From Marinovum algicola (lineage in GTDB: Bacteria > Pseudomonadota > Alphaproteobacteria > Rhodobacterales > Rhodobacteraceae): a stretch of 64,000 nucleotides of DNA. The stretch lies in assembly GCF_900109145.1 (NCBI RefSeq), contig NZ_FNYY01000004.1, forward strand, positions 124,001 through 188,000, given 5' to 3'. The stretch's first letter is position 1, and each line of letters begins with the position of its first letter. Under the pieces are notes generated by a model that saw only the letters and a list, made by a program, of their open reading frames with translations, ran no database searches and was not told the DNA's origin. The position numbers and the translations under genes are program-made. Shown here piece after piece: positions 1 through 64,000 of the stretch.

Positions 1-144
1 CGCCGTGCCGTCGCCAGATGACAACTGAACAACGCAAAGCCGGTCGCGGTGCGGATGCAGGCCCATGGTTTCGCAGTCCACGGCGACGACAGGGCCCAGA
101 TCGAGATCCTCGGGCAGGTCGCGCTGGTAAAGGTGATGTGCCAT
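1..144 (-). CDS. rnd: Ribonuclease D, N-terminal part (cut by window edge)
   Basis: Only the first 48 codons are in the window; the gene continues leftwards off the end. The translation starts MAHHLYQRDLPEDL and soon reaches VAVDCETMGLHPHRDRLC, which is the Exo I motif (D-x-E, here DCE) of DEDD-family 3'-5' exonucleases. The following VQLSSGDG also fits the RNase D family. This family trims 3' ends of structured RNAs such as tRNA precursors. Short RNase D proteins of about 200 residues are usual in Rhodobacterales, but the total length cannot be seen here. The start is the only ATG before the conserved block. The gene is transcribed away from the long non-coding region to its right. Confidence 0.85.
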   Translation of the reverse strand, partial: MAHHLYQRDLPEDLDLGPVVAVDCETMGLHPHRDRLCVVQLSSGDGTA

Positions 145-1033
145 GCCATCGGCTCCACACTTGGAATTTTCCCATGGCAATAGTGGTTTGACCTGCCCGT
201 TGCAACGCCGGCAAACGGCCGGCATCGAATCACCCCTTGGGATAGGTGCGGATACCCGCATCAATCCGGCCAAATCCGGGAGATTGGCCACTCCCTTAAG
301 AAGAGTGACGCAAGGTCCAGTCAAAAAATCTTTCGGGTAATTTGCGGAAATTTTGATGCGATGCAGCGTCAAATTGTGTGAGATGCTTCACCTTTGATGG
401 GCGGGCCTGCCCTGCGCCTGTCCGCCGCGGCCGGGCCAGAAGGACCGCAAAGCCCGAAAAACGCACCGGGCATCGAGTAAAAACAAGGGTTTCCTGCACT
501 TTGCACTGTTCCCAGACAGGAATGAACCGAAAGGCAAGCCGGAGATTGTCAACGGCGCTACTACAATCGTACCCCAAATACCCGCCAGGGGTGTATTTTC
601 ACCGCGAAGACACCACAACCCTGGCACCATGTTGGCACAGATCCGGCGGCACCGAACCGGTCGCCAACCGAAGTTTATCCTGGGATACCAGGTAGACAAA
701 CACACACTCCCCCTTAAGTTGAACGGCATTTGAGGCAACTTGACGACAGAAACCTGACCGGCCATTTTCGATGAAGTCGAGCGAAAATCAGCCGAGAAAA
801 TCGGTGAGTTTTTTTTCAAACGGCACTTGGGGGTTGGTGCTTTCACCTGGGAGTGAAGTGTACGGTTAATGGGTCTGCGCGTGGCAGGTGAAATCATCTC
901 GGTTTCCCCGGCTGCATTGAATTTCGACATGGGACCGCGTGTGTTCGCTCTGCTTTGGCAGTGCGGATGATCTGTGTCCGCAGAAACCCGCTACAGTGCA
1001 AATCGCTTTCGTCATTGACCGCCTCAGGAGGGC
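145..1033. other. Long intergenic region with lower GC, no convincing gene
   Basis: These 889 bases separate the RNase D start from the sugar transferase. The parts around 300-420 and 700-850 are visibly richer in A+T than the genes around them. Open frames here (for example minus 388-930 and plus 378-695) overlap each other, have no recognisable family and are rich in Arg, Ser and Cys, as spurious frames are. Visible structure: an imperfect palindrome at 289-307 centred on CTTAAG, a 7-bp inverted repeat 764-770/782-788, and an intrinsic terminator at 788-816. It could hold a leader RNA for the downstream gene or a small RNA. Confidence 0.6.
788..816 (+). terminator. Isolated intrinsic terminator upstream of the sugar transferase
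   Basis: The stem pairs TCA(g)CCGA (788-795, one bulged G) with TCGGTGA (801-807) around a GAAAA loop, and is followed after one G by eight T residues (809-816). This is the classic plus-strand intrinsic terminator form. No gene ends just before it on the plus strand, so it must terminate a non-coding transcript or attenuate a transcript heading for the gene at 1034, 218 bases further on. A second hairpin, ATTTTCG/CGAAAAT at 764-788, lies directly before it. Confidence 0.6.
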
Positions 1034-1732
1034 ATGACGTTGACAATGCACGTGCGTCCGGTGGAATCCGCTCAGGGATCCTCCTCCGACAGCCTATTTG
1101 TTAGTAAGTTCAATCCGCACGGCCGTGGCATCTATCGCCAATGGACCAAACGCATTCTGGATATCGCGGTGGTGCTGCTCGCCCTGCCCTCGGTGCTTTT
1201 GCTGCTCGCGCCTTTGTGCCTGCTGATCGCGACGGACGGGCATTCGCCGTTCTATCGCCAGAAGCGGATCGGCCGGAATGGCAAAATCTTTTACATGTGG
1301 AAGCTGCGGTCGATGGTGCATGATGCCGAAGGTCGGCTTCAGGCCCATCTCGAAGCCAACCCGGCGGCCCGGCGGGAATGGGATCACAGCCAGAAGCTGC
1401 GCCAGGATCCCCGGATCACCTGGATCGGCGCCTTCATCCGCAAAAGCTCGATCGACGAGCTGCCGCAGCTCTTCAATGTGCTCTGGGGCGACATGTCGCT
1501 GGTCGGGCCGCGCCCGATGATGGTGGATCAGCGCGCGCTTTATCCCGGCACCGCCTATTACGCCATGCGTCCCGGCATCACCGGTATCTGGCAAACCTCG
1601 GTCCGCAACGAGAGCAGCTTTTCCGAGCGCGCGATCTTTGACGCCCGCTATTTCCGCGAACTGTCTTTCGTCACCGACCTGGCGCTGATCGCCCGCACCT
1701 TTCGCGTGGTGCTGCGCGGCACCGGCTACTGA
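1034..1732 (+). CDS. Bacterial sugar transferase (undecaprenyl-phosphate sugar phosphotransferase, ExoY-like)
   Basis: This 232-residue protein belongs to the monotopic phosphoglycosyl transferase family (Pfam bacterial sugar transferase). Such enzymes move a sugar phosphate from a nucleotide sugar to undecaprenyl phosphate, starting exopolysaccharide or O-antigen repeat units at the inner membrane. Visible signs are a positively charged KRILD before one membrane segment (about residues 42-65), FYRQKRIGRNGK, the catalytic region KSSIDELPQLFNVLWGDMS with the Asp-Glu pair, VGPRP, and MRPGITGIWQ near the end. An AGGAGG at 1026-1031 sits only 2 bases before ATG 1034; the in-frame TTG at 1040 (spacing 8) or ATG at 1046 may be the real start. 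No other polysaccharide genes are adjacent. The acceptor sugar cannot be told. Confidence 0.9.
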   Translation: MTLTMHVRPVESAQGSSSDSLFVSKFNPHGRGIYRQWTKRILDIAVVLLALPSVLLLLAPLCLLIATDGHSPFYRQKRIGRNGKIFYMWKLRSMVHDAEGRLQAHLEANPAARREWDHSQKLRQDPRITWIGAFIRKSSIDELPQLFNVLWGDMSLVGPRPMMVDQRALYPGTAYYAMRPGITGIWQTSVRNESSFSERAIFDARYFRELSFVTDLALIARTFRVVLRGTGY

Positions 1733-1744
1733 CCGCTCCGAATC

Positions 1745-1785
1745 CGCAACAAGGCCAGTGCCCCGGCGGCGCGGGCCTTGTTGCG
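1745..1785 (+). terminator. Strong hairpin after the sugar transferase
   Basis: CGCAACAAGGCC (1745-1756) and GGCCTTGTTGCG (1774-1785) form a perfect 12-bp stem around a 17-base loop, starting 12 bases after the stop codon. There is no T-run after it, so it is either a Rho-assisted stop or a 3'-end stabiliser. Confidence 0.55.
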
Positions 1786-1854
1786 TGGCTCGACCTCCCG
1801 GCATGGCAATGCTAGGCCTTGGGGCAATCCCAACCGTGAGAGCAAGGAGCCCCC

Positions 1855-2304
1855 ATGACCCTGAATGTCTATCTCAGCGGTGAAATCCACACCGACTGGC
1901 GCGAACAGATCACCCGTGGCGCCCAGGGCCTCGACATCGTGTTTTCCAGCCCGGTCACCGATCACGACGCCAGCGACGATTGCGGGGTGGCGATCCTCGG
2001 CGCCGAAGACAACAAGTACTGGCACGATCACAAGGGTGCCATGGTCAACGCCATCCGCACCCGCAAGGGCATCGAAGAGGCCGACGTGGTGGTGGTGCGC
2101 TTTGGCGAAAAGTACCGCCAGTGGAACGCCGCCTTTGACGCCGGCTTTGCCGCCGCGCTGGGCAAGTCGCTGATCGTGCTGCAACAGCCCGATCACGACC
2201 ACGCGCTGAAAGAGGTGGATGCCGCCGCCCTGGCCGTGGCGCGCGAGCCGTCGCAGGTGGTCGATATCCTGCGCTATGTGCTGACCGGCAAGCTGCCCGG
2301 CTGA
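1855..2304 (+). CDS. YtoQ family protein
   Basis: The 149-residue product starts TLNVYLSGEIHTDWREQI and contains DCGVAILGAEDN, KGAMVNAIRTRKGIEEADVVVVRFG and NAAFDAGFAAALGKSLIVL. These match the YtoQ family, whose layout resembles nucleoside 2-deoxyribosyltransferase-like folds (SGE near the start, an AFDAGFAAALGK segment later). The family's reaction is not established as far as I know. AAGGAG lies 6-11 bases before the ATG. It stands alone between two hairpins (1745-1785 and 2320-2344), so it is probably a single-gene transcript. Confidence 0.85.
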   Translation: MTLNVYLSGEIHTDWREQITRGAQGLDIVFSSPVTDHDASDDCGVAILGAEDNKYWHDHKGAMVNAIRTRKGIEEADVVVVRFGEKYRQWNAAFDAGFAAALGKSLIVLQQPDHDHALKEVDAAALAVAREPSQVVDILRYVLTGKLPG

Positions 2305-2319
2305 CACACTGGGGAACAG

Positions 2320-2344
2320 GCGCTTTCATTTCCCATGAAAGCGC
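2320..2344 (+). repeat. Perfect 10-bp inverted repeat between ytoQ-like gene and mscL
   Basis: GCGCTTTCAT (2320-2329) and ATGAAAGCGC (2335-2344) are separated by TTCCC. It begins 15 bases after the YtoQ stop and ends 81 bases before the mscL ATG. No T-run follows, so it could be a terminator without U-tract, or an operator for mscL. Confidence 0.6.
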
Positions 2345-2425
2345 TTGCGCCGCCGGCGTATCCCGGCACCATCCTGCGACAGGGCTGACAGGCCCGTGAT
2401 GACAAGAGCCAAGGGACACGCAAAC

Positions 2426-2860
2426 ATGCTTCAGGAATTCAAGGCGTTCATAGCCAAGGGCAATGTGATGGACATGGCCGTCGGCATCATCGTCGGCGCC
2501 GCGTTCACCGCCATCGTCAGTTCGCTGGTGGGCGATCTGATCAATCCGATCATCGGGCTGTTCACCGGCGGCATCGATTTCACCGATCACTACGTCGTTC
2601 TGGCCGGCGAGGTTCCTGCCGACGCCAGCCTCGAAGCCGCGCGCGAGGCCGGCGCCTCGATCTTTGCCTATGGCAGCTTTGTCATGGCGGTGGTCAATTT
2701 CCTGATCATTGCCTTTGTGGTCTTCATGCTGGTCAAGATGGTCAACCGCATCAAGGAAAGCGCCGCCCGCGAGGAAACCGCCACCCCGGTCGAGGCCGAA
2801 CCCGCCGGCCCCAGCGAGCTTGACGTGCTGCTGGAGATCCGCGACGCGCTCAAACGCTGA
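2426..2860 (+). CDS. mscL: Large-conductance mechanosensitive channel MscL
   Basis: The 144-residue protein opens as a non-selective inner-membrane pore under hypo-osmotic shock. The start [20 protein letters not shown] is typical of the amphipathic N-terminal helix and start of TM1 (about residues 14-45, with [18 protein letters not shown]). TM2 lies at about 82-105 ([19 protein letters not shown]), followed by the conserved KMVNRIKE and a cytoplasmic helix ending LEIRDALKR. The periplasmic loop is rich in Glu/Ala. The frame is open further upstream to 2345, but the family start at 2426 is clear. A terminator follows at 2882-2914. Confidence 0.97.
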
Positions 2861-2881
2861 ACCGGCGACAATTTGTGCAGG

Positions 2882-2914
2882 AAACCGCGCACCCCCAGGG
2901 CGGCGCGGTTTTTT
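2882..2914 (+). terminator. Intrinsic terminator after mscL
   Basis: AAACCGCGC (2882-2890) pairs with GCGCGGTTT (2903-2911), and the T-run reaches 2914. It starts 22 bases after the mscL stop. Confidence 0.85.
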
Positions 2915-2967
2915 GTTGTCCTGACGGCCGGCTGCGGCAGGATGCGGATCAGTGCAAGGAGGAGACA

Positions 2968-3555
2968 ATGGGCACCCCCGACCGCCGCTGCGACATCTGG
3001 TTCGACAAGCTCACCACCTGGCAGCCGGAACTTCGGGCGCTGCGGGCGATCCTGCTGGAATGCCCGCTGGACGAGGCTTTCAAATGGCGCGGCCCGGTCT
3101 ATTGCGCCCATGGCGGCAATGTCGCCATCCTCTGGGGCTTCAAGGCGCATTGCGCGCTGGGCTTTTTCAAGGGCGTCCTGCTGGAGGATCCGCAGGGGCT
3201 TCTGGTGGCGCCGGGGCCAAACTCCCGCGCGGCGCGGATGATCCCGTTTGCCGATCCGGCCGAGGTGCAGGCCCGGGCGGCGGACATCCGCGACTATGTC
3301 GGGCGGGCGATCGCCATCGAAAAAACGGGGCGCAAGGTGGCCTTTGCCAAGGACGATCTGGAGATGCCCGAGGAGTTGGCCGCCGCGCTCGAGGCAGATG
3401 CCGATCTGCGCGCCGCTTTCGAGGCGCTAACGCCGGGGCGCAAGCGCGGCTATGTGCTGCACATCTCCGGTGCGAAACAGGCCCGCACGCGGGCCAGCCG
3501 CGTCGAGAAATGGACACCGCGCATTCTGCAAGGCAAGGGCTTGCACGACCATTGA
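2968..3555 (+). CDS. YdeI/OmpD-associated, DUF1801-type protein
   Basis: The 195-residue protein has the DUF1801-like core: FKWRGPVYCAHGGNVAILWGFKAHCALGFF in two stretches, then KVAFAKDDLEMPEELAAALEAD and the C-terminal TPGRKRGYVLHISGAKQA...RVEKWTPRILQGKG that marks the YdeI/OmpD-associated group. The biochemical role of the family is unknown; the fold is related to frataxin-like domains. The ATG at 2968 has AAGGAGGAG ending 5 bases before it; an in-frame extension to 2875 lies across the mscL terminator and is unlikely. It is followed by convergent moaE. Confidence 0.85.
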   Translation: MGTPDRRCDIWFDKLTTWQPELRALRAILLECPLDEAFKWRGPVYCAHGGNVAILWGFKAHCALGFFKGVLLEDPQGLLVAPGPNSRAARMIPFADPAEVQARAADIRDYVGRAIAIEKTGRKVAFAKDDLEMPEELAAALEADADLRAAFEALTPGRKRGYVLHISGAKQARTRASRVEKWTPRILQGKGLHDH

Positions 3556-3580
3556 AAGGCGATGGCTCGGCCTGCCCGGC

Positions 3581-4024
3581 TCACCACCGGTTCAGAGCAT
3601 CCTCATCCTCGTCCTTGGCGGCCACCCATTCGGCCCCGTCGGCCGCGATTTCCTTTTTCCAGAACGGCGCCCGGCTCTTGAGGTAATCCATCAGGAACTC
3701 CGCCGCCTCGAAGGCCGCCTTGCGGTGGCGCGCGGCGGTCGCGACCATCATGATCATCTCGTCCCGATCCAGCCGCCCGTGCCGGTGAATCACCAGCGCA
3801 TCGCCCAGATCCCAGCGTGCCATGGCCTGCGCGGCGATCTTCTCGAGCGCGCTCTGGGTCATGCCCGGGTAATGTTCGATCTCCATTGCCACCATGCCGC
3901 CCCGCGCCGCGTCGCGCACGATGCCGGTAAAGGTGACGACAGCGCCCATGTCCTTCTGGGCGCCGGCAAAGCGCGCGGCTTCGGTGCCAAGATCAAAGGG
4001 CTCCTGCTGCACGCGCACCTGCAT
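3581..4024 (-). CDS. moaE: Molybdopterin synthase catalytic subunit MoaE
   Basis: MoaE, with the thiocarboxylated MoaD tail, turns cyclic pyranopterin monophosphate into molybdopterin. The 147-residue product shows the family marks GAVVTFTGIVRD, MEIEHYPGMT, IHRHGRLDRDEMIMMV, and the C-terminal active-site segment YLKSRAPFWKKE with its conserved lysines. It is the last gene of the pgsA-moaD-moaE run and starts 4 bases after the moaD stop, so translational coupling is likely. Confidence 0.95.
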   Translation of the reverse strand: MQVRVQQEPFDLGTEAARFAGAQKDMGAVVTFTGIVRDAARGGMVAMEIEHYPGMTQSALEKIAAQAMARWDLGDALVIHRHGRLDRDEMIMMVATAARHRKAAFEAAEFLMDYLKSRAPFWKKEIAADGAEWVAAKDEDEDALNRW

Positions 4025-4028
4025 CGCC

Positions 4029-4274
4029 TCAGCCCCCGGTCATCGGCGGAAAGAAGGCCACCTCGCGCACGCCGGCGAGCCCGGCATCGAAATCCGCAAG
4101 CTCCTGATCCACGGCCACCCGCAGCGCCGACAGATCGGCAAAGGCCGCCTCGTAGCGCGGCTCCCGCGCCTTCAGTTCGTCCACCAGTTCGGCCACCGTC
4201 GTGGCCCCGGTCTCGATCCGCTCTTTCGGAACGCCGATCCGCTCGCGGACCCAGGCGAAATAAAGCACATCCAT
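4029..4274 (-). CDS. moaD: Molybdopterin synthase sulfur carrier subunit MoaD
   Basis: This 81-residue protein with a ubiquitin-like fold ends in ...FFPPMTGG, the Gly-Gly tail that is adenylated and thiocarboxylated so it can give sulfur to MoaE. FAWVRERIG and AVDQE are typical family segments. Its ATG overlaps the pgsA stop codon by one base (TGATG), and moaE follows after 4 bases. Confidence 0.94.
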   Translation of the reverse strand: MDVLYFAWVRERIGVPKERIETGATTVAELVDELKAREPRYEAAFADLSALRVAVDQELADFDAGLAGVREVAFFPPMTGG

Positions 4275-4939
4275 CAGCCGTCCTCCTTCAGATGCGGCAG
4301 CGCCTTGCGAAAGTAATCCCAGCCGGTGATCAGCGTCAGCGCCGCCGCCACCCAGAGCAGCACAAGCCCCACATACCCCGACCAGAACATGCCGCGATAC
4401 ATTTGCGTCAGTCCCAGCTCGTCGCTTTCGCGGCCTTCGAGGATATCACCGACCATCTCAGGATCCATGCCATAAGACCACATGCCGAAATAATGCTCGA
4501 AAATGCCCTGCGAAAACAGCACCGCAATGGCCACCATTTGCAGCGTCGTCTTCCATTTGGCCAGCTTGGTCACCTTCAGCGTGCCCGCCACATCACCGAG
4601 AAACTCGCGCAGCCCCGAGACGAATACCTCGCGGAACAGGATCACCGTCGCCGGCAGCACCAGCCAGGGCGAATAAGACGAATAGGCGGCAATCACCATC
4701 AGCGCGATCACCACCATCGCTTTGTCGGCGATCGGATCGAGCATGGTGCCGATCTTGGTTTCCTGCTTCCAGGCGCGGGCCAGATAGCCGTCGAACCAGT
4801 CGGTCACTGCCGCCAGCAGAAAGATCATCAGCGCCGCGATATCGGCATAGGGCCGCGCCCAATAGAGAAACATCAGCGGCACGGCAGGGGCCGCGGCAAG
4901 CCGCAGCACTGTGAGGATATTTGGCAAGGTCCAACGCAT
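4274..4939 (-). CDS. pgsA: CDP-diacylglycerol-glycerol-3-phosphate 3-phosphatidyltransferase PgsA
   Basis: This inner-membrane enzyme makes phosphatidylglycerol phosphate from CDP-diacylglycerol and glycerol 3-phosphate. The 221-residue protein carries the full CDP-alcohol phosphatidyltransferase signature D-x2-D-G-x2-A-R-x8-G-x3-D-x3-D (Asp47, Asp50, Gly51, Ala54, Arg55, Gly64, Asp68, Asp72). It has several hydrophobic segments and begins MRWTLPNILTVLRLAAAP, as the family does. It heads a tight operon with moaD and moaE; in related genomes uvrC commonly lies upstream, but here the neighbour is a divergent META-domain gene. Confidence 0.95.
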   Translation of the reverse strand: MRWTLPNILTVLRLAAAPAVPLMFLYWARPYADIAALMIFLLAAVTDWFDGYLARAWKQETKIGTMLDPIADKAMVVIALMVIAAYSSYSPWLVLPATVILFREVFVSGLREFLGDVAGTLKVTKLAKWKTTLQMVAIAVLFSQGIFEHYFGMWSYGMDPEMVGDILEGRESDELGLTQMYRGMFWSGYVGLVLLWVAAALTLITGWDYFRKALPHLKEDG

Positions 4940-5022
4940 GTCTCGCTTCTAGCCCCCATGGCCGGGACAGGGAAGAGAGCATGCGATATTTCAATCCCGC
5001 CACGCCCCCCTATATTGGTCGC

Positions 5023-5418
5023 ATGAAACTTGCCCTGCCCCTGATCGCCGCCGCGCTGCTGTCGACCTGCGACAGTGGCGAAACCCTTGCCGCCTATGGC
5101 GCCGCCGATGTCACCTGGCAGCTGGAAAGCATCGATGGCGCGCCCTTCACGGCCGATGCCACGCTGAGCTTTCCCGCCGAGGGCCGCATTCAGGGCCGCG
5201 GCCCCTGCAACAGCTTTTCCGGCCGCCAGACCAAACCCTATCCCTGGTTTGGCACCGGCCCCTTGCGCACCACCCGCCGCGCCTGCCCGGAGCTGTCCGA
5301 GGAACAGGCCTTTCTCGCCGCATTGCGCGCCATGACTCTGGCCGAGGTGCAGGGCGATACGCTGATCCTGTCGGACGACGCCGGCCGCGAGATGATCTTT
5401 TCCGCCGCGCCGGAATGA
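5023..5418 (+). CDS. META-domain protein 1, exported
   Basis: 131 residues. After a signal-peptide-like start (MKLALPLIAAALLSTCDSGE) comes a META/HslJ-like domain: VTWQLESIDGAPFTADATLSF, GRGPCNSFSG, RACPELSEEQAFLAAL, and a final LSDDAGREMIF. The LLSTC segment is lipobox-like but has Thr at -1, so lipidation is uncertain. Two cysteines (in PCN and ACP) recur in the next gene and may form a disulfide. META proteins occur in heat-shock protein HslJ and in secreted inhibitors; no reaction can be assigned. Upstream in-frame ATGs at 4921 and 4981 exist, but the signal peptide favours 5023. It is followed 51 bases later by a paralogue. Confidence 0.75.
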   Translation: MKLALPLIAAALLSTCDSGETLAAYGAADVTWQLESIDGAPFTADATLSFPAEGRIQGRGPCNSFSGRQTKPYPWFGTGPLRTTRRACPELSEEQAFLAALRAMTLAEVQGDTLILSDDAGREMIFSAAPE

Positions 5419-5469
5419 CAAAGCCCGTCACCGGCTTTTCCGCCGCCTCAGAGCGCCTAGGTTAGCGCC

Positions 5470-5856
5470 ATGACACAGACATTGATCGCGGCGGCCCTGT
5501 CCGCCTTTGCCAGCCTCTCAGCGACGCTGAGCGGTGCGCAAGACACCGAAACCCACTGGAAACTCCAGTCCATCGATGGCCAGGTCTTCGAGGCCCGCGC
5601 CACGCTCACCTTTCCAACCCCGGCGCAGATCGCCGGCAGCACCCCCTGCAACCGCTTCTTCGGCGTCCAGACCGAGCCCCTGCCCGGCTTTGGCGCCGCG
5701 CGCATGGGTGTCACCCAAAGGATGTGCCCGCAATTCCGCGAAGAGGCCGCCTTTCTCGCCGCGCTGCGTGAGATGACGATTTCAGAATTTGACGGCAATC
5801 GCCTGGTGCTGCGCAACGAAGACGGCCGCGAAATGGTCTTTGTCGCGGTCAACTGA
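5470..5856 (+). CDS. META-domain protein 2, tandem paralogue
   Basis: 128 residues and clearly a duplicate of the preceding gene: THWKLQSIDGQVFEARATLTF, GSTPCNRFFGVQTEPLPGFG, QRMCPQFREEAAFLAALREMT and LRNEDGREMVF align with it position by position. The start MTQTLIAAALSAFASLSATLSGAQD reads as a cleavable signal peptide (AQ-D type end), with no lipobox cysteine. So one copy may be anchored and the other soluble in the periplasm. Both Cys of the domain are kept. It ends at the 5888-5915 hairpin, facing recO. Confidence 0.78.
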   Translation: MTQTLIAAALSAFASLSATLSGAQDTETHWKLQSIDGQVFEARATLTFPTPAQIAGSTPCNRFFGVQTEPLPGFGAARMGVTQRMCPQFREEAAFLAALREMTISEFDGNRLVLRNEDGREMVFVAVN

Positions 5857-5887
5857 CCCCCTGGCCCGGCCATGCCGGAGAACTGCT

Positions 5888-5915
5888 GCCGGAGGCGTGC
5901 GCAGGCGCCTCCGGC
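5888..5915. terminator. Two-way hairpin between META gene 2 and recO
   Basis: GCCGGAGGCG (5888-5897) and CGCCTCCGGC (5906-5915) form a perfect 10-bp stem with an 8-base loop in the 75-base gap between convergent genes. There is no T-run in either direction. Confidence 0.6.
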
Positions 5916-5931
5916 GCCGCTGGCATCATCG

Positions 5932-6648
5932 CTAGCCGACTCGCTCGACAAACCGCCCACGCGCCTCCGGCAGCGGCCGGTGGCCCAGCGCCGGCGCCAG
6001 TTTCTCGGTCAGGAAATACCCGGTCACCCGCAGCGCGGCGGCGATTTCGGCGCTGTCTGCCGCGCCGCGCCCCAACATTACCTCCGGCAGCGGCAGGAGC
6101 CGGTCGGCCCAATCGCCCGCCCCGGCCTGCGACACCGCGCGTCCGGATTTCGGCGAGACATAAGCCAGCCCTTCACCGGCACCGGTCACCGCGCAGACCG
6201 AGAGATCGAGCCCGTAGCCCAGCTCTTCCAGCAGCGCCATCTCCCAGCGCAGATAGGCCAGCGGCCAGAGCTCGTCCTGCCCGAGCAGGTCGAGCAACTG
6301 CTCCGACCGCAGATAGAGCGCGGCATGCGGTTCGCGCTCCGGCAGGCAGAAGGCCAGCAGCGCACAGACCGCGTTCAGCCCGGACAGCGCCAGCCGGCTG
6401 CCCATGGCCTGCACCGCGCGCGAGCGTTGCAGCTCGACCGAATAGGCGCCCAGATGCTCCTCGAGCCGCGCCCGCCAGTGCAGATCGAGCTGCGCGCCGG
6501 GTTGCAGCACCGGGCCGAGCTTGCGGCTGGTGGCGCCGCGCACCACCCCGGCATGACGGCCGTGGCCCGGGGTAAAGACCTCGACGATGGCCGAGGTCTC
6601 GCCATGGTGCCTGATGCTCAGCAATATTCCGGTGTCGCGCCATTCCAT
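5932..6648 (-). CDS. recO: DNA repair protein RecO
   Basis: RecO loads RecA onto SSB-coated DNA together with RecR in the RecF pathway. The product (238 residues from the chosen start) begins [26 protein letters not shown] and has the N-terminal OB-fold pattern, with [18 protein letters not shown], then a helical part including [18 protein letters not shown]. The usual RecO zinc cysteines are not obvious, as in many alphaproteobacteria. The frame is open 9 codons further upstream (to 6675), but that would overlap the DUF1491 gene's stop and the family begins at MEW. It is transcribed after era and DUF1491. Confidence 0.93.
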
Positions 6649-6664
6649 GGCCGCCACGCTGGCC

Positions 6665-6988
6665 TCAAAGCCCACCGCTGTCCAGCAGGTGCCGCCCGGC
6701 GCGGTCTTCGACCTCGATCACCCAGAGATCGGGGTCCATCGCCCGCTGTTTCGCCAGCGCCGCATCCACCTCGGCCTCCGGGCCGGCCTGCATCTCCTGC
6801 CAGCGGGTCTCGTCAGCCATGAGATCATGCATCCGGTGAAACAGGCGGGCCTGGCCGTCCAGCGTATTGAGTTTCACCATCACCATGCCCGAGGTGTCGT
6901 CGCCATGCGCCACCACGAAGGCCGGGATATCCGCCTGCCGCAGCCGCGCGATATAGGCCGCGACCCAGAAATCCGCCGTCAGCCGCAT
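6665..6988 (-). CDS. DUF1491 family protein
   Basis: This 107-residue protein begins [16 protein letters not shown] and contains [23 protein letters not shown] and [18 protein letters not shown], matching DUF1491, a small family typical of alphaproteobacteria. Function is unknown. It lies 16 bases before the recO start and is probably cotranscribed with it; the place between era and recO is conserved in this order, which hints at a link to RNA/DNA housekeeping but proves nothing. Confidence 0.85.
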
Positions 6989-7208
6989 GCCCCACCGTTC
7001 CTGAATGTTGTTGTCATTTGAAAATCTCGATCCCGGCGCTATCTCATGACTACAGTCAAAGTTTCTCTGCCACGAGAGACTGGACAGCTCTGTCGCGGCC
7101 GGTCGCAGGCCCGGCGGCAGGGTTGCGGGCCCGGTGACATCCCCTTACCTCGCCCGATCTCGTGGCAGGCCGGCGCGCTGCTTCCCCCGGCACGCCGGCG
7201 CTGTCGGG

Positions 7209-7231
7209 GCCCCGGGTCGACCCGCCGGGGC
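7209..7231 (-). terminator. Hairpin after era
   Basis: GCCCCGG (7209-7215) and CCGGGGC (7225-7231) pair, and the loop itself is part of the palindrome CGGGTCGACCCG (7213-7224). It lies 13 bases past the era stop codon. No T-run, so a Rho-independent stop is doubtful. The remaining part of the 255-base gap 6989-7243 shows no gene. Confidence 0.4.
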
Positions 7232-7243
7232 TCCGATACCGTC

Positions 7244-8152
7244 TCAGCTGTTGCCGTCGCGGAAATCCAGCCCCATCTCGGAATAGCGCGCCGCCTCTTC
7301 CAGCCATTTTTCGCGCACCTTCACTTGCAGGAAGAGATGCACGCGCCGGCCGAGAAACTCTTCGAGCTCTTCGCGCGCCGCCTTGGAGATCGCCTTGATC
7401 GACTCGCCCTTGTTGCCCAGAACGATGCCCTTGTGGCCGTCGCGCGCGACATAGACCACCTGGTCGATCCGCGCGGTGCCGTCCTTGCGCTCTTCCCAGT
7501 TCTCGGTTTCGACGGTGAGTTGGTAGGGCAGTTCCTGATGCAGCCGCAGGGTCAGTTTTTCGCGCGTCATCTCGGCGGCGATCATCCGCAGCGGCAGATC
7601 GGCGATCTGGTCTTCGGGATAAAGCCAGGGGCCTTCCGGCAATTGCGTGGCCAGCCATTTTTTCAGATCGTCGCAGCCATAACCCTTTTCGGCCGAGATC
7701 ATGAAGGTTTCTTCAAAGCCGTAGCGGGCGTTCAGATCCTCGGTCAGCGCCAGCAGCACGTCCGATTTGACCCGGTCGATCTTGTTGATCGCCAGTGCCA
7801 CGCGACGGCCCTGCCCGATCTCTTCAAGCCCCTCGAGAATGCGCTCCACCCCCTCGGTCACCCCCCGGTGCGCCTCGACCAGAAGCACCACGATATCGGC
7901 ATCCGCCGCCCCGCCCCAGGCCGCCGCCACCATCGCCCGGTCGAGCCGGCGGCGCGGTTTGAACAGGCCCGGCGTATCGACAAAGACGATCTGGCTGTCA
8001 CCCTCCAGCGCCACGCCGCGAATGCGGGCGCGGGTGGTCTGGACCTTGTGGGTCACGATCGACACTTTCGCGCCCACCATACGGTTGGTGAGGGTCGATT
8101 TGCCCGCGTTGGGCTCTCCGATCAGGGCGACAAATCCGGCGCGTGTGGTCAT
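7244..8152 (-). CDS. era: GTPase Era
   Basis: Era is the essential GTPase that binds the 3' end of 16S rRNA and helps assemble the 30S subunit. The 302-residue product has Walker A GEPNAGKS (residues 12-19), the G2 region VQTTRARIRG, DTPGLFKP (G3), NKID (G4) and SAEKG (G5), then the C-terminal KH domain with GHKGIVLGNKGESIKAISKAAR. The frame is open 48 codons upstream, but MTTRAGFVALIG is the family start. Normally rnc lies directly upstream; here an opposite-strand gene (8358-9029) separates them, so era needs its own promoter in 8153-8357. Confidence 0.97.
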   Translation of the reverse strand: MTTRAGFVALIGEPNAGKSTLTNRMVGAKVSIVTHKVQTTRARIRGVALEGDSQIVFVDTPGLFKPRRRLDRAMVAAAWGGAADADIVVLLVEAHRGVTEGVERILEGLEEIGQGRRVALAINKIDRVKSDVLLALTEDLNARYGFEETFMISAEKGYGCDDLKKWLATQLPEGPWLYPEDQIADLPLRMIAAEMTREKLTLRLHQELPYQLTVETENWEERKDGTARIDQVVYVARDGHKGIVLGNKGESIKAISKAAREELEEFLGRRVHLFLQVKVREKWLEEAARYSEMGLDFRDGNS

Positions 8153-8357
8153 GGGGTCAGGTTTCCTGTCAACAATCCACAGCGAGTAACGCAGATCAGG
8201 CGCTAAAACCAGAGGCGAAACCGCCCCGGAGCGCGCCGCGAATTGTTTCCCGTGCGACGCCAATGGAGCGGTCGCTTTTGTCGAAATTCTCAACAATCTG
8301 GCATTTTCGCCAAAATTGGTCCGAATTTGCGCCCGAATCGCTGCCTAAATTCACGAT

Positions 8358-9029
8358 ATGATCACTCACACCGAAACAATCCCGAAACAGTCGCAGGCGC
8401 AGGTCACACTCACCGCCCGCCTGCGCTTGCCTGCCGGGGCCGACAAACGCTCCGACATTACCGAAACCCGTTTGCGCCAGGATATCGAAAGGCTCCACAG
8501 CCGCCGCCCGCCCGACATCGGGCCGAGCGCCGGCGCGCCCGTCACTGCCGTCACCCTCGAAAGCAGCGGCAAGGGCAAGGCGCGGCACTATGTTCTTTCG
8601 GTCTCGGCCGATACCGCACGGATCGCCGAAGTGGAACTGGCGCGCCTGACGCAAGCCCTCGTGGCGCGCCACCCGGTGACCGAGATTGCCTGGCTGGACG
8701 CCAAGGCCGTGCTCGACCGGCAGACCTTTCTCGATGCCCTCGCCCGGCCGCCCGCGCGTCCGCGCCCGACGCTTCGGACCGTCACCGACCGCCAGTCGCG
8801 CACGACAGGCGTCCCGCGTCTGCGGGCCTCCGACGCGCAGCGCCAGCAGGAGACGCTGGTCCGTCGCGTGCTGTGCGAGCCGATCCCGCAGGAAGAATCC
8901 CGCCTGCTGCGCCGTGAGCTTGGCCTGCTGGAACCGAAACGCAGGGTGGCAACGGCCGCGCTGGCCTTCAGCGTCACGCTGGCGGTGAATACCACCGGCG
9001 CCGTCGCCGACGTCATGGCGCTGTTCTGA
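8358..9029 (+). CDS. Hypothetical protein inserted between rnc and era
   Basis: 223 residues of unknown family. The codons have strong G/C preference in third position, like the neighbouring genes, which supports real coding. The sequence is basic and has no signal peptide; segments are an N-terminal part (VTLTARLRLPAGADKRSDITETRLRQDIERLHSRRPPDI in pieces), a middle beta-rich stretch (HYVLSVSADTARIAEVELARLTQALVARHP) and a C-terminal hydrophobic tail (about residues 195-220, ALAFSVTLAVNTTGAVADVMALF) that could be a tail anchor. There is no good Shine-Dalgarno before ATG 8358. It splits the usual rnc-era operon and runs against it. Confidence 0.6.
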   Translation: MITHTETIPKQSQAQVTLTARLRLPAGADKRSDITETRLRQDIERLHSRRPPDIGPSAGAPVTAVTLESSGKGKARHYVLSVSADTARIAEVELARLTQALVARHPVTEIAWLDAKAVLDRQTFLDALARPPARPRPTLRTVTDRQSRTTGVPRLRASDAQRQQETLVRRVLCEPIPQEESRLLRRELGLLEPKRRVATAALAFSVTLAVNTTGAVADVMALF

Positions 9030-9035
9030 TTTGCA

Positions 9036-9060
9036 AGGCCTGCGTTCGCGCCGCAGGCCT
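9036..9060. terminator. Two-way hairpin between the unknown gene and rnc
   Basis: AGGCCTGC (9036-9043) and GCAGGCCT (9053-9060) form a perfect 8-bp stem with a 9-base loop, filling the 35-base gap between the two convergent stop codons. Confidence 0.6.
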
Positions 9061-9064
9061 CCGG

Positions 9065-9748
9065 TCATCCGCCGTTCAACCTGTCCAGCAGCACCTTGGC
9101 CGCCGCATGTTCGGCCTGCCGCTTCGATCCGGCTTTGGCCTGGGCGGTCTGGCCGCTCTCCAACCTGACCTCGATGATGAACACTGGCGAATGGTCCGGT
9201 CCGCTGCGGCTGATCTGCTCATAGACCGGCGGGTTCTGGCCGCGGGCCTGGGCCCATTCCTGAAGGCTGGTCTTGGCGTCGCGGGCATCGTCCTCGACCG
9301 TATCGATCCGCTTGCCCCAGAGCCGCAGCACCATGGCCTTGGCCGCCTCGAAACCGGCATCCAGATAGACCGCGGCAATCACCGCCTCCATCGCATCGCC
9401 CAACAGCGCCATCTTGCGCCGACCGCCCGAGAGCATCTCGGACCGGCCCAGCTTCATCGCCGCGCCGAGATCGATCTGCCGTGCGACATCGGCGCAGGTC
9501 TCCTTGCGCACCAGCGCGTTGAAACGGGGCGCCAGCTGCCCTTCGGTGGCGCGGCTGTCGGCGGCCAGAAGCGCCTCGGCCATCACCAGCCCGAGCACCC
9601 GGTCGCCGAGAAACTCCAGCCGCTGGTTGTCGCTGCGCGTCGGCGTCGACATCGACGAATGCGTCACCGCATGCACCAGATGCCGCGGCTCGGCAAACTC
9701 ATGCCCAAGCCGCGCCTGAAGCGCCTTCAACTCTGCCGAGAGCTTCAC
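9065..9748 (-). CDS. rnc: Ribonuclease III
   Basis: RNase III cuts double-stranded RNA, including the rRNA precursor. The 227-residue protein has the signature NQRLEFLGD (residues 41-49, with Glu45 and Asp49) and the second acidic pair Asp118/Glu121 in [14 protein letters not shown], then a double-stranded RNA-binding domain from about 155, with the [17 protein letters not shown] helix near the end. Its ATG overlaps the lepB stop by 4 bases (9745-9748), so it is coupled to lepB. Confidence 0.97.
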
Positions 9749-10584
9749 TCGATCGCCTTGAAGAAACGATCACCCCGCCAGGTCCAGAAGAACAGCATCG
9801 AACTGCCGGCAGAGGAGAACATCACCCGGTCGGCGCGGCCGACAAGGTTTTCGAAGGGCACGAAGCCGACGCCGCCGACCTGCTGCGGAAACCGCGAATC
9901 GGTGGAATTGTCGCGATTGTCGCCCATCATGAAGTAATGCCCTTCGGGCACGGTGAACACCGGCGTGTTGTCGGAAGACTGCCGGCCGATATCGAGGATC
10001 GAATGGGCGGTGCCTTCGGGCAGGGTCTCGACGAATTTCGCCTTTTCGCACATCGCCCCGTCGCCCACCGGCGCGTTCGAGCAGCGCGGGCTCAGCCGTT
10101 GCGGTCCCTGCGGGCCGGCGACCTCTTCGAAAACGCCATCCGCTTCCAGCTCGACCGGCGTGCCGTCGATATGCAGCCGCCCGGCCCGGACCTGGATCTT
10201 CTCGCCCGGCAGGCCCACCACCCGCTTGATGAAGTCGCGCCCGGTCACCGGATGCCGGAAGACAACGACATCGCCGCGCTCTGGCTCGGAGCCGAACAGC
10301 CGGCTGTTGTCGCCATCGGCCCAGCCGCAGAAATCGGTGGCATCGAGATCGATGCCGAAGCGGGGCACGATGATCGACGGGCAAGAAGCATAGGAATAGC
10401 CATAGGCCATCTTGTTGACGAAGAGGAAATCGCCGATCAGCAACGTGTCCTTCATCGACCCGGAGGGGATCCAGAACGGCTGAAAGAACACCGTGCGGAA
10501 CACGCCCGCGATGAGCAATGCATAGACAACGGTCTTGATCGTCTCGACGATCGCATTGCCTTTCTTTTCCTCGGCCATGGACAT
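9745..10584 (-). CDS. lepB: Signal peptidase I
   Basis: LepB removes signal peptides from exported proteins at the outer face of the inner membrane. The 279-residue protein has one N-terminal membrane segment (about 13-33), the catalytic serine in WIPSGSM (Ser43), the catalytic lysine in [14 protein letters not shown] (Lys120), and the late box [11 protein letters not shown]. Two ATGs (10584 and 10578) are possible starts. It leads the lepB-rnc operon and is divergent from the sulfatase gene; in relatives acpS and pdxJ usually lie directly upstream. Confidence 0.96.
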
Positions 10585-10706
10585 GGGGCTCCCCGCGTTA
10601 TCTGTCGCAGGCTACATGCGGCCCCATGTCGGAGGTGTCAAGCGATGGGGGCTTTACGGCGGGGCGTCCGGCCTGCCAAGCTGCCGCCAAATCGCAAGGA
10701 ACCGAC

Positions 10707-12218
10707 ATGACGGACAAGCCCAACATCCTGATCTTCATGGTCGATCAACTTAACGGCACCTTGTTTCCCGACGGCCCGGCCGATTGGCTGCATACGCCGA
10801 ACCTGCGCAAGCTGGCGTTGCGCTCGACCTGTTTTGCCAATGCCTATACCGCCTCGCCGCTCTGTGCGCCGGGGCGGGCGGGGTTCATGTCGGGCCAGCT
10901 GCCTTCGGGCACCGGGGTCTATGACAATGCCGCCGAGTTCGCCTCGTCGATCCCGACCTATGCCCATCACCTGCGCCGGGCCGGATATCACACCTGCCTG
11001 TCGGGCAAGATGCATTTCGTCGGCCCCGATCAGCTTCACGGCTTCGAGGAGCGGCTGACCACCGATATCTACCCGGCCGATTTCGGCTGGACCCCGGATT
11101 ACCGCAAGCCCGGCGAACGCATCGACTGGTGGTATCACAACATGGGCAGCGTCACCGGCGCCGGCGTGGCCGAGATCTCGAACCAGATGGAATACGACGA
11201 CGAGGTGGCCTATCACGCCACCCGCAAGGTGTATGACTTCGCGCGGGGCCATGACGACCGGCCCTGGTGCATGACGGTCAGCTTCACCCATCCGCATGAC
11301 CCTTATGTGGCACGGCGCAAATACTGGGATCTCTACGAAGACTGCGCGCATCTGCTGCCGCAGGTGCCGGCGCTGGATTACGACGACCACGACCCGCATT
11401 CGCAGCGCATCTTCGACGCCAACGACTGGCGCAGCTTCGACATCGGCCAGGACGACATCCGCCGGGCGCGGCGCGCCTATTTTGCCAATATCTCCTATCT
11501 CGATGACAAGATCGGCGAGGTGATGGAGGCGCTGGAAGCGACGCGGCAGGAGGCGATCATCCTCTTTCTCTCGGATCACGGCGACATGCTGGGCGAGCGC
11601 GGATTGTGGTTCAAGATGTCCTTCCTCGAAGGCTCGGCCCGGGTGCCACTGATGATCGCCGCGCCGCAGATGGCGCCGGGGCTCGTCGAGGCGCCGGTCA
11701 GCACAATCGATCTCTGCCCGACACTCTGCGATCTGGCCGGGGTCAGCATGGAGGAGGTCCTGCCCTGGACCACCGGCGAAACCCTGGTGCCGCTGGGCAA
11801 TGGCGCGACCCGGCTGAGCCCGGTGGCGATGGAATATGCCGCCGAAGCCTCCTATTCGCCGCTGGTCGCCCTGCGGGCGGGACCCTGGAAATACACCAAT
11901 TGCGCGCTCGATCCCGAACAGCTCTTCAACCTCGAGGATGATCCGCAGGAGCTGACCAACCTGGCCGAACGCTCCGACCATGCCGAGGTGCTCGAACGGT
12001 TCCGCGTCGAGGCCGCCACCCGCTGGGATCTCGAGCAGTTCGACGCCCGGGTCCGCGAAAGCCAGGCCCGGCGTCATGTGGTCTATGAAGCGCTGCGCAA
12101 CGGCGCCTATTACCCCTGGGACCACCAGCCGCTGCAAAGGGCCTCGGAGCGCTATATGCGCAACCACATGGATCTCAATGTCGTCGAGGAAAACCAGCGC
12201 TTCCCGCGCGGCGAATAG
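10707..12218 (+). CDS. betC: Choline-sulfatase-like sulfatase
   Basis: The 503-residue protein is a type I sulfatase, with NILIFMVDQLNG at the start (metal Asp13), the formylglycine motif Cys53-Ala-Pro-Gly-Arg57 in SPLCAPGRAGFMSGQLPS, GYHTCLSGKMHFVGPDQLHG, FTHPHDPY and LSDHGDMLGERGLW. The length and the Gln-Leu-Pro-Ser and pre-Met-His-Phe segments point to choline sulfatase, which releases choline and sulfate from choline-O-sulfate. The modification site fits C-x-P-x-R, with Gly where most sulfatases have Ser. AAGGA precedes ATG 10707. No betA, betB, betI or transporter gene is nearby, so the substrate is inferred. It sits between acpS and lepB on the opposite strand. Confidence 0.82.
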   Translation: MTDKPNILIFMVDQLNGTLFPDGPADWLHTPNLRKLALRSTCFANAYTASPLCAPGRAGFMSGQLPSGTGVYDNAAEFASSIPTYAHHLRRAGYHTCLSGKMHFVGPDQLHGFEERLTTDIYPADFGWTPDYRKPGERIDWWYHNMGSVTGAGVAEISNQMEYDDEVAYHATRKVYDFARGHDDRPWCMTVSFTHPHDPYVARRKYWDLYEDCAHLLPQVPALDYDDHDPHSQRIFDANDWRSFDIGQDDIRRARRAYFANISYLDDKIGEVMEALEATRQEAIILFLSDHGDMLGERGLWFKMSFLEGSARVPLMIAAPQMAPGLVEAPVSTIDLCPTLCDLAGVSMEEVLPWTTGETLVPLGNGATRLSPVAMEYAAEASYSPLVALRAGPWKYTNCALDPEQLFNLEDDPQELTNLAERSDHAEVLERFRVEAATRWDLEQFDARVRESQARRHVVYEALRNGAYYPWDHQPLQRASERYMRNHMDLNVVEENQRFPRGE

Positions 12219-12227
12219 GCCCGACAG

Positions 12228-12297
12228 CCCGCCCCGGACCTGATCCGGGGCCTCCCCTGTCGCGGACCACGAGGTCCCGGATCAGGTCCGGGACGGG
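12228..12297. repeat. Long imperfect inverted repeat between sulfatase gene and acpS
   Basis: Two 27-base arms (12228-12254 and 12271-12297) match in inverted orientation at 25 of 27 positions and centre on the motif CCGGACCTGATCCGGG. The right arm covers the acpS stop codon. The arms are themselves near-palindromic. It lies between convergent genes and probably works as a two-way terminator; a related palindrome is at 53465-53485. Confidence 0.75.
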
Positions 12298-12701
12298 ACC
12301 GGGCCCAGCGGCCGCGCCTCGATCAGCACCGTGGCCTGGGCCCAGGGGTGATCGTCGGTCAGGGTGACATGCAGGATCGCCTCATGCCCCGGCGGCGTCA
12401 GCACGTCGAGCCGGCGCTTTGCCCAGCCGGTGACATGCATCACCGGCTGGCCGGTCCGCAGGTTGGTCACCGACATGTCCTTCCAGGCGATGCCCATGCG
12501 CAGACCGGTGCCCAGCGCCTTGGAGCAAGCCTCCTTGGCGGCCCAGCGCTTGGCATAGGTCGCGGCCTCATGCGGACGGCGGGCGGCGCGGGCCTGTTCC
12601 CGCTCGGTATAGACCCGGTTGCGGAAGCGGTCGCCGAAGCGGGCGAGGATGGCCTCGATCCGCTCGATGTTGCACAGGTCGGTACCGATGCCGAGGATCA
12701 T
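12282..12701 (-). CDS. acpS: Holo-[acyl-carrier-protein] synthase
   Basis: AcpS transfers 4'-phosphopantetheine from CoA to acyl carrier protein. The 139-residue protein begins [16 protein letters not shown], with metal-binding Asp8, and has [15 protein letters not shown] with Glu57; these are the family's two Mg2+ ligands. Its start overlaps the pdxJ stop by 4 bases, so the two are translated together. Its last bases run into the 12228-12297 inverted repeat. Confidence 0.95.
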
Positions 12702-13444
12702 GCGGTGCCGCGGGCGTCGTCCATCCGACGGCGCATTTCGGCAATCGCCGCCTCGAGCCCGGTAAAGATCGCCTCGCCGATCAGGAAATGGCCGATGTTG
12801 AGCTCGACCACCTGCGCCAGAGCGGCGACCGGGGCCACGGTGTCATAGGTCAGCCCGTGGCCGGCATGCACCTCGAGGCCGAGGCCCGCCGCGTGTTCGG
12901 CCATGTCGCGGATCGCCGCCATCTCGCGGTCGCGGTCCTCGAACCGGCCTTCGGCATGGGCATCGCAATAGGCGCCGGTGTGCAACTCTATCACCTGCGC
13001 GCCAATGCGGTGCGCCGCCTCGATCTGGCGGCGGTCGGCGGCGATGAAGATCGACACCCGGCACCCCGCCTCTCGCAGCGGAGCGATGAAATGCGCCAGC
13101 CGGTTCTCCTCGCGCGCGACTTCCAGCCCGCCTTCGGTGGTGCGCTCCTCGCGCTTTTCCGGCACTATGCAGACCGCATGCGGCCGGTGGCGCAGGGCGA
13201 TCTTCTGCATCTCTTCGGTGGCCGCCATCTCGAAGTTCAGCGGCACCGTCAGCGCCGCCATCAGCCCGTCGATATCGGCGTCCGAGATGTGCCGGCGGTC
13301 CTCGCGCAGATGCGCGGTGATGCCGTCGGCACCGGCGGCCTCGGCCAGTGCCGCGGCGCGCAGCGGATCGGGAACCGCGCCGCCCCGCGCATTGCGCACG
13401 GTGGCCACGTGGTCGATGTTCACGCCGAGCCTGAGTTTTTGCAT
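12698..13444 (-). CDS. pdxJ: Pyridoxine 5'-phosphate synthase PdxJ
   Basis: PdxJ condenses 1-deoxyxylulose 5-phosphate with 3-amino-2-oxopropyl phosphate to pyridoxine 5'-phosphate. The 248-residue product begins [22 protein letters not shown] and shows [30 protein letters not shown], and [17 protein letters not shown], ending with [17 protein letters not shown]; these are PdxJ core motifs. The start at 13444 is the family start; nine upstream codons are rejected. It is coupled to acpS by an ATGA overlap. Confidence 0.96.
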
Positions 13445-13507
13445 GTGGTGCCCCCGGTTACCTTCGGGCACAGGCTAACGCCCCGCGCGGGCGGTGAAAA
13501 CCGCTAA

Positions 13508-14179
13508 TCAATCGGCCTTTTCACGGGCCTCCTCGGCGGCGGCCGCCTTCTTGGCGGCGGCCTTGGCGCGGATCGCCTCAAGACGTTTCTTGAGCGCGCC
13601 CTTGCGGCGGGCCTGATAGGCGCGGATCAGCGGCTCGGCCACCAGATAGGCCGCGGTGGCGGCAACGATGCCGGGGATGATGCCGCCGATCATGTAGGGG
13701 TAAAAGACGTCGTCCCAGAACACTTCGAGCCCGTGCCAATCGGGTGGCTGACCCTTGACCCAGGCCCAGAAATTGCGCGTCAGATCCTCGCCCGCGTCGA
13801 CGAACTTGCCGGTGAGCGTGCGCTCTATATGCGGCGAGAATTCATGGCCGAGCAGGAAATATCCGGTCTGAAGCGAGATCACCGCAATCGGCACATAGGT
13901 CAGCGGATTGCCGAAGAAGGTGCCCAGCAGCGCCGCCAGGATATTGCCGCGCATGATGAAGGCAAGAAAGGCCGCCACCAGGAAATGCAGGGTGTAGAAC
14001 GGCGTGAAGGTGGTGAAGACCCCGGCCCAGATGCCGCGGGCGATCTTTTCCGGCGGATCGGGCAAACGCCGCAACCGGTGTTTCACATAGCGGGCCGCCC
14101 GGCCCCAACCGCCACGCGGCCAGAAGAATTCCCACAACGCGCGCAGGGTCGGTTTTCTGTCGCGGCGCTTGAAAACCAC
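13508..14179 (-). CDS. DUF2062 domain membrane protein
   Basis: A 223-residue protein with a DUF2062 core: KIARGIWAGVFTTFTPFYTLHFLVA, FIMRGNILAALLGTFFGNPLTY and YFLLGHEF, with about three membrane segments. The C-terminal end is a charged Lys/Ala helix. The best start is GTG at 14179 (V-F-K-R-R-D-R-K), with an AAGGA 11 bases upstream; the frame stays open into rsh to 14260 but that part lies inside rsh. The function of the family is unknown. It follows rsh by 16 bases and is likely cotranscribed. Confidence 0.85.
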   Translation of the reverse strand: MVFKRRDRKPTLRALWEFFWPRGGWGRAARYVKHRLRRLPDPPEKIARGIWAGVFTTFTPFYTLHFLVAAFLAFIMRGNILAALLGTFFGNPLTYVPIAVISLQTGYFLLGHEFSPHIERTLTGKFVDAGEDLTRNFWAWVKGQPPDWHGLEVFWDDVFYPYMIGGIIPGIVAATAAYLVAEPLIRAYQARRKGALKKRLEAIRAKAAAKKAAAAEEAREKAD

Positions 14180-14195
14180 GGGAGGAATATTCCTT

Positions 14196-16334
14196 TCAGT
14201 TCGCCTCGGCGCGGGCGGCGATCGGAGTGACTTCGCGCAGCCGCGCGACGGCGGCGACATCGCTTTCGGCCTCGAGCGCGGTGATCAGCGAGTGCAGATG
14301 CTCGGCGTCCCGCAGCTCGACGTTGACATGCAGTCTGTAAAAATCTGGTTTTCTGTCGATGAATTCAAGGTCCGTGATATTCGCCTTGTGGCCGCCGATC
14401 AAGGTGCAGACCCGGCCCAACACGCCGGCGTCGTTGCTCATCGTCACCTCGAGCGTCACCGCATAGGCGGCCGGATGCTTGCCCTCGGACCAGTGCAGAT
14501 CGAGCCAGCGCTCGGGCTGATCCTCGTATTCGGCAAGCTTTTCGCAATCGATGGTGTGCACCACCACGCCCTGGCCGCGAAAGGTGATGCCGATGATACG
14601 TTCGCCCGGCAGCGGCTGGCAACAGGGCGCCCGGCGGAAGCTCTGCCCCTTTTCCAGGCCGATCACCGCGCGCTTGCGGTCGATCTCTTCGCCGTCCTCG
14701 GTCACCAGATCGGGATAGACCGCCTCGACCACCGCGCGGGTCGTCAGCTCGGCCGAGCCCAGCCGGGCCAGGAGCGTTTCGGCGCCGTCGAGCCGCAGGT
14801 TGCGGGCGGCGGTTTCCAGCACCTTGTCCTTGGCCTTGCGGCCGACGTGTTCAAAGGCGGCCCGGGCCAGTTCCCGCCCCAGCCGGACAAAACGTTCACG
14901 GTCCTGTTCGCGCAGGGCCCGGCGGATCGAGGTCTTGGCCTTGCCGGTGATCGCGATATCGAGCCAGGTGGCCTGGGGCGCCTGGCCGTCGGCGGTGATG
15001 ATATCGACCGACTGGCCGTTCTTGAGCCGGGTCCAGAGCGGCACCCTGAGACCGTCGACCTTGGCGCCGACGCAGGCATGACCGATGCGGGTGTGGATCG
15101 CATAGGCGAAATCCAAGGGCGTGCCGCCCCGCGGCAGCTTGATCACGTCACCCTTGGGGGTGAAGCAGAACACCTGGTCGGAATACATCTCGAGCTTGAC
15201 CGCCTCGAGAAAATCCTCGTGATCCTCGTCGTCCTGGAATTGTTCGGTGAGCGAGGAAATCCACTTGGCCGGATCGACGGCAAAGGGGTTCTCGCTGCGC
15301 ACGCCATCGCGGTACGACCAATGCGCCGCGACGCCGGTTTCGGCAACGTCATGCATCTGGCGGGTGCGGATCTGCACCTCGACCCGCTTGCCGTCGCGGC
15401 CCGACACGGTGGTGTGGATCGAGCGATAGCCGTTCGACTTGGGCTGGCTGATGTAATCCTTGAACCGCCCTGGCACCGCCCGCCAGCGCTGGTGGATCAC
15501 GCCCAGCACGCCATAGCAATCGGCCTCGGTGTCGGTGATGATGCGAAAGCCGTAGATGTCGGAGAGGCGGGAAAAACCCATCTCCTTTTCCTGCATCTTG
15601 CGCCAGATCGAATAGGGTTTCTTGGCGCGGCCAAAGACCTCGGCCTCGATCCCGGCCTTGTCGAGCTCGAACCGCATGTCGCCGGTGATCTTCTGGATCA
15701 CGTCGCCGGTTTCGCGTTGCAGAGTGATGAAGCGGCGGATGATGCTGGCGCGCCCGTCAGGGTTGAGCACGCGGAAAGCCAGGTCCTCCAGCTCGTCGCG
15801 CATCCATTGCATCCCCATGCGCCCGGCCAGCGGCGCATAGATGTCCATCGTCTCGCGCGCCTTCTGCACCTGTTTTTCCGGCCGCATCGCCTTGATCGTG
15901 CGCATGTTGTGCAGACGGTCGGCCAGCTTGACGAGGATCACGCGCAGGTCGCGCGACATCGCCATGAAGAGCTTGCGGAAGTTCTCGGCCTGCTTGGTCT
16001 CGGTCGAGTTCAGTTGCAGATTGGTCAGCTTGGTGACGCCATCGACCAGAACAGCGACTTCTTCGCCGAAACGGTCAGAAATCTGGCTGAAGGTGCTCTT
16101 GGTGTCCTCGATCGTATCGTGCAAGAGCGCGGTGACGATGGTGGCATCGTCAAGCCGTTGCTCGGTCAGGATGGCGGCAACGGCGACGGGGTGGGTGAAA
16201 TAGGGCTCACCGGACCGGCGGAACTGACCCTCGTGCATCTCGCGGCCATAATCATAGGCCGCGTGGATCAGTGCCTCATTTGTCTTGGGATTATAATTGC
16301 GGACAAGCGCGATGAGGTCGTCGGCAGAAATCAT
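14196..16334 (-). CDS. rsh: Bifunctional (p)ppGpp synthetase/hydrolase (Rsh/SpoT type)
   Basis: The 712-residue enzyme makes and breaks the stringent-response alarmone. Domains in order: HD hydrolase (about 25-200, with LLHDTIEDT at His72-Asp73 and an intact HD pair, so hydrolysis is likely), synthetase (about 235-360, SDIYGFRIITDTEADCY and YRSIHTTV), TGS (about 390-450, FCFTPKGDVIKLPRG), a helical/zinc-finger-like region with RAPCCQPLPGERIIG, and a C-terminal ACT domain (about 630-710). A single long Rsh is the rule in alphaproteobacteria. rpoZ lies 28 bases upstream and is probably in the same transcript. Confidence 0.96.
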   Translation of the reverse strand: MISADDLIALVRNYNPKTNEALIHAAYDYGREMHEGQFRRSGEPYFTHPVAVAAILTEQRLDDATIVTALLHDTIEDTKSTFSQISDRFGEEVAVLVDGVTKLTNLQLNSTETKQAENFRKLFMAMSRDLRVILVKLADRLHNMRTIKAMRPEKQVQKARETMDIYAPLAGRMGMQWMRDELEDLAFRVLNPDGRASIIRRFITLQRETGDVIQKITGDMRFELDKAGIEAEVFGRAKKPYSIWRKMQEKEMGFSRLSDIYGFRIITDTEADCYGVLGVIHQRWRAVPGRFKDYISQPKSNGYRSIHTTVSGRDGKRVEVQIRTRQMHDVAETGVAAHWSYRDGVRSENPFAVDPAKWISSLTEQFQDDEDHEDFLEAVKLEMYSDQVFCFTPKGDVIKLPRGGTPLDFAYAIHTRIGHACVGAKVDGLRVPLWTRLKNGQSVDIITADGQAPQATWLDIAITGKAKTSIRRALREQDRERFVRLGRELARAAFEHVGRKAKDKVLETAARNLRLDGAETLLARLGSAELTTRAVVEAVYPDLVTEDGEEIDRKRAVIGLEKGQSFRRAPCCQPLPGERIIGITFRGQGVVVHTIDCEKLAEYEDQPERWLDLHWSEGKHPAAYAVTLEVTMSNDAGVLGRVCTLIGGHKANITDLEFIDRKPDFYRLHVNVELRDAEHLHSLITALEAESDVAAVARLREVTPIAARAEAN

Positions 16335-16362
16335 CGCTAACCCTTGTCACCGCAGGCCGGGG

Positions 16363-16716
16363 TTACCCCTGGCCCTGAGCCTCCATCAGTGCGCGGAGCA
16401 GCTTTTCTTCGGACATGTCGTCGTCCTGCGGCTTGTCGGGCTCGGCCCCCATCAGAAGCGCCATGGCGTCCTCTTCCGGTTCGTCGACCTCGATCTGGGT
16501 CTGGTTGCTTTCGATCATCCGCTCGCGCAGTTCATCGGCGCTCTGGGTTTCCTCGGCGATCTCGCGCAGCGAGACAACCGGGTTCTTGTCATTGTCACGA
16601 TCCACGGTAATCGCGGCCCCGGAGGAGATCTCGCGCGCCCGATGGGCGGCCAACATCACCAGCTCGAACCGGTTGGGGACTTTGTCAACGCAATCTTCGA
16701 CCGTCACGCGGGCCAT
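16363..16716 (-). CDS. rpoZ: RNA polymerase omega subunit
   Basis: The 117-residue omega subunit helps assemble and stabilise RNA polymerase and is part of a ppGpp site in some bacteria. It begins [30 protein letters not shown], followed by [13 protein letters not shown]. The C-terminal tail (from about 75) is very acidic ([14 protein letters not shown]), longer than in enterobacteria. The frame is open 51 codons upstream, but the family begins at MARVTVEDC. Its genetic link to rsh is conserved in many proteobacteria. Confidence 0.96.
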
Positions 16717-16756
16717 GGGGAATCTCCGTCTGGCGAGTTCTGTCAGAAAGGTCAGG

Positions 16757-16784
16757 TCATAAAGCGGATCAAAACGCTTGACAA
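16757..16784 (-). promoter_or_regulatory. Probable sigma-70 promoter for rpoZ-rsh
   Basis: Read on the minus strand there is TTGTCA (-35, at 16784-16779), a 16-base spacer and TTATGA (-10, at 16762-16757). The predicted start of transcription near 16750 would leave a leader of about 34 bases before the rpoZ ATG at 16716. Confidence 0.5.
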
Positions 16785-16820
16785 GGAGGTTTTTTGGCGC
16801 ATTCCCCTGCCCGGCGGCGA

Positions 16821-17366
16821 TCACAAGGCCTTGACTTCTGCCCTGGCCTCCGGCGCCAACGCCGCGCACATCCGGGCCACGCTCACCCCGGTGACCGGAT
16901 GCACCCAGTCCGGCGCGACGTCCATCAAGGGCATTAGTACAAACCCCCGATCCTCGAGCCGCGGATGCGGCAGAATAAGCTGATCCGGCGCCCTACGCAT
17001 CTGATCCGCGAGCGGCAGGCCGCGCCAGGCGGCCCAGGTTTCGCGGTCCGGCAGCACCGCATCCCCCAGCGCAATCAGGTCAAGATCGAGCGTGCGCATG
17101 CCCCAGCGCACCTCCCGGGTGCGGGAAAACGCGGCCTCGACCTCATGCAAAAGCGCCAGCAGCGCCTCGGGCGTCCCCGGCCAATCCGCGACCAGCGCGG
17201 CGTTGATATAATCGGGGCCGGCGCCGGGCGGAAAGCAGGGCGTTTCAAAAAAGCGTGAGGCCAAACGAATCGCAAGACCCCGCTCCTGCAAGCGAAAAAT
17301 CGCGGCCTGAACAGTCTCTATTGGCGTTTTTTGGGGCAGCGGCAGGTTCGCACCCAACGCAATCAA
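16821..17366 (-). CDS. folK: 6-hydroxymethyl-7,8-dihydropterin pyrophosphokinase
   Basis: FolK moves a diphosphate from ATP to the hydroxymethyl-pterin in folate synthesis. The 181-residue product has [11 protein letters not shown] at the start, [19 protein letters not shown], the metal-binding [12 protein letters not shown], and [19 protein letters not shown]. The family core begins one residue after TTG 17366, so TTG is the likely start (no ATG lies upstream in frame before the core). It is divergent from the NYN gene and precedes rpoZ on the same strand. Confidence 0.92.
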
Positions 17367-17517
17367 CGCAACTTTCCCGCTATGGTTGTGCTTGATAGCT
17401 GTTTTTCCTTGAAGTATGCCTTGCGGGGCGGGACTTTTCCACTACCCTATTATGAGGCTCACCCGCAAATTTTCACTCACGGAGCGGACCTGAGCCGTCT
17501 TATTGGAAGGGCAATTA

Positions 17518-18087
17518 ATGTTTTACAAGGACGAACGGCTTGCGCTGTTCATCGATGGCTCCAATCTCTATGCGGCTGCCAAGGCGCTGGGATTTGACAT
17601 CGACTACAAGCTTCTCCGGCAGGAGTTCGTGCGACGCGGCAAGCTTTTGCGCGCGTTCTACTACACGGCGCTGCTCGAGAACGAAGAGTACTCACCGATC
17701 CGCCCACTTGTCGATTGGCTGCACTACAACGGCTTCACCATGGTGACCAAGCCAGCCAAGGAATACACCGACAGCCAGGGCCGCCGCAAGGTCAAGGGCA
17801 ATATGGATATCGAACTCACGGTCGATGCCATGGAGCTTGCGCCGCGCGTGGATCATATCGTTCTGTTTTCCGGAGATGGGGATTTCCGGCCGCTGGTGGA
17901 AAGCCTCCAGCGTCAGGGCGTGCGGGTCTCTGTGGTGTCGACCATTCGCAGCCAGCCACCGATGATCGCCGATGAACTCAGACGTCAGGCCGACAATTTC
18001 ATCGAGCTCGACGGGCTCCGCGAAGTCATTGGACGACCGCCTCGCGAACACCAGGAAGACCGGACGGCCTCGGCTGCCGCAGGCTGA
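17518..18087 (+). CDS. NYN-domain (LabA/DUF88) protein
   Basis: 189 residues with a PIN-like NYN nuclease fold: FIDGSNLYAAAKALG with Asp13, GNMDIELTVDAM, and LFSGDGDFRPLVESLQRQG. The conserved acidic residues of these motifs are present, so metal-dependent RNase activity is possible. Related proteins are thought to act on RNA; the physiological target is unknown. The chosen ATG at 17518 has GGAAGG 7 bases before it. A small membrane protein gene follows after 15 bases. Confidence 0.88.
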   Translation: MFYKDERLALFIDGSNLYAAAKALGFDIDYKLLRQEFVRRGKLLRAFYYTALLENEEYSPIRPLVDWLHYNGFTMVTKPAKEYTDSQGRRKVKGNMDIELTVDAMELAPRVDHIVLFSGDGDFRPLVESLQRQGVRVSVVSTIRSQPPMIADELRRQADNFIELDGLREVIGRPPREHQEDRTASAAAG

Positions 18088-18102
18088 TCCGGGCGAACCG
18101 GC

Positions 18103-18534
18103 TTGAGCGAAATCGTGTCACTGTTCACGCTGTTCGCGGCAGCCTTTGGTGCCGCGACGCTCTTGCCGTTCCAGTCGGAAGTGGTGTTTGTCGGCATGCA
18201 GTTGCGCGGCTCGGCCCCTTTGGGCCTGCTGCTCTTCTGGGCGAGCTTGGGCAATACTCTTGGCTCTTGCGTGAATTATGCGATGGGCCGGTTCGCTGCG
18301 CAATATGAGGACCGCCGCTGGTTTCCGGTGTCCCGCCCCGCAATGGCGCGGGCGGAACGGTGGTATGCCAAATGGGGCTACTGGACGCTGCTGCTGAGCT
18401 GGGCGCCCTTCGGCGATGGCGTCACCGTCATCGCCGGTGTGCTTCGCACGCGCTTCTTGCTGTTCCTGGCCCTGGTCACCGTGGCCAAGACCGGTCGCTA
18501 TGCCGTTCTGGCCTGGGGCACCGCGCAACTCTGA
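18103..18534 (+). CDS. YqaA/DedA-family small membrane protein
   Basis: This 143-residue protein has several hydrophobic segments and the motifs LLPFQSEVVFVGMQ, GNTLGSCVNYAMGRF and LLLSWAPFGDGVTVIAGVLRTRF, which are typical of YqaA-like members of the DedA superfamily. DedA proteins act in membrane lipid or proton-gradient homeostasis. The ATG-less start is TTG 18103 (or GTG 18115), 15 bases after the NYN gene, so they are likely one transcript. It ends before two hairpins facing the cytochrome gene. Confidence 0.82.
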   Translation: MSEIVSLFTLFAAAFGAATLLPFQSEVVFVGMQLRGSAPLGLLLFWASLGNTLGSCVNYAMGRFAAQYEDRRWFPVSRPAMARAERWYAKWGYWTLLLSWAPFGDGVTVIAGVLRTRFLLFLALVTVAKTGRYAVLAWGTAQL

Positions 18535-18541
18535 ACGCCAA

Positions 18542-18576
18542 GGGTTTCGAACCCCCCGGCGCGCAGCAAATGCGCG
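18542..18576. terminator. Tandem hairpins between yqaA-like and cytochrome genes
   Basis: First hairpin GGGTT-TCG-AACCC (18542-18554), second CGCGCA-GCAAA-TGCGCG (18560-18576). They lie in the 69-base gap between convergent stop codons. The GGTTTCGAACC motif looks like a tRNA T-arm, but nothing else of a tRNA is there. Confidence 0.45.
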
Positions 18577-18603
18577 GGCCTGTCCGGATGGAAGGCGTTG
18601 CGG

Positions 18604-19071
18604 TTATTGCTGCTGCGCCTCGAACCGGCGGTTCAGCTCGTTGTGCCGGGCGATGACGCGCTCTGGCCATTGCGCCTTGATAAAGGCCAGCACGGCACGG
18701 ATCTCATCGTCGGTCAGCACCTCGCCAAAGCCCTGCATGTCGGACACCACGGCGCCGCCGGTCACCTCTTCGGTGCCGAATTTGGTGATCGCGAAAAGCT
18801 GCGCATCGGCGTGATGCCAGGTGTGGCCGGTCTCGTCATGCGGTGGCGCGCGAAAGCTGCCATCCTCGTTGCGCCCGCGCCAATCCTCGGCCCCTTCCAG
18901 CGCCGCACCGTGACAGGCGGCGCAGGTCTCGGCATAAAGCGTCGCGCCGCGCGCCACCTCGGCTTCATCCCAATAGGGAAACTCACCCGCCGCATCCTCC
19001 GGCCTGTCACTTGCGGCGGCCAACGGTCCGGCCAGCGCCATTGCCGCGAGGATGATGCCCTGTCTCAACAT
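18604..19071 (-). CDS. Single-heme c-type cytochrome
   Basis: 155 residues. It begins with a signal peptide ([20 protein letters not shown]), then has the heme motif Cys50-Ala-Ala-Cys53-His54 and a likely distal ligand Met112 in [22 protein letters not shown]. The layout fits a periplasmic class I cytochrome c of electron transport. The exact partner is unknown; neighbours (yqaA-like, ispH) give no hint. The ATG 19071 is chosen because it starts the signal peptide; 36 further upstream codons are open but not signal-like. Confidence 0.9.
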
Positions 19072-19210
19072 GCTTGTCTCTCCATTTGGGTGTCTTCCGG
19101 CTCGGGGCTTCCAGCGCCGGAAGGTCAAATCACTGGCGCGTGAACGCCCCGCCCACTGGACGCAAGCGCCCAGAAGCATTACCTCGGCGACAACAGCCCC
19201 GGAGACCGCT

Positions 19211-20164
19211 ATGACCGACCAGCCCCAGCTTACGCTTTATCTCGCCGCGCCGCGCGGCTTTTGTGCGGGCGTCGACCGGGCGATCAAGATCGTCGAAATG
19301 GCGCTCGAGAAATGGGGCGCGCCGGTCTATGTCCGCCATGAGATCGTGCACAACAAATTCGTCGTCGACGATCTCAAGGCCAAGGGTGCGGTGTTTGTCG
19401 AAGAGCTTGAGGAATGTCCCGATGATCGGCCGGTGATCTTCTCGGCCCATGGTGTGCCGAAGTCGGTGCCACAAGCCGCCGAAGCCCGCGAGATGGTCTT
19501 TGTCGATGCCACCTGTCCGCTGGTGTCCAAGGTCCATATCGAGGCCCAGCGCCATGCCGAGAACGGCCTTCAGATGATCATGATCGGCCACGCCGGCCAC
19601 CCCGAGACCGTGGGCACCATGGGCCAGCTGCCCGAAGGCGAGGTGCTTCTGGTGGAAACGGTGGAAGACGTGGCTCGGGTCGCGGTGCGCGACCCCGAGC
19701 GCATCGCCTTCGTCACCCAGACCACCCTGTCGGTGGATGACACCGCCGAGATCGTCGCCGCGCTTCAGGCGCGGTTTCCGGCGATTGTCGGCCCGCACAA
19801 GGAAGACATCTGCTACGCCACCACCAACCGGCAGGAATCGGTCAAGGCGATGGCCGCGCGCTGTGATGCGATGCTGGTGGTGGGAGCACCCAATTCGTCG
19901 AATTCCCGCCGCCTGGTCGAGGTCGGCCGCCGCGCCGGCTGCGCCTATTCGCAACTGGTCCAGCGCGCCACCGACATCGACTGGCGGGCACTCGAGGGCA
20001 TCCGCAGCCTTGGCGTCACCGCCGGGGCCTCGGCACCCGAGGTTCTGGTCAACGAGGTGATCGACGCCTTCCGTGCGCGCTATGACGTGACCGTGGAACA
20101 GATCGAAACCGCCCTCGAAAACGTCGAGTTCAAGGTGCCCCGGGTGCTGCGCCAGCCGGCCTGA
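19211..20164 (+). CDS. ispH: 4-hydroxy-3-methylbut-2-enyl diphosphate reductase
   Basis: IspH makes IPP and DMAPP in the last step of the MEP isoprenoid pathway. The 317-residue protein keeps the three cysteines that hold the iron-sulfur cluster (Cys18 in PRGFCAGV, Cys102 in DATCPLV, Cys201 in [11 protein letters not shown]) and the catalytic region [11 protein letters not shown] with Glu131. SAHGVP and [14 protein letters not shown] are also conserved. ATG 19211 starts the family; an open extension to 19052 overlaps the divergent cytochrome gene. rnhA follows 158 bases later on the same strand. Confidence 0.97.
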
Positions 20165-20322
20165 CAGGGGGCTTGGCGGCTGTCCTTCGGAGCTGTCGGG
20201 CAGGCCCGGGCGGCGACCCCGGCGTGGCGGCGGCCACACCTTCCCCCGCATCCGCGCATCCGCCCTTGCAACCTGCCGCCGGCTTTGCCATCTGGCAGCA
20301 GACCGCAGCCAAGGAGCCCCAG

Positions 20323-20775
20323 ATGACCGAGCTTTTCGCCTATACCGACGGCGCCTGTTCCGGCAATCCCGGCCCCGGCGGCTGGGGTGCGCTGATGCAG
20401 GCCAAGGAAGGCGACCGGGTCGTCAAGGAGCGCGAACTCAAAGGCGGTGAAGCCAGGACCACCAACAACCGGATGGAGCTTCTGGCAGCGATCCACGCGC
20501 TCGAGGCGCTGGAGCGCGCGTCAAAGATCACCGTGGTCACTGACAGCGCCTATGTCAAAAACGGCGTCACCGGCTGGATCCACGGCTGGAAGCGCAACGG
20601 CTGGAAGACCTCCGCCAAGAAACCGGTCAAGAATGTCGAGCTCTGGCAGAGACTGGACGCGGCGCAATCGCGCCACGAAGTGACCTGGGAATGGGTCAAG
20701 GGCCACGCCGGCCATCCCGAAAACGAACGCGCCGACGAACTGGCCCGCGCCGGAATGGCGCCGTTCAAGGGCTGA
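20323..20775 (+). CDS. rnhA: Ribonuclease HI
   Basis: The 150-residue enzyme degrades RNA in RNA-DNA hybrids. All four catalytic acids are visible: Asp9 ([16 protein letters not shown]), Glu52 (NNRMELLA), Asp74 (VTDSAYV) and Asp138 (ENERADELA), with the basic protrusion [20 protein letters not shown] lies 8 bases before ATG 20323; the frame stays open back to 20173 but that part is low quality. The ispH-rnhA order is common in this group. Confidence 0.96.
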
Positions 20776-20940
20776 TCTGCTGAATGCTCTTCATCCGCGA
20801 ACGGCCCGGGCATTCGAGATCATCGTTCTCGCTCGCCAACTGGCAGACCCGGGCCTGCCGGATCGAAACACGCGCGATCTCGAACTCTCTTCATCGCGCC
20901 ATGTCACGCCTGCGCCACCGCAAGACCGATAGCTGAGACG

Positions 20941-21663
20941 CTACTGGAAACAGTCGGCCCGCCCGTCCCGCTCGATGGTCGCCGCGCCGTCGAGGATCGA
21001 GCCCGAGCGCCTGCGGAGGCTGGCCGAGGGCTGGCTGGCCGAGCGCTCCTTGGGGTTGGGCAGCACCGCCGCCAGCCGCGCCGCCTGGGTCGGGGTCAGC
21101 TCGCCGGGGCCGACGCCGAAGTAATGCCGCGCCGCGGCCTCGACACCAAAGACACCTTCGCCGAACTCGGCCACGTTGAGGTAGACCTCGAGAATGCGCC
21201 GTTTCGACCAGACGGCCTCGACCAGCGGCGTGATCGCCGCTTCGAGCAATTTCCGCGACCAGTCTCGCCCGTGCCAGAGATAGACATTCTTCACCACCTG
21301 CTGGCTGATCGTCGAGGCGCCGCGACTGCCGCCATCGGCCATCGCCGCCTTGATCGCTTCGACGTCGAACCCCCAATGCTGGCAGTAATTTGCATCCTCG
21401 GCCGCCACGGCGGATCGCGCCATCACCGGGGCGATGTGCTCCATCCGCACCCAGACATGATCGATCTCACCCAGACGCGCGCGTTCCTGCCGCATGTAGA
21501 GCGTCTGGGGCGGATTGAAGACGGAAAACAGGATCACCGCAAAGACCGCCAGCAGAAACGCCACCGAAATCGTCCGCAGCACCCAGCGCCGAATCCAGCG
21601 ATGCGGCCGGAACGGCGTGCGGTGGGTCACTGCCTTTTTCTTCGGTTTTGCCTTGCCTGCCAT
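20941..21663 (-). CDS. mtgA: Monofunctional peptidoglycan glycosyltransferase MtgA
   Basis: The 240-residue protein polymerises lipid II into glycan strands. It has a basic N-terminus, one membrane segment (about 31-48), and the GT51 motifs: SAVAAEDANYCQHWGFD with catalytic Glu89, GGSRGASTISQQVVKNVYLW, RKLLEAAITPLVEAVWSKRRILEVYLNV (in pieces) and AEFGEGVFGVEAAARHYFG. No transpeptidase domain follows. It faces rnhA; the 165-base gap 20776-20940 shows no gene. Confidence 0.95.
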   Translation of the reverse strand: MAGKAKPKKKAVTHRTPFRPHRWIRRWVLRTISVAFLLAVFAVILFSVFNPPQTLYMRQERARLGEIDHVWVRMEHIAPVMARSAVAAEDANYCQHWGFDVEAIKAAMADGGSRGASTISQQVVKNVYLWHGRDWSRKLLEAAITPLVEAVWSKRRILEVYLNVAEFGEGVFGVEAAARHYFGVGPGELTPTQAARLAAVLPNPKERSASQPSASLRRRSGSILDGAATIERDGRADCFQ

Positions 21664-21844
21664 GGCCGCACATTAGCCTCTGATCCTCACCAATCCTAGG
21701 CCAACAATCGCGGTCGCCGTCCTGCCGTTTGCCCATTGCGGTGGAGATTTGCGGCAACCTGCGCGCCTTCGGTTCCCGTACGCAACTGTGTCCCGCGCCG
21801 CTCTGATTTGATAGCATCCAGACTTTAGCAGAAGGATTCTGACC

Positions 21845-22201
21845 ATGCGTATTTTGCTCATCTATTCGGCCGCGCTTCTCTTTCTCCTGCCTGACCTGGG
21901 ATCTGCTCAGGCCGCCTGCGCCGGCACGACCTCCGCGGATGCCACCGAATGCGAACACGCGCGATGGCAACACGCCGACGCCGAACTGAACAAGCTGTGG
22001 AAGCGACTGAAGCCCCAGGCCGATGCGCGCGGCACCGGGCCGGCGCTGCTGGCCCAGCAGCGCCAATGGCTCAAACGGCGCGATTCAACATGCGAGCAGG
22101 AGCTTGGGCATGGTGGCAGCCTCGACCAGGCGATCTATTACGCCTGCATGAAAGACATGACCCTCCGGAGGAACGCCGAGTTCCGCGCCATGTTGCGCTG
22201 A
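21845..22201 (+). CDS. LprI/DUF1311-family exported protein
   Basis: This 118-residue protein has a signal peptide (MRILLIYSAALLFLLPDLGSAQA) and then the DUF1311 pattern: CAGTTSADATECEHARWQHADAELN in pieces, LLAQQRQWLKRRDSTCE, and YYACMKDMTLRRNAEF, with four conserved-type cysteines that are likely paired in the periplasm. Family member LprI inhibits lysozyme in Mycobacterium, so a lysozyme-inhibitor role is possible but not shown here. It is a single gene, divergent from mtgA and convergent with gltB. Confidence 0.82.
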   Translation: MRILLIYSAALLFLLPDLGSAQAACAGTTSADATECEHARWQHADAELNKLWKRLKPQADARGTGPALLAQQRQWLKRRDSTCEQELGHGGSLDQAIYYACMKDMTLRRNAEFRAMLR

Positions 22202-22272
22202 CGGCGCGCAATCCGGGCGGCACCGGCCAACTGCCCGGCGCCGACGCCGCCCCAGCGCGGCCACGGCGACGG

Positions 22273-22303
22273 AAAAGGCGCGCCGCGGTTTCCCCCGGCG
22301 CGC
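22273..22303 (-). terminator. Intrinsic terminator after gltB
   Basis: GCGCGCCG (22278-22285) pairs with CGGCGCGC (22296-22303) around a 10-base loop; read on the minus strand the stem is followed by CTTTTCC. It lies 28 bases after the gltB stop. Confidence 0.65.
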
Positions 22304-22330
22304 TATGATCCTCGTTGTCGATGACAGAGC

Positions 22331-26869
<4,539 letters not shown>

Positions 26870-26963
26870 TGGAGGGTCTCCCTCTGGCGACCGGACGGCG
26901 CCGCGGCGCCCCGGTCTCATTGATATCTCTGAGCAGCCCCGCGCCGGGCGGGGGCCGCGAAAA

Positions 26964-28406
26964 TTACTCGGCGGCGATGGCCGACGTCTGCTTGGCGTCG
27001 AACCGCTTGAGGATCGCCGTGGCACAATCGCGCCCGTCACGGATCGCCCAGACCACCAGCGAGGCGCCGCGCACGATGTCGCCAACGGCATAGACGCCCT
27101 CGAGATCGGTGGCCCCGGTCTCGAACTCGGCCTTGACGGTGCCCCAGCGGGTGACCGACAGCTCGGGCGCGCCCCAGAGTGTGGGCAGGTCCTCGGGCTC
27201 GAAGCCCAGCGCCTTGATCACCAGATCGGCGTCCTCGACATAATCGGATCCCTCGATCACCTCGGGCGCCTGGCGGCCGGTGGCGTCGGGGTGGCCCAGG
27301 CGCATGCGCTGCACCATCACACCGGTCACGTCATCGCCGGCAAAGCCCTGCGGCGCGGTCAGCCATTCGAACTGCACGCCCTCTTCCTCGGCATTTGCCA
27401 CCTCGCGCTGCGAGCCGGGCATGTTGGTGCGGTCGCGACGATACAGGCACTTCACGCTCTCGGCGCCCTGACGCACGGCGGTCCGGACACAGTCCATCGC
27501 AGTGTCGCCGCCGCCGATCACGACAACCTTCTTGCCTTTGGCATTGAGCTCGCCGCTTTCGAACTCGGGCACGCTGTCGCCGAAATTGGCCGCGCGGTTC
27601 GAGGCGGTGAGATAATCGATCGCCTTGACGATCCCGTTGGCGCCGCTGCCGGGGCCTTTCAGATCGCGCGACTTGTAGACGCCGGTGGCGATGATCACCG
27701 CGTCATGGTCGGCGCGGATCTCTTCGAAGGTGATGTCCTCGCCGACGTTGCAATTCAGCTTGAAGGTCACGCCGCCGGCTTCGAGCTGCTTGTTGCGGCG
27801 CTCGACCACGTCCTTTTCCAGCTTGAAGCCGGGAATGCCGTAGGTCAGCAGCCCGCCGGCGCGGTCGTAGCGGTCATAGACGGTCACCTGCACCCCGGCG
27901 CGGCGCAGCATGTCGGCGGCCGCGAGGCCACCGGGGCCGGCGCCGATGATGCCGACGCTTTCCGCGCGTTCCTGCGCAGGATTGGCGGGCAGCACCCAGC
28001 CGTTTTCCCAGGCGGTGTCGGTGATGTATTTCTCGACCGAACCGATGGTCACGGTGCCGTGACCCGACTGCTCGATCACGCAGTTGCCTTCGCAGAGCCG
28101 GTCCTGCGGGCAGATGCGGCCGCAGATCTCGGGGAAGGTATTGGTGGCCTGGCTGACCTCATAGGCCTCTTGCAGACGGCCGGTGGCGGTCAGATGAAGC
28201 CAGTCGGGGATGTTGTTGTGCAGCGGGCAATGGCTCTGGCAGTAGGGCACGCCGCATTGGCTGCACCGGCTGGACTGCTCTTCGGCCTTGGCACGGGCGA
28301 ACTCGGCATAGATCTCGTCGAAATCGCTGTTGCGCACATTCGCATCGCGTTTGACCGGCATATCGCGCTCGATCTGCACGAATTTCAACATGGGCTGCTT
28401 GGCCAT
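26964..28406 (-). CDS. gltD: Glutamate synthase small subunit
   Basis: The 480-residue beta subunit takes electrons from NADPH through FAD and 4Fe-4S clusters to GltB. Its two cysteine groups are Cys48/51/56/60 (CSQCGVPYCQSHC) and Cys95/99/105/109 (CGRICPQDRLCEGNC). The FAD fingerprint GIIGAGPGGLAAA is at about 152-165 and the NADPH one VVVIGGGDTAMD at about 290-305; GDIVRGASLVVWAIRDGR is near the end. It is first in the operon; gltB starts 94 bases after its stop. The order gltD before gltB is usual in this group. Confidence 0.97.
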   Translation of the reverse strand: MAKQPMLKFVQIERDMPVKRDANVRNSDFDEIYAEFARAKAEEQSSRCSQCGVPYCQSHCPLHNNIPDWLHLTATGRLQEAYEVSQATNTFPEICGRICPQDRLCEGNCVIEQSGHGTVTIGSVEKYITDTAWENGWVLPANPAQERAESVGIIGAGPGGLAAADMLRRAGVQVTVYDRYDRAGGLLTYGIPGFKLEKDVVERRNKQLEAGGVTFKLNCNVGEDITFEEIRADHDAVIIATGVYKSRDLKGPGSGANGIVKAIDYLTASNRAANFGDSVPEFESGELNAKGKKVVVIGGGDTAMDCVRTAVRQGAESVKCLYRRDRTNMPGSQREVANAEEEGVQFEWLTAPQGFAGDDVTGVMVQRMRLGHPDATGRQAPEVIEGSDYVEDADLVIKALGFEPEDLPTLWGAPELSVTRWGTVKAEFETGATDLEGVYAVGDIVRGASLVVWAIRDGRDCATAILKRFDAKQTSAIAAE

Positions 28407-28544
28407 ATCGCTGGAGCTCCGGGTTGTTTGGCTGTTGGCGTGCTTTTACAACAGGGCTTCGCCCATGAAAAGTCAGAAGTGCTGACCTATTATCCAGTAA
28501 ATCGAGCTTTGCGGCAGGATAATTCGCCGCATAGCAGAAATTTC

Positions 28545-28566
28545 AGGTCCGCATCGGACCTATATT
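28545..28566 (+). promoter_or_regulatory. Palindrome abutting a -10-like box upstream of uppP
   Basis: AGGTCCG-CAT-CGGACCT (28545-28561) is a perfect 7-bp inverted repeat, and its last T begins TATATT (28561-28566), a good -10 box. The ATG of uppP is 65 bases further on. The 224-base gltD-uppP gap is A+T-rich and holds divergent promoters; a regulator site over the uppP promoter spacer is the simplest reading. Confidence 0.45.
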
Positions 28567-28630
28567 CCGGTTTCCCTATGTTTTCCTATGGGTTTATAGA
28601 GACGGCATATTTTCCAGAGGGCCGTGCCGG

Positions 28631-29437
28631 ATGTCGCTATTTCACCTTCTGCTTGTGGCCGTGATCCAGGGTATCACGGAATTCCTGCCTGTCTCCAGCT
28701 CTGGCCACCTGATCCTCTTGCCGAATCTCACCGGCATGGCCGACCAGGGGCAGGCGATCGACGTCGCCGTCCATGTCGGCACACTTGGCGCGGTGATCCT
28801 GTATTTCTGGTCCGACGTGCGGTGTGCTCTGGCCGGCCTGCCCCGGCTGGCCCGCGGCAAGACCGACACGCCGGGCGCACGGCTGGCCTTTTTGCTGCTG
28901 GTGGCCACGGTGCCGGTGATCCTGATCGGCCTTCTGCTCAAGCTCACCGGCCTCGACGACGCGATGCGCAGCGTCACGGTGATCGGCTGGACGATGCTGA
29001 TCTTCGGCCTGGTGCTCTGGTGGGCCGACCAGAAAGGCACCTCGGACCTCGGGGCGGGCGACTGGTCCACCCGTCACGCCTGGGTTCTCGGGTTCTGGCA
29101 GGCGGTGGCGCTGATCCCCGGCACCTCGCGCTCGGGCATCGTGATCACCGGCGCGCGCGCGCTGGGCTATGCGCGGCCCGATGCGGCGCGGCTGTCGATG
29201 CTGATGTCGATCCCGACGATCCTCGCCTCGGGCGCGCTGCTTGGCGCCGAAGTGGTGGGCGAGGCAGATTGGGAAATGCTGCGGCTGGCCGGCATCGGCG
29301 CGATTTTTGCCTTTGCCGCGGCACTGCTCGCGCTGGCGCTGATGATGCGACTGCTGCGCTCGGTCAGCTTCACGCCTTATGTGATCTACCGGGTCATCCT
29401 CGGCGTATTCCTGCTGTGGTGGGGTTATTCCGCCTGA
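28631..29437 (+). CDS. uppP: Undecaprenyl-diphosphate phosphatase
   Basis: UppP (BacA) recycles the lipid carrier for peptidoglycan and surface polysaccharides by removing a phosphate from undecaprenyl diphosphate. The 268-residue membrane protein has both active-site segments, QGITEFLPVSSSGHL (13-27) and PGTSRSG (163-169), and about eight membrane helices. The Shine-Dalgarno is weak (AGAGGG at 28617-28622). A mipA-like gene follows after 98 bases. The place next to gltD is not functionally informative. Confidence 0.96.
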   Translation: MSLFHLLLVAVIQGITEFLPVSSSGHLILLPNLTGMADQGQAIDVAVHVGTLGAVILYFWSDVRCALAGLPRLARGKTDTPGARLAFLLLVATVPVILIGLLLKLTGLDDAMRSVTVIGWTMLIFGLVLWWADQKGTSDLGAGDWSTRHAWVLGFWQAVALIPGTSRSGIVITGARALGYARPDAARLSMLMSIPTILASGALLGAEVVGEADWEMLRLAGIGAIFAFAAALLALALMMRLLRSVSFTPYVIYRVILGVFLLWWGYSA

Positions 29438-29535
29438 AACCGGCGTGGCCGGGCTGGCCCTCGGCCGCCGCCACTCTACACTGCTTGGTCAGGCCCGGAC
29501 TCACGGGCCATGAAATGTCTGCATAGGAGGTCTTT

Positions 29536-30279
29536 ATGCCCCGCCGTTCCACCCCGTGCCTTGCCGCGCTTGCCGTTGTTGTCCTGCCTGCCGCCGCCCT
29601 GGCCCAGAGCAACCAGATCGCCTTTGAACTCGGCGGCGGCCTGGCCTATGCGCCGGAATACGAAGGCTCCGAGGAATACAGCTCTCGCCCCGCCTTTCAG
29701 GGCAGCCTGCATTCGCTGAGCCTCGGGTCGCTGTCCCTGGGTGGTGGCGACACCACCGGCTTCACCATCGCGCCGTCCTTCGGCTACATCGGCGAACGCG
29801 AGGCTTCGGACTATGCCAGGTTCCGGGGCATGGATGATGTCGACTGGACGCTGGAAGTTGGCCTGAAGGCGAAATACAGCTGGGACAACGCCGAGGTTTC
29901 GGCGGCGGTGCGCAAGGGGTTCAACGGCCATGAGGGCGTTGTCGCCGATCTGGCCGCCGACGCCATCCTGCGCCCCGATGCCCGCACCACGATCCGCGTC
30001 GGCCCGCGGATGAGCTTTGCCAATGAGGAATATGCCGACACCTATTTCTCGGTGCCCAATTCCGCCCCCAACCTCGCCACCTATTCCGCCGAGGGCGGGC
30101 TGAAATCCGTCGGTGCCGAAATCAGCGCGCGCCGCGAGCTGACCGATATCTGGTCGATCGAGGGCACGCTGGGCTATGACCGGCTGATGAACGATTTCCA
30201 GGACAGCCCGGTCACCGAATCCGAAGACCAGTACAAGGCCAGCGTGACCCTGATCCGCCAGTTCGACTGGCGGTTCTGA
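29536..30279 (+). CDS. MipA/OmpV-family outer-membrane protein
   Basis: 247 residues. After the signal peptide (MPRRSTPCLAALAVVVLPAAALA) the protein has alternating-polarity strands typical of a 10- or 12-stranded barrel, with FELGGGLAYAPEYEGSEEY, TIAPSFGYIGER, and terminal VTLIRQFDWRF whose last Phe is the normal barrel end. This fits MipA/OmpV family. MipA of E. coli helps gather murein enzymes (MltA, PBP1B); other members are porin-like. AGGAGG lies 6 bases before the ATG. It may share a transcript with uppP. Confidence 0.87.
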   Translation: MPRRSTPCLAALAVVVLPAAALAQSNQIAFELGGGLAYAPEYEGSEEYSSRPAFQGSLHSLSLGSLSLGGGDTTGFTIAPSFGYIGEREASDYARFRGMDDVDWTLEVGLKAKYSWDNAEVSAAVRKGFNGHEGVVADLAADAILRPDARTTIRVGPRMSFANEEYADTYFSVPNSAPNLATYSAEGGLKSVGAEISARRELTDIWSIEGTLGYDRLMNDFQDSPVTESEDQYKASVTLIRQFDWRF

Positions 30280-30296
30280 CCCAGGCCGGCACGGCT

Positions 30297-30317
30297 CGCC
30301 CCGCGCACGGCGGGGCG
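30297..30317. terminator. Hairpin between mipA-like gene and carB
   Basis: CGCCCCGC (30297-30304) and GCGGGGCG (30310-30317) pair around a 5-base loop in the 45-base gap between convergent stop codons. No T-run. Confidence 0.45.
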
Positions 30318-30324
30318 GCCCGTA

Positions 30325-33657
<3,333 letters not shown>

Positions 33658-33779
33658 ATCGGTCCTCGGGGTTCAGCGCGGGGGAATGGGCGCAAGGCGC
33701 AAATTGTCGTGGGTTATAGACATGCGAGTGCCGGGTTCAAGGCCGAATGCCGGTCGATCTGCCGGGAAATCGCCCCGAT

Positions 33780-33826
33780 CGGCCCCTTATTTTAGCCTTT
33801 ACTTAAATAAGGGGCCGCCTAATAAT
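33780..33826 (+). promoter_or_regulatory. 13-bp perfect inverted repeat around the arsR promoter
   Basis: CGGCCCCTTATTT (33780-33792) and AAATAAGGGGCCG (33805-33817) are perfect inverted arms with a 12-base spacer. Inside and beside them lie TTTACT (33798-33803), a 16-base spacer, and TAATAA(T) (33820-33826), a good sigma-70 promoter reading towards arsR (ATG 33864). The right arm fills the -35/-10 spacer, so a protein bound there would block the promoter. An ArsR-family autorepression site is inferred. Confidence 0.65.
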
Positions 33827-33863
33827 CCTTTGCAACGACTCACGGAACCGACACAGGATAATT

Positions 33864-34190
33864 ATGGCCGCCCTGCCGCAGACCTTTTCCGCCCTTTCCG
33901 ATCCGGTCCGCTTTGCCATGGTCGAGCGGCTGCTGGCCGAGGGCGAGCTGCCGGCGGGGCGGCTGGGCGAGGGCTTTGGCATTTCGGCGCCGGCGGTGTC
34001 GCAGCACCTGGGCGTGCTGCGCGAGGCCGGGCTGGTCAATCGCCGCGCGCAGGCGCAGCAGCGGCTCTATTCGATACGGCCCGAGGGGCTCCTGGCCGTG
34101 GCCAACTGGGCCGACGAGGCCCGGCGTTTCTGGCAGGCCAGCCTCGACCGGCTGGAACATGTGCTCAACAAGGAGACCGACAGGAAATGA
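33864..34190 (+). CDS. ArsR-family transcriptional regulator
   Basis: This 108-residue winged-helix protein begins FSALSDPVRFAMVERLLAEGE and has the recognition helix AVSQHLGVLREAGLVNRR, then a beta wing RAQAQQRLYSIRPEGL. No cysteine is present, so it lacks the metal site of classic ArsR/SmtB proteins and must sense something else, perhaps through its partner proteins. Its stop overlaps the next ATG by 4 bases (ATGA). It is the first gene of the three-gene operon and follows the inverted repeat at 33780. Confidence 0.9.
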   Translation: MAALPQTFSALSDPVRFAMVERLLAEGELPAGRLGEGFGISAPAVSQHLGVLREAGLVNRRAQAQQRLYSIRPEGLLAVANWADEARRFWQASLDRLEHVLNKETDRK

Positions 34191-34654
34191 CGGATGTCGC
34201 AGAAAGAACGGACCTGACGCTGGAGCGCCGGTTCAACGCCCCGCAGGACCGGGTGTGGGATGTGGTCACCCGGCCAGAGAACATGGTGCTCTGGTTCGGT
34301 CACGATGGCTGGACGATGGAAAGCCACAGCCTCGACTTTACCCGGACCGGCCCCTGGCACGCCCATATGCGCAGCGCCGAGGGCAATCGCTTTGACGTCA
34401 GCGGCATGGTGACCGAGGTCGCGCCGCCGCGTCACGTGGCCTTTACATGGGCCTGGCAGGATGCCGAAGGAACCCGTGGCCACGAAAGCCATGTCACCTT
34501 CACCCTCGCCCCGGCCGGCGATGTCACGCTGTTCACCCTGCACCACAGCGGCCTGCCCGACAGCGAGACCGCCACGTCGCACGAAGGCGGCTGGACGGCA
34601 GTGCTGGCCCGGCTCGCGCGGCAGTTTCCCGACGGAATTCAACCCGACCAGTAA
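34187..34654 (+). CDS. AHSA1/SRPBCC-family protein
   Basis: 155 residues with a START/Bet v1-like fold: LERRFNAPQDRVWDVVTRPENMVLWFG at the start, the beta strands around GPWHAHMRSAEGNRFDVSGMVTEV, PPRHVAFTWAWQDAEG, HVTFTLAP, and the C-terminal helix TSHEGGWTAVLARLARQF. This fits the AHSA1 group, which binds hydrophobic ligands or partner proteins. Such genes are often found beside ArsR regulators. The start ATG overlaps the arsR stop, so synthesis is coupled. The ligand is unknown. Confidence 0.88.
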   Translation: MTDVAERTDLTLERRFNAPQDRVWDVVTRPENMVLWFGHDGWTMESHSLDFTRTGPWHAHMRSAEGNRFDVSGMVTEVAPPRHVAFTWAWQDAEGTRGHESHVTFTLAPAGDVTLFTLHHSGLPDSETATSHEGGWTAVLARLARQFPDGIQPDQ

Positions 34655-34666
34655 AAGGAGGTCATT

Positions 34667-34981
34667 ATGCCGAAATACATCTTTGCCTATCACGGCGGCG
34701 GAATGCCGGAGACGGAAGAAGAAGGCAAAAGGGTCATGGCGGCCTGGGGCGCCTGGATGGAATCCATGGGCGACAAGCTGGTCGATGGCGGCAACCCGGT
34801 GGGCATGTCCTCGACCCTGACAGCCGACGGGCTGAGCGACGGCGGCGGCGCCAATCCGCTGTCCGGCTACACCATCGTCGAGGCCGAGAGCGTCGAAGCG
34901 GCGGCCGAGATGGGCAAGGGCTGCCCGATCCTCGAAGGCGGCAGCGGCACCATCGAGATCGCCCCGTTGATCGACATGTGA
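34667..34981 (+). CDS. YCII-related (YciI-like/DGPF) protein
   Basis: 104 residues, beginning MPKYIFAYHGGG, with MAAWGAWMESMGDKLVDGGNPV, and SGYTIVEAESVEAAAEMGKGCPIL, ending EIAPLIDM. This is the YCII/YciI-like ferredoxin-type fold. The family has been tied to a dehydrochlorinase-like activity in one case, but most members are unassigned. AAAGGAGG lies 5 bases before the ATG and 12 bases after the AHSA1 stop. It is the third gene of the ArsR operon. Confidence 0.85.
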   Translation: MPKYIFAYHGGGMPETEEEGKRVMAAWGAWMESMGDKLVDGGNPVGMSSTLTADGLSDGGGANPLSGYTIVEAESVEAAAEMGKGCPILEGGSGTIEIAPLIDM

Positions 34982-35146
34982 AAACGACCTTGGCCGGGGC
35001 GGCCGCATCTGTCGCCCCGGCCCCCGCGCCTTGTTGGCACTCCGCGCGCGTCGGGGTGAAGACCCACCGGCCCCGCCACGGAGCAGCGAAAACCCGACAC
35101 CGCCCGCGCGAAGCGCACCTTCCCCCCTACCCCACGGCCTCGCGGC

Positions 35147-35175
35147 TTGACTTTCAGCCACAGGCAAGGTGTATC
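35147..35175 (+). promoter_or_regulatory. Probable sigma-70 promoter for aspS
   Basis: TTGACT (35147-35152), a 17-base spacer and TGTATC (35170-35175). Transcription would start near 35182, 28 bases before the aspS ATG. The gap 34982-35209 otherwise shows no gene. Confidence 0.5.
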
Positions 35176-35209
35176 GGCCCGAACCTCGAATGACCCCCGG
35201 AGCCGCCAG

Positions 35210-36985
35210 ATGCACCCCTACCGCAGCCATACCTGCGCCGAACTGAACAAATCCAACGTCGGCGAGACCGTCCGCCTGTCGGGCTGGGTCCATCGCGTGC
35301 GCGATCATGGCGGGGTGCTCTTCATCGACCTGCGCGATACCTTTGGCATCACCCAGGTGCTCTGCGACAGCGACAGCCCGGTCTTCGCCGAGGTCGAGAA
35401 ACTGCGCTCGGAATGGTGCATCCGCATCGACGGCACGGTGAAGGCCCGCGACGAGAGCCTGGTGAACCCCAAGCTGCCCACCGGCGAGATCGAGGTCTAT
35501 ATCCGCGACATGGAGGTGCTGGGCGCCGCCGACGAGCTGCCGCTGATCGTTTTCGGCGATCAGGAATACCCCGAGGAAACCCGGCTGCGGTATCGCTATC
35601 TCGACCTGCGCCGCGAGGTCATGCAGCGCAACATGAAGCTGCGGTCCGACGTGGTGGCCGCCATGCGCCGCCGCATGTGGGACGCCGATTTCCGCGAATA
35701 CCAAACCCCGATCATCACCGCCTCCTCGCCCGAGGGCGCGCGCGATTTCCTGGTGCCGTCGCGTCTGCATCCCGGCAAGTTCTATGCGCTGCCGCAGGCG
35801 CCGCAGCAGTTCAAACAGCTGATCATGGTGTCGGGCTTCGACAAGTATTTCCAGATCGCACCCTGTTTCCGCGACGAAGACCCGCGCGCCGACCGCTCGC
35901 CCACCGATTTCTATCAGCTCGACATGGAGATGAGCTTTGTCGAGCAGCAGGACGTCTTTGACACCATCCAGCCGGTGCTGACAGGCATTTTCGAAGACTT
36001 CGGCGGCGGCCGCAAGGTCGACCAGGACTGGCCGCAGATCTCTTACAAGGACGCGGCGCTGTGGTATGGCACCGACAAGCCCGACCTGCGCAACCCGATC
36101 AAGATGCAGGTGGTTTCCGAGCATTTCAAAGGCTCGGGCTTTGCCATCTTTGCCAAGCTGCTGGAGCAGGACGGCACCGAGATCCGCGCCATCCCCGCGC
36201 CGGGGGGCGGCTCGCGCAAGTTCTGCGATCGGATGAACAAGTTCGCCCAGGAACAGGGCCTGCCCGGCATGGGCTATATCTTCTGGCGCGATCAGGGCGA
36301 GGGCATGGAAGCCGCCGGCCCGCTGGCCAAGAACATCGGGCCCGAGCGCACCGAGGCGATCCGCCAGCAACTGGGGCTTGAGGTCGGCGATGCCGCCTTC
36401 TTCCTAGGTGGCAAGCCCAAGGCCTTCGAGGCGGTTGCCGGCCGTGCCCGCACCGTCATCGGCGACGAGCTGGGCCTGACCGACAAGGACCGCTTCGCCT
36501 TTGCGTGGATCGTCGACTTCCCGATCTACGAACGCGACGAGGAAACCGGCAAGATCGACTTCGAGCACAACCCGTTTTCCATGCCGCAAGGCGGGATGGC
36601 GGCGCTCGAGGGCGATCCGCTCGAGGTCAAGGGCTATCAATACGACCTGGCCTGCAACGGCTATGAGCTGGTGTCGGGCGCGATCCGGAACCACAAGCCC
36701 GAGATCATGTTCAAGGCCTTCGAGATCGCCGGCTATGGTGCCGACGAGGTCAAGAAACGCTTTGGCGGGCTGGTCAACGCCTTTCAATACGGCGCGCCGC
36801 CGCACGGCGGCTGTGCCGCCGGCATCGACCGTATCGTCATGCTGCTGGCCGAGCAGGAAAACATCCGCGAGGTCATCATGTTCCCGATGAACCAGCGCGC
36901 CGAAGACCTGATGATGCAGGCGCCGTCAGAGCCGATGTCGGATCAGCTGATGGAGCTGGGCCTCCGGGTCATTCCGCAGGACTGA
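35210..36985 (+). CDS. aspS: Aspartyl-tRNA synthetase
   Basis: The 591-residue class IIb synthetase has the N-terminal OB fold ([23 protein letters not shown]), class II motif 2 ([25 protein letters not shown] in pieces), the GAD insertion typical of bacterial enzymes (about 290-420), and motif 3 ([19 protein letters not shown]). The length and GAD domain mark the bacterial type; many alphaproteobacteria use it in non-discriminating form, making Asp-tRNAAsn too, which the sequence alone does not settle. ATG 35210 is the family start; an upstream ATG at 35147 lies in the promoter. Confidence 0.98.
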
Positions 36986-37006
36986 GCACAGGGTTCGAGA
37001 GGGGGC

Positions 37007-37024
37007 GCCGGGCTTTGGCCCGGC
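37007..37024. terminator. Hairpin between aspS and the VOC gene
   Basis: GCCGGGC (37007-37013), loop TTTG, GCCCGGC (37018-37024), in the 46-base gap between convergent genes. No T-run. Confidence 0.45.
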
Positions 37025-37031
37025 CCCGCCG

Positions 37032-37469
37032 TCAGCCAATTCCCTTCTTGCGCAATTCCTCTTGCGCCGCCTCGGTCTTGTCCAGATCGAGGCCCATGCC
37101 GCGCAGCACCTCTGGGGTCTTCGAGAACTGCAAATCGCGGTATTCGACCACCTGGATACGGTTGCCCCATGGGTCGCGGAAATCCATGAAATCGCTGTCC
37201 ATGATCTGCGCGCCGGCCTTGGCGGCCAGCGCCATCACCCGGCTGCGGTCATCGACGACAAGGCCGAAATGGCGGTGGGCGTCGGCGGGCTGGCTCTTGC
37301 CCTCGACCAATCCGATGAACTGATCGCCGAGGTCGAGAAAGACAAAACCGTCGCCCGCCCCGCGCACGTCAAATTCGAAGATGTTGTGCCAGAAGGCCAT
37401 GGCATGTTCGATATCGCCCACTTCCAGAACGATGTGATTGACCCCCACGAGGCGCGGCTTGTCGGACAT
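37032..37469 (-). CDS. VOC-family (glyoxalase-like) protein
   Basis: 145 residues with one glyoxalase/bleomycin-resistance fold: GVNHIVLEVGDIEHAMAFWHNIFEF, HRHFGLVVDD, and DFRDPWGNRIQVVEYRDLQF. The His (NHIVLEV), the His in HFGLVV and a C-terminal Glu (VVEY) are the usual metal ligands. Substrate unknown. It follows the hemerythrin gene by 3 bases and so is cotranscribed. The C-terminal helix (LDKTEAAQEELRKKG) is an extension. Confidence 0.85.
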   Translation of the reverse strand: MSDKPRLVGVNHIVLEVGDIEHAMAFWHNIFEFDVRGAGDGFVFLDLGDQFIGLVEGKSQPADAHRHFGLVVDDRSRVMALAAKAGAQIMDSDFMDFRDPWGNRIQVVEYRDLQFSKTPEVLRGMGLDLDKTEAAQEELRKKGIG

Positions 37470-37472
37470 GGC

Positions 37473-37949
37473 TCAATCCTCGAGCGAATCTTCGCGTTTC
37501 TTGCCAATGATCTCCAGCTCCTGCGCCTTGCGGTCGCGGAACCGTTTGCCATAGCCCTCGATCTCTTCTTCGGGGATCACCTCTCTGGCGCGGGAAAAGA
37601 CCTCGTCTTCCTCTTCGTCGATGTGGTGTTCGTAGTCGTGGCGCAGCGTCTTGAACTTCTGCAACCAGGCCCCCTGGCTCATGTCCATCTCGCGCAGCTC
37701 TTCGAGCAGGTCGTCGATCTGCTGGTGTTCGTGCACCGAATGGCGGGCGCTGTCCTGGCCCCAGGTCTTGGCGATCAGCTTGGAGTAGAAGGTCTCCTCT
37801 TCGGCGGCGCCATGCGCCTTGACGTCGCGATAAAATTCCTGCCAGGCCGACTTGCGCGCCTCCGACGCGCCTTCGGTGTTCTCGATCGTGTCGAGCAGGC
37901 TGCGGTGGCGGTCATGATCGGATTTGAGGCTGGAATAGATGTCGCTCAT
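37473..37949 (-). CDS. Hemerythrin HHE-domain protein
   Basis: 158 residues, all-helical, with the HHE cation-binding pattern: His12 and His15 near the start (SDHDRHRSLL), His46 and Glu50 in AHGAAEEETFY, His70/73/75 in ARHSVHEHQQI, and His104 with His108/109 in RHDYEHHIDEEEDEVF. Such proteins bind a di-iron site and act in oxygen, nitric-oxide or iron stress. The tail is Lys/Glu-rich. ATG 37949 is preceded by AGAG; upstream open codons up to 38168 are not convincing. It forms an operon with the VOC gene. Confidence 0.88.
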   Translation of the reverse strand: MSDIYSSLKSDHDRHRSLLDTIENTEGASEARKSAWQEFYRDVKAHGAAEEETFYSKLIAKTWGQDSARHSVHEHQQIDDLLEELREMDMSQGAWLQKFKTLRHDYEHHIDEEEDEVFSRAREVIPEEEIEGYGKRFRDRKAQELEIIGKKREDSLED

Positions 37950-38079
37950 GCTGGCTCTCCCGTCTGGTCGCTGGTCCAACGCAACAGGGGCGCCCGGGGT
38001 TCCCCGCGGCGCCATCTTCCGGCTTCCCTTTTCCGACCCAGTGCCTATCCTTGCCGAAATCCGTGCAAGGGCCTGAGAT

Positions 38080-38793
38080 ATGAACGATTTTCCCCCGCTG
38101 GGCGAGGCCGTGCCAGACTGGACCCCGCCCCCGCTCCCGCAGGGCGCGCCGCTCGAAGGCCGTTTCACGCGGCTTGAACCGCTGGCGGCCGAGCAACACG
38201 CCGCGCTGCTCTTTCGCGCCTTCGAAGGCCATGACGACCGCTGGGCCTACATGCCTTATGGCCCGTTCCATTCCTCGGCTCAGTTTCACCGCTGGGTGCG
38301 CGAGACGGTGGCCCGGCCAGATCACCTGTTCTACGCCGTCAAGGATCTGGCAACCGGCACCTTCGGCGGCGTCGCCAGTTTCCTGCGGATCGCGCCCGAG
38401 GCCGGCTCGATCGAAGTGGGCAATATCCACTTTGCCCCCAGCCTCGCCGGCAGCCGCGCCGCCACCGAGGCGATGTATCTGATGATGAAATGGGCCTTCG
38501 AGGCCGGCTATCGCCGCTATGAATGGAAGTGCAACGCGCTCAACCGCCCGTCGCGGCGGGCGGCACAGCGGCTCGGCTTCAGCTACGAGGGCGTGTTCCG
38601 CCAGGCGATGGTGGTCAAGGGGCGCAACCGCGATACAGCCTGGTTTGCCTGTATCGACAAGGAATGGCCGGCCCTGCAAGAGGCCTTTGCCGCCTGGCTC
38701 TCGCCCAAGAACTTCGCCCGCGACGGCACCCAGATCGAACGCCTGAGCGATCTCACCCGGCTGGTTCGCACCGGCAGCGACCCGACGCTCTAG
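38080..38793 (+). CDS. GNAT-family N-acetyltransferase (RimJ/RimL-like)
   Basis: 237 residues with the GNAT fold of the Ala/Ser acetyltransferase group: GRFTRLEPLAAEQH, FYAVKDLATGTFGGVASFLRI, IEVGNIHFAPSLAGSRAATEAMYLMM (motif A), RRYEWKCNALNRPSRRAAQRLGF and YEGVFRQAMVVKGRNRDTAWF. The motif order and W-K-C-N-A-L-N are typical of the YdaF/RimL cluster. The acetylated substrate is unknown. The gene is divergent from the hemerythrin gene and convergent with the receiver gene. Confidence 0.9.
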   Translation: MNDFPPLGEAVPDWTPPPLPQGAPLEGRFTRLEPLAAEQHAALLFRAFEGHDDRWAYMPYGPFHSSAQFHRWVRETVARPDHLFYAVKDLATGTFGGVASFLRIAPEAGSIEVGNIHFAPSLAGSRAATEAMYLMMKWAFEAGYRRYEWKCNALNRPSRRAAQRLGFSYEGVFRQAMVVKGRNRDTAWFACIDKEWPALQEAFAAWLSPKNFARDGTQIERLSDLTRLVRTGSDPTL

Positions 38794-38800
38794 ATCCGAG

Positions 38801-38821
38801 CGCCGGGCCGCCTCCCCGGCG
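38801..38821. terminator. Hairpin between GNAT and receiver-protein genes
   Basis: CGCCGGG (38801-38807) and CCCGGCG (38815-38821) pair around a 7-base loop in the 32-base gap between convergent genes. Confidence 0.45.
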
Positions 38822-38825
38822 TAAA

Positions 38826-39548
38826 CTACATGGCGGCGCGCTGGGTCAGCCGGTCCTGCACCAGCCCGGCGATATGCGCCGCCTGCGAACCTGTGGGCTG
38901 GCCTTTTCGGCGCAGCGCGATCAGCCGGTCGGCGGCATCGCGCAGCGCCTGGTCATGGGCGATCCGCGCCACGCCACTGAGGAATTGCCCGACGTAATCA
39001 ATTGACCGTTCGTCGGTGGCGTCACAGAGGATTCCGGCGATATGCGCCATGTCGTCCTGATAGGCGATCCGGTCCGGGATCACCTCGACCTCGTTGAGCG
39101 GGCGCGGGCCGAGCGGCTGACGCTCCGGCGGCAGGAGCGACAGGATGTGCTCCTGGAACCGGACCAGAGAGGTGATCGGCTTGCGCAGAAAACCGTCGGC
39201 GCCGGCGGCGACCGCCAGTTCCTCGGAAAAATCATCGCCGCTGGTGCCGAGGATAACGGGAATGCGCGGGCTGGCCGCAGCCAGTTCGCGGATCAGATCG
39301 GCGCCCGAACCGTCGGGCAGGCCGAGATCGACAACCACCACCGATGGCCGATAGACCCGCAGGTGCCGCCGCGCCGACCGCAGGCAATCGGCGCGGCGAA
39401 TACGGGCGCCGGAGCGCAAGCACAACAGGCGCATCGCCTCGCAGGCAAATCGGCTGTCCTCGACCACAAGAATGGTCAGCCCGAGCAGCGGCCGATCCGC
39501 CGATGGCGCCGGTGCCGGTGTCGGTTCAAGGTCTTCCAGATCGTCCAT
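38826..39548 (-). CDS. Orphan response-regulator receiver protein
   Basis: 240 residues. After a Pro/Ala linker (1-22) comes a CheY-like receiver domain: LTILVVEDSRFACEAM, VVVDLGLPDGSG with the phosphoacceptor Asp in VVDLG, ILGTSGDD and FLRKP. The last 90 residues are helical, ending with IAGLVQDRLTQRAAM, and match no output domain I know. No histidine kinase gene is adjacent, so it is an orphan, perhaps a phospho-relay or protein-binding output. The region upstream (39549-39682) has two TTAA half-sites but not in the spacing of a CtrA box. Confidence 0.88.
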   Translation of the reverse strand: MDDLEDLEPTPAPAPSADRPLLGLTILVVEDSRFACEAMRLLCLRSGARIRRADCLRSARRHLRVYRPSVVVVDLGLPDGSGADLIRELAAASPRIPVILGTSGDDFSEELAVAAGADGFLRKPITSLVRFQEHILSLLPPERQPLGPRPLNEVEVIPDRIAYQDDMAHIAGILCDATDERSIDYVGQFLSGVARIAHDQALRDAADRLIALRRKGQPTGSQAAHIAGLVQDRLTQRAAM

Positions 39549-39682
39549 CGCAAGCCCTCCACGCTTTCACTGCCACTGTCGCCAAGTTAAGTTACCAACT
39601 GCTTAATGCGCGCTCCTGTCCAATTGCGCCGCCTGCCCTGCCGCGCGATAAAGCCGGCGAAACCGGACACCAGGAGCCCCAC

Positions 39683-40087
39683 ATGATCGGACGTCTCAAC
39701 CACGTTGCCATTGCCGTTCCCGACCTCGAAGCCGCAGCAGCGCAATATCGCGACGCCCTTGGCGCCACAGTCGGCGCGCCGCAGGACGAGCCCGATCACG
39801 GCGTCACGGTGATCTTTATCGAGCTGCCCAACACCAAGATCGAATTGCTCTATCCGCTGGGCGCGGATTCGCCCATCCAGGGCTTTCTCGACAAGAACCC
39901 GGCTGGCGGCATCCACCATGTCTGTTACGAGGTCGACGATATTCTGGCCGCCCGCGATCACCTGAAATCCACCGGCGCCCGGGTGCTGGGCTCGGGCGAG
40001 CCCAAGATCGGCGCCCATGGCAAACCGGTGCTGTTCCTGCACCCCAAGGATTTCAACGGCTGCCTGGTCGAGCTGGAACAGGTCTAG
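39683..40087 (+). CDS. mce: Methylmalonyl-CoA epimerase
   Basis: The 134-residue enzyme interconverts (R)- and (S)-methylmalonyl-CoA in propionate use. It starts IGRLNHVAIAVPDLEAAAAQYRDALG and has KIELLYPLGADSPIQGFLDKNPAGGIHHVCYEV in pieces and HPKDFNGCLVELEQV. Histidines and the last Glu-Leu-Glu are the VOC metal site. CAGGAG lies 8 bases before ATG 39683. DUF1467 follows 35 bases later, a pairing common in this order. Confidence 0.93.
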   Translation: MIGRLNHVAIAVPDLEAAAAQYRDALGATVGAPQDEPDHGVTVIFIELPNTKIELLYPLGADSPIQGFLDKNPAGGIHHVCYEVDDILAARDHLKSTGARVLGSGEPKIGAHGKPVLFLHPKDFNGCLVELEQV

Positions 40088-40122
40088 GCGCGCCGCGCCG
40101 CAAACGTAGCTAGGACAAGAAC

Positions 40123-40410
40123 ATGGGCATAACCTCTGCCATCGTGCTTTTCGCGGTCATCTGGTTCCTCACCTTTCTGGTGGTGATTCCCTTCCGCATC
40201 CAGACCCAGGGCGACCTTGGCGACGTGGTCGAAGGCACCCACGCCGGCGCGCCGCAGGTGCACAACCTGGCGCGCAAGGCCAAGCTCACCACGGCGATCT
40301 CGGCGGCGATCTGGCTGCTTCTTTTCGTGATCATCCAGTTCGAAGTGATCACCGTGCGCGACATCGACGGCTGGATGTATCAGCGGATGACGCCCTCCGA
40401 GGCGGGCTGA
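40123..40410 (+). CDS. DUF1467 family membrane protein
   Basis: 95 residues with two membrane segments: MGITSAIVLFAVIWFLTFLVVIPF (about 3-24) and AISAAIWLLLFVIIQFEVI (about 57-76). The stretch IQTQGDLGDVVEGTHAGAP between them is typical of DUF1467. Function is unknown. It lies behind mce and is likely cotranscribed. Confidence 0.87.
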   Translation: MGITSAIVLFAVIWFLTFLVVIPFRIQTQGDLGDVVEGTHAGAPQVHNLARKAKLTTAISAAIWLLLFVIIQFEVITVRDIDGWMYQRMTPSEAG

Positions 40411-40784
40411 GGCGCCGGCAGGCAACCGGTTCCGGCACAGACGTCAGGAGCCGGCAGATTGGCGAAACCGGGGTAGGAGCGGAAGTGGCGCCCGTTCCCC
40501 TCGAACGGCCGCCACGCCCCCGGGGCACGCACGGTGTGGCGCTCCCGGAGCAACCCTATGGCGGCGCGGCGCGATCCTGTCACGCGGCGCACAGCCTGTC
40601 CGTCGACCACGTGCAAGCGATCACGGCCGACATCGGGTCGCCAGACTGGCCACCGGTCTGGCGCCAGCATTCCTGTGCTTTCTCAATGGCTCGGCTCTCT
40701 TCATAGCATGTAGAGCGTGCCCTGTCAGCGGATTCCGCGCAGGCCTTCGGCCGTCGCGCCGGGCACCGGGCCCGACAGCGCCGG
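40411..40784. other. 374-base intergenic region with an 8-11 bp palindrome
   Basis: No frame here looks like a real gene; the small ones (plus 40485-40706, minus 40380-40670) match no family and overlap each other. The one clear structure is CGCCAGAC (40639-40646) / GTCTGGCG (40656-40663) with the inner bases TGG/CCG partly pairing, which gives a stem of up to 11 bp with a 3-base loop. It could be the end of the mce-DUF1467 transcript or of the DUF6455 transcript. Confidence 0.5.
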
Positions 40785-41042
40785 TCAACCCTTTGACAAA
40801 TCGTCGAACATCCGGGCGTTGCGACAATAGCCGGGGCTCGCGGCCACCGGGGCTGCCTGCCGGTCGAGCCATCTGGCGCAGTCGTCCGGCCGGGGGCAAT
40901 TGGTACAGCTCAGCACCGCATCGGCCACCGCTTCGCTGCTGATCCGTCCGCGCAAGACCTGCTCTTCCATATCGAGCCCCCGCGCTTCGGCCATCCGATC
41001 CATCAAGATCGCATGGCGCTTGATCTTCTGTGGTGACTGCAT
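40785..41042 (-). CDS. DUF6455 family small four-cysteine protein
   Basis: 85 residues: a helical first half (ILMDRMAEARGLDMEEQVLRGRISSEAVADAV in pieces) and then four cysteines, Cys46-x2-Cys49-x5-Cys55-x17-Cys73 in SCTNCPRPDDCARWLD and YCRNARMF. The pattern could bind zinc or an iron-sulfur cluster, or form disulfides. DUF6455 is a Rhodobacterales-type family with no known role. AAGGGGA lies 5-6 bases before ATG 41042; the frame is open to 41294 but only this start has a Shine-Dalgarno. The promoter upstream has an FNR-type site at a position fit for activation. Confidence 0.85.
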   Translation of the reverse strand: MQSPQKIKRHAILMDRMAEARGLDMEEQVLRGRISSEAVADAVLSCTNCPRPDDCARWLDRQAAPVAASPGYCRNARMFDDLSKG

Positions 41043-41067
41043 GGCGTTCCCCTTTGCTGTGCAACGA

Positions 41068-41116
41068 CGGCCCCAGCCTAGCAGGACGGGTCGCCTCGGC
41101 CTTTGATCTGGGTCAA
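41068..41116 (-). promoter_or_regulatory. FNR/FnrL-type box with -10 element ahead of DUF6455
   Basis: TTGATCTGGGTCAA at 41103-41116 differs from TTGAT-N4-ATCAA by a single base. On the minus strand, a -10-like TAGGCT (41080-41075) starts 29.5 bases from the box centre, which puts the box at -41.5 relative to a start near 41068, the usual class II FNR position. The DUF6455 ATG is at 41042. On the other side the box is 97 bases ahead of the OmpA gene. Confidence 0.6.
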
Positions 41117-41213
41117 AACCCGGCGTCACGCGAATTTGTGCCGATCGATCTCGCCGGCTGGAACAGTCGGGCCGCTGCGGCGTTGGGCCAGCGAGTTGAG
41201 AAGAGGTATCAAG

Positions 41214-43163
41214 ATGACCAGATCGACATTGATGAAAAGCACGGCCATTGTGCTGTCTCTCGCGCTGGCCGTTCCCACGGTCGCCCCGGCACAAAGCGGC
41301 GACGTGTCAGCCTTTGCAGCCGGCGAAATGCCCTCGGCCGAGCAGATCGACGAGATGGGCCGCGACATTCTCGAACAGCTTGGCGTGCTGATCGGCCTTG
41401 ACCGCGATGCCGCGCGGGCGATGGAGCTCGAAGAGCTTCGCGTCGCGATCAAGACGGAGCTTGGCCTGCCGGTCGACGAGGCCGCAGAAAGCGAAGAACC
41501 GCCGGCCGAGACGGCGGAAGTCACGGCCGAGGGCGCCGCCGAAGTGACCGCCGAGGCCGCCGAGGAGACCGCCGCAGAGGTCGAGGGCGCGGCCGAAGCA
41601 GCTGTCGAAGAAGCCCAGGACGTCGTCGAGGAGGCGGCGGACGCGGCAGAAACGGCCAGCGAAGAGGCCGGCGAGCAGACCGAAGAGCTCCGCGAGGCGC
41701 TGGAAGACGCGCAGGCAGAGGAAGCGCCGGAGGTCGAACAACAGATCGAAACCGAAGCGGAGGCCGAGGCCGAAGCGCAGGTCGAAACCGAAACCCAGGT
41801 CGAAAGTGAGGCCGAAGCCGAAGCGGAAGCGGAGACCGAGGCGCAAGCTGAGACCGAGACGCAGGCAGAGACCTCCCTCGGTGGCCTGGCCGGTATCAAC
41901 GACATCGACGCCATGAGCCGCGATCAGCTTCTCGCGCTGGCCTCCGACCTGTCGCTCGACCTCGGAGCCACGGAAAATATGTCCGAGGCCGAACTGCGCA
42001 CCGCGGTGAAGGCCGCTCTGGGCATGGAGGTGGAGGTGGTCGAGCCCGCCCCGGAAGAAACCGAGCCGGACACGACCGTTGCCGACAGCACACCGATGGC
42101 GGCCGAGGATGATGCCGCCACCGCCGAAGGCGAGGTCGTGGTGGAGACCGTGACCGAGGCCGACGTCCGCTCGAGCAGCGAGGAATTCGGCAGCGACGTC
42201 ATCGTCGAACAGCAAGCCGAGCAGCGCGGCACCCGTGAAGACGACGATGACGATGATGATCGCGGCTTCAGCAATGCCGAAACCGCCGCCGCCCTGGGGC
42301 TTGGCGTGCTGGCGCTGAGCCAGATTCTCGGCGACGCCGACGAGGTTGTGTCCAACTCGGGCGACCGGGTGGTGGTGCGGCGCGGCAACGATCTTCAGGT
42401 CATCCGCGATGATGACGTGCTGCTGCGCCAGCCCGGCTCGGAGGTCGAGACCCGCAACTTTGCCGACGGCTCGTCGCGTGTGGTCGTCACCCGCCCCGAC
42501 GGCAGCCAGGTGATCACCGTGCGGGCCGCCGATGGCACCGTGGTGCGCCGGGTGCAGGTGCGTGCCGACGGCCGCCGCATCGTGCTTTTCGACGACACCG
42601 AGGAAGCGGCAGAACCAGTCGATGTGACCACCCTGCCAGAGCCGCGCCGACAACAGCCCGTTACCGTCACCTCTGGCGATCGGGCCGCATTGGAAGCCGC
42701 GCTGAACGCGCAGCTGGCCGCCGATGTCGACCGCCGCTTTTCGCTCAATCAGGTCCGCTCGATCCGTGAGGTCCGCCACCTGATGCCCGAGGTCACGCTT
42801 GATGCGGTCAACTTCCAAACCGGCTCTGCGGTGATCCAGCCGGGCGAAGCCGAGGAACTGGCCGATCTGGGCAGCCAGCTTGCCGATTTCCTTGCCGCCA
42901 ATCCCGACGAGCTGTTTATCGTCGAAGGCCACACCGACACCGTGGGCGACGCCGCCTATAACCTCGCTCTGTCGGACCGCCGGGCGGAATCGGTGGCGCT
43001 GGCGCTGGTGGAATATTTCGACGTGCCGCCGGAGAACCTGATCATCCAGGGCTATGGCGAAAGCGATCTACTGGTGCCGCGTGAAGGCCCCGAGCGCGCC
43101 AACCGCCGCGCCACCGTGCGTCGGATCACGCCACTGCTGCACCGCAACGCGCGGCTCGACTGA
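41214..43163 (+). CDS. Large OmpA-family protein with acidic repeat region
   Basis: 649 residues. Signal peptide 1-27 (LSLALAVPTVAPAQ). Then helical motif MELEELRVAIKTELGL (70-85), a highly acidic Glu/Ala-rich stretch (about 89-220, with tandem EAEAEAE and ETETQ units), a second similar helical motif MSEAELRTAVKAALGM (256-271), an Asp run (seven Asp near 345), a short hydrophobic stretch AAALGLGVLALSQIL, beta repeats with VVVTRPDGSQVITVRAADGT, and a C-terminal OmpA peptidoglycan-binding domain (NFQTGSAVIQPGEAEEL, VEGHTDTVGDAAYNLALSDRRAESV). The order resembles alphaproteobacterial OmpA proteins with acidic extensions. AAGAGG is 7 bases before ATG 41214. Confidence 0.88.
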   Translation: MTRSTLMKSTAIVLSLALAVPTVAPAQSGDVSAFAAGEMPSAEQIDEMGRDILEQLGVLIGLDRDAARAMELEELRVAIKTELGLPVDEAAESEEPPAETAEVTAEGAAEVTAEAAEETAAEVEGAAEAAVEEAQDVVEEAADAAETASEEAGEQTEELREALEDAQAEEAPEVEQQIETEAEAEAEAQVETETQVESEAEAEAEAETEAQAETETQAETSLGGLAGINDIDAMSRDQLLALASDLSLDLGATENMSEAELRTAVKAALGMEVEVVEPAPEETEPDTTVADSTPMAAEDDAATAEGEVVVETVTEADVRSSSEEFGSDVIVEQQAEQRGTREDDDDDDDRGFSNAETAAALGLGVLALSQILGDADEVVSNSGDRVVVRRGNDLQVIRDDDVLLRQPGSEVETRNFADGSSRVVVTRPDGSQVITVRAADGTVVRRVQVRADGRRIVLFDDTEEAAEPVDVTTLPEPRRQQPVTVTSGDRAALEAALNAQLAADVDRRFSLNQVRSIREVRHLMPEVTLDAVNFQTGSAVIQPGEAEELADLGSQLADFLAANPDELFIVEGHTDTVGDAAYNLALSDRRAESVALALVEYFDVPPENLIIQGYGESDLLVPREGPERANRRATVRRITPLLHRNARLD

Positions 43164-43186
43164 GCGCTGCGTCAGGACTGAAAAGT

Positions 43187-43218
43187 ACCCCCGCGACCGG
43201 ACGGTCGCGGGGGTTTTT
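43187..43218 (+). terminator. Intrinsic terminator after the OmpA gene
   Basis: CCCCCGCGACC (43188-43198) pairs with GGTCGCGGGGG (43203-43213) around a GGAC loop, then TTTTT (43214-43218). The flanking A87/T214 extends the stem. It touches the stop codon of the M48 gene. Confidence 0.9.
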
Positions 43219-43937
43219 CATTTCAGCCGGCGCGCCACCCGCCGCACCGTCTCGATCCGCGCGGAATTGGGCGGATGGGTGCCGAGAAACCGGTTTCCGG
43301 GATCGGGAATGCGGGCAAAGAATTCGGCGCCGCGCACCGGATCAAAGCCCGCGCGATGGGCGATGACCGTGCCGATGGCATCCGCCTCGAGCTCGAAATC
43401 CTTGGTAAAGCTGCGCCGTCCAAGCGCCGCACCCAGCTCCAGCCCGGCCTCTATGGCACCGCTGTCACCCCCCGAGATGGTCGCCGCCGCCCGCCCGAAA
43501 AGCTCCGAGCCCAGCGTCGCATTGCGCTGCGCCCGCTCGATATGGCCGCCGATGTGATGCGCCGCCTCATGGCCCATGACAAAGGCCAGCTCGTCGGCAT
43601 TGTCGACATTCAGGATCAGCGCGAGGTTGAAGGCGATGATCGGCCGGCCCTGCCGGTCGAGCGTGTGAAAGGCGTTGGGGGCCTGGCCGGGCCGATCGTC
43701 GACGACGATCTGGAAATCGCAGGGCCCGCGCAACCGCACCTTGCGGCATTCGGCCTCGGCCACGGGTTCGACCTGTTCCACCACGGCCACGAACTGCCGC
43801 GCCGCCGCATCGGCACGGCGCTGAATCTGGGTTTCGGTCAGTGGCCCCGCCGTATCCTGAGGCAGCCGCGGCGCAGGCGCGACCGCGGCACAGGCCGAAA
43901 GGAAGAGCGTCAGGAACAGGAGAGAGATACGAGTCAT
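43218..43937 (-). CDS. M48-family metalloprotease lipoprotein
   Basis: 239 residues. A lipoprotein signal ends at LSAC with Cys16. The zinc motif His123-Glu-Ala-Ala-His127 is in FVMGHEAAHHIGGHIERAQ, and the third ligand is the Glu in FELEADAIGTVIAHRAGFDP. The domain ends with the family's FLGTHPPNSARIETVRR. M48 proteases such as BepA and LoiP act on outer-membrane proteins and LPS assembly in the periplasm. ATG 43937 starts the lipoprotein signal. The gene overlaps the terminator of the OmpA gene by one base. Confidence 0.92.
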   Translation of the reverse strand: MTRISLLFLTLFLSACAAVAPAPRLPQDTAGPLTETQIQRRADAAARQFVAVVEQVEPVAEAECRKVRLRGPCDFQIVVDDRPGQAPNAFHTLDRQGRPIIAFNLALILNVDNADELAFVMGHEAAHHIGGHIERAQRNATLGSELFGRAAATISGGDSGAIEAGLELGAALGRRSFTKDFELEADAIGTVIAHRAGFDPVRGAEFFARIPDPGNRFLGTHPPNSARIETVRRVARRLK

Positions 43938-44061
43938 GTCAGATCGAAAATAGGCCGCGCAACAGCCGGGTGCCAGATGTGAAAAGCCGCAAGGCGGGGA
44001 ATTGCTTATCCCGGCCCCCGGCGCCGGTTGCAAATGCCCCGCCAGCCTCTAATCTGGTGGC

Positions 44062-44301
44062 ATGTTTACGATCGAGCACGAATTCGACGCCACCGTCGTC
44101 ACCCTTGTGGATGAAGGCGACGCCCCGCTTCAGGAGGACGTCGTTGTCAACGGTTTTGCCGAATGCATCACCGTCGAGCAATATGACCCGCGCGAGGACA
44201 GGATGCACAGGATCACCCTGTCGATCGCCCAGATGCGCGATCTGGCCACCGCCATCGACCTGCCCGAAGGCGTCTATCGCCGCGCCGCGCAACAGGGCTG
44301 A
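44062..44301 (+). CDS. Conserved-type hypothetical protein, 79 residues
   Basis: A small acidic protein beginning MFTIEHEFDATVVTLVDEG, with VVVNGFAECITVEQYDPREDRMHRITLSIAQMRDLATAIDLPEGVY. I recognise no named family, but the sequence is compact, without low complexity, and its codon use is like its neighbours'. A signal peptide and membrane segments are absent. It is alone, divergent from the M48 gene by 124 bases. Function unknown. Confidence 0.65.
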   Translation: MFTIEHEFDATVVTLVDEGDAPLQEDVVVNGFAECITVEQYDPREDRMHRITLSIAQMRDLATAIDLPEGVYRRAAQQG

Positions 44302-44457
44302 GGCATCAGCCCGGCCTCCGGTAAAGCATTTGCACACTGGGCCCGTCCAGACAGCTCGGAACATTCATCTGGGGCCATTCCCCGACCGGGACGCCGCCTG
44401 CCCTTGAAAACCCCGGCCCGACGGGTGACATAAGCGGCGACACGTCAGGAGAGCCGC

Positions 44458-45036
44458 ATGCCCCAACCCAATCAAGCTGCACTGGATTTTCTGCTGAGCC
44501 GCCGCTCGCGCCCGGCCAAGACGCTTCAGGCCCCGGCGCCGGACCGCGCCGCGCTGGACCCGATCCTGACCGCCGGCCTGCGCAGCCCCGATCACGGCAA
44601 GCTCGAACCCTGGCGGCTGATCGTGCTCGACCGGGCCGCACTCGACCGTCTGGCGGGCCTTGCCGAAACCCGCGGCGCGGCGCTCGGGCTCGACCCCGAC
44701 CAGGTGGAAAAGACCCGCGCCACCTATGCCGACAGCCCGCTGGCGGTGGTGGTGGTGGCCGCACCCGTGGCCTCTGAAAAGGTGCCCGAGATCGAACAGC
44801 TCTATTCCGCCGGGGCGGTCTGCCTATCGCTGCTCAATGCGGCGCTGGCGGCCGGTTGGGGTGCGAACTGGCTCTCCGGCTGGGCCAGCCATGACCGCGG
44901 CTTTGTCGAACAGGGCCTTGCGCTCGCACCGCAGGAAAGCGTTGCCGGCATCATCCACATCGGCACCGAACGCGCCGCACCGCCGGACCGCCCGCGCCCC
45001 GATCAGGGGGCCAAGGTCACCTGGATGGACCAATGA
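44458..45036 (+). CDS. Nitroreductase-family protein (YdjA-like)
   Basis: 192 residues: FLLSRRSRPAKTLQAPAPDRAALD at the start (an Arg-Arg-Ser FMN-phosphate motif), GLRSPDHGKLEPWRLIVL, and GAVCLSLLNAALAAGWGANWLSGW, followed by GFVEQGLALAPQESVAGIIHIG. This fits short FMN-dependent nitroreductases like YdjA. Substrate unknown. Its stop overlaps the ATG of the next gene by 4 bases, so the membrane protein is coupled to it. Confidence 0.9.
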   Translation: MPQPNQAALDFLLSRRSRPAKTLQAPAPDRAALDPILTAGLRSPDHGKLEPWRLIVLDRAALDRLAGLAETRGAALGLDPDQVEKTRATYADSPLAVVVVAAPVASEKVPEIEQLYSAGAVCLSLLNAALAAGWGANWLSGWASHDRGFVEQGLALAPQESVAGIIHIGTERAAPPDRPRPDQGAKVTWMDQ

Positions 45037-45722
45037 TCCTGTCCGCCTTTCTCAAATCGCTCAGCCAGCTCAGCGATTCCCGGTTCCGCAAGGTGCTCTG
45101 GATGGGCATCGGGCTGACCGTGGCGCTGCTCTTCGGGGCCTATGCCGGGCTGCTCTGGCTGATCGAATGGCTCACCGGCGAAAGCATGACCCTGCCGCTT
45201 GTGGGCGAGGTCACCTGGGTCGGCGATCTGCTGAGCATCGGCTCGCTGGTCTTCATGATCGTGCTTTCGGCCTTCCTGATGATTCCGGTGGCCTCGGCAA
45301 TCACCTCGATGTTCCTCGACGAGGTGGCGCAGGCGGTCGAAGACCGGCATTATCCCAGCCTGCCGCCGGCCACCCCGGTGCCCTTTGCCGATGCGGCGCG
45401 CGATACGGTCAGCTTTCTTGGCATCCTGATCGGTGCCAACCTTGTGGCCTTCGTGCTCTATGTGTTCTTTCCGCCGGCCACGCCCTTCATCTTCTGGGGA
45501 ATGAACGGCTTTCTGCTCGGGCGGGAGTATTTCACCCTTGCCGCGATGCGCCGGATCGGCCGCGAGGGTGCCCGGGAGATGCGCCGCAAACATGGCACGA
45601 CGATCTGGATCGCCGGCATCCTGATGGCCATGCCGCTCAGCGTGCCGCTGCTGAACCTGCTGGTGCCGATCCTCGGCGCCGCCACCTTCACCCATATCTA
45701 TCACGCGCTGTCGCGCCGCTGA
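45033..45722 (+). CDS. EI24/CysZ-like membrane protein
   Basis: 229 residues with about four to five membrane segments (near 24-45, 68-90, 130-150, 155-175, 190-215). Segments ITSMFLDEVAQAVEDRHYP and FWGMNGFLLGREYFTLAAMRR are typical of the EI24-domain family, which includes the sulfate transporter CysZ. Whether this one carries sulfate is not shown; the partner gene is a nitroreductase. Its translation is coupled to it by an ATGA overlap. Confidence 0.87.
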   Translation: MILSAFLKSLSQLSDSRFRKVLWMGIGLTVALLFGAYAGLLWLIEWLTGESMTLPLVGEVTWVGDLLSIGSLVFMIVLSAFLMIPVASAITSMFLDEVAQAVEDRHYPSLPPATPVPFADAARDTVSFLGILIGANLVAFVLYVFFPPATPFIFWGMNGFLLGREYFTLAAMRRIGREGAREMRRKHGTTIWIAGILMAMPLSVPLLNLLVPILGAATFTHIYHALSRR

Positions 45723-45729
45723 GCGCGGC

Positions 45730-45750
45730 GGCCGGCCGACGGGGCCGGCC
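45730..45750. terminator. Hairpin between EI24 and DUF1330 genes
   Basis: GGCCGGCC (45730-45737) and GGCCGGCC (45743-45750) are self-complementary and pair around a 5-base loop, in the 47-base gap between convergent genes. Confidence 0.45.
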
Positions 45751-45769
45751 TGCTGGGGTGCGGCGCCGG

Positions 45770-46201
45770 TCAGCCTTCGGCCAGTTCGCCGAAATGCGCC
45801 CCCGGCGCACCCGGCGCCATGCGGATCAGCCGCGAGGTCTCGACCGCCGCCTGCCGGTGGCGCACCGCACGCCGGTAGTCCGGGTCGCGGATCATCGCGA
45901 CAAAGGCATCGACCGAGGGGTATTCGGCGATGAAGGCAATGTCCCAGCGCTCTTCCGAGGGGCCGATCAGCATCAGCTCGGGCTGTCCGACCCAGACCTG
46001 CCGCCCGCCCAACCGCTGAAAGATCGGGCCGCTTTCGCGGGCGTAGGCGCGATAGGCTTCGGCACCGCTGGCCTCGGTGCCGTCGTCATAGCGGGCGCGG
46101 GCGTGCAGGCGCACGAGGTTGAGCATATGCACCGGCCCCTCGCGCTGCATCTCGCGGAACGCTGCAAAGCTCTCGCGCGTCGGATCGACGTGATCTGTCA
46201 T
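45770..46201 (-). CDS. DUF1330 domain protein
   Basis: 143 residues. GPVHMLNLVRLHARARYDDGTEASGAEAYRAY and later RLGGRQVWVGQPELMLIGPSEERWDIAFIAEYPSVDAFVAMIRDPDYRRAVRHRQAAVE (pieces) show a DUF1330-type ferredoxin-like fold related to dimeric alpha-beta barrels. The function is unknown. It lies 20 bases downstream of the FMN reductase stop, so the two are probably cotranscribed. Confidence 0.85.
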   Translation of the reverse strand: MTDHVDPTRESFAAFREMQREGPVHMLNLVRLHARARYDDGTEASGAEAYRAYARESGPIFQRLGGRQVWVGQPELMLIGPSEERWDIAFIAEYPSVDAFVAMIRDPDYRRAVRHRQAAVETSRLIRMAPGAPGAHFGELAEG

Positions 46202-46221
46202 CGGGTCTCCTGCCGGCTGTT

Positions 46222-46800
46222 TCAGGCAGAGTGGTCAATCGCCGTCCCGGCGGCAAGCCCCTGGCGTCGCACCTCTTCGCGCAGCGCCGCCATCAGCGCG
46301 GTCAGCGTCTTCTCATAGCGGTCATTGATCAGCCGGCCCTCGGCATCGAACTGTTCGCGCCCCTGTGCCACCAGAACCTCCGGCCCCTGAAGCAACCTGG
46401 GCCGAAAGGCCACCAGGCTGGCGCGCAGCATCATCTGGGTGCGCTCGCCCCCGGCGCGGCCCGATGCGGCGGACATGATCGCCACCGGCTTGCCCTGCCA
46501 GGGAAAGACATCGGTGCGGCTGATCCAGTCGAGCGCATTTTTCAGCACACCGGAGACCCCCTTGTTGTATTCCGGCCCCGAGATCACCAGCGCATCGGCC
46601 GCGGCGATCTGATCGGCCAGGCGTCGCGCCGGTGCCGGAATGCCCTCTTCCGCCTCGAGATCGCCGTCATACAGCGGCAGGCGCAGGTCGGCCTCGGCGG
46701 TCTCGGCCGCGCCGAAGAGCCGCAGCGCCTCGCGCATCAGCTTGGTGTTGGACGATTCCGCGCGCAGGGAGCCGGAGATGCCCAGAAGGGTTACTGCCAT
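46222..46800 (-). CDS. NADPH-dependent FMN reductase
   Basis: 192 residues with flavodoxin-like fold: MAVTLLGISGSLRAESSNTKLM at the start (phosphate loop SGSLRAESSN), ADALVISGPEYNKGVSGVLKNALDW, GKPVAIMSAASGRAGGERTQ. The family reduces FMN or quinones using NAD(P)H. ATG 46800 is the family start; upstream open codons overlap the terminator of the next gene. It is followed by the DUF1330 gene. Confidence 0.92.
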   Translation of the reverse strand: MAVTLLGISGSLRAESSNTKLMREALRLFGAAETAEADLRLPLYDGDLEAEEGIPAPARRLADQIAAADALVISGPEYNKGVSGVLKNALDWISRTDVFPWQGKPVAIMSAASGRAGGERTQMMLRASLVAFRPRLLQGPEVLVAQGREQFDAEGRLINDRYEKTLTALMAALREEVRRQGLAAGTAIDHSA

Positions 46801-46885
46801 GTGCTGCCTCTCTTTCTGTCTGCCCCAAGGAGATACCTCGATGTCGGCGCAAGGCAAGGCGCCGGTCCGGCCCCGGGGGCGCATG

Positions 46886-46919
46886 AAAAACCCCGGCCCG
46901 CATCAACTGCGGACCGGGG
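46886..46919 (-). terminator. Intrinsic terminator after the OmpA lipoprotein
   Basis: On the minus strand the stem pairs GCCCGGGG-type arms: CCCCGGCCCGC (46891-46901) and GCGGACCGGGG (46909-46919), with one mismatch, followed by TTTTT (46890-46886). It lies 39 bases after the OmpA gene stop. Confidence 0.85.
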
Positions 46920-46958
46920 CCGGACATGGGATCGGGTCGAAGAACCCGGCCGAAGCGA

Positions 46959-47609
46959 TCAGGCGTTCGGAAGGATCACGATTTCGACGCGGCGGTTCTG
47001 GGCCTTGCCCTGCGCCGTCAGGTTGTCCGCCACCGGCTGGTCTTCGCCACGGCCGATGGTCTGAAGCCGGCTGCCCGAGACGCCCGCGGCGACCAGCACA
47101 TTGGCGACCGATTGCGCCCGGCGCTGCGACAGGCCGAGGTTATAGGCGGCGTCGCCGTCGCTGTCGGTGTGGCCGACGATCTGGACGGTCGAATTCGGAT
47201 AGGCCTGGAGGTTGCCGGCCAGCGCCCGCAGGTCGCGTTGCAGATCGGGACGTACGGTGGCGTCATTCACAGCAAAGAGGATGTCGTTCGGCAGGGTCAC
47301 GATCAGCCGGTCACCGGTGTTGGTGATGGTGCCGTTGCTCATGCTCTGGCGCAGGTCTTCTTCCTGTTGGTCCAGACGATTGCCGATGACCGCGCCGGCG
47401 CCGGCACCGACAATCGCGCCGCCGATGATCCGGTTGCGTTTCTCGACCTCGTTGCCGCCGGCAATCGCGCCGGCCGCCGCCCCGGCCAGGCCGCCGAGGA
47501 TCGCGCCCTGACGGGCTTTCTGGTTCTGGTTGGGGCCCTGGGTGGTGCAGGCCGCAAGCGAAAGCGCGGCGGCCGAAGCCAGCAGGATGGGTTTGCTCAG
47601 AAAAGTCAT
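46959..47609 (-). CDS. OmpA-family lipoprotein (YiaD-like)
   Basis: 216 residues. A lipobox LAAC gives a lipid-anchored Cys21. Then comes a glycine-zipper segment (GAILGGLAGAAAGAIAGG and IIGGAIVGAGAGAVIG) and an OmpA C-terminal domain: ILFAVNDATVRPDLQRDLRALA, IVGHTDSDGDAAYNLGLSQRRAQSV, GRGEDQPVADNLTAQGKAQNRRVEI, the peptidoglycan-binding part. The family links outer membrane and murein. ATG 47609 starts the lipoprotein signal. The gap 47610-47812 (203 bases) upstream shows no gene. Confidence 0.93.
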   Translation of the reverse strand: MTFLSKPILLASAAALSLAACTTQGPNQNQKARQGAILGGLAGAAAGAIAGGNEVEKRNRIIGGAIVGAGAGAVIGNRLDQQEEDLRQSMSNGTITNTGDRLIVTLPNDILFAVNDATVRPDLQRDLRALAGNLQAYPNSTVQIVGHTDSDGDAAYNLGLSQRRAQSVANVLVAAGVSGSRLQTIGRGEDQPVADNLTAQGKAQNRRVEIVILPNA

Positions 47610-47812
47610 GATAGTCGTTCGCCTCATTGATTGCGCTGTCGCACGCCGCGCGTGCTTTACACTGGTCGCGATCCTGTCGCCGCTCACAATTACGTGCAAG
47701 GGGGAATCGGCGAAAGCTTGCCACCTCTCGGCGTTGACGCGGTGTCGCGAGGGCGGGGCGGTGCCGCCCCCGACCCGACCGAGGATATCTGTGAACCGAA
47801 GAAGGACCGGCG

Positions 47813-48649
47813 TCAGGCTTCGGCGCGGGCCGATTCATATGCCAGCAGCGCGCGTTTCACCGGCAGGCCCCAGTGATATCCGCCAAGCGCGCCTGATTTG
47901 CGCAGGGCGCGATGACAGGGGATCAGCCAGGAGACCGGGTTGCGGCCCACCGCCGTGCCCACCGCGCGCACCGCCTTGGGCCTGCCGATGCTCGTCGCGA
48001 TTTCGGAATAGGTGGTGACATGGCCCGAAGGGATCGCGAGCAGCGCCTCCCAGACCTTGATCTGGAACGGCGCGCCGATCAGGTAGAGCGGGGTCTCGCC
48101 CGGCACCTCGCCAAAGGCGGCGCCGACCCAGGCGGCGAGGCGCTCCGGCGCCTCCTGGTAGCGGGCCTCGGGCCAGCGGCGGCGCAGATCCTCCATACAG
48201 GCCGCCTCGCCCATCTCGGCGGCAAAGCCCAGCCCGCAAAGCCCGCGGTCGGTGCCCATCACGAGCGCCCGGCCAAAGGGGCTGTCGAACCAGCCCCAAT
48301 ATATGCTCAGCCCGGCGCCGCCATGGGCATAATCGCCGGGGCTCATCGCCTCCCAGCGCAGGAACAGATCGTGCAACCGGCCGCCCCCCGAAAGCCCGGC
48401 ACCATCGGCCGCCGCCAGCGTGGTGAAGCGCTCGCGCAGCAGCGCCTTGGCATGACCCAGCGCCAGATACTGCTGATAGCGCTTGGGCGAGACACCGACC
48501 CATTTCGAGAACAGCCGCTGGAAATGCGCCGGGCTCATGTTCATTTCGCCGGCCAGTGCCTCCAGCGTCAACGGCGTCTGGCTGGCGTCGATCAGATCGA
48601 TGGCGCGGCGCATGACCTGATAGTGATATCCGTTTTCCTGCATGGTCAT
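47813..48649 (-). CDS. AraC-type HTH fused to O6-alkylguanine-DNA alkyltransferase
   Basis: 278 residues. The N-terminal AraC domain (about 8-105) has LTLEALAGEMNMSPAHFQRLFSKWVGVSPKRYQQY. The C-terminal methyltransferase (about 115-278) has GAPFQIKVWEALLAIPSGHVTTYSEIA and the acceptor Cys245 in WLIPCHRAL. It resembles the Ada repair regulator but lacks the zinc-binding N-terminal domain with the phosphotriester acceptor Cys, so it likely repairs O6-alkylguanine only, and its role as a regulator is open. It is divergent from nth. Start at 48649 (or 48643). Confidence 0.92.
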   Translation of the reverse strand: MTMQENGYHYQVMRRAIDLIDASQTPLTLEALAGEMNMSPAHFQRLFSKWVGVSPKRYQQYLALGHAKALLRERFTTLAAADGAGLSGGGRLHDLFLRWEAMSPGDYAHGGAGLSIYWGWFDSPFGRALVMGTDRGLCGLGFAAEMGEAACMEDLRRRWPEARYQEAPERLAAWVGAAFGEVPGETPLYLIGAPFQIKVWEALLAIPSGHVTTYSEIATSIGRPKAVRAVGTAVGRNPVSWLIPCHRALRKSGALGGYHWGLPVKRALLAYESARAEA

Positions 48650-48740
48650 CGGGCAACTCCTTTGCCTCAATCTAGGGTGCAGGCCGAACTGTCGCGACCC
48701 GAATGTTGCGCTTGCGTCGGGGCTGGGCCATAGAACGGGC

Positions 48741-49385
48741 ATGGCCAAGCAGCTCGATTATCACACGATCCGCGAGATCTTTAGCCGGTTTCACGCCGCC
48801 GAGCCCGAACCGAAGGGCGAGCTCGACCATGTGAACGCCTATACGCTGGTGGTCGCCGTGGCGCTTTCGGCGCAGGCGACCGATGCCGGGGTGAACCGGG
48901 CGACCAAGGAGCTGTTTCGCATCGCCGACACGCCGGAGAAGATGCTGGCCTTGGGCGAAGCGGGGCTGACCGCGCACATCAAGACCATCGGGCTCTATCG
49001 CAACAAGGCCAAGAACGTCATCAAGCTGTCGAAAATCCTCGTCGAGGATTATGGCGGCGAGGTGCCCAATTCCCGAGCCGCGCTGATCTCGCTGCCCGGG
49101 GTCGGGCGCAAGACCGCAAATGTGGTGCTCAACATGTGGTGGCGCTACCCGGCGCAGGCGGTGGACACCCATATCTTTCGCCTCGGCAACCGGTCGGGCA
49201 TCTGCCCGGGAAAGGATGTCGAAGCCGTCGAACGCGCCATCGAGGATCACATCCCGGTGGATTTCCAGCAGCACGCCCATCACTGGATGATCCTGCACGG
49301 CCGCTACGTCTGCAAGGCGCGCAAACCGATGTGCGCCACCTGCATCATCCGAGATCTCTGTATGTACGAGGACAAGAACCTATGA
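48741..49385 (+). CDS. nth: Endonuclease III
   Basis: The 214-residue DNA glycosylase/AP lyase removes oxidised pyrimidines. The helix-hairpin-helix LPGVGRKTANVV contains catalytic Lys124, and the catalytic Asp142 is in VDTHIFRLGNR. The 4Fe-4S ligands are Cys191-x6-Cys198-x2-Cys201-x5-Cys207. ATG 48741 is the family start. The last codons overlap the adenosine kinase ATG (CTATGA). Its neighbour across the divergent gap is the alkyltransferase gene, another repair gene. Confidence 0.97.
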   Translation: MAKQLDYHTIREIFSRFHAAEPEPKGELDHVNAYTLVVAVALSAQATDAGVNRATKELFRIADTPEKMLALGEAGLTAHIKTIGLYRNKAKNVIKLSKILVEDYGGEVPNSRAALISLPGVGRKTANVVLNMWWRYPAQAVDTHIFRLGNRSGICPGKDVEAVERAIEDHIPVDFQQHAHHWMILHGRYVCKARKPMCATCIIRDLCMYEDKNL

Positions 49386-50371
49386 AGACCTATCAGGTTG
49401 TCGGCATCGGCAACGCCGTCGTCGATGTGATCACCCAAGCCGACGACAGCTTTCTCGAACACATGGGGATCGGCAAGGGCATCATGCAGCTGATCGAGCG
49501 CGAGCGCGCCGAGGTGCTCTATGGTGCCATGGGCGAACGCAAGCAGGCGGCTGGCGGGTCGGTGGCCAATACCATCGCCGGGGCCGGCAATCTGGGCATG
49601 CGGACAGCCTTTGTCGGCCGGGTGCATGACGATGCGCTGGGCCGCTTCTATGCCGAGGCGATGGAGAAGGTGGGCACCGCCTTTGTCAATCCGCCGGTGC
49701 CGGGCGGCGAACTGCCGACCTCGCGCTCGATGATCTTTGTCTCGCCCGATGGCGAGCGGTCGATGAACACCTATCTCGGGATTTCCGCCGAACTCGGGCC
49801 GGAGGATGTCGACGAGGCGGTGGCGGCTGCGGCCGAGATCGTCTTTCTCGAGGGCTATCTGTTCGACAAGGACAAGGGCAAGGACGCCTTCACCCGCATG
49901 GCCCGCGCCTGTAGCGCCGCCGGCGGCAAGGCCGGGATCGCGATCTCGGATCCGTTCTGCGTCGAGCGCCATCGGGCGGATTTCCTGCAATTGATCGAGA
50001 ACGAGCTGGATTACGTGATCGGCAACGAGGCCGAGATCCGCTCGCTGTATGAAACCGACGACACCGAAGAGGCGCTGGCCAAGGTCTCGGCGATCTGTTC
50101 GCTGGTCTGCTGCACCCGATCCGGCGACGGGGTGACGATCGTGGCCGACGGCCAGCGTACCGATGTCGGCGTGCAGCGGATCGTGCCGGTGGATGCGACC
50201 GGGGCGGGCGACGGCTTTGCCGCCGGCTTCCTTTTCGGTCTGGCGCAGGGCCGTGACATGCAGACCTGTGGCCGCATGGGTTGTGCCGTGGCCGGCGAGG
50301 TGATCCGCCACGTCGGCCCGCGGGCCGAGACCGAATTGTTGCAGGTTCTGGAGGCTGCGGGCCTGGCCTGA
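49382..50371 (+). CDS. PfkB-family sugar/nucleoside kinase, probably adenosine kinase
   Basis: 329 residues with the PfkB fold: VVGIGNAVVDVITQADDSFLEHMG at the start, GGSVANTIAGAGNLGMRTAFVGRVHDDALG (pieces), and the second signature VDATGAGDGFAAGF with the catalytic Asp. ISDPFCVERHR and NEAEIRSLY also match the group annotated as adenosine kinase in Rhodobacterales; substrate is inferred from similarity. It is translated coupled with nth (ATGA). Confidence 0.85.
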   Translation: MKTYQVVGIGNAVVDVITQADDSFLEHMGIGKGIMQLIERERAEVLYGAMGERKQAAGGSVANTIAGAGNLGMRTAFVGRVHDDALGRFYAEAMEKVGTAFVNPPVPGGELPTSRSMIFVSPDGERSMNTYLGISAELGPEDVDEAVAAAAEIVFLEGYLFDKDKGKDAFTRMARACSAAGGKAGIAISDPFCVERHRADFLQLIENELDYVIGNEAEIRSLYETDDTEEALAKVSAICSLVCCTRSGDGVTIVADGQRTDVGVQRIVPVDATGAGDGFAAGFLFGLAQGRDMQTCGRMGCAVAGEVIRHVGPRAETELLQVLEAAGLA

Positions 50372-50411
50372 GACCGCGGCCCCGAACCTCGCGGTTTTGC
50401 GCGTTGAGGCC

Positions 50412-50445
50412 GGCCAAGAGGCCCCGGCGCGGGGGCCGGGGCACG
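50412..50445. repeat. GC-rich palindromic repeat, copy 1
   Basis: GCCCCGGC-gcgggg-GCCGGGGC at 50421-50442, flanked by GGCCAAGAG on the left and ACGGTTTT on the right. A near-copy with the same arms and left flank is at 53586-53620. It lies between the convergent stops of the kinase and sulfotransferase genes and, with the T-run, may end the nth-kinase transcript. Confidence 0.6.
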
Positions 50446-50504
50446 GTTTTCGGGGTGGCCGGTTTCTGAGCAACGGGTGACAAACCGGCGCCCGGTGCCC
50501 TGGC

Positions 50505-51323
50505 CTATTCACCCAGCTTGGCGTGTACCTCGTCGAGGTCGATCTCGGCCACCGGCATCTTGTTCGACGGATCGGCGGGATCGTATTTGAAGACGTCGAA
50601 ATCGCGCTTGTACATCTCGTAGACCAGGTGCATCGACAGGTCGTCAAAGTAATCCTCGACCGGATGCGCGCGTTTCGGCCCGTGGCCCTCGCTCTCGTTG
50701 AAGCGCGGGATCTCCGCGAGCTTGACCTCGTGGCGGGTGTCGATCTTGCCCAGCACCTCGGACATGCCCTCGTTGAACTTCTCGGTCCAGATGATCTTGT
50801 CGTAGCGCCCGCCGTTGCAGATAAAGGTCGAAACGTGGCCGGAGGTCGCCGACCAGTGGATGTCCGGGTCCATCGGCTTGCGCCAGCGAATGGTGTCGCG
50901 GGCGAACAGCAGGAAGCGACGGAAGCTGGCGATCTGGTCGAACTCGCCCTTGCCGTCGTCGCCGCCGACCTCGATGCCGTATTTCTGCACCAGCATCGGC
51001 ACCAGGTTGCCGCGGTAGCGGTTGCCGTTGCGCTGGATGCCGCAGATCTTGTCGAAAAAGGACGACAGGATGCGGGTATAGGGGTTGCGCACACAGGTGA
51101 AGGCATAGGCCTGATGCGTCTTGACGTTGGCGTTGATCAGGTTCTGGCTGTCCTCGCGGGACCATTTGTGCAGCCCCGTGGTGGCGTCATGAATGTCGCC
51201 ATCGTAAAATTCGCCGTGGTCGGAATAATAGAGGATCTGTCCGATGGTCGAGCAGGCGCATTTCGGCACCACGCGATAGACCACGCTTTCACTCTCCGTC
51301 ATCCATGTGCCGGGAAAGCCCAT
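50505..51323 (-). CDS. Sulfotransferase-family protein
   Basis: 272 residues. RVVPKCACSTIGQILYY holds a P-loop-like 5'-phosphosulfate site (residues 20-27), and CVRNPYTRILSSFFDKI is the 3'-phosphate region of PAPS-dependent carbohydrate sulfotransferases (Sulfotransfer_2 type). The middle FDQIASFRRFLLFARDTIR and the last CNGGRYDKIIWTEKFNE fit the family. It likely sulfates a surface sugar. ATG 51323 is the start; longer frames upstream run antisense through the glycosyltransferase gene. It shares a divergent promoter with that gene. Confidence 0.88.
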   Translation of the reverse strand: MGFPGTWMTESESVVYRVVPKCACSTIGQILYYSDHGEFYDGDIHDATTGLHKWSREDSQNLINANVKTHQAYAFTCVRNPYTRILSSFFDKICGIQRNGNRYRGNLVPMLVQKYGIEVGGDDGKGEFDQIASFRRFLLFARDTIRWRKPMDPDIHWSATSGHVSTFICNGGRYDKIIWTEKFNEGMSEVLGKIDTRHEVKLAEIPRFNESEGHGPKRAHPVEDYFDDLSMHLVYEMYKRDFDVFKYDPADPSNKMPVAEIDLDEVHAKLGE

Positions 51324-51384
51324 GGGCTGCTGCCTCCAGTCTGCTCTTGTCGTTGCAAAGCTTATACGCTCGTTTGTTTTTGTT

Positions 51385-51401
51385 AATAAACCCTGTTTAT
51401 T
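51385..51401. promoter_or_regulatory. Inverted repeat in the divergent sulfotransferase/glycosyltransferase promoter region
   Basis: AATAAAC-CCT-GTTTATT is a perfect 7-bp inverted repeat in the A+T-rich part of the 141-base gap. It lies 62 bases from the sulfotransferase ATG and 64 from the glycosyltransferase ATG, nearly symmetric, as a shared operator would be. Confidence 0.5.
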
Positions 51402-51464
51402 CAACACGTCATCGGCTTTAACTGAGGGCCAGGGCGGGACGCGCGGAATATGACCTAGATCACA

Positions 51465-53042
51465 ATGTCGAAAATAGCCTTCATATTGCTCTGCCACAAG
51501 GATCCAGAGGCCGTTATCAAGCAGGCCCAGCGGCTTACGGCAAAAGACGACTACATGTCGATCCATTTCGACGCGCGGGCGCCGCGGGCCGCCTATGACC
51601 GGATCCGCAGCGCTCTGGCCGACAATGCGCATGTCACCTTTGCCAAGCGCAGGATCAAATGCGGCTGGGGGGCCTGGTCGCTGGTCGAGGCGACGCTTCT
51701 GGCCACCGAGGCGGCAGTCGCCGCCTTTCCCAAGGCGACGCATTTCTACATGCTCTCGGGCGATTGCATGGCGATCAAATCGGCCGAATACACGCATGAG
51801 TTCCTCGACGAGAACGACGCCGATTTCATCGAGAGCTTCGATTTCTTCGAGTCGGACTGGATCAAGACCGGTATCCAGGCCGAGCGGCTGATCTATCGCC
51901 ACTATTTCAACGAGCGCGAGAACAAGCGGCTGTTCTACGCCGCGATGAACCTGCAAAAACGGCTCGGGCTGGAGCGCGAAATCCCGTCGGATTTGCAGAT
52001 CATGATCGGCAGCCAATGGTGGTGCCTGCGCCGCCGCACCATCGAATGGATCCTGGCCTTCACCCGCGAACGTCGCGACGTGATGCGGTTCTTTCGCACC
52101 ACCTGGATCCCCGACGAGACATTTTTTCAGACCTTGGTGCGCCATCTGGTGCCGGAAGAGGAAATTCGCAACCGCACGCTCACCTTCCTGATGTTCTCGG
52201 ACTACGGGATGCCGGTGAATTTCTACAACGATCACTACGATCTCCTGATGAGCCAGGATTACCTCTTCGCCCGCAAGATCAGCCCCGAAGCGCAAGAGCT
52301 CAAACGCCGGCTGGGGGTGCTCTATTCCTCGGACGGGGCCGAGTTCCAGATTTCCAACGAGGGCCGCAGCCTTTACACCTTTCTCACCGGGCGGGGCCGC
52401 GAAGGCCGGCGCTTCGCCCCGCGCTTCTGGGAGAACGAGGGGTCGCTGGGCCGCGACCGCGAGATGCTGATCGTGGTCTGCAAGAAATGGCACGTCGCCA
52501 AGCGGCTGGTCTGGCGCATCCAGCAACTTACCAATGTTCCGGCGGTCGAATATCTGTTCAACGAAGACAATTGCGCCCTGCCCGATCTCGGGGGCATCCA
52601 GGCCTCGATGGACAAACGCCACCGCCACCGCAGGGCGCTGATGCGGATGCTGTTCGACTATTACGACACCGACCGGCTGCTGATCTGCCTCGACCCGGCG
52701 AACATCGACCTGTTGCAGGATTTCTACGGCGACCGCTCGGTGACCCGGCTGCTCGAGGTGCAATGCCACTTTACCGACGCCTATCTCGTCGGCCACGCCA
52801 AACGCGTGGGTCTGGCCGGGGACCACACCAAGCCCGACGCGCTGCGCCGTCTGCTGCCCACCATCCGCAACGACGTGCTGTTCGAGAGCGAGACGATCCG
52901 CGATGCCGGGTTCGCCAATCACAGCCAAATCCGCGAATGGGAAACCGCCGAGCAGAATGCCCGCGCCCTCGCAGATTTCCTGCAAGTCCCGCCAGAGACC
53001 GCGCTGGACGTCGCCCACACCGATCACCTGTTTGCCGATTGA
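51465..53042 (+). CDS. Core-2/I-branching-type glycosyltransferase with extra C-terminal domain
   Basis: 525 residues. The first 270 residues are a Core-2/I-branching beta-1,6-N-acetylglucosaminyltransferase-like domain: KIAFILLCHKDPEAVIKQAQRL, DYMSIHFDARAP, THFYMLSGDCMAIKS, and IGSQWWCLRRRTIEWIL with TWIPDETFFQTLV. The rest (about 300-525) includes LIVVCKKWHVAKRLVWRI and EVQCHFTDAYLVGHAKRV and corresponds to the C-terminal domain seen in Rhodobacterales relatives (DUF5928-like); this part is unassigned. It has no signal peptide. HIT follows 9 bases later and may be cotranscribed. Its donor and acceptor are unknown. Confidence 0.88.
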   Translation: MSKIAFILLCHKDPEAVIKQAQRLTAKDDYMSIHFDARAPRAAYDRIRSALADNAHVTFAKRRIKCGWGAWSLVEATLLATEAAVAAFPKATHFYMLSGDCMAIKSAEYTHEFLDENDADFIESFDFFESDWIKTGIQAERLIYRHYFNERENKRLFYAAMNLQKRLGLEREIPSDLQIMIGSQWWCLRRRTIEWILAFTRERRDVMRFFRTTWIPDETFFQTLVRHLVPEEEIRNRTLTFLMFSDYGMPVNFYNDHYDLLMSQDYLFARKISPEAQELKRRLGVLYSSDGAEFQISNEGRSLYTFLTGRGREGRRFAPRFWENEGSLGRDREMLIVVCKKWHVAKRLVWRIQQLTNVPAVEYLFNEDNCALPDLGGIQASMDKRHRHRRALMRMLFDYYDTDRLLICLDPANIDLLQDFYGDRSVTRLLEVQCHFTDAYLVGHAKRVGLAGDHTKPDALRRLLPTIRNDVLFESETIRDAGFANHSQIREWETAEQNARALADFLQVPPETALDVAHTDHLFAD

Positions 53043-53051
53043 GGAACCGCC

Positions 53052-53429
53052 ATGTCTTATGCCTATGACGACCAGAACATCTTCGCCAAGATCCTGCGCG
53101 GCGAGATCCCCAACACCACGGTGATCGAGACCGAGCATTCGCTGGCCTTTCACGACATCACGCCGCAGGCGCCGACCCATGTGCTGGTGATCCCCAAGGG
53201 AGCCTATGTGAGCTTTGACCATTTCGCCAGCGAGGCCGGCGAAGCGGAAATCATCGATTATGTCCGCACCATCGGCCAGGTCGCCCAAATGTGCGGCGTC
53301 GACCTGGGCGAAGGCGGCGGCTTTCGCCTGATCTCGAACGCCGGCCGCGACGGTGTGCAGGAGGTTCCGCACCTGCATGTCCATGTTCTCGGCGGCCGCG
53401 GGCTGGGCCGCATGCTGCAACCGGCGTGA
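53052..53429 (+). CDS. HIT-family (histidine triad) nucleotide-binding protein
   Basis: 125 residues beginning YDDQNIFAKILRGEIP, with LAFHDITPQAPTHVLVIPKGAY and the triad His107-x-His109-x-His111 in PHLHVHVLGGRGLGRML. The HINT-like group hydrolyses nucleoside phosphoramidates such as adenosine phosphoramidates. It lies 9 bases after the glycosyltransferase stop; the role in relation to it is not evident. In-frame extensions of other frames are ignored. Confidence 0.95.
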   Translation: MSYAYDDQNIFAKILRGEIPNTTVIETEHSLAFHDITPQAPTHVLVIPKGAYVSFDHFASEAGEAEIIDYVRTIGQVAQMCGVDLGEGGGFRLISNAGRDGVQEVPHLHVHVLGGRGLGRMLQPA

Positions 53430-53464
53430 TCGCGCCCCGGCGCCGTGCCTTGATTGGCCGGGAG

Positions 53465-53485
53465 GCCCCGGATCGGGTCCGGGGC
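53465..53485. repeat. GC-rich palindrome related to the 12228-12297 repeat
   Basis: GCCCCGGA-TCGGG-TCCGGGGC is a perfect 8-bp inverted repeat. It is the same type as the near-palindromic arms at 12228-12297 (CCCCGGACCTGATCCGGGG). It lies in the convergent HIT/LysR gap. Confidence 0.6.
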
Positions 53486-53585
53486 GCGCGGGTTCTTTGC
53501 CGCACCCACAGACCGTCTTCCGGACCTATTCATGCCACCGGTCTCCCGCCCGTCCCGGCCGCCGCGCCGGGACCTCTCCGCCCCA

Positions 53586-53620
53586 GGCCAAGGGGCCCCG
53601 GCGCGGAAGCCGGGGCGCGG
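53586..53620. repeat. GC-rich palindromic repeat, copy 2
   Basis: GCCCCGGC-gcggaa-GCCGGGGC at 53595-53616, flanked by GGCCAAGGG on the left and GCGGT on the right. It has the same arms and nearly the same left flank as copy 1 at 50412-50445. It lies in the convergent HIT/LysR gap (53430-53697), which shows no gene. Confidence 0.6.
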
Positions 53621-53645
53621 TGGTCGCCTGACAAGGCGCCAATGT

Positions 53646-53672
53646 AAAAACCCCCGGCACAGGGACCGGGGG
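53646..53672 (-). terminator. Intrinsic terminator of the LysR gene
   Basis: On the minus strand CCCCCGG (53672-53666) pairs with CCGGGGG (53657-53651), followed by TTTTT (53650-53646). It lies 25 bases after the LysR stop. Confidence 0.85.
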
Positions 53673-53697
53673 TGAAATCGTTACACGGAGACAAAAC

Positions 53698-54603
53698 TTA
53701 CCAGTCGGTCGGGCCCTTGTCGGCAAAGGCATGGACCAGGAAATCGATGAAGGCGCGCACCTTGGGCTGGGTGAACCGGCCCGGCGGATAGACCGCATAG
53801 ACGCCCTGGGTCTCGACCGGCAGATCGGGGATCGCATCCTCGACCAGGCCTTTCTCCATCGCCTCGCCGTACAGGAAAGACGGCAGATAGGCGATGCCCA
53901 GCCCCGCCACCGCGGCATTGAGCAGCGATTGGCCGTCGTTTACGCTCAGCCAGCCGGCGGTGCGCACCTGGCGTTTTTCGCCCGAGGGGGCGGTCACCTT
54001 CCAGACATTGCCGCTCGACTGGTTGGAATAATGCAGCAGCTTGTGCTCGTTCAGATCGTCGATCTTGGTCGGCCGGCCGTATTTCTCGAAATAGGCCGGG
54101 CTGGCGATCATCCGCTTGGTGGTTTCGGTCAGCTTGCGGGCGCGCAGCGTGCTGTCCTCCAGCTCGCCGATCCGCACCGCCATGTCGAAACCTTCCGAGA
54201 TCAGCTCGACGTAGCGGTTGTTCAGCACCATGTTGACGGTGATGTCGGGAAATTCGGACAGGAACTCTCCCAGGATCGGCGACATGTGGTTGACGCCGAA
54301 ATCGGTCGCGACCGAAATCCGCAGCAGCCCAGATGGCGCCGATTGCATCGAGGTGACAAGCGCATCCGCCTCGCCGGCATCGTTCAGCACCCGTCGGGCG
54401 CGGTCGTAATAAGCCAGTCCGATCTCTGTCGGGCTCACCCGGCGGGTGGTGCGGTTCAGCAGCCGCGCGCCCAGCCGGGCCTCGAGCGAGGAGACATGTT
54501 TGGAAACGGCGGACTTCGAAATTCCCATCTTCTTGGCGGCATCGGTAAACCCGCCCTGATCGACAACGGTGGCGAAAGCTTCCATTTCAGTCAGGCGATC
54601 CAT
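53698..54603 (-). CDS. LysR-family transcriptional regulator
   Basis: 301 residues. The N-terminal helix-turn-helix is MDRLTEMEAFATVVDQGGFTDAAKKMGISKSAVSKHVSSLEARLGARLLNRTTRR (pieces), and the effector domain begins about residue 90 (GLLRISVATDFGVNHMSPIL). It is the CrgA-like type. Targets are unknown; the gene is isolated, with a terminator behind and the PfpI gene's terminator in front. ATG 54603 is the family start. Confidence 0.94.
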   Translation of the reverse strand: MDRLTEMEAFATVVDQGGFTDAAKKMGISKSAVSKHVSSLEARLGARLLNRTTRRVSPTEIGLAYYDRARRVLNDAGEADALVTSMQSAPSGLLRISVATDFGVNHMSPILGEFLSEFPDITVNMVLNNRYVELISEGFDMAVRIGELEDSTLRARKLTETTKRMIASPAYFEKYGRPTKIDDLNEHKLLHYSNQSSGNVWKVTAPSGEKRQVRTAGWLSVNDGQSLLNAAVAGLGIAYLPSFLYGEAMEKGLVEDAIPDLPVETQGVYAVYPPGRFTQPKVRAFIDFLVHAFADKGPTDW

Positions 54604-54818
54604 ACGTGTTCCTCGATAAACTGTGACATCCCGAAGAACAGTAATGATCGTCAATTCGGGCAGAACCGGGGCCGTGCGCTGACAATATCGCGGTATCTAG
54701 CGCACTGTTCACAGGGCAAAACACGCATGGCGGGTGTCCCTCATCGTCGCACCATTTTGCGGTGCAAGCCCGCACTTTGTTTCCAAAGATTGTGGCCGCT
54801 CCGTGACGTCCGGGCGAC

Positions 54819-54850
54819 AAAAAAAGGGCGGGCACAGCGGCCCGCCCTTT
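54819..54850 (-). terminator. Intrinsic terminator of the PfpI-like gene
   Basis: AAAGGGCGGGC (54823-54833) and GCCCGCCCTTT (54840-54850) form a perfect 11-bp stem with a 6-base loop; on the minus strand it ends in seven T (54825-54819). It lies 19 bases after the gene's stop. Confidence 0.92.
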
Positions 54851-54869
54851 CCTCGATTCACGGCGCGCG

Positions 54870-55430
54870 TCAGGCGGCCTGCCGATCGTGCCTGCCCTCT
54901 TCGATCTCCTCGACGATCTTCGAGACAAACGCCTTGAGGTCTTCGGGCTTGCGCGAGGTCACCAGCCCCAGGTCGGCCACGACCTCCTTGTCCTGCCAGA
55001 GGCCGCCGGCATTTTCGACATCGGTGCGGATCGACGGATACGAGGTCACTTGGCGGCCCTTGACGAGCCCGGCCTCGACCAGCAGCCAGGGCGCGTGACA
55101 GACCGCCGCCACGACCTTGCCCTTGGCATAGAACGCCTTGATCAGCGAGATCGCATCGGCTTCGACGCGCAGCAGATCGGGGTTGATCTGGCCACCGGGC
55201 AGAACGATGGCGTCATAGTCCTCGGCCTTGGCCTCGACGATCCTGAGGTCGGCCTCGGCCTCGCGGCCCCAGTCGGTGCCTTCCCAGCCCGTGATGGCTT
55301 TGCCGTCAAGCGTCGCCACGTCGACCTTGGCGCCTTTGACGCGCAGTTGGTCACGCGGGAATTCCAGTTCCGATTGCTCGAAGCCATGGGTGGCGACGAC
55401 GAGGATACGGGCATTTTCGATCTTGGGCAT
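54870..55430 (-). CDS. PfpI/DJ-1-family protein
   Basis: 186 residues: ARILVVATHGFEQSELEFPRDQL at the start, DYDAIVLPGGQINPDLLR, and the nucleophile elbow Cys111-His112 in VVAAVCHAPWLLVEAG, ending RKPEDLKAFVSKIVEE. Fits the PfpI group, whose members act as glyoxalase/deglycase-like or chaperone enzymes; activity is not certain. The Glu after the first strand (FEQSE) is in the right place for the family's triad. A long region upstream shows no gene until fadH at 55582. Confidence 0.92.
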   Translation of the reverse strand: MPKIENARILVVATHGFEQSELEFPRDQLRVKGAKVDVATLDGKAITGWEGTDWGREAEADLRIVEAKAEDYDAIVLPGGQINPDLLRVEADAISLIKAFYAKGKVVAAVCHAPWLLVEAGLVKGRQVTSYPSIRTDVENAGGLWQDKEVVADLGLVTSRKPEDLKAFVSKIVEEIEEGRHDRQAA

Positions 55431-55581
55431 GACGCGGCCTCCTGTTTTCGGTTCAGCCTGCCCAACGCAGTCCGGCGCCGTACGTTCCCCCCGGCCCGCG
55501 GCTTCTCCGGTCACGCCCGCGTGAGGTCCAGCGCCGCGGCATCGCCCCCCCCAAGACGCGCGGCCCGTGGGCCGGCCGGCC

Positions 55582-57636
<2,055 letters not shown>

Positions 57637-57648
57637 TCAGCGGATTGA

Positions 57649-57663
57649 CGTGACTTTGTCACG
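57649..57663 (-). promoter_or_regulatory. CGTGAC-TTT-GTCACG palindrome upstream of fadH
   Basis: A perfect 6-bp inverted repeat with a 3-base centre, 40 bases upstream of the fadH ATG at 57609, within the 188-base gap 57610-57797. It resembles a regulator site. Which protein binds it cannot be told from the sequence. Confidence 0.45.
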
Positions 57664-57797
57664 CGGAACGTGGGGTCAGAACGCCATCCGCCGTTCCGTC
57701 ACCCGGTCACGGCTTTCCTCTTGCGGAAAATACCGCGGGGGTCCGGGGGCAGCGCCCCCGGCCTGTCGGCCTGCGCAGGCAGGACGAAATCCCCGCC

Positions 57798-58175
57798 TCA
57801 GCCGGTCTCGCGGCAATGCCGGCGAAAGGCGCGCTTGAGCATGTCGAGCTCGGCCCGCAGCATGTCCACCTCGGCACGGATATCGTCGCCCAGCGCCTCG
57901 CCGGCGATGATCGAGAAGCTGTCCAGCACGCCGCCATCGCTGGCATCGGCAAAGACAAAGGTATGGCTGCCCTCGCTCAACAGCCGCGCCGGCACCGGAA
58001 AGCGCAGCGTCCAGCTGCCCGGCGCGGCGTCGCGGCGCAGCTCCACGCCCTCGACCGGCCGATCCTTGAGCAGGACCTGAATCGCCGGGTCGCCGGCCCC
58101 GGGGGCGCGGTCCTGCACCACGCCCTCCCATGTGCCCTCAAAGAACCGGGTCCTGGTCAGCGTCAGTTCCGACAT
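57798..58175 (-). CDS. Hypothetical protein, 125 residues
   Basis: MSELTLTRTRFFEGTWEGVV begins it; a beta-rich body follows (IQVLLKDRPVEGVELRRDAAPGSWTLRFPVPARLLSEGSHTFVFADAS in pieces) and a C-terminal helix (DDIRAEVDMLRAELDMLKRAFRRHC) that looks like a short coiled coil. No known family recognised. It lies 10 bases downstream of the DUF6478 gene stop, so the two are probably one transcript. Function unknown. Confidence 0.65.
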   Translation of the reverse strand: MSELTLTRTRFFEGTWEGVVQDRAPGAGDPAIQVLLKDRPVEGVELRRDAAPGSWTLRFPVPARLLSEGSHTFVFADASDGGVLDSFSIIAGEALGDDIRAEVDMLRAELDMLKRAFRRHCRETG

Positions 58176-58185
58176 GTCATCCCCC

Positions 58186-58959
58186 TCATATCTCTGCGCG
58201 CAGCCGGCGGCTGAAGGTCAGGTCACGCAGCACCACCTGGTTCATCTGCGGCCCCTCGAAGATCAGGTCGAGCCAGGCCTTGTCGATGCGTTTCTCGTTC
58301 AGCCGGGAATAGGCGAGGTCGAACTCCACATGCCGCTCGCCGCTGTTCAGCGGCACTTCGCGCACCAGCTTTTCGGTATTGGGCCCACTTTTTACGTTCA
58401 GCCGGGCAAAGATCTCCAGCGGGCTCTCCAGCTCGACCATGCAGTCGACCCGCACCAGATGCGCCTTGGTCAGCCCCGCGACCGCCGCCGACGGCAGCGC
58501 CACCGCCAGCGAGAGATAGGAGCCGTCGAACCGGAACACATCCATCCGCAAACCAAAGGGCGCCAGGTCGGCCTCGCGGGTGTTGCGCAGCTGGCGCAGG
58601 GTCAGCTCGGAGATCGTGCAATCATGAAACAGCGTCACTTCGCCACCCAGCTGCACGCCGCTCTCGACCGCCGCGCCCCCCGCCGCCGGCAGTGGGCCGC
58701 GCCAGGCCTCGGGGCGCCAGGTCCAGTCGCTGTCATGCGGTGCGGCGATGGCATCGCTGCCGATCGCCGGCAGGGCCAGCCGGTAGTCCGCCACATGCAG
58801 AAGCTCGTCGAGCTGCCGGCGGAGCTTGCGGGCGCGGCCGCGCTGGCGGCGCAATTCGGCCAGGTCGGCCTGCGGCGCGGCCAGCGCCGCGTTGCGCCAG
58901 CGGCGCAGCGCGCCGCGATGGGTGATCCGATCCAGAAAGCCGCGTCTCTGCCCTGCCAT
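58186..58959 (-). CDS. DUF6478 family protein
   Basis: 257 residues beginning MAGQRRGFLDRITHRGALRRWRNAALAA, with a long basic helix (ELRRQRGRARKLRRQLDELLHV), then beta segments such as FHDCTISELTLRQL, FRFDGSYLSLAVALPS, and the end DLIFEGPQMNQVVLRDLTFSRRLRAEI. This corresponds to DUF6478, which I know mainly from Rhodobacterales; no role is established. The small downstream gene is probably cotranscribed. Start at 58959; a longer frame to 59073 is less likely. Confidence 0.78.
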   Translation of the reverse strand: MAGQRRGFLDRITHRGALRRWRNAALAAPQADLAELRRQRGRARKLRRQLDELLHVADYRLALPAIGSDAIAAPHDSDWTWRPEAWRGPLPAAGGAAVESGVQLGGEVTLFHDCTISELTLRQLRNTREADLAPFGLRMDVFRFDGSYLSLAVALPSAAVAGLTKAHLVRVDCMVELESPLEIFARLNVKSGPNTEKLVREVPLNSGERHVEFDLAYSRLNEKRIDKAWLDLIFEGPQMNQVVLRDLTFSRRLRAEI

Positions 58960-59100
58960 TGCCCTGCCTGTTCTACTGCCCCTGCTGCACCGGTGCCGCG
59001 TGTCGTTGCCGCACGCAGTCTTACCCCGAACCCTTACAATTCCACAAACGCCCGAACCGTGCTGCCGGGTCAAGACCCATGTGCCCGCCCCGGCGCGAAC

Positions 59101-59751
59101 TCACTCTGGCCTGTTGCCGCGGATCCCTTTGGCAATGGCCAGCAGCAGCGCCGCGCCGGCGCCGCCGGCGATCTGGCCGTCCTCCGGCCCATAGGCCGCC
59201 AGCGAGATCGCCCGCTGTTCATGCACAAAGACCGCGCGCCAGACCGGATCGCCGAGCTGCGAGGGATCGGAGGACACCCGGGGGCGCAGCCGCATCAGCG
59301 CCACGTCGTCCACCCGGTCCTCGCTGCGCACCGCACCGCTCTCGACCGCCTGGCGCAGCGCCTCGACCGCATCCGCCTCGCCCGGGGCGCGCCGCGCCGA
59401 GACCGCGACCGTCAGCACGCCGCTGGGCACGGCGCCGCCGGTCTCGGTCGCGCCGAGCGCATGACACCCGACCAGCAGCGCAAAACCCTGCTGGCCGCGC
59501 GCCTGAAGCGATTCCGGTTCGATGCACCAGCCGCGCGGCGCGGTAAGCTGCACATCGCCCCGCGCCAGCGCCGCCCGCGATTGCGGCGCCGCCGGCTGCC
59601 GGGGCTGGGTCAGCGCCGACAAGAAGCCCCCGCCCGCCGGCCGGTCGATCAGCGCCAGTCGCGGCACCTCCTCGCCGCAGGCGGTCAGCCCGGCAAGCAG
59701 CAGCGCCATGCCGGCCGCCTTTGGCACCGTGATCCCTTGTCGTCCTGGCAT
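59101..59751 (-). CDS. Hypothetical lipoprotein
   Basis: 216 residues. It begins with a lipoprotein-type signal, AGMALLLAGLTACGEEVPR (lipobox LTAC, Cys25). The body has alternating segments, GWCIEPESLQARGQQGFALLVGCHALG (two Cys that could pair) and VSARRAPGEADAVEALRQAVESGAV, ending with AAYGPEDGQIAGGAGAALLLAIAKG, a hydrophobic stretch that could be a membrane segment. I recognise no named family; such genes are seen next to accD-folC in related genomes from memory, but that is not proof. It is divergent from accD. Confidence 0.62.
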   Translation of the reverse strand: MPGRQGITVPKAAGMALLLAGLTACGEEVPRLALIDRPAGGGFLSALTQPRQPAAPQSRAALARGDVQLTAPRGWCIEPESLQARGQQGFALLVGCHALGATETGGAVPSGVLTVAVSARRAPGEADAVEALRQAVESGAVRSEDRVDDVALMRLRPRVSSDPSQLGDPVWRAVFVHEQRAISLAAYGPEDGQIAGGAGAALLLAIAKGIRGNRPE

Positions 59752-59966
59752 GCCCTCGTCCCGCCAGAACCCGGCGGGCCATCTCCGTTGAAGTGACCTG
59801 GTGCAATCTATGCCGGGTGTCGGATTTGCCGCAAGCCCCGATGCGCGACATTTCCCGGCCGGCTTTCCGGTGCCCCGCCGCGGCTCCGGTCATGATTGCA
59901 TTTCACCGCCATCCCGCTTAAGTCGAGGGCAAATGGCCGTGATATGGCCCGAAGAACAGGTCGGAC

Positions 59967-60923
59967 ATGAACTGGATCACCAACTACGTGCGTCCGCGCA
60001 TCAATTCGATTTTCTCGCGGCGCGAGGTGCCGGAGAACCTCTGGACCAAGTGCAGCGAATGCGGCACCATGCTGTTTCACCGCGAGATCCGGGAAAACCT
60101 GAACGTCTGCACCAGCTGCGGCCATCACATGCCGATCAGCCCGCGCGACCGGTTTCACACCCTGTTCGATGGCGGCATCTTCCGCGAGGTTGCGGTGCCC
60201 GAACCGCTGGCCGATCCGCTGCATTTCCGCGATCAGAAAAAGTATCCCGACCGCATGCGGGCGGCACAGAAGACCACCGGTGAAAAAGAGGCGATGCTGG
60301 TCGCCGAGGGCGAGATCGGCCGCACGCCGATCGTGGCCGCCGGCCAGGATTTCTCCTTCATGGGCGGGTCGATGGGCATGTATGTCGGCAATGCGATCAT
60401 CGCCGCCGCCGAACGTGCCGTGGCCCGGGGCTGTCCGCTGATCCTGTTCTCGGCCGCCGGCGGCGCGCGCATGCAGGAGGGCATCCTGTCGCTGATGCAG
60501 ATGCCGCGCACCACGGTGGCGGTGCAGATGCTGAAAGAGGCCAACCTGCCGTATATCGTCGTGCTGACCCATCCCACCACCGGCGGCGTGACGGCCTCTT
60601 ATGCGATGCTGGGCGACGTGCAGATCGCCGAGCCCAATGCGCTGATCTGCTTTGCCGGGCCGCGGGTGATCGAACAGACGATCCGCGAAAAGCTGCCCGA
60701 AGGCTTCCAGCGCGCCGAATATCTGCTCGAACACGGCATGCTCGACCGGGTGACGCGCCGCAAGGATCTGCGCGACGAGCTGATCACCATCTGCCGCATG
60801 CTGATGGGCCAACCGCCGGCGGTTCACGGTGACCTGCCCGCCCCGGCCGATGCGGTGCCGGAACCGAAGCCGGAACCGACAAAGCCGCCGAAAGCGGCGG
60901 ACGAGCACGCCGCAAAGGAATGA
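59967..60923 (+). CDS. accD: Acetyl-CoA carboxylase carboxyltransferase beta subunit
   Basis: AccD (318 residues), with AccA, transfers the carboxyl group from biotin to acetyl-CoA in fatty acid synthesis. It has the N-terminal zinc ribbon Cys29-x2-Cys32-x15-Cys48-x2-Cys51, then the crotonase-type core GGSMGMYVGNAIIAAAERA, LILFSAAGGARMQEGILSLMQM, and THPTTGGVTASYAMLGD. The C-terminal tail is rich in Pro and Lys. Its stop overlaps the folC ATG by 4 bases (ATGA), so both are coupled. Confidence 0.97.
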   Translation: MNWITNYVRPRINSIFSRREVPENLWTKCSECGTMLFHREIRENLNVCTSCGHHMPISPRDRFHTLFDGGIFREVAVPEPLADPLHFRDQKKYPDRMRAAQKTTGEKEAMLVAEGEIGRTPIVAAGQDFSFMGGSMGMYVGNAIIAAAERAVARGCPLILFSAAGGARMQEGILSLMQMPRTTVAVQMLKEANLPYIVVLTHPTTGGVTASYAMLGDVQIAEPNALICFAGPRVIEQTIREKLPEGFQRAEYLLEHGMLDRVTRRKDLRDELITICRMLMGQPPAVHGDLPAPADAVPEPKPEPTKPPKAADEHAAKE

Positions 60924-62194
60924 GCGCCGAGACCTCCGACGTCATCCTGCAACGGATGATGGCGCTGCACCCCAAGGTGATCGATCTGACGCTCGACCGG
61001 GTCTGGCGCCTGCTCGAAGCGCTGGGCAATCCGCAGAACGACCTGCCGCCGGTGATCCATATCGCCGGCACCAACGGCAAGGGGTCGACCCAGGCGATGA
61101 TCCGCGCCGGGCTGGAAGCCGCCGGCAAACGCGTGCACGCCTATACGTCGCCGCATCTGGCGCGGTTTCACGAACGCATCCGGCTGGCCGGCACGCTGAT
61201 ATCCGAACCGGCGCTGACCGATTATCTCGATGAATGTTATGCCGCCAACGGCGGCGAAAGCATCACCTACTTCGAGATCACCACCTGCGCCGCCATCCTC
61301 GCCATGGCGCGCACCCCGGCCGATTACACCCTGCTCGAGGTCGGCCTCGGCGGTCGGCTGGACGCCACCAACGTCATCGACCGCCCGGCGCTGACGGTGA
61401 TCACCCCGGTCTCGATCGACCACGAACAATTCCTCGGCAACACGCTGGCAAAGATCGCCGCCGAAAAGGCTGGCATCCTCAAGCGCGGTGTGCCCTGTGT
61501 CATCGGCCCGCAACAGGAGGCAGCGCTGGAGGTGATCGAGGCCCGGGGCGCGCAGCTAGGGGCGCCTCTGCTCGCCCACGGCCAGCACTGGCATGCCCAT
61601 GAGGAACGTGACGGCATGGTCTTTCAGGATGACGCCGGACTGCTCGACCTGCCGTTGCCCAATCTGCCCGGCGCGCATCAGATCGACAACGCCGGCACCG
61701 CCCTGGCCGCGCTGCGGCACCTGGGCTTTGACGAAGCCGCCTGCACGGCGGCCGTCACCCGGGCGGTCTGGCCGGCGCGGATGCAGCGTCTTACTGAAGG
61801 GCCGCTGGCCGAAATGGCGCCCCGGGCCCAGCTCTGGCTCGACGGCGGCCATAATGCGGCGGCGGGCGTGGCGCTGGCGGCGCATCTGGCCCGGCTGCCG
61901 GCGCGGCCGACGCATCTGATCTGCGGCATGCTCAACACCAAGGACGTCACAGGCTATCTGCGACCGCTGGCACAGGTCGCACAAAGCCTCACCGCCGTGC
62001 CGATCCCGGGCGAGGCCAACACCCTGCCGGCCGAGGAAACCGTTGCCGCCGCCAAGGCCGTTGGCCTGCCCGCCAAGGCCGCCACCACGGTGGCCGAGGC
62101 GCTGACATCCGTAGTGGCAACCGCGCCGGAGGCCCGGATACTGATCTGCGGATCGCTCTATCTCGCCGGGTCGGTCCTGCGCGAAAACGGCTAA
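60920..62194 (+). CDS. folC: Folylpolyglutamate synthase / dihydrofolate synthase
   Basis: The 424-residue Mur-ligase-type enzyme adds glutamate to dihydropteroate and folates. It has the P-loop IAGTNGKGSTQAM, HAYTSPHLARFHERIRLAG, ADYTLLEVGLGGRLDATNVI, the ISIDHEQFLG-like SIDHEQFLGNTL, GPQQEAALEVIE and the C-terminal DGGHNAAAGVALA. Location after accD is the usual place in many bacteria. It ends shortly before the LysM promoter. Confidence 0.96.
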   Translation: MSAETSDVILQRMMALHPKVIDLTLDRVWRLLEALGNPQNDLPPVIHIAGTNGKGSTQAMIRAGLEAAGKRVHAYTSPHLARFHERIRLAGTLISEPALTDYLDECYAANGGESITYFEITTCAAILAMARTPADYTLLEVGLGGRLDATNVIDRPALTVITPVSIDHEQFLGNTLAKIAAEKAGILKRGVPCVIGPQQEAALEVIEARGAQLGAPLLAHGQHWHAHEERDGMVFQDDAGLLDLPLPNLPGAHQIDNAGTALAALRHLGFDEAACTAAVTRAVWPARMQRLTEGPLAEMAPRAQLWLDGGHNAAAGVALAAHLARLPARPTHLICGMLNTKDVTGYLRPLAQVAQSLTAVPIPGEANTLPAEETVAAAKAVGLPAKAATTVAEALTSVVATAPEARILICGSLYLAGSVLRENG

Positions 62195-62258
62195 CACGCT
62201 GAGGATGAGTCCTTTTCGCCGGCCGCCCCAGGAAATCGCCCGACGAATCAGGAAATCA

Positions 62259-62302
62259 TTGACTGATTCGGCCATTTTTCGCTATATTTGGGCCTAATAG
62301 CG
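62259..62302 (+). promoter_or_regulatory. Strong sigma-70-like promoter with overlapping inverted repeat
   Basis: TTGACT (62259-62264), an 18-base spacer, and TATATT (62283-62288). The repeat CGCTAT (62280-62285) / ATAGCG (62297-62302) overlaps the -10 box. The transcript would start near 62296, giving a leader of about 210 bases before the LysM GTG at 62507. The leader (62289-62506) holds no other recognisable gene. Confidence 0.55.
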
Positions 62303-62506
62303 AGCGTTCCGCCCAGATCAATACTTTCCATCGACATGTGGCGGGGGCGCTCTCGGGGAACATTAAATGTTGTGGATTGTGGAGAGCTTCTCCGCCGGCC
62401 TGCCCTTGGCACGCCAGGCGGTCGATGCCGGGTACGGGTGTATCCCGCCCGTGCCGCCGCGGCCACGCGACAGCCAGCCCCGGATACCCGATGGGGAGCC
62501 TGCCGC

Positions 62507-62827
62507 GTGACCCGTCTCCTGCTCAGCGGCGGTTTTCTGTCCTGCGCAATGGTGCTGGCCTTTGCCGTCGCACCCGGGGACGGTGGCCCCGACGCGCCGC
62601 TTGTCACCGGTGCCACCACCGGCAAGGCGCTGCGGCTGCCCGGGGTGCCGGCAAGCCCCGAGGGGATGGGGTATGTGGTGCAACCGGGCGACAGCCTGGC
62701 CGGGATCGCGCTGCGCCACTACGGCACCGCCACGGCGGAGGAGATTATCTATCGCGCCAACCGCGACAAGCTGGCGTCACCGGGGGCCGTGCGGCCCGGC
62801 ATGAGATTGAAGATTCCGGCAATGTGA
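62507..62827 (+). CDS. LysM-domain exported protein
   Basis: 106 residues with a GTG start at 62507: TRLLLSGGFLSCAMVLAFAVAPG is a signal-peptide-like start, then a linker, then a LysM domain (about 60-105: YVVQPGDSLAGIALRHYGTATAEEIIYRANRD, with KLASPGAVRPGMRLKIP). LysM binds peptidoglycan sugar chains. GGGGAG lies 8 bases before the GTG. The upstream in-frame ATG at 62336 would add a poor N-terminus. It is a single gene, with a strong terminator behind. Confidence 0.82.
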   Translation: MTRLLLSGGFLSCAMVLAFAVAPGDGGPDAPLVTGATTGKALRLPGVPASPEGMGYVVQPGDSLAGIALRHYGTATAEEIIYRANRDKLASPGAVRPGMRLKIPAM

Positions 62828-62872
62828 CCGGACAGGCATAACAAACAGGCAACAAAGCCAGAGCAGCACCTC

Positions 62873-62900
62873 AAGGGGCCCTTCGGGGCCCCTTTCCTTT
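62873..62900 (+). terminator. Intrinsic terminator with UUCG tetraloop
   Basis: AAGGGGCCC (62873-62881) pairs with GGGCCCCTT (62886-62894) around a TTCG loop closed by C-G, the very stable tetraloop type, followed by TCCTTT. It ends the LysM gene and faces the Trm112-like gene. Confidence 0.85.
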
Positions 62901-62919
62901 GCCCTCCGGCTGCGCCCGT

Positions 62920-63114
62920 TCAGTCGATCTCGCGCGCCTCTTCGGTCAGCATCACCGGGATGCCATTGCGGATCGGAAAGGCCAGCCCGGCCTTGCGCGA
63001 GATCAGCTCCTGTTTCGCGGCGTCATATTCCAGCCGCGACTGGGTGCGCGGGCAGACCAGCGCCTCGAGCATCCGGCGGTCAAAACCGCCTTCCTTGATC
63101 TCCTGGTCCATCAT
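62920..63114 (-). CDS. Trm112-family small protein
   Basis: 64 residues: [54 protein letters not shown]. The motif order LVCP...[19 protein letters not shown] is the Trm112/UPF0434 pattern, though here only one of the usual four zinc cysteines remains (CPRTQ, with no second Cys pair), as in many bacterial members. Trm112 in eukaryotes activates methyltransferases; the bacterial role is unclear. Its ATG overlaps the LON gene's stop by 4 bases. Confidence 0.88.
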
Positions 63115-63755
63115 TGCATGATCTCCTCGGCTGTGCCGCCCCGCAGGGCGAATTCGATCAGGGTGACAAGCGTCTCGCGCCGGGTGGGCAGCGACGGCGC
63201 CTCGAGCAGCGCCTGCTTGTCCTCGGGGGCGAACTCCAGCAACATCGCCAGGGAATTGATCAAGAGCTCGTCCTCGGCGTCGTTCAGCGTGTCCCAGTCC
63301 GCCGCCAGCGATTGCGCGTCGAAATACCGCTCCAGCAACGACATGAAGCCGGCGCGGTCGAACCCCAGGTCCTGCTCGTCCTGCCCGAGATCGCGGGCAA
63401 AGTGGCTCCAGTCGACCTCGCAGCGGCGATAGGGGGCAAATCCCTCGATCTCGCGGACCATGCGAAAGCGGGACACCCCGCCGAGAGTGACCATGTAGCG
63501 GCCGTCCTCGGTTTCGGAAAACTGGGTCAGCCGTCCGGCGCAGCCGATGGCATGCAGCCGGCCGTCCTCGTCCCCGGGGCCGGGGTTTGGCTGGATCATC
63601 CCGATCAACCGTTGCGGCGTCTTCATGCAATCCTCGATCATCGCCAGATAGCGCGGCTCGAAGATGTGCAAGGGCAGCCGCGACCGGGGCAAGAGAAGCG
63701 CCCCGGGCAGGGGAAAGACCGGGAGTGTGTCGGGCAAGTCTGCTGCGCTGATCAT
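63111..63755 (-). CDS. LON substrate-binding-domain protein
   Basis: 214 residues beginning [34 protein letters not shown], with [29 protein letters not shown] and [12 protein letters not shown]. This is the N-terminal substrate-binding domain of Lon-type proteases without AAA+ or protease parts; its own role is not known. It is followed by Trm112-like (ATGA overlap) and preceded by the thioredoxin-type gene 27 bases upstream; all three are likely one operon. Confidence 0.92.
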
Positions 63756-63782
63756 GAAGGCTAACCTAGCCTGCGAATGCGA

Positions 63783-64000
63783 TCAGGCAAATATCATCGA
63801 GCTCAGTTTTCGCCGTCCGTTGAGAACCACCGGGTCATTCGGCTTGAGCGCCTCGAAAATCGTGAACAGCTGCGCCTTAGCGGCACCGTCGTTCCATTCA
63901 CGGTCCCGGCGGAAGATTTCCAGCAATTCGTCCACCGCCGCCGCGGCATCGCCGCCGGCATAATGCGCCTGCGCCAGATCGAATCGCGCCTGATGATCCT
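63783..64000 (-). CDS. Thioredoxin/TPR co-chaperone (YbbN/CnoX-like), C-terminal part
   Basis: The gene enters from the right edge and only its last 72 codons are visible. They read DHQARFDLAQAHYAGGDAAAAVDELL, EIFRRDREWNDGAAKAQLFTIFEALKPNDPVVLNGRRKLSSMIFA (pieces). This is the C-terminal tetratricopeptide end of YbbN/CnoX-type proteins, whose thioredoxin domain would lie beyond the window. Such proteins hold unfolded proteins for GroEL. It heads the LON and Trm112-like genes. Confidence 0.82.
   Translation of the reverse strand, partial: DHQARFDLAQAHYAGGDAAAAVDELLEIFRRDREWNDGAAKAQLFTIFEALKPNDPVVLNGRRKLSSMIFA

Follow-up and report, generated by a model that had tools for sequence, protein, structure and literature searches.

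A widely conserved candidate FnrL switch at a class II position upstream of the DUF6455 gene of Marinovum algicola

The window, a 64,000-nucleotide stretch of the Marinovum algicola genome, carries on its minus strand a gene for an 85-residue protein (40785-41042, stop included) with cysteines at positions 46, 49, 55 and 73 (Cys46, Cys49, Cys55, Cys73); the coordinates and residue numbering given in the first-pass annotation are right. The product matches Pfam DUF6455 (PF20056) over nearly its full length (E 1.3e-30; 105.7 bits against a cut-off of 23.7), and no NCBIfam family matches it at E up to 1. Upstream, at 41103-41116 on the same strand (centre 41109.5), lies an FNR/FnrL box that reads TTGACCCAGATCAA towards the DUF6455 gene and is directly followed by AGG. 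The plus-strand letters, TTGATCTGGGTCAA, differ from TTGAT-N4-ATCAA by one mismatch, in agreement to the base with the earlier description of the site. A -10 element, TAGGCT, occupies 41075-41080 (minus strand), and transcription is predicted, from the -41.5 geometry alone, to start at 41068 (minus strand), which would leave 26 nt between the class II start and the ATG at 41042. A divergent gene of the OmpA family (41214-43163, plus strand; Pfam PF00691), whose long middle part is rich in Glu and Ala, sits between the M48 and DUF6455 genes; its ATG at 41214 is 97 bases past the box, and it is judged to be a neighbour outside the element.

With up to two mismatches allowed, the 64-kb window holds 22 box matches where 11.9 would be expected, and, apart from the site itself, one match with a single mismatch lies at 31115. 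Since many near-matches are expected in such a stretch, weight was put on a comparative test of relatives. DUF6455 genes were taken from samples of genomes of the family, the class and the phylum, and 80 more loci came from a scan of named genomes; these are the best 80 of 165 confirmed relatives, so that close relatives of the window's gene are over-represented in this set. Loci L072, L073, L074 and L076 overlap others and were excluded. Relatives often carry tandem arrays in which two to five DUF6455 genes lie nearly adjacent (e.g. L025-L053, L082, L083), whereas the window holds a single copy.

The first genes of arrays, or leaders, numbered 194, of which 182 are distinct once 11 duplicates (same first 60 residues) and one gene with less than 200 nt upstream (the second gene of L099) are removed. 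Up to 300 nt upstream of each was searched with a relaxed pattern, TTGAY-N4-RTCAA, that permits Y and R at the inner positions. Boxes scoring 9 or 10 out of 10 were found for 172 of the 182; shuffled sequences gave 2 of 182. The first-pass annotation had made its proposal depend on a box conserved upstream of orthologues, and the proposal withstood this comparison. Among leaders of at least 60 bits the fraction is 164/167. The family sample has the box before 93 of 96 leaders, and 87 of its 88 genomes have at least one boxed leader; in the named-genome set (the best 80 of 165 relatives) all 70 leaders kept are boxed, and in the remaining genomes, outside both of these sets, 9 of 16. Strict scoring, with at least 8/10 within 250 nt, finds the box before 102 of 113 first-in-array genes, compared with 8 of 112 control stretches taken 750-1000 nt upstream and 5 of 81 internal array genes (120 nt scanned). 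The distance from box centre to start codon is mostly 55-90 nt.

When 164 upstream regions were aligned on the box alone, blind to any -10 element, a second motif appeared at +29.5 from the centre (T 41%, A 67%, nnn, T 75%). This is the slot in which TAGGCT begins in the window, its first base 29.5 from the box centre. With the window's locus excluded, the core NANNNT stands at exactly +29.5 in 100 of 163 relatives, at +28.5 in 24 and at +30.5 in 14, and at each of the remaining listed offsets from 22.5 to 66.5 in 1-11; 63 of the 163 loci have no -10 core in the exact slot. Scored with a matrix built from the 163 other loci, the window's own slot reaches 5.7 bits, a value attained by 0.3% of random slots. 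The -41.5 class II layout with a -10-like hexamer, as first described from this one locus, is thus borne out and its slot is conserved in relatives. We conclude from these alignments that a conserved, putative class II (-41.5) promoter faces the DUF6455 gene. A chance match as the origin of the box is ruled out by its conservation, the shuffles, the control stretches and the class II slot counts. The same profile of 164 loci has 95% G at a position 8.5 bases past the box centre, which falls outside the known FNR box; in the window this G, beyond the classical box, is at 41101 on the minus strand.

The surroundings of the box vary. Of 192 related loci, 146 have an M48 peptidase homologue like the one near the window's gene. 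A tblastn search with both ends of the OmpA gene (E 1e-6) found it in none of the 192, not even in a locus from the window's own genus. Among three plasmid regions examined, the box precedes DUF6455 in two (Thioclava, L263 and L264), and the third (L265) has no box with the pattern used. Other recurrent ORF families listed for the named-genome loci have zero or one TTGAY-N4-RTCAA box each, with the exception of ORFs antisense to M48 that start near the DUF6455 box, which are boxed in 13 of 28 cases. Coding constraint was also considered as a reason for the box and was rejected. Upstream of some DUF6455 genes lies an ORF that we take, from its sequence, to be YigZ-like, and the box overlaps the end of this ORF by just 4 nt, stop codon included, in 22 of 22 loci; elsewhere, with the nearest upstream ORF of a recurring family taken as reference, 38 boxes fall clear of it and 5 within it, 18 of these 43 ORFs being antisense to M48.

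Since the box stays with DUF6455 across several contexts and the OmpA gene was found in none of the related loci, we assign the site to the DUF6455 gene as its putative regulatory element. That it should serve OmpA, alone or alongside DUF6455, is most improbable. The 14-mer itself is nearly symmetrical, and the distance to the OmpA ATG given in the first-pass annotation is correct; the role in OmpA expression at which that distance hinted is not supported. The OmpA-facing slot on the plus strand scores -3.9 bits, a value reached by 74% of random slots, so that no -10 element is recognised there, the extra G at +8.5 is missing on that side, and the box is kept with DUF6455 in relatives while none of the 192 related loci yielded the OmpA gene.

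FnrL is encoded in the window's 5.4-Mb genome (G000) as L002, which scores 454.6 bits against the NCBIfam equivalog NF045989 (cut-off 300) and is the sole protein of the genome above that cut-off. Of the remaining CRP-type proteins, two match the HTH model almost completely and over the Pfam cut-off, but reach far less than 300 bits with the FnrL model (L004, 73 bits; L003, 24 bits); three more HTH matches above the Pfam cut-off are partial. The pattern TTGATN4RTCAA occurs at 14 distinct sites (17 strand hits) in the 5.4 Mb, against one for the reversed pattern. The window's exact 14-mer also adjoins fnrL itself (G000:C22:549164), and a third genomic copy of TTGATCTGGGTCAA lies at G000:C22:262362-262375 (L252). 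The locus combines three features expected of class II activation by FnrL, namely a box one base off the consensus, a centre at -41.5 with a conserved slot, and the regulator encoded in the same genome.

At family level 115 of 198 sampled genomes carry DUF6455, at class level 19 of 385 and at phylum level 29 of 398; family members are counted in the latter two samples as well. None of 14 control genomes has it. Of the 115 DUF6455-bearing family genomes, 113 also encode FnrL. Among FnrL-positive family genomes 113 of 170 have DUF6455 and 57 do not; among FnrL-negative ones it occurs in 2 of 28, both incomplete drafts (84% and 71%). Over the 198 family genomes the co-occurrence gives a Fisher P of 1.8e-9, a value that ignores shared ancestry. 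A link to phototrophy was dropped, as pufM and DUF6455 show no association in family genomes (P 0.66). For nosZ, a marker of nitrous oxide reduction, an association with DUF6455 exists over all family genomes (P 0.0002) and, weakly, within the FnrL-positive ones (P 0.015).

The nosZ figures bear on the identity of the regulator. Another CRP/FNR-type protein, such as Dnr, FixK or a divergent paralogue, could act at the box, with NO or nitrogen oxides as the signal instead of oxygen. A passage of PMC2908626 states that FNR, FixK and DNR recognise very similar target sequences, and the genome's second FNR-like protein, L004, has an N-terminal C-x2-C; the nosZ association points the same way. We nevertheless regard such a regulator as improbable, because L004 and L003 score far under the FnrL cut-off and because nosZ of the type scanned is found in just 43 of the 115 DUF6455 genomes, and not in the window's, whereas FnrL is found in 113. 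FnrL itself, rather than a relative, would very probably be the protein that reads the box.

Boxes also occur beyond the family. Upstream of 40 DUF6455 domains outside it (up to 400 nt; matches below 15 bits skipped, several of those kept weak, two of them below 16 bits, and two loci giving two domains each), a perfect box was found for 20 and a score of 9 for 3 more, leaving 17 without a box of 9 or better; shuffled controls reach 9 or 10 in 0.8%. The phylum's other classes supplied two domains, one scoring under the Pfam cut-off, and each has a perfect box. Of 9 stand-alone DUF6455 copies in family f131, 6 are preceded by a perfect box. Five genomes of this family (L231-L234, L060) also have DUF6455 as the C-terminal end of a GT4 glycosyltransferase, as judged by a Pfam scan of two of the fusions and the ORFs of all five genomes; each of the five holds a stand-alone copy as well. 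Before the five fused genes the best box is at most 7/10 in every case, in short stretches of 111-168 nt.

We propose that the DUF6455 gene is switched on in low oxygen by FnrL acting as a class II activator, and we put the probability of this reading at about 0.85. Oxygen sensing by FNR-type proteins is established elsewhere. As oxygen falls, FnrL would keep its [4Fe-4S] cluster, dimerise and bind 41103-41116; from -41.5 it would contact RNA polymerase at the -10 element TAGGCT and turn on the gene. That the site is bound and the gene induced in vivo appears highly probable. The evidence that DUF6455 is a low-oxygen response gene, as the first-pass annotation had suggested, can be summarised as (i) boxes before 172 of 182 leaders; (ii) -10 cores in 100 of 163 slots; (iii) FnrL in the genome; (iv) co-occurrence with FnrL in the family; and (v) boxes outside the family. 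Given a candidate FnrL switch at an activating position, and the same switch in well over 100 relatives, the gene is very probably part of the low-oxygen response. This regulatory half of the proposal is supported about as well as sequence alone allows.

The closest known systems are the FnrL regulons of Rhodobacter sphaeroides, R. capsulatus and Dinoroseobacter shibae, which share the regulator family and the type of box. Published lists of FnrL targets include hypothetical genes, as seen in parts of PMC4263372, PMC4634722 and PMC9603517, and one hypothetical FNR target in Table 1 of PMC2908626 has no locus given for R. sphaeroides. Some of these could be DUF6455 genes. The name DUF6455 does not occur in the passages of PMC4263372, PMC4634722, PMC9603517 and PMC2908626 that deal with these targets; the literature covered also took in PMC5398030, PMC9603854, PMC5741622 and PMC4505428. 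A full-text literature search returned DUF6455 solely in PMC11819568 and did not return PF20056, and broader searches yielded nothing on the family; expression or binding data for a gene known as DUF6455 in the Rhodobacterales group were not found in the papers searched. As the hypothetical targets may include DUF6455 genes, "not described" refers here to the family name in the open-access papers searched and not to every locus tag. PMC11819568 lists a DUF6455 transcript of Azospirillum as raised by 1.67 log2 under ethylene (adjusted P 0.049), in a section that draws no connection with FNR. The A. brasilense gene concerned, OH82_RS00065, is among the top ethylene-responsive genes listed there, other entries being ccmD and an anchor subunit of DMSO reductase.

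DUF6455 is, on the comparative evidence, a widely conserved candidate gene of the FnrL regulon. A protein family without an assigned function would thereby gain a firm place in a low-oxygen regulon (87 of 88 genomes, nearly all of separate genera). The link to FnrL, together with the lack of association with pufM and the weaker association with nosZ, hints at a general role for the product in the change between aerobic and anaerobic conditions.

The product is predicted to be small and all-helical, with five helices in a confident model (pLDDT 93.6, built from an alignment of 10 sequences). A search of solved structures with the alignment gave three matches at E 1 to 2.4, which is chance level; Foldseek gave a best E of 4.1, and a second comparison produced two rows, with Z of 2.9 and 2.1. 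With no convincing solved relative in these searches the fold is unplaced, and that neither Wbl nor any other Fe-S fold turned up among the matches proves nothing. The window's cysteines are arranged as C-x2-C-x5-C-x17-C. By alignment column, Cys46 is conserved in 194 of 194 sequences, Cys49 in 182, Cys55 in 193 and Cys73 in 193 of the same number; by conservation alone, the protein has the four potential ligand cysteines of a [4Fe-4S] cluster. Across 348 genes (duplicates between sources kept) the core is C-x2-C-x5-C in 323, C-x4-C-x3-C in 21 and neither in 4.

A small helical protein with C-x2-C-x5-C and a fourth cysteine recalls both WhiB1 (Wbl; Cys37/40/46) and the FNR sensor segment. In E. 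coli FNR, Cys20, Cys23 and Cys29 have the x2/x5 spacing too. Since this spacing is the same in WhiB1 and E. coli FNR, an oxygen- or NO-labile Fe-S cluster is favoured by analogy, and we give even odds that the product would hold such a cluster rather than zinc. The promoter reading could also be right for a small structural or adaptor protein whose cysteines bind zinc or form disulfides, a prospect we consider real though below even. Four-cysteine zinc sites are common among small proteins, zinc would be bound by the very same residues, the spacing is shifted to C-x4-C-x3-C in 21 of the 348 genes, and one family has the domain joined to a glycosyltransferase. Pointing away from zinc, although suggestive only, are the tie of expression to an oxygen-responsive box and the fact that x2/x5 is also the spacing of Cys37, Cys40 and Cys46 among the [4Fe-4S] ligands of WhiB1 (Cys9, Cys37, Cys40 and Cys46, in a passage of PMC5741622).

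No sequence or fold match was found between DUF6455 and Wbl or the FNR sensor segment. Unlike WhiB1 (C-x27-C-x2-C-x5-C), DUF6455 has its fourth cysteine C-terminal of the core, and the window's protein does not contain the GVWGG motif of Wbl; for these two reasons it is not filed as a Wbl protein. If the Fe-S reading holds, FnrL-dependent expression would yield a small helical protein with four nearly invariant cysteines and a likely oxygen- or NO-labile cluster, which might then act in low oxygen as a small partner or regulator that responds to redox state, a role we put forward tentatively. By analogy with Wbl, and speculatively, DUF6455 proteins may be unrecognised small [4Fe-4S] sensors of O2 or NO in proteobacteria, unrelated to Wbl in descent, made under FnrL, multiplied in tandem arrays with altered spacing and, where fused to a glycosyltransferase, perhaps able to gate it. 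All 21 genes with the C-x4-C-x3-C core are the last member of an array of two or more.
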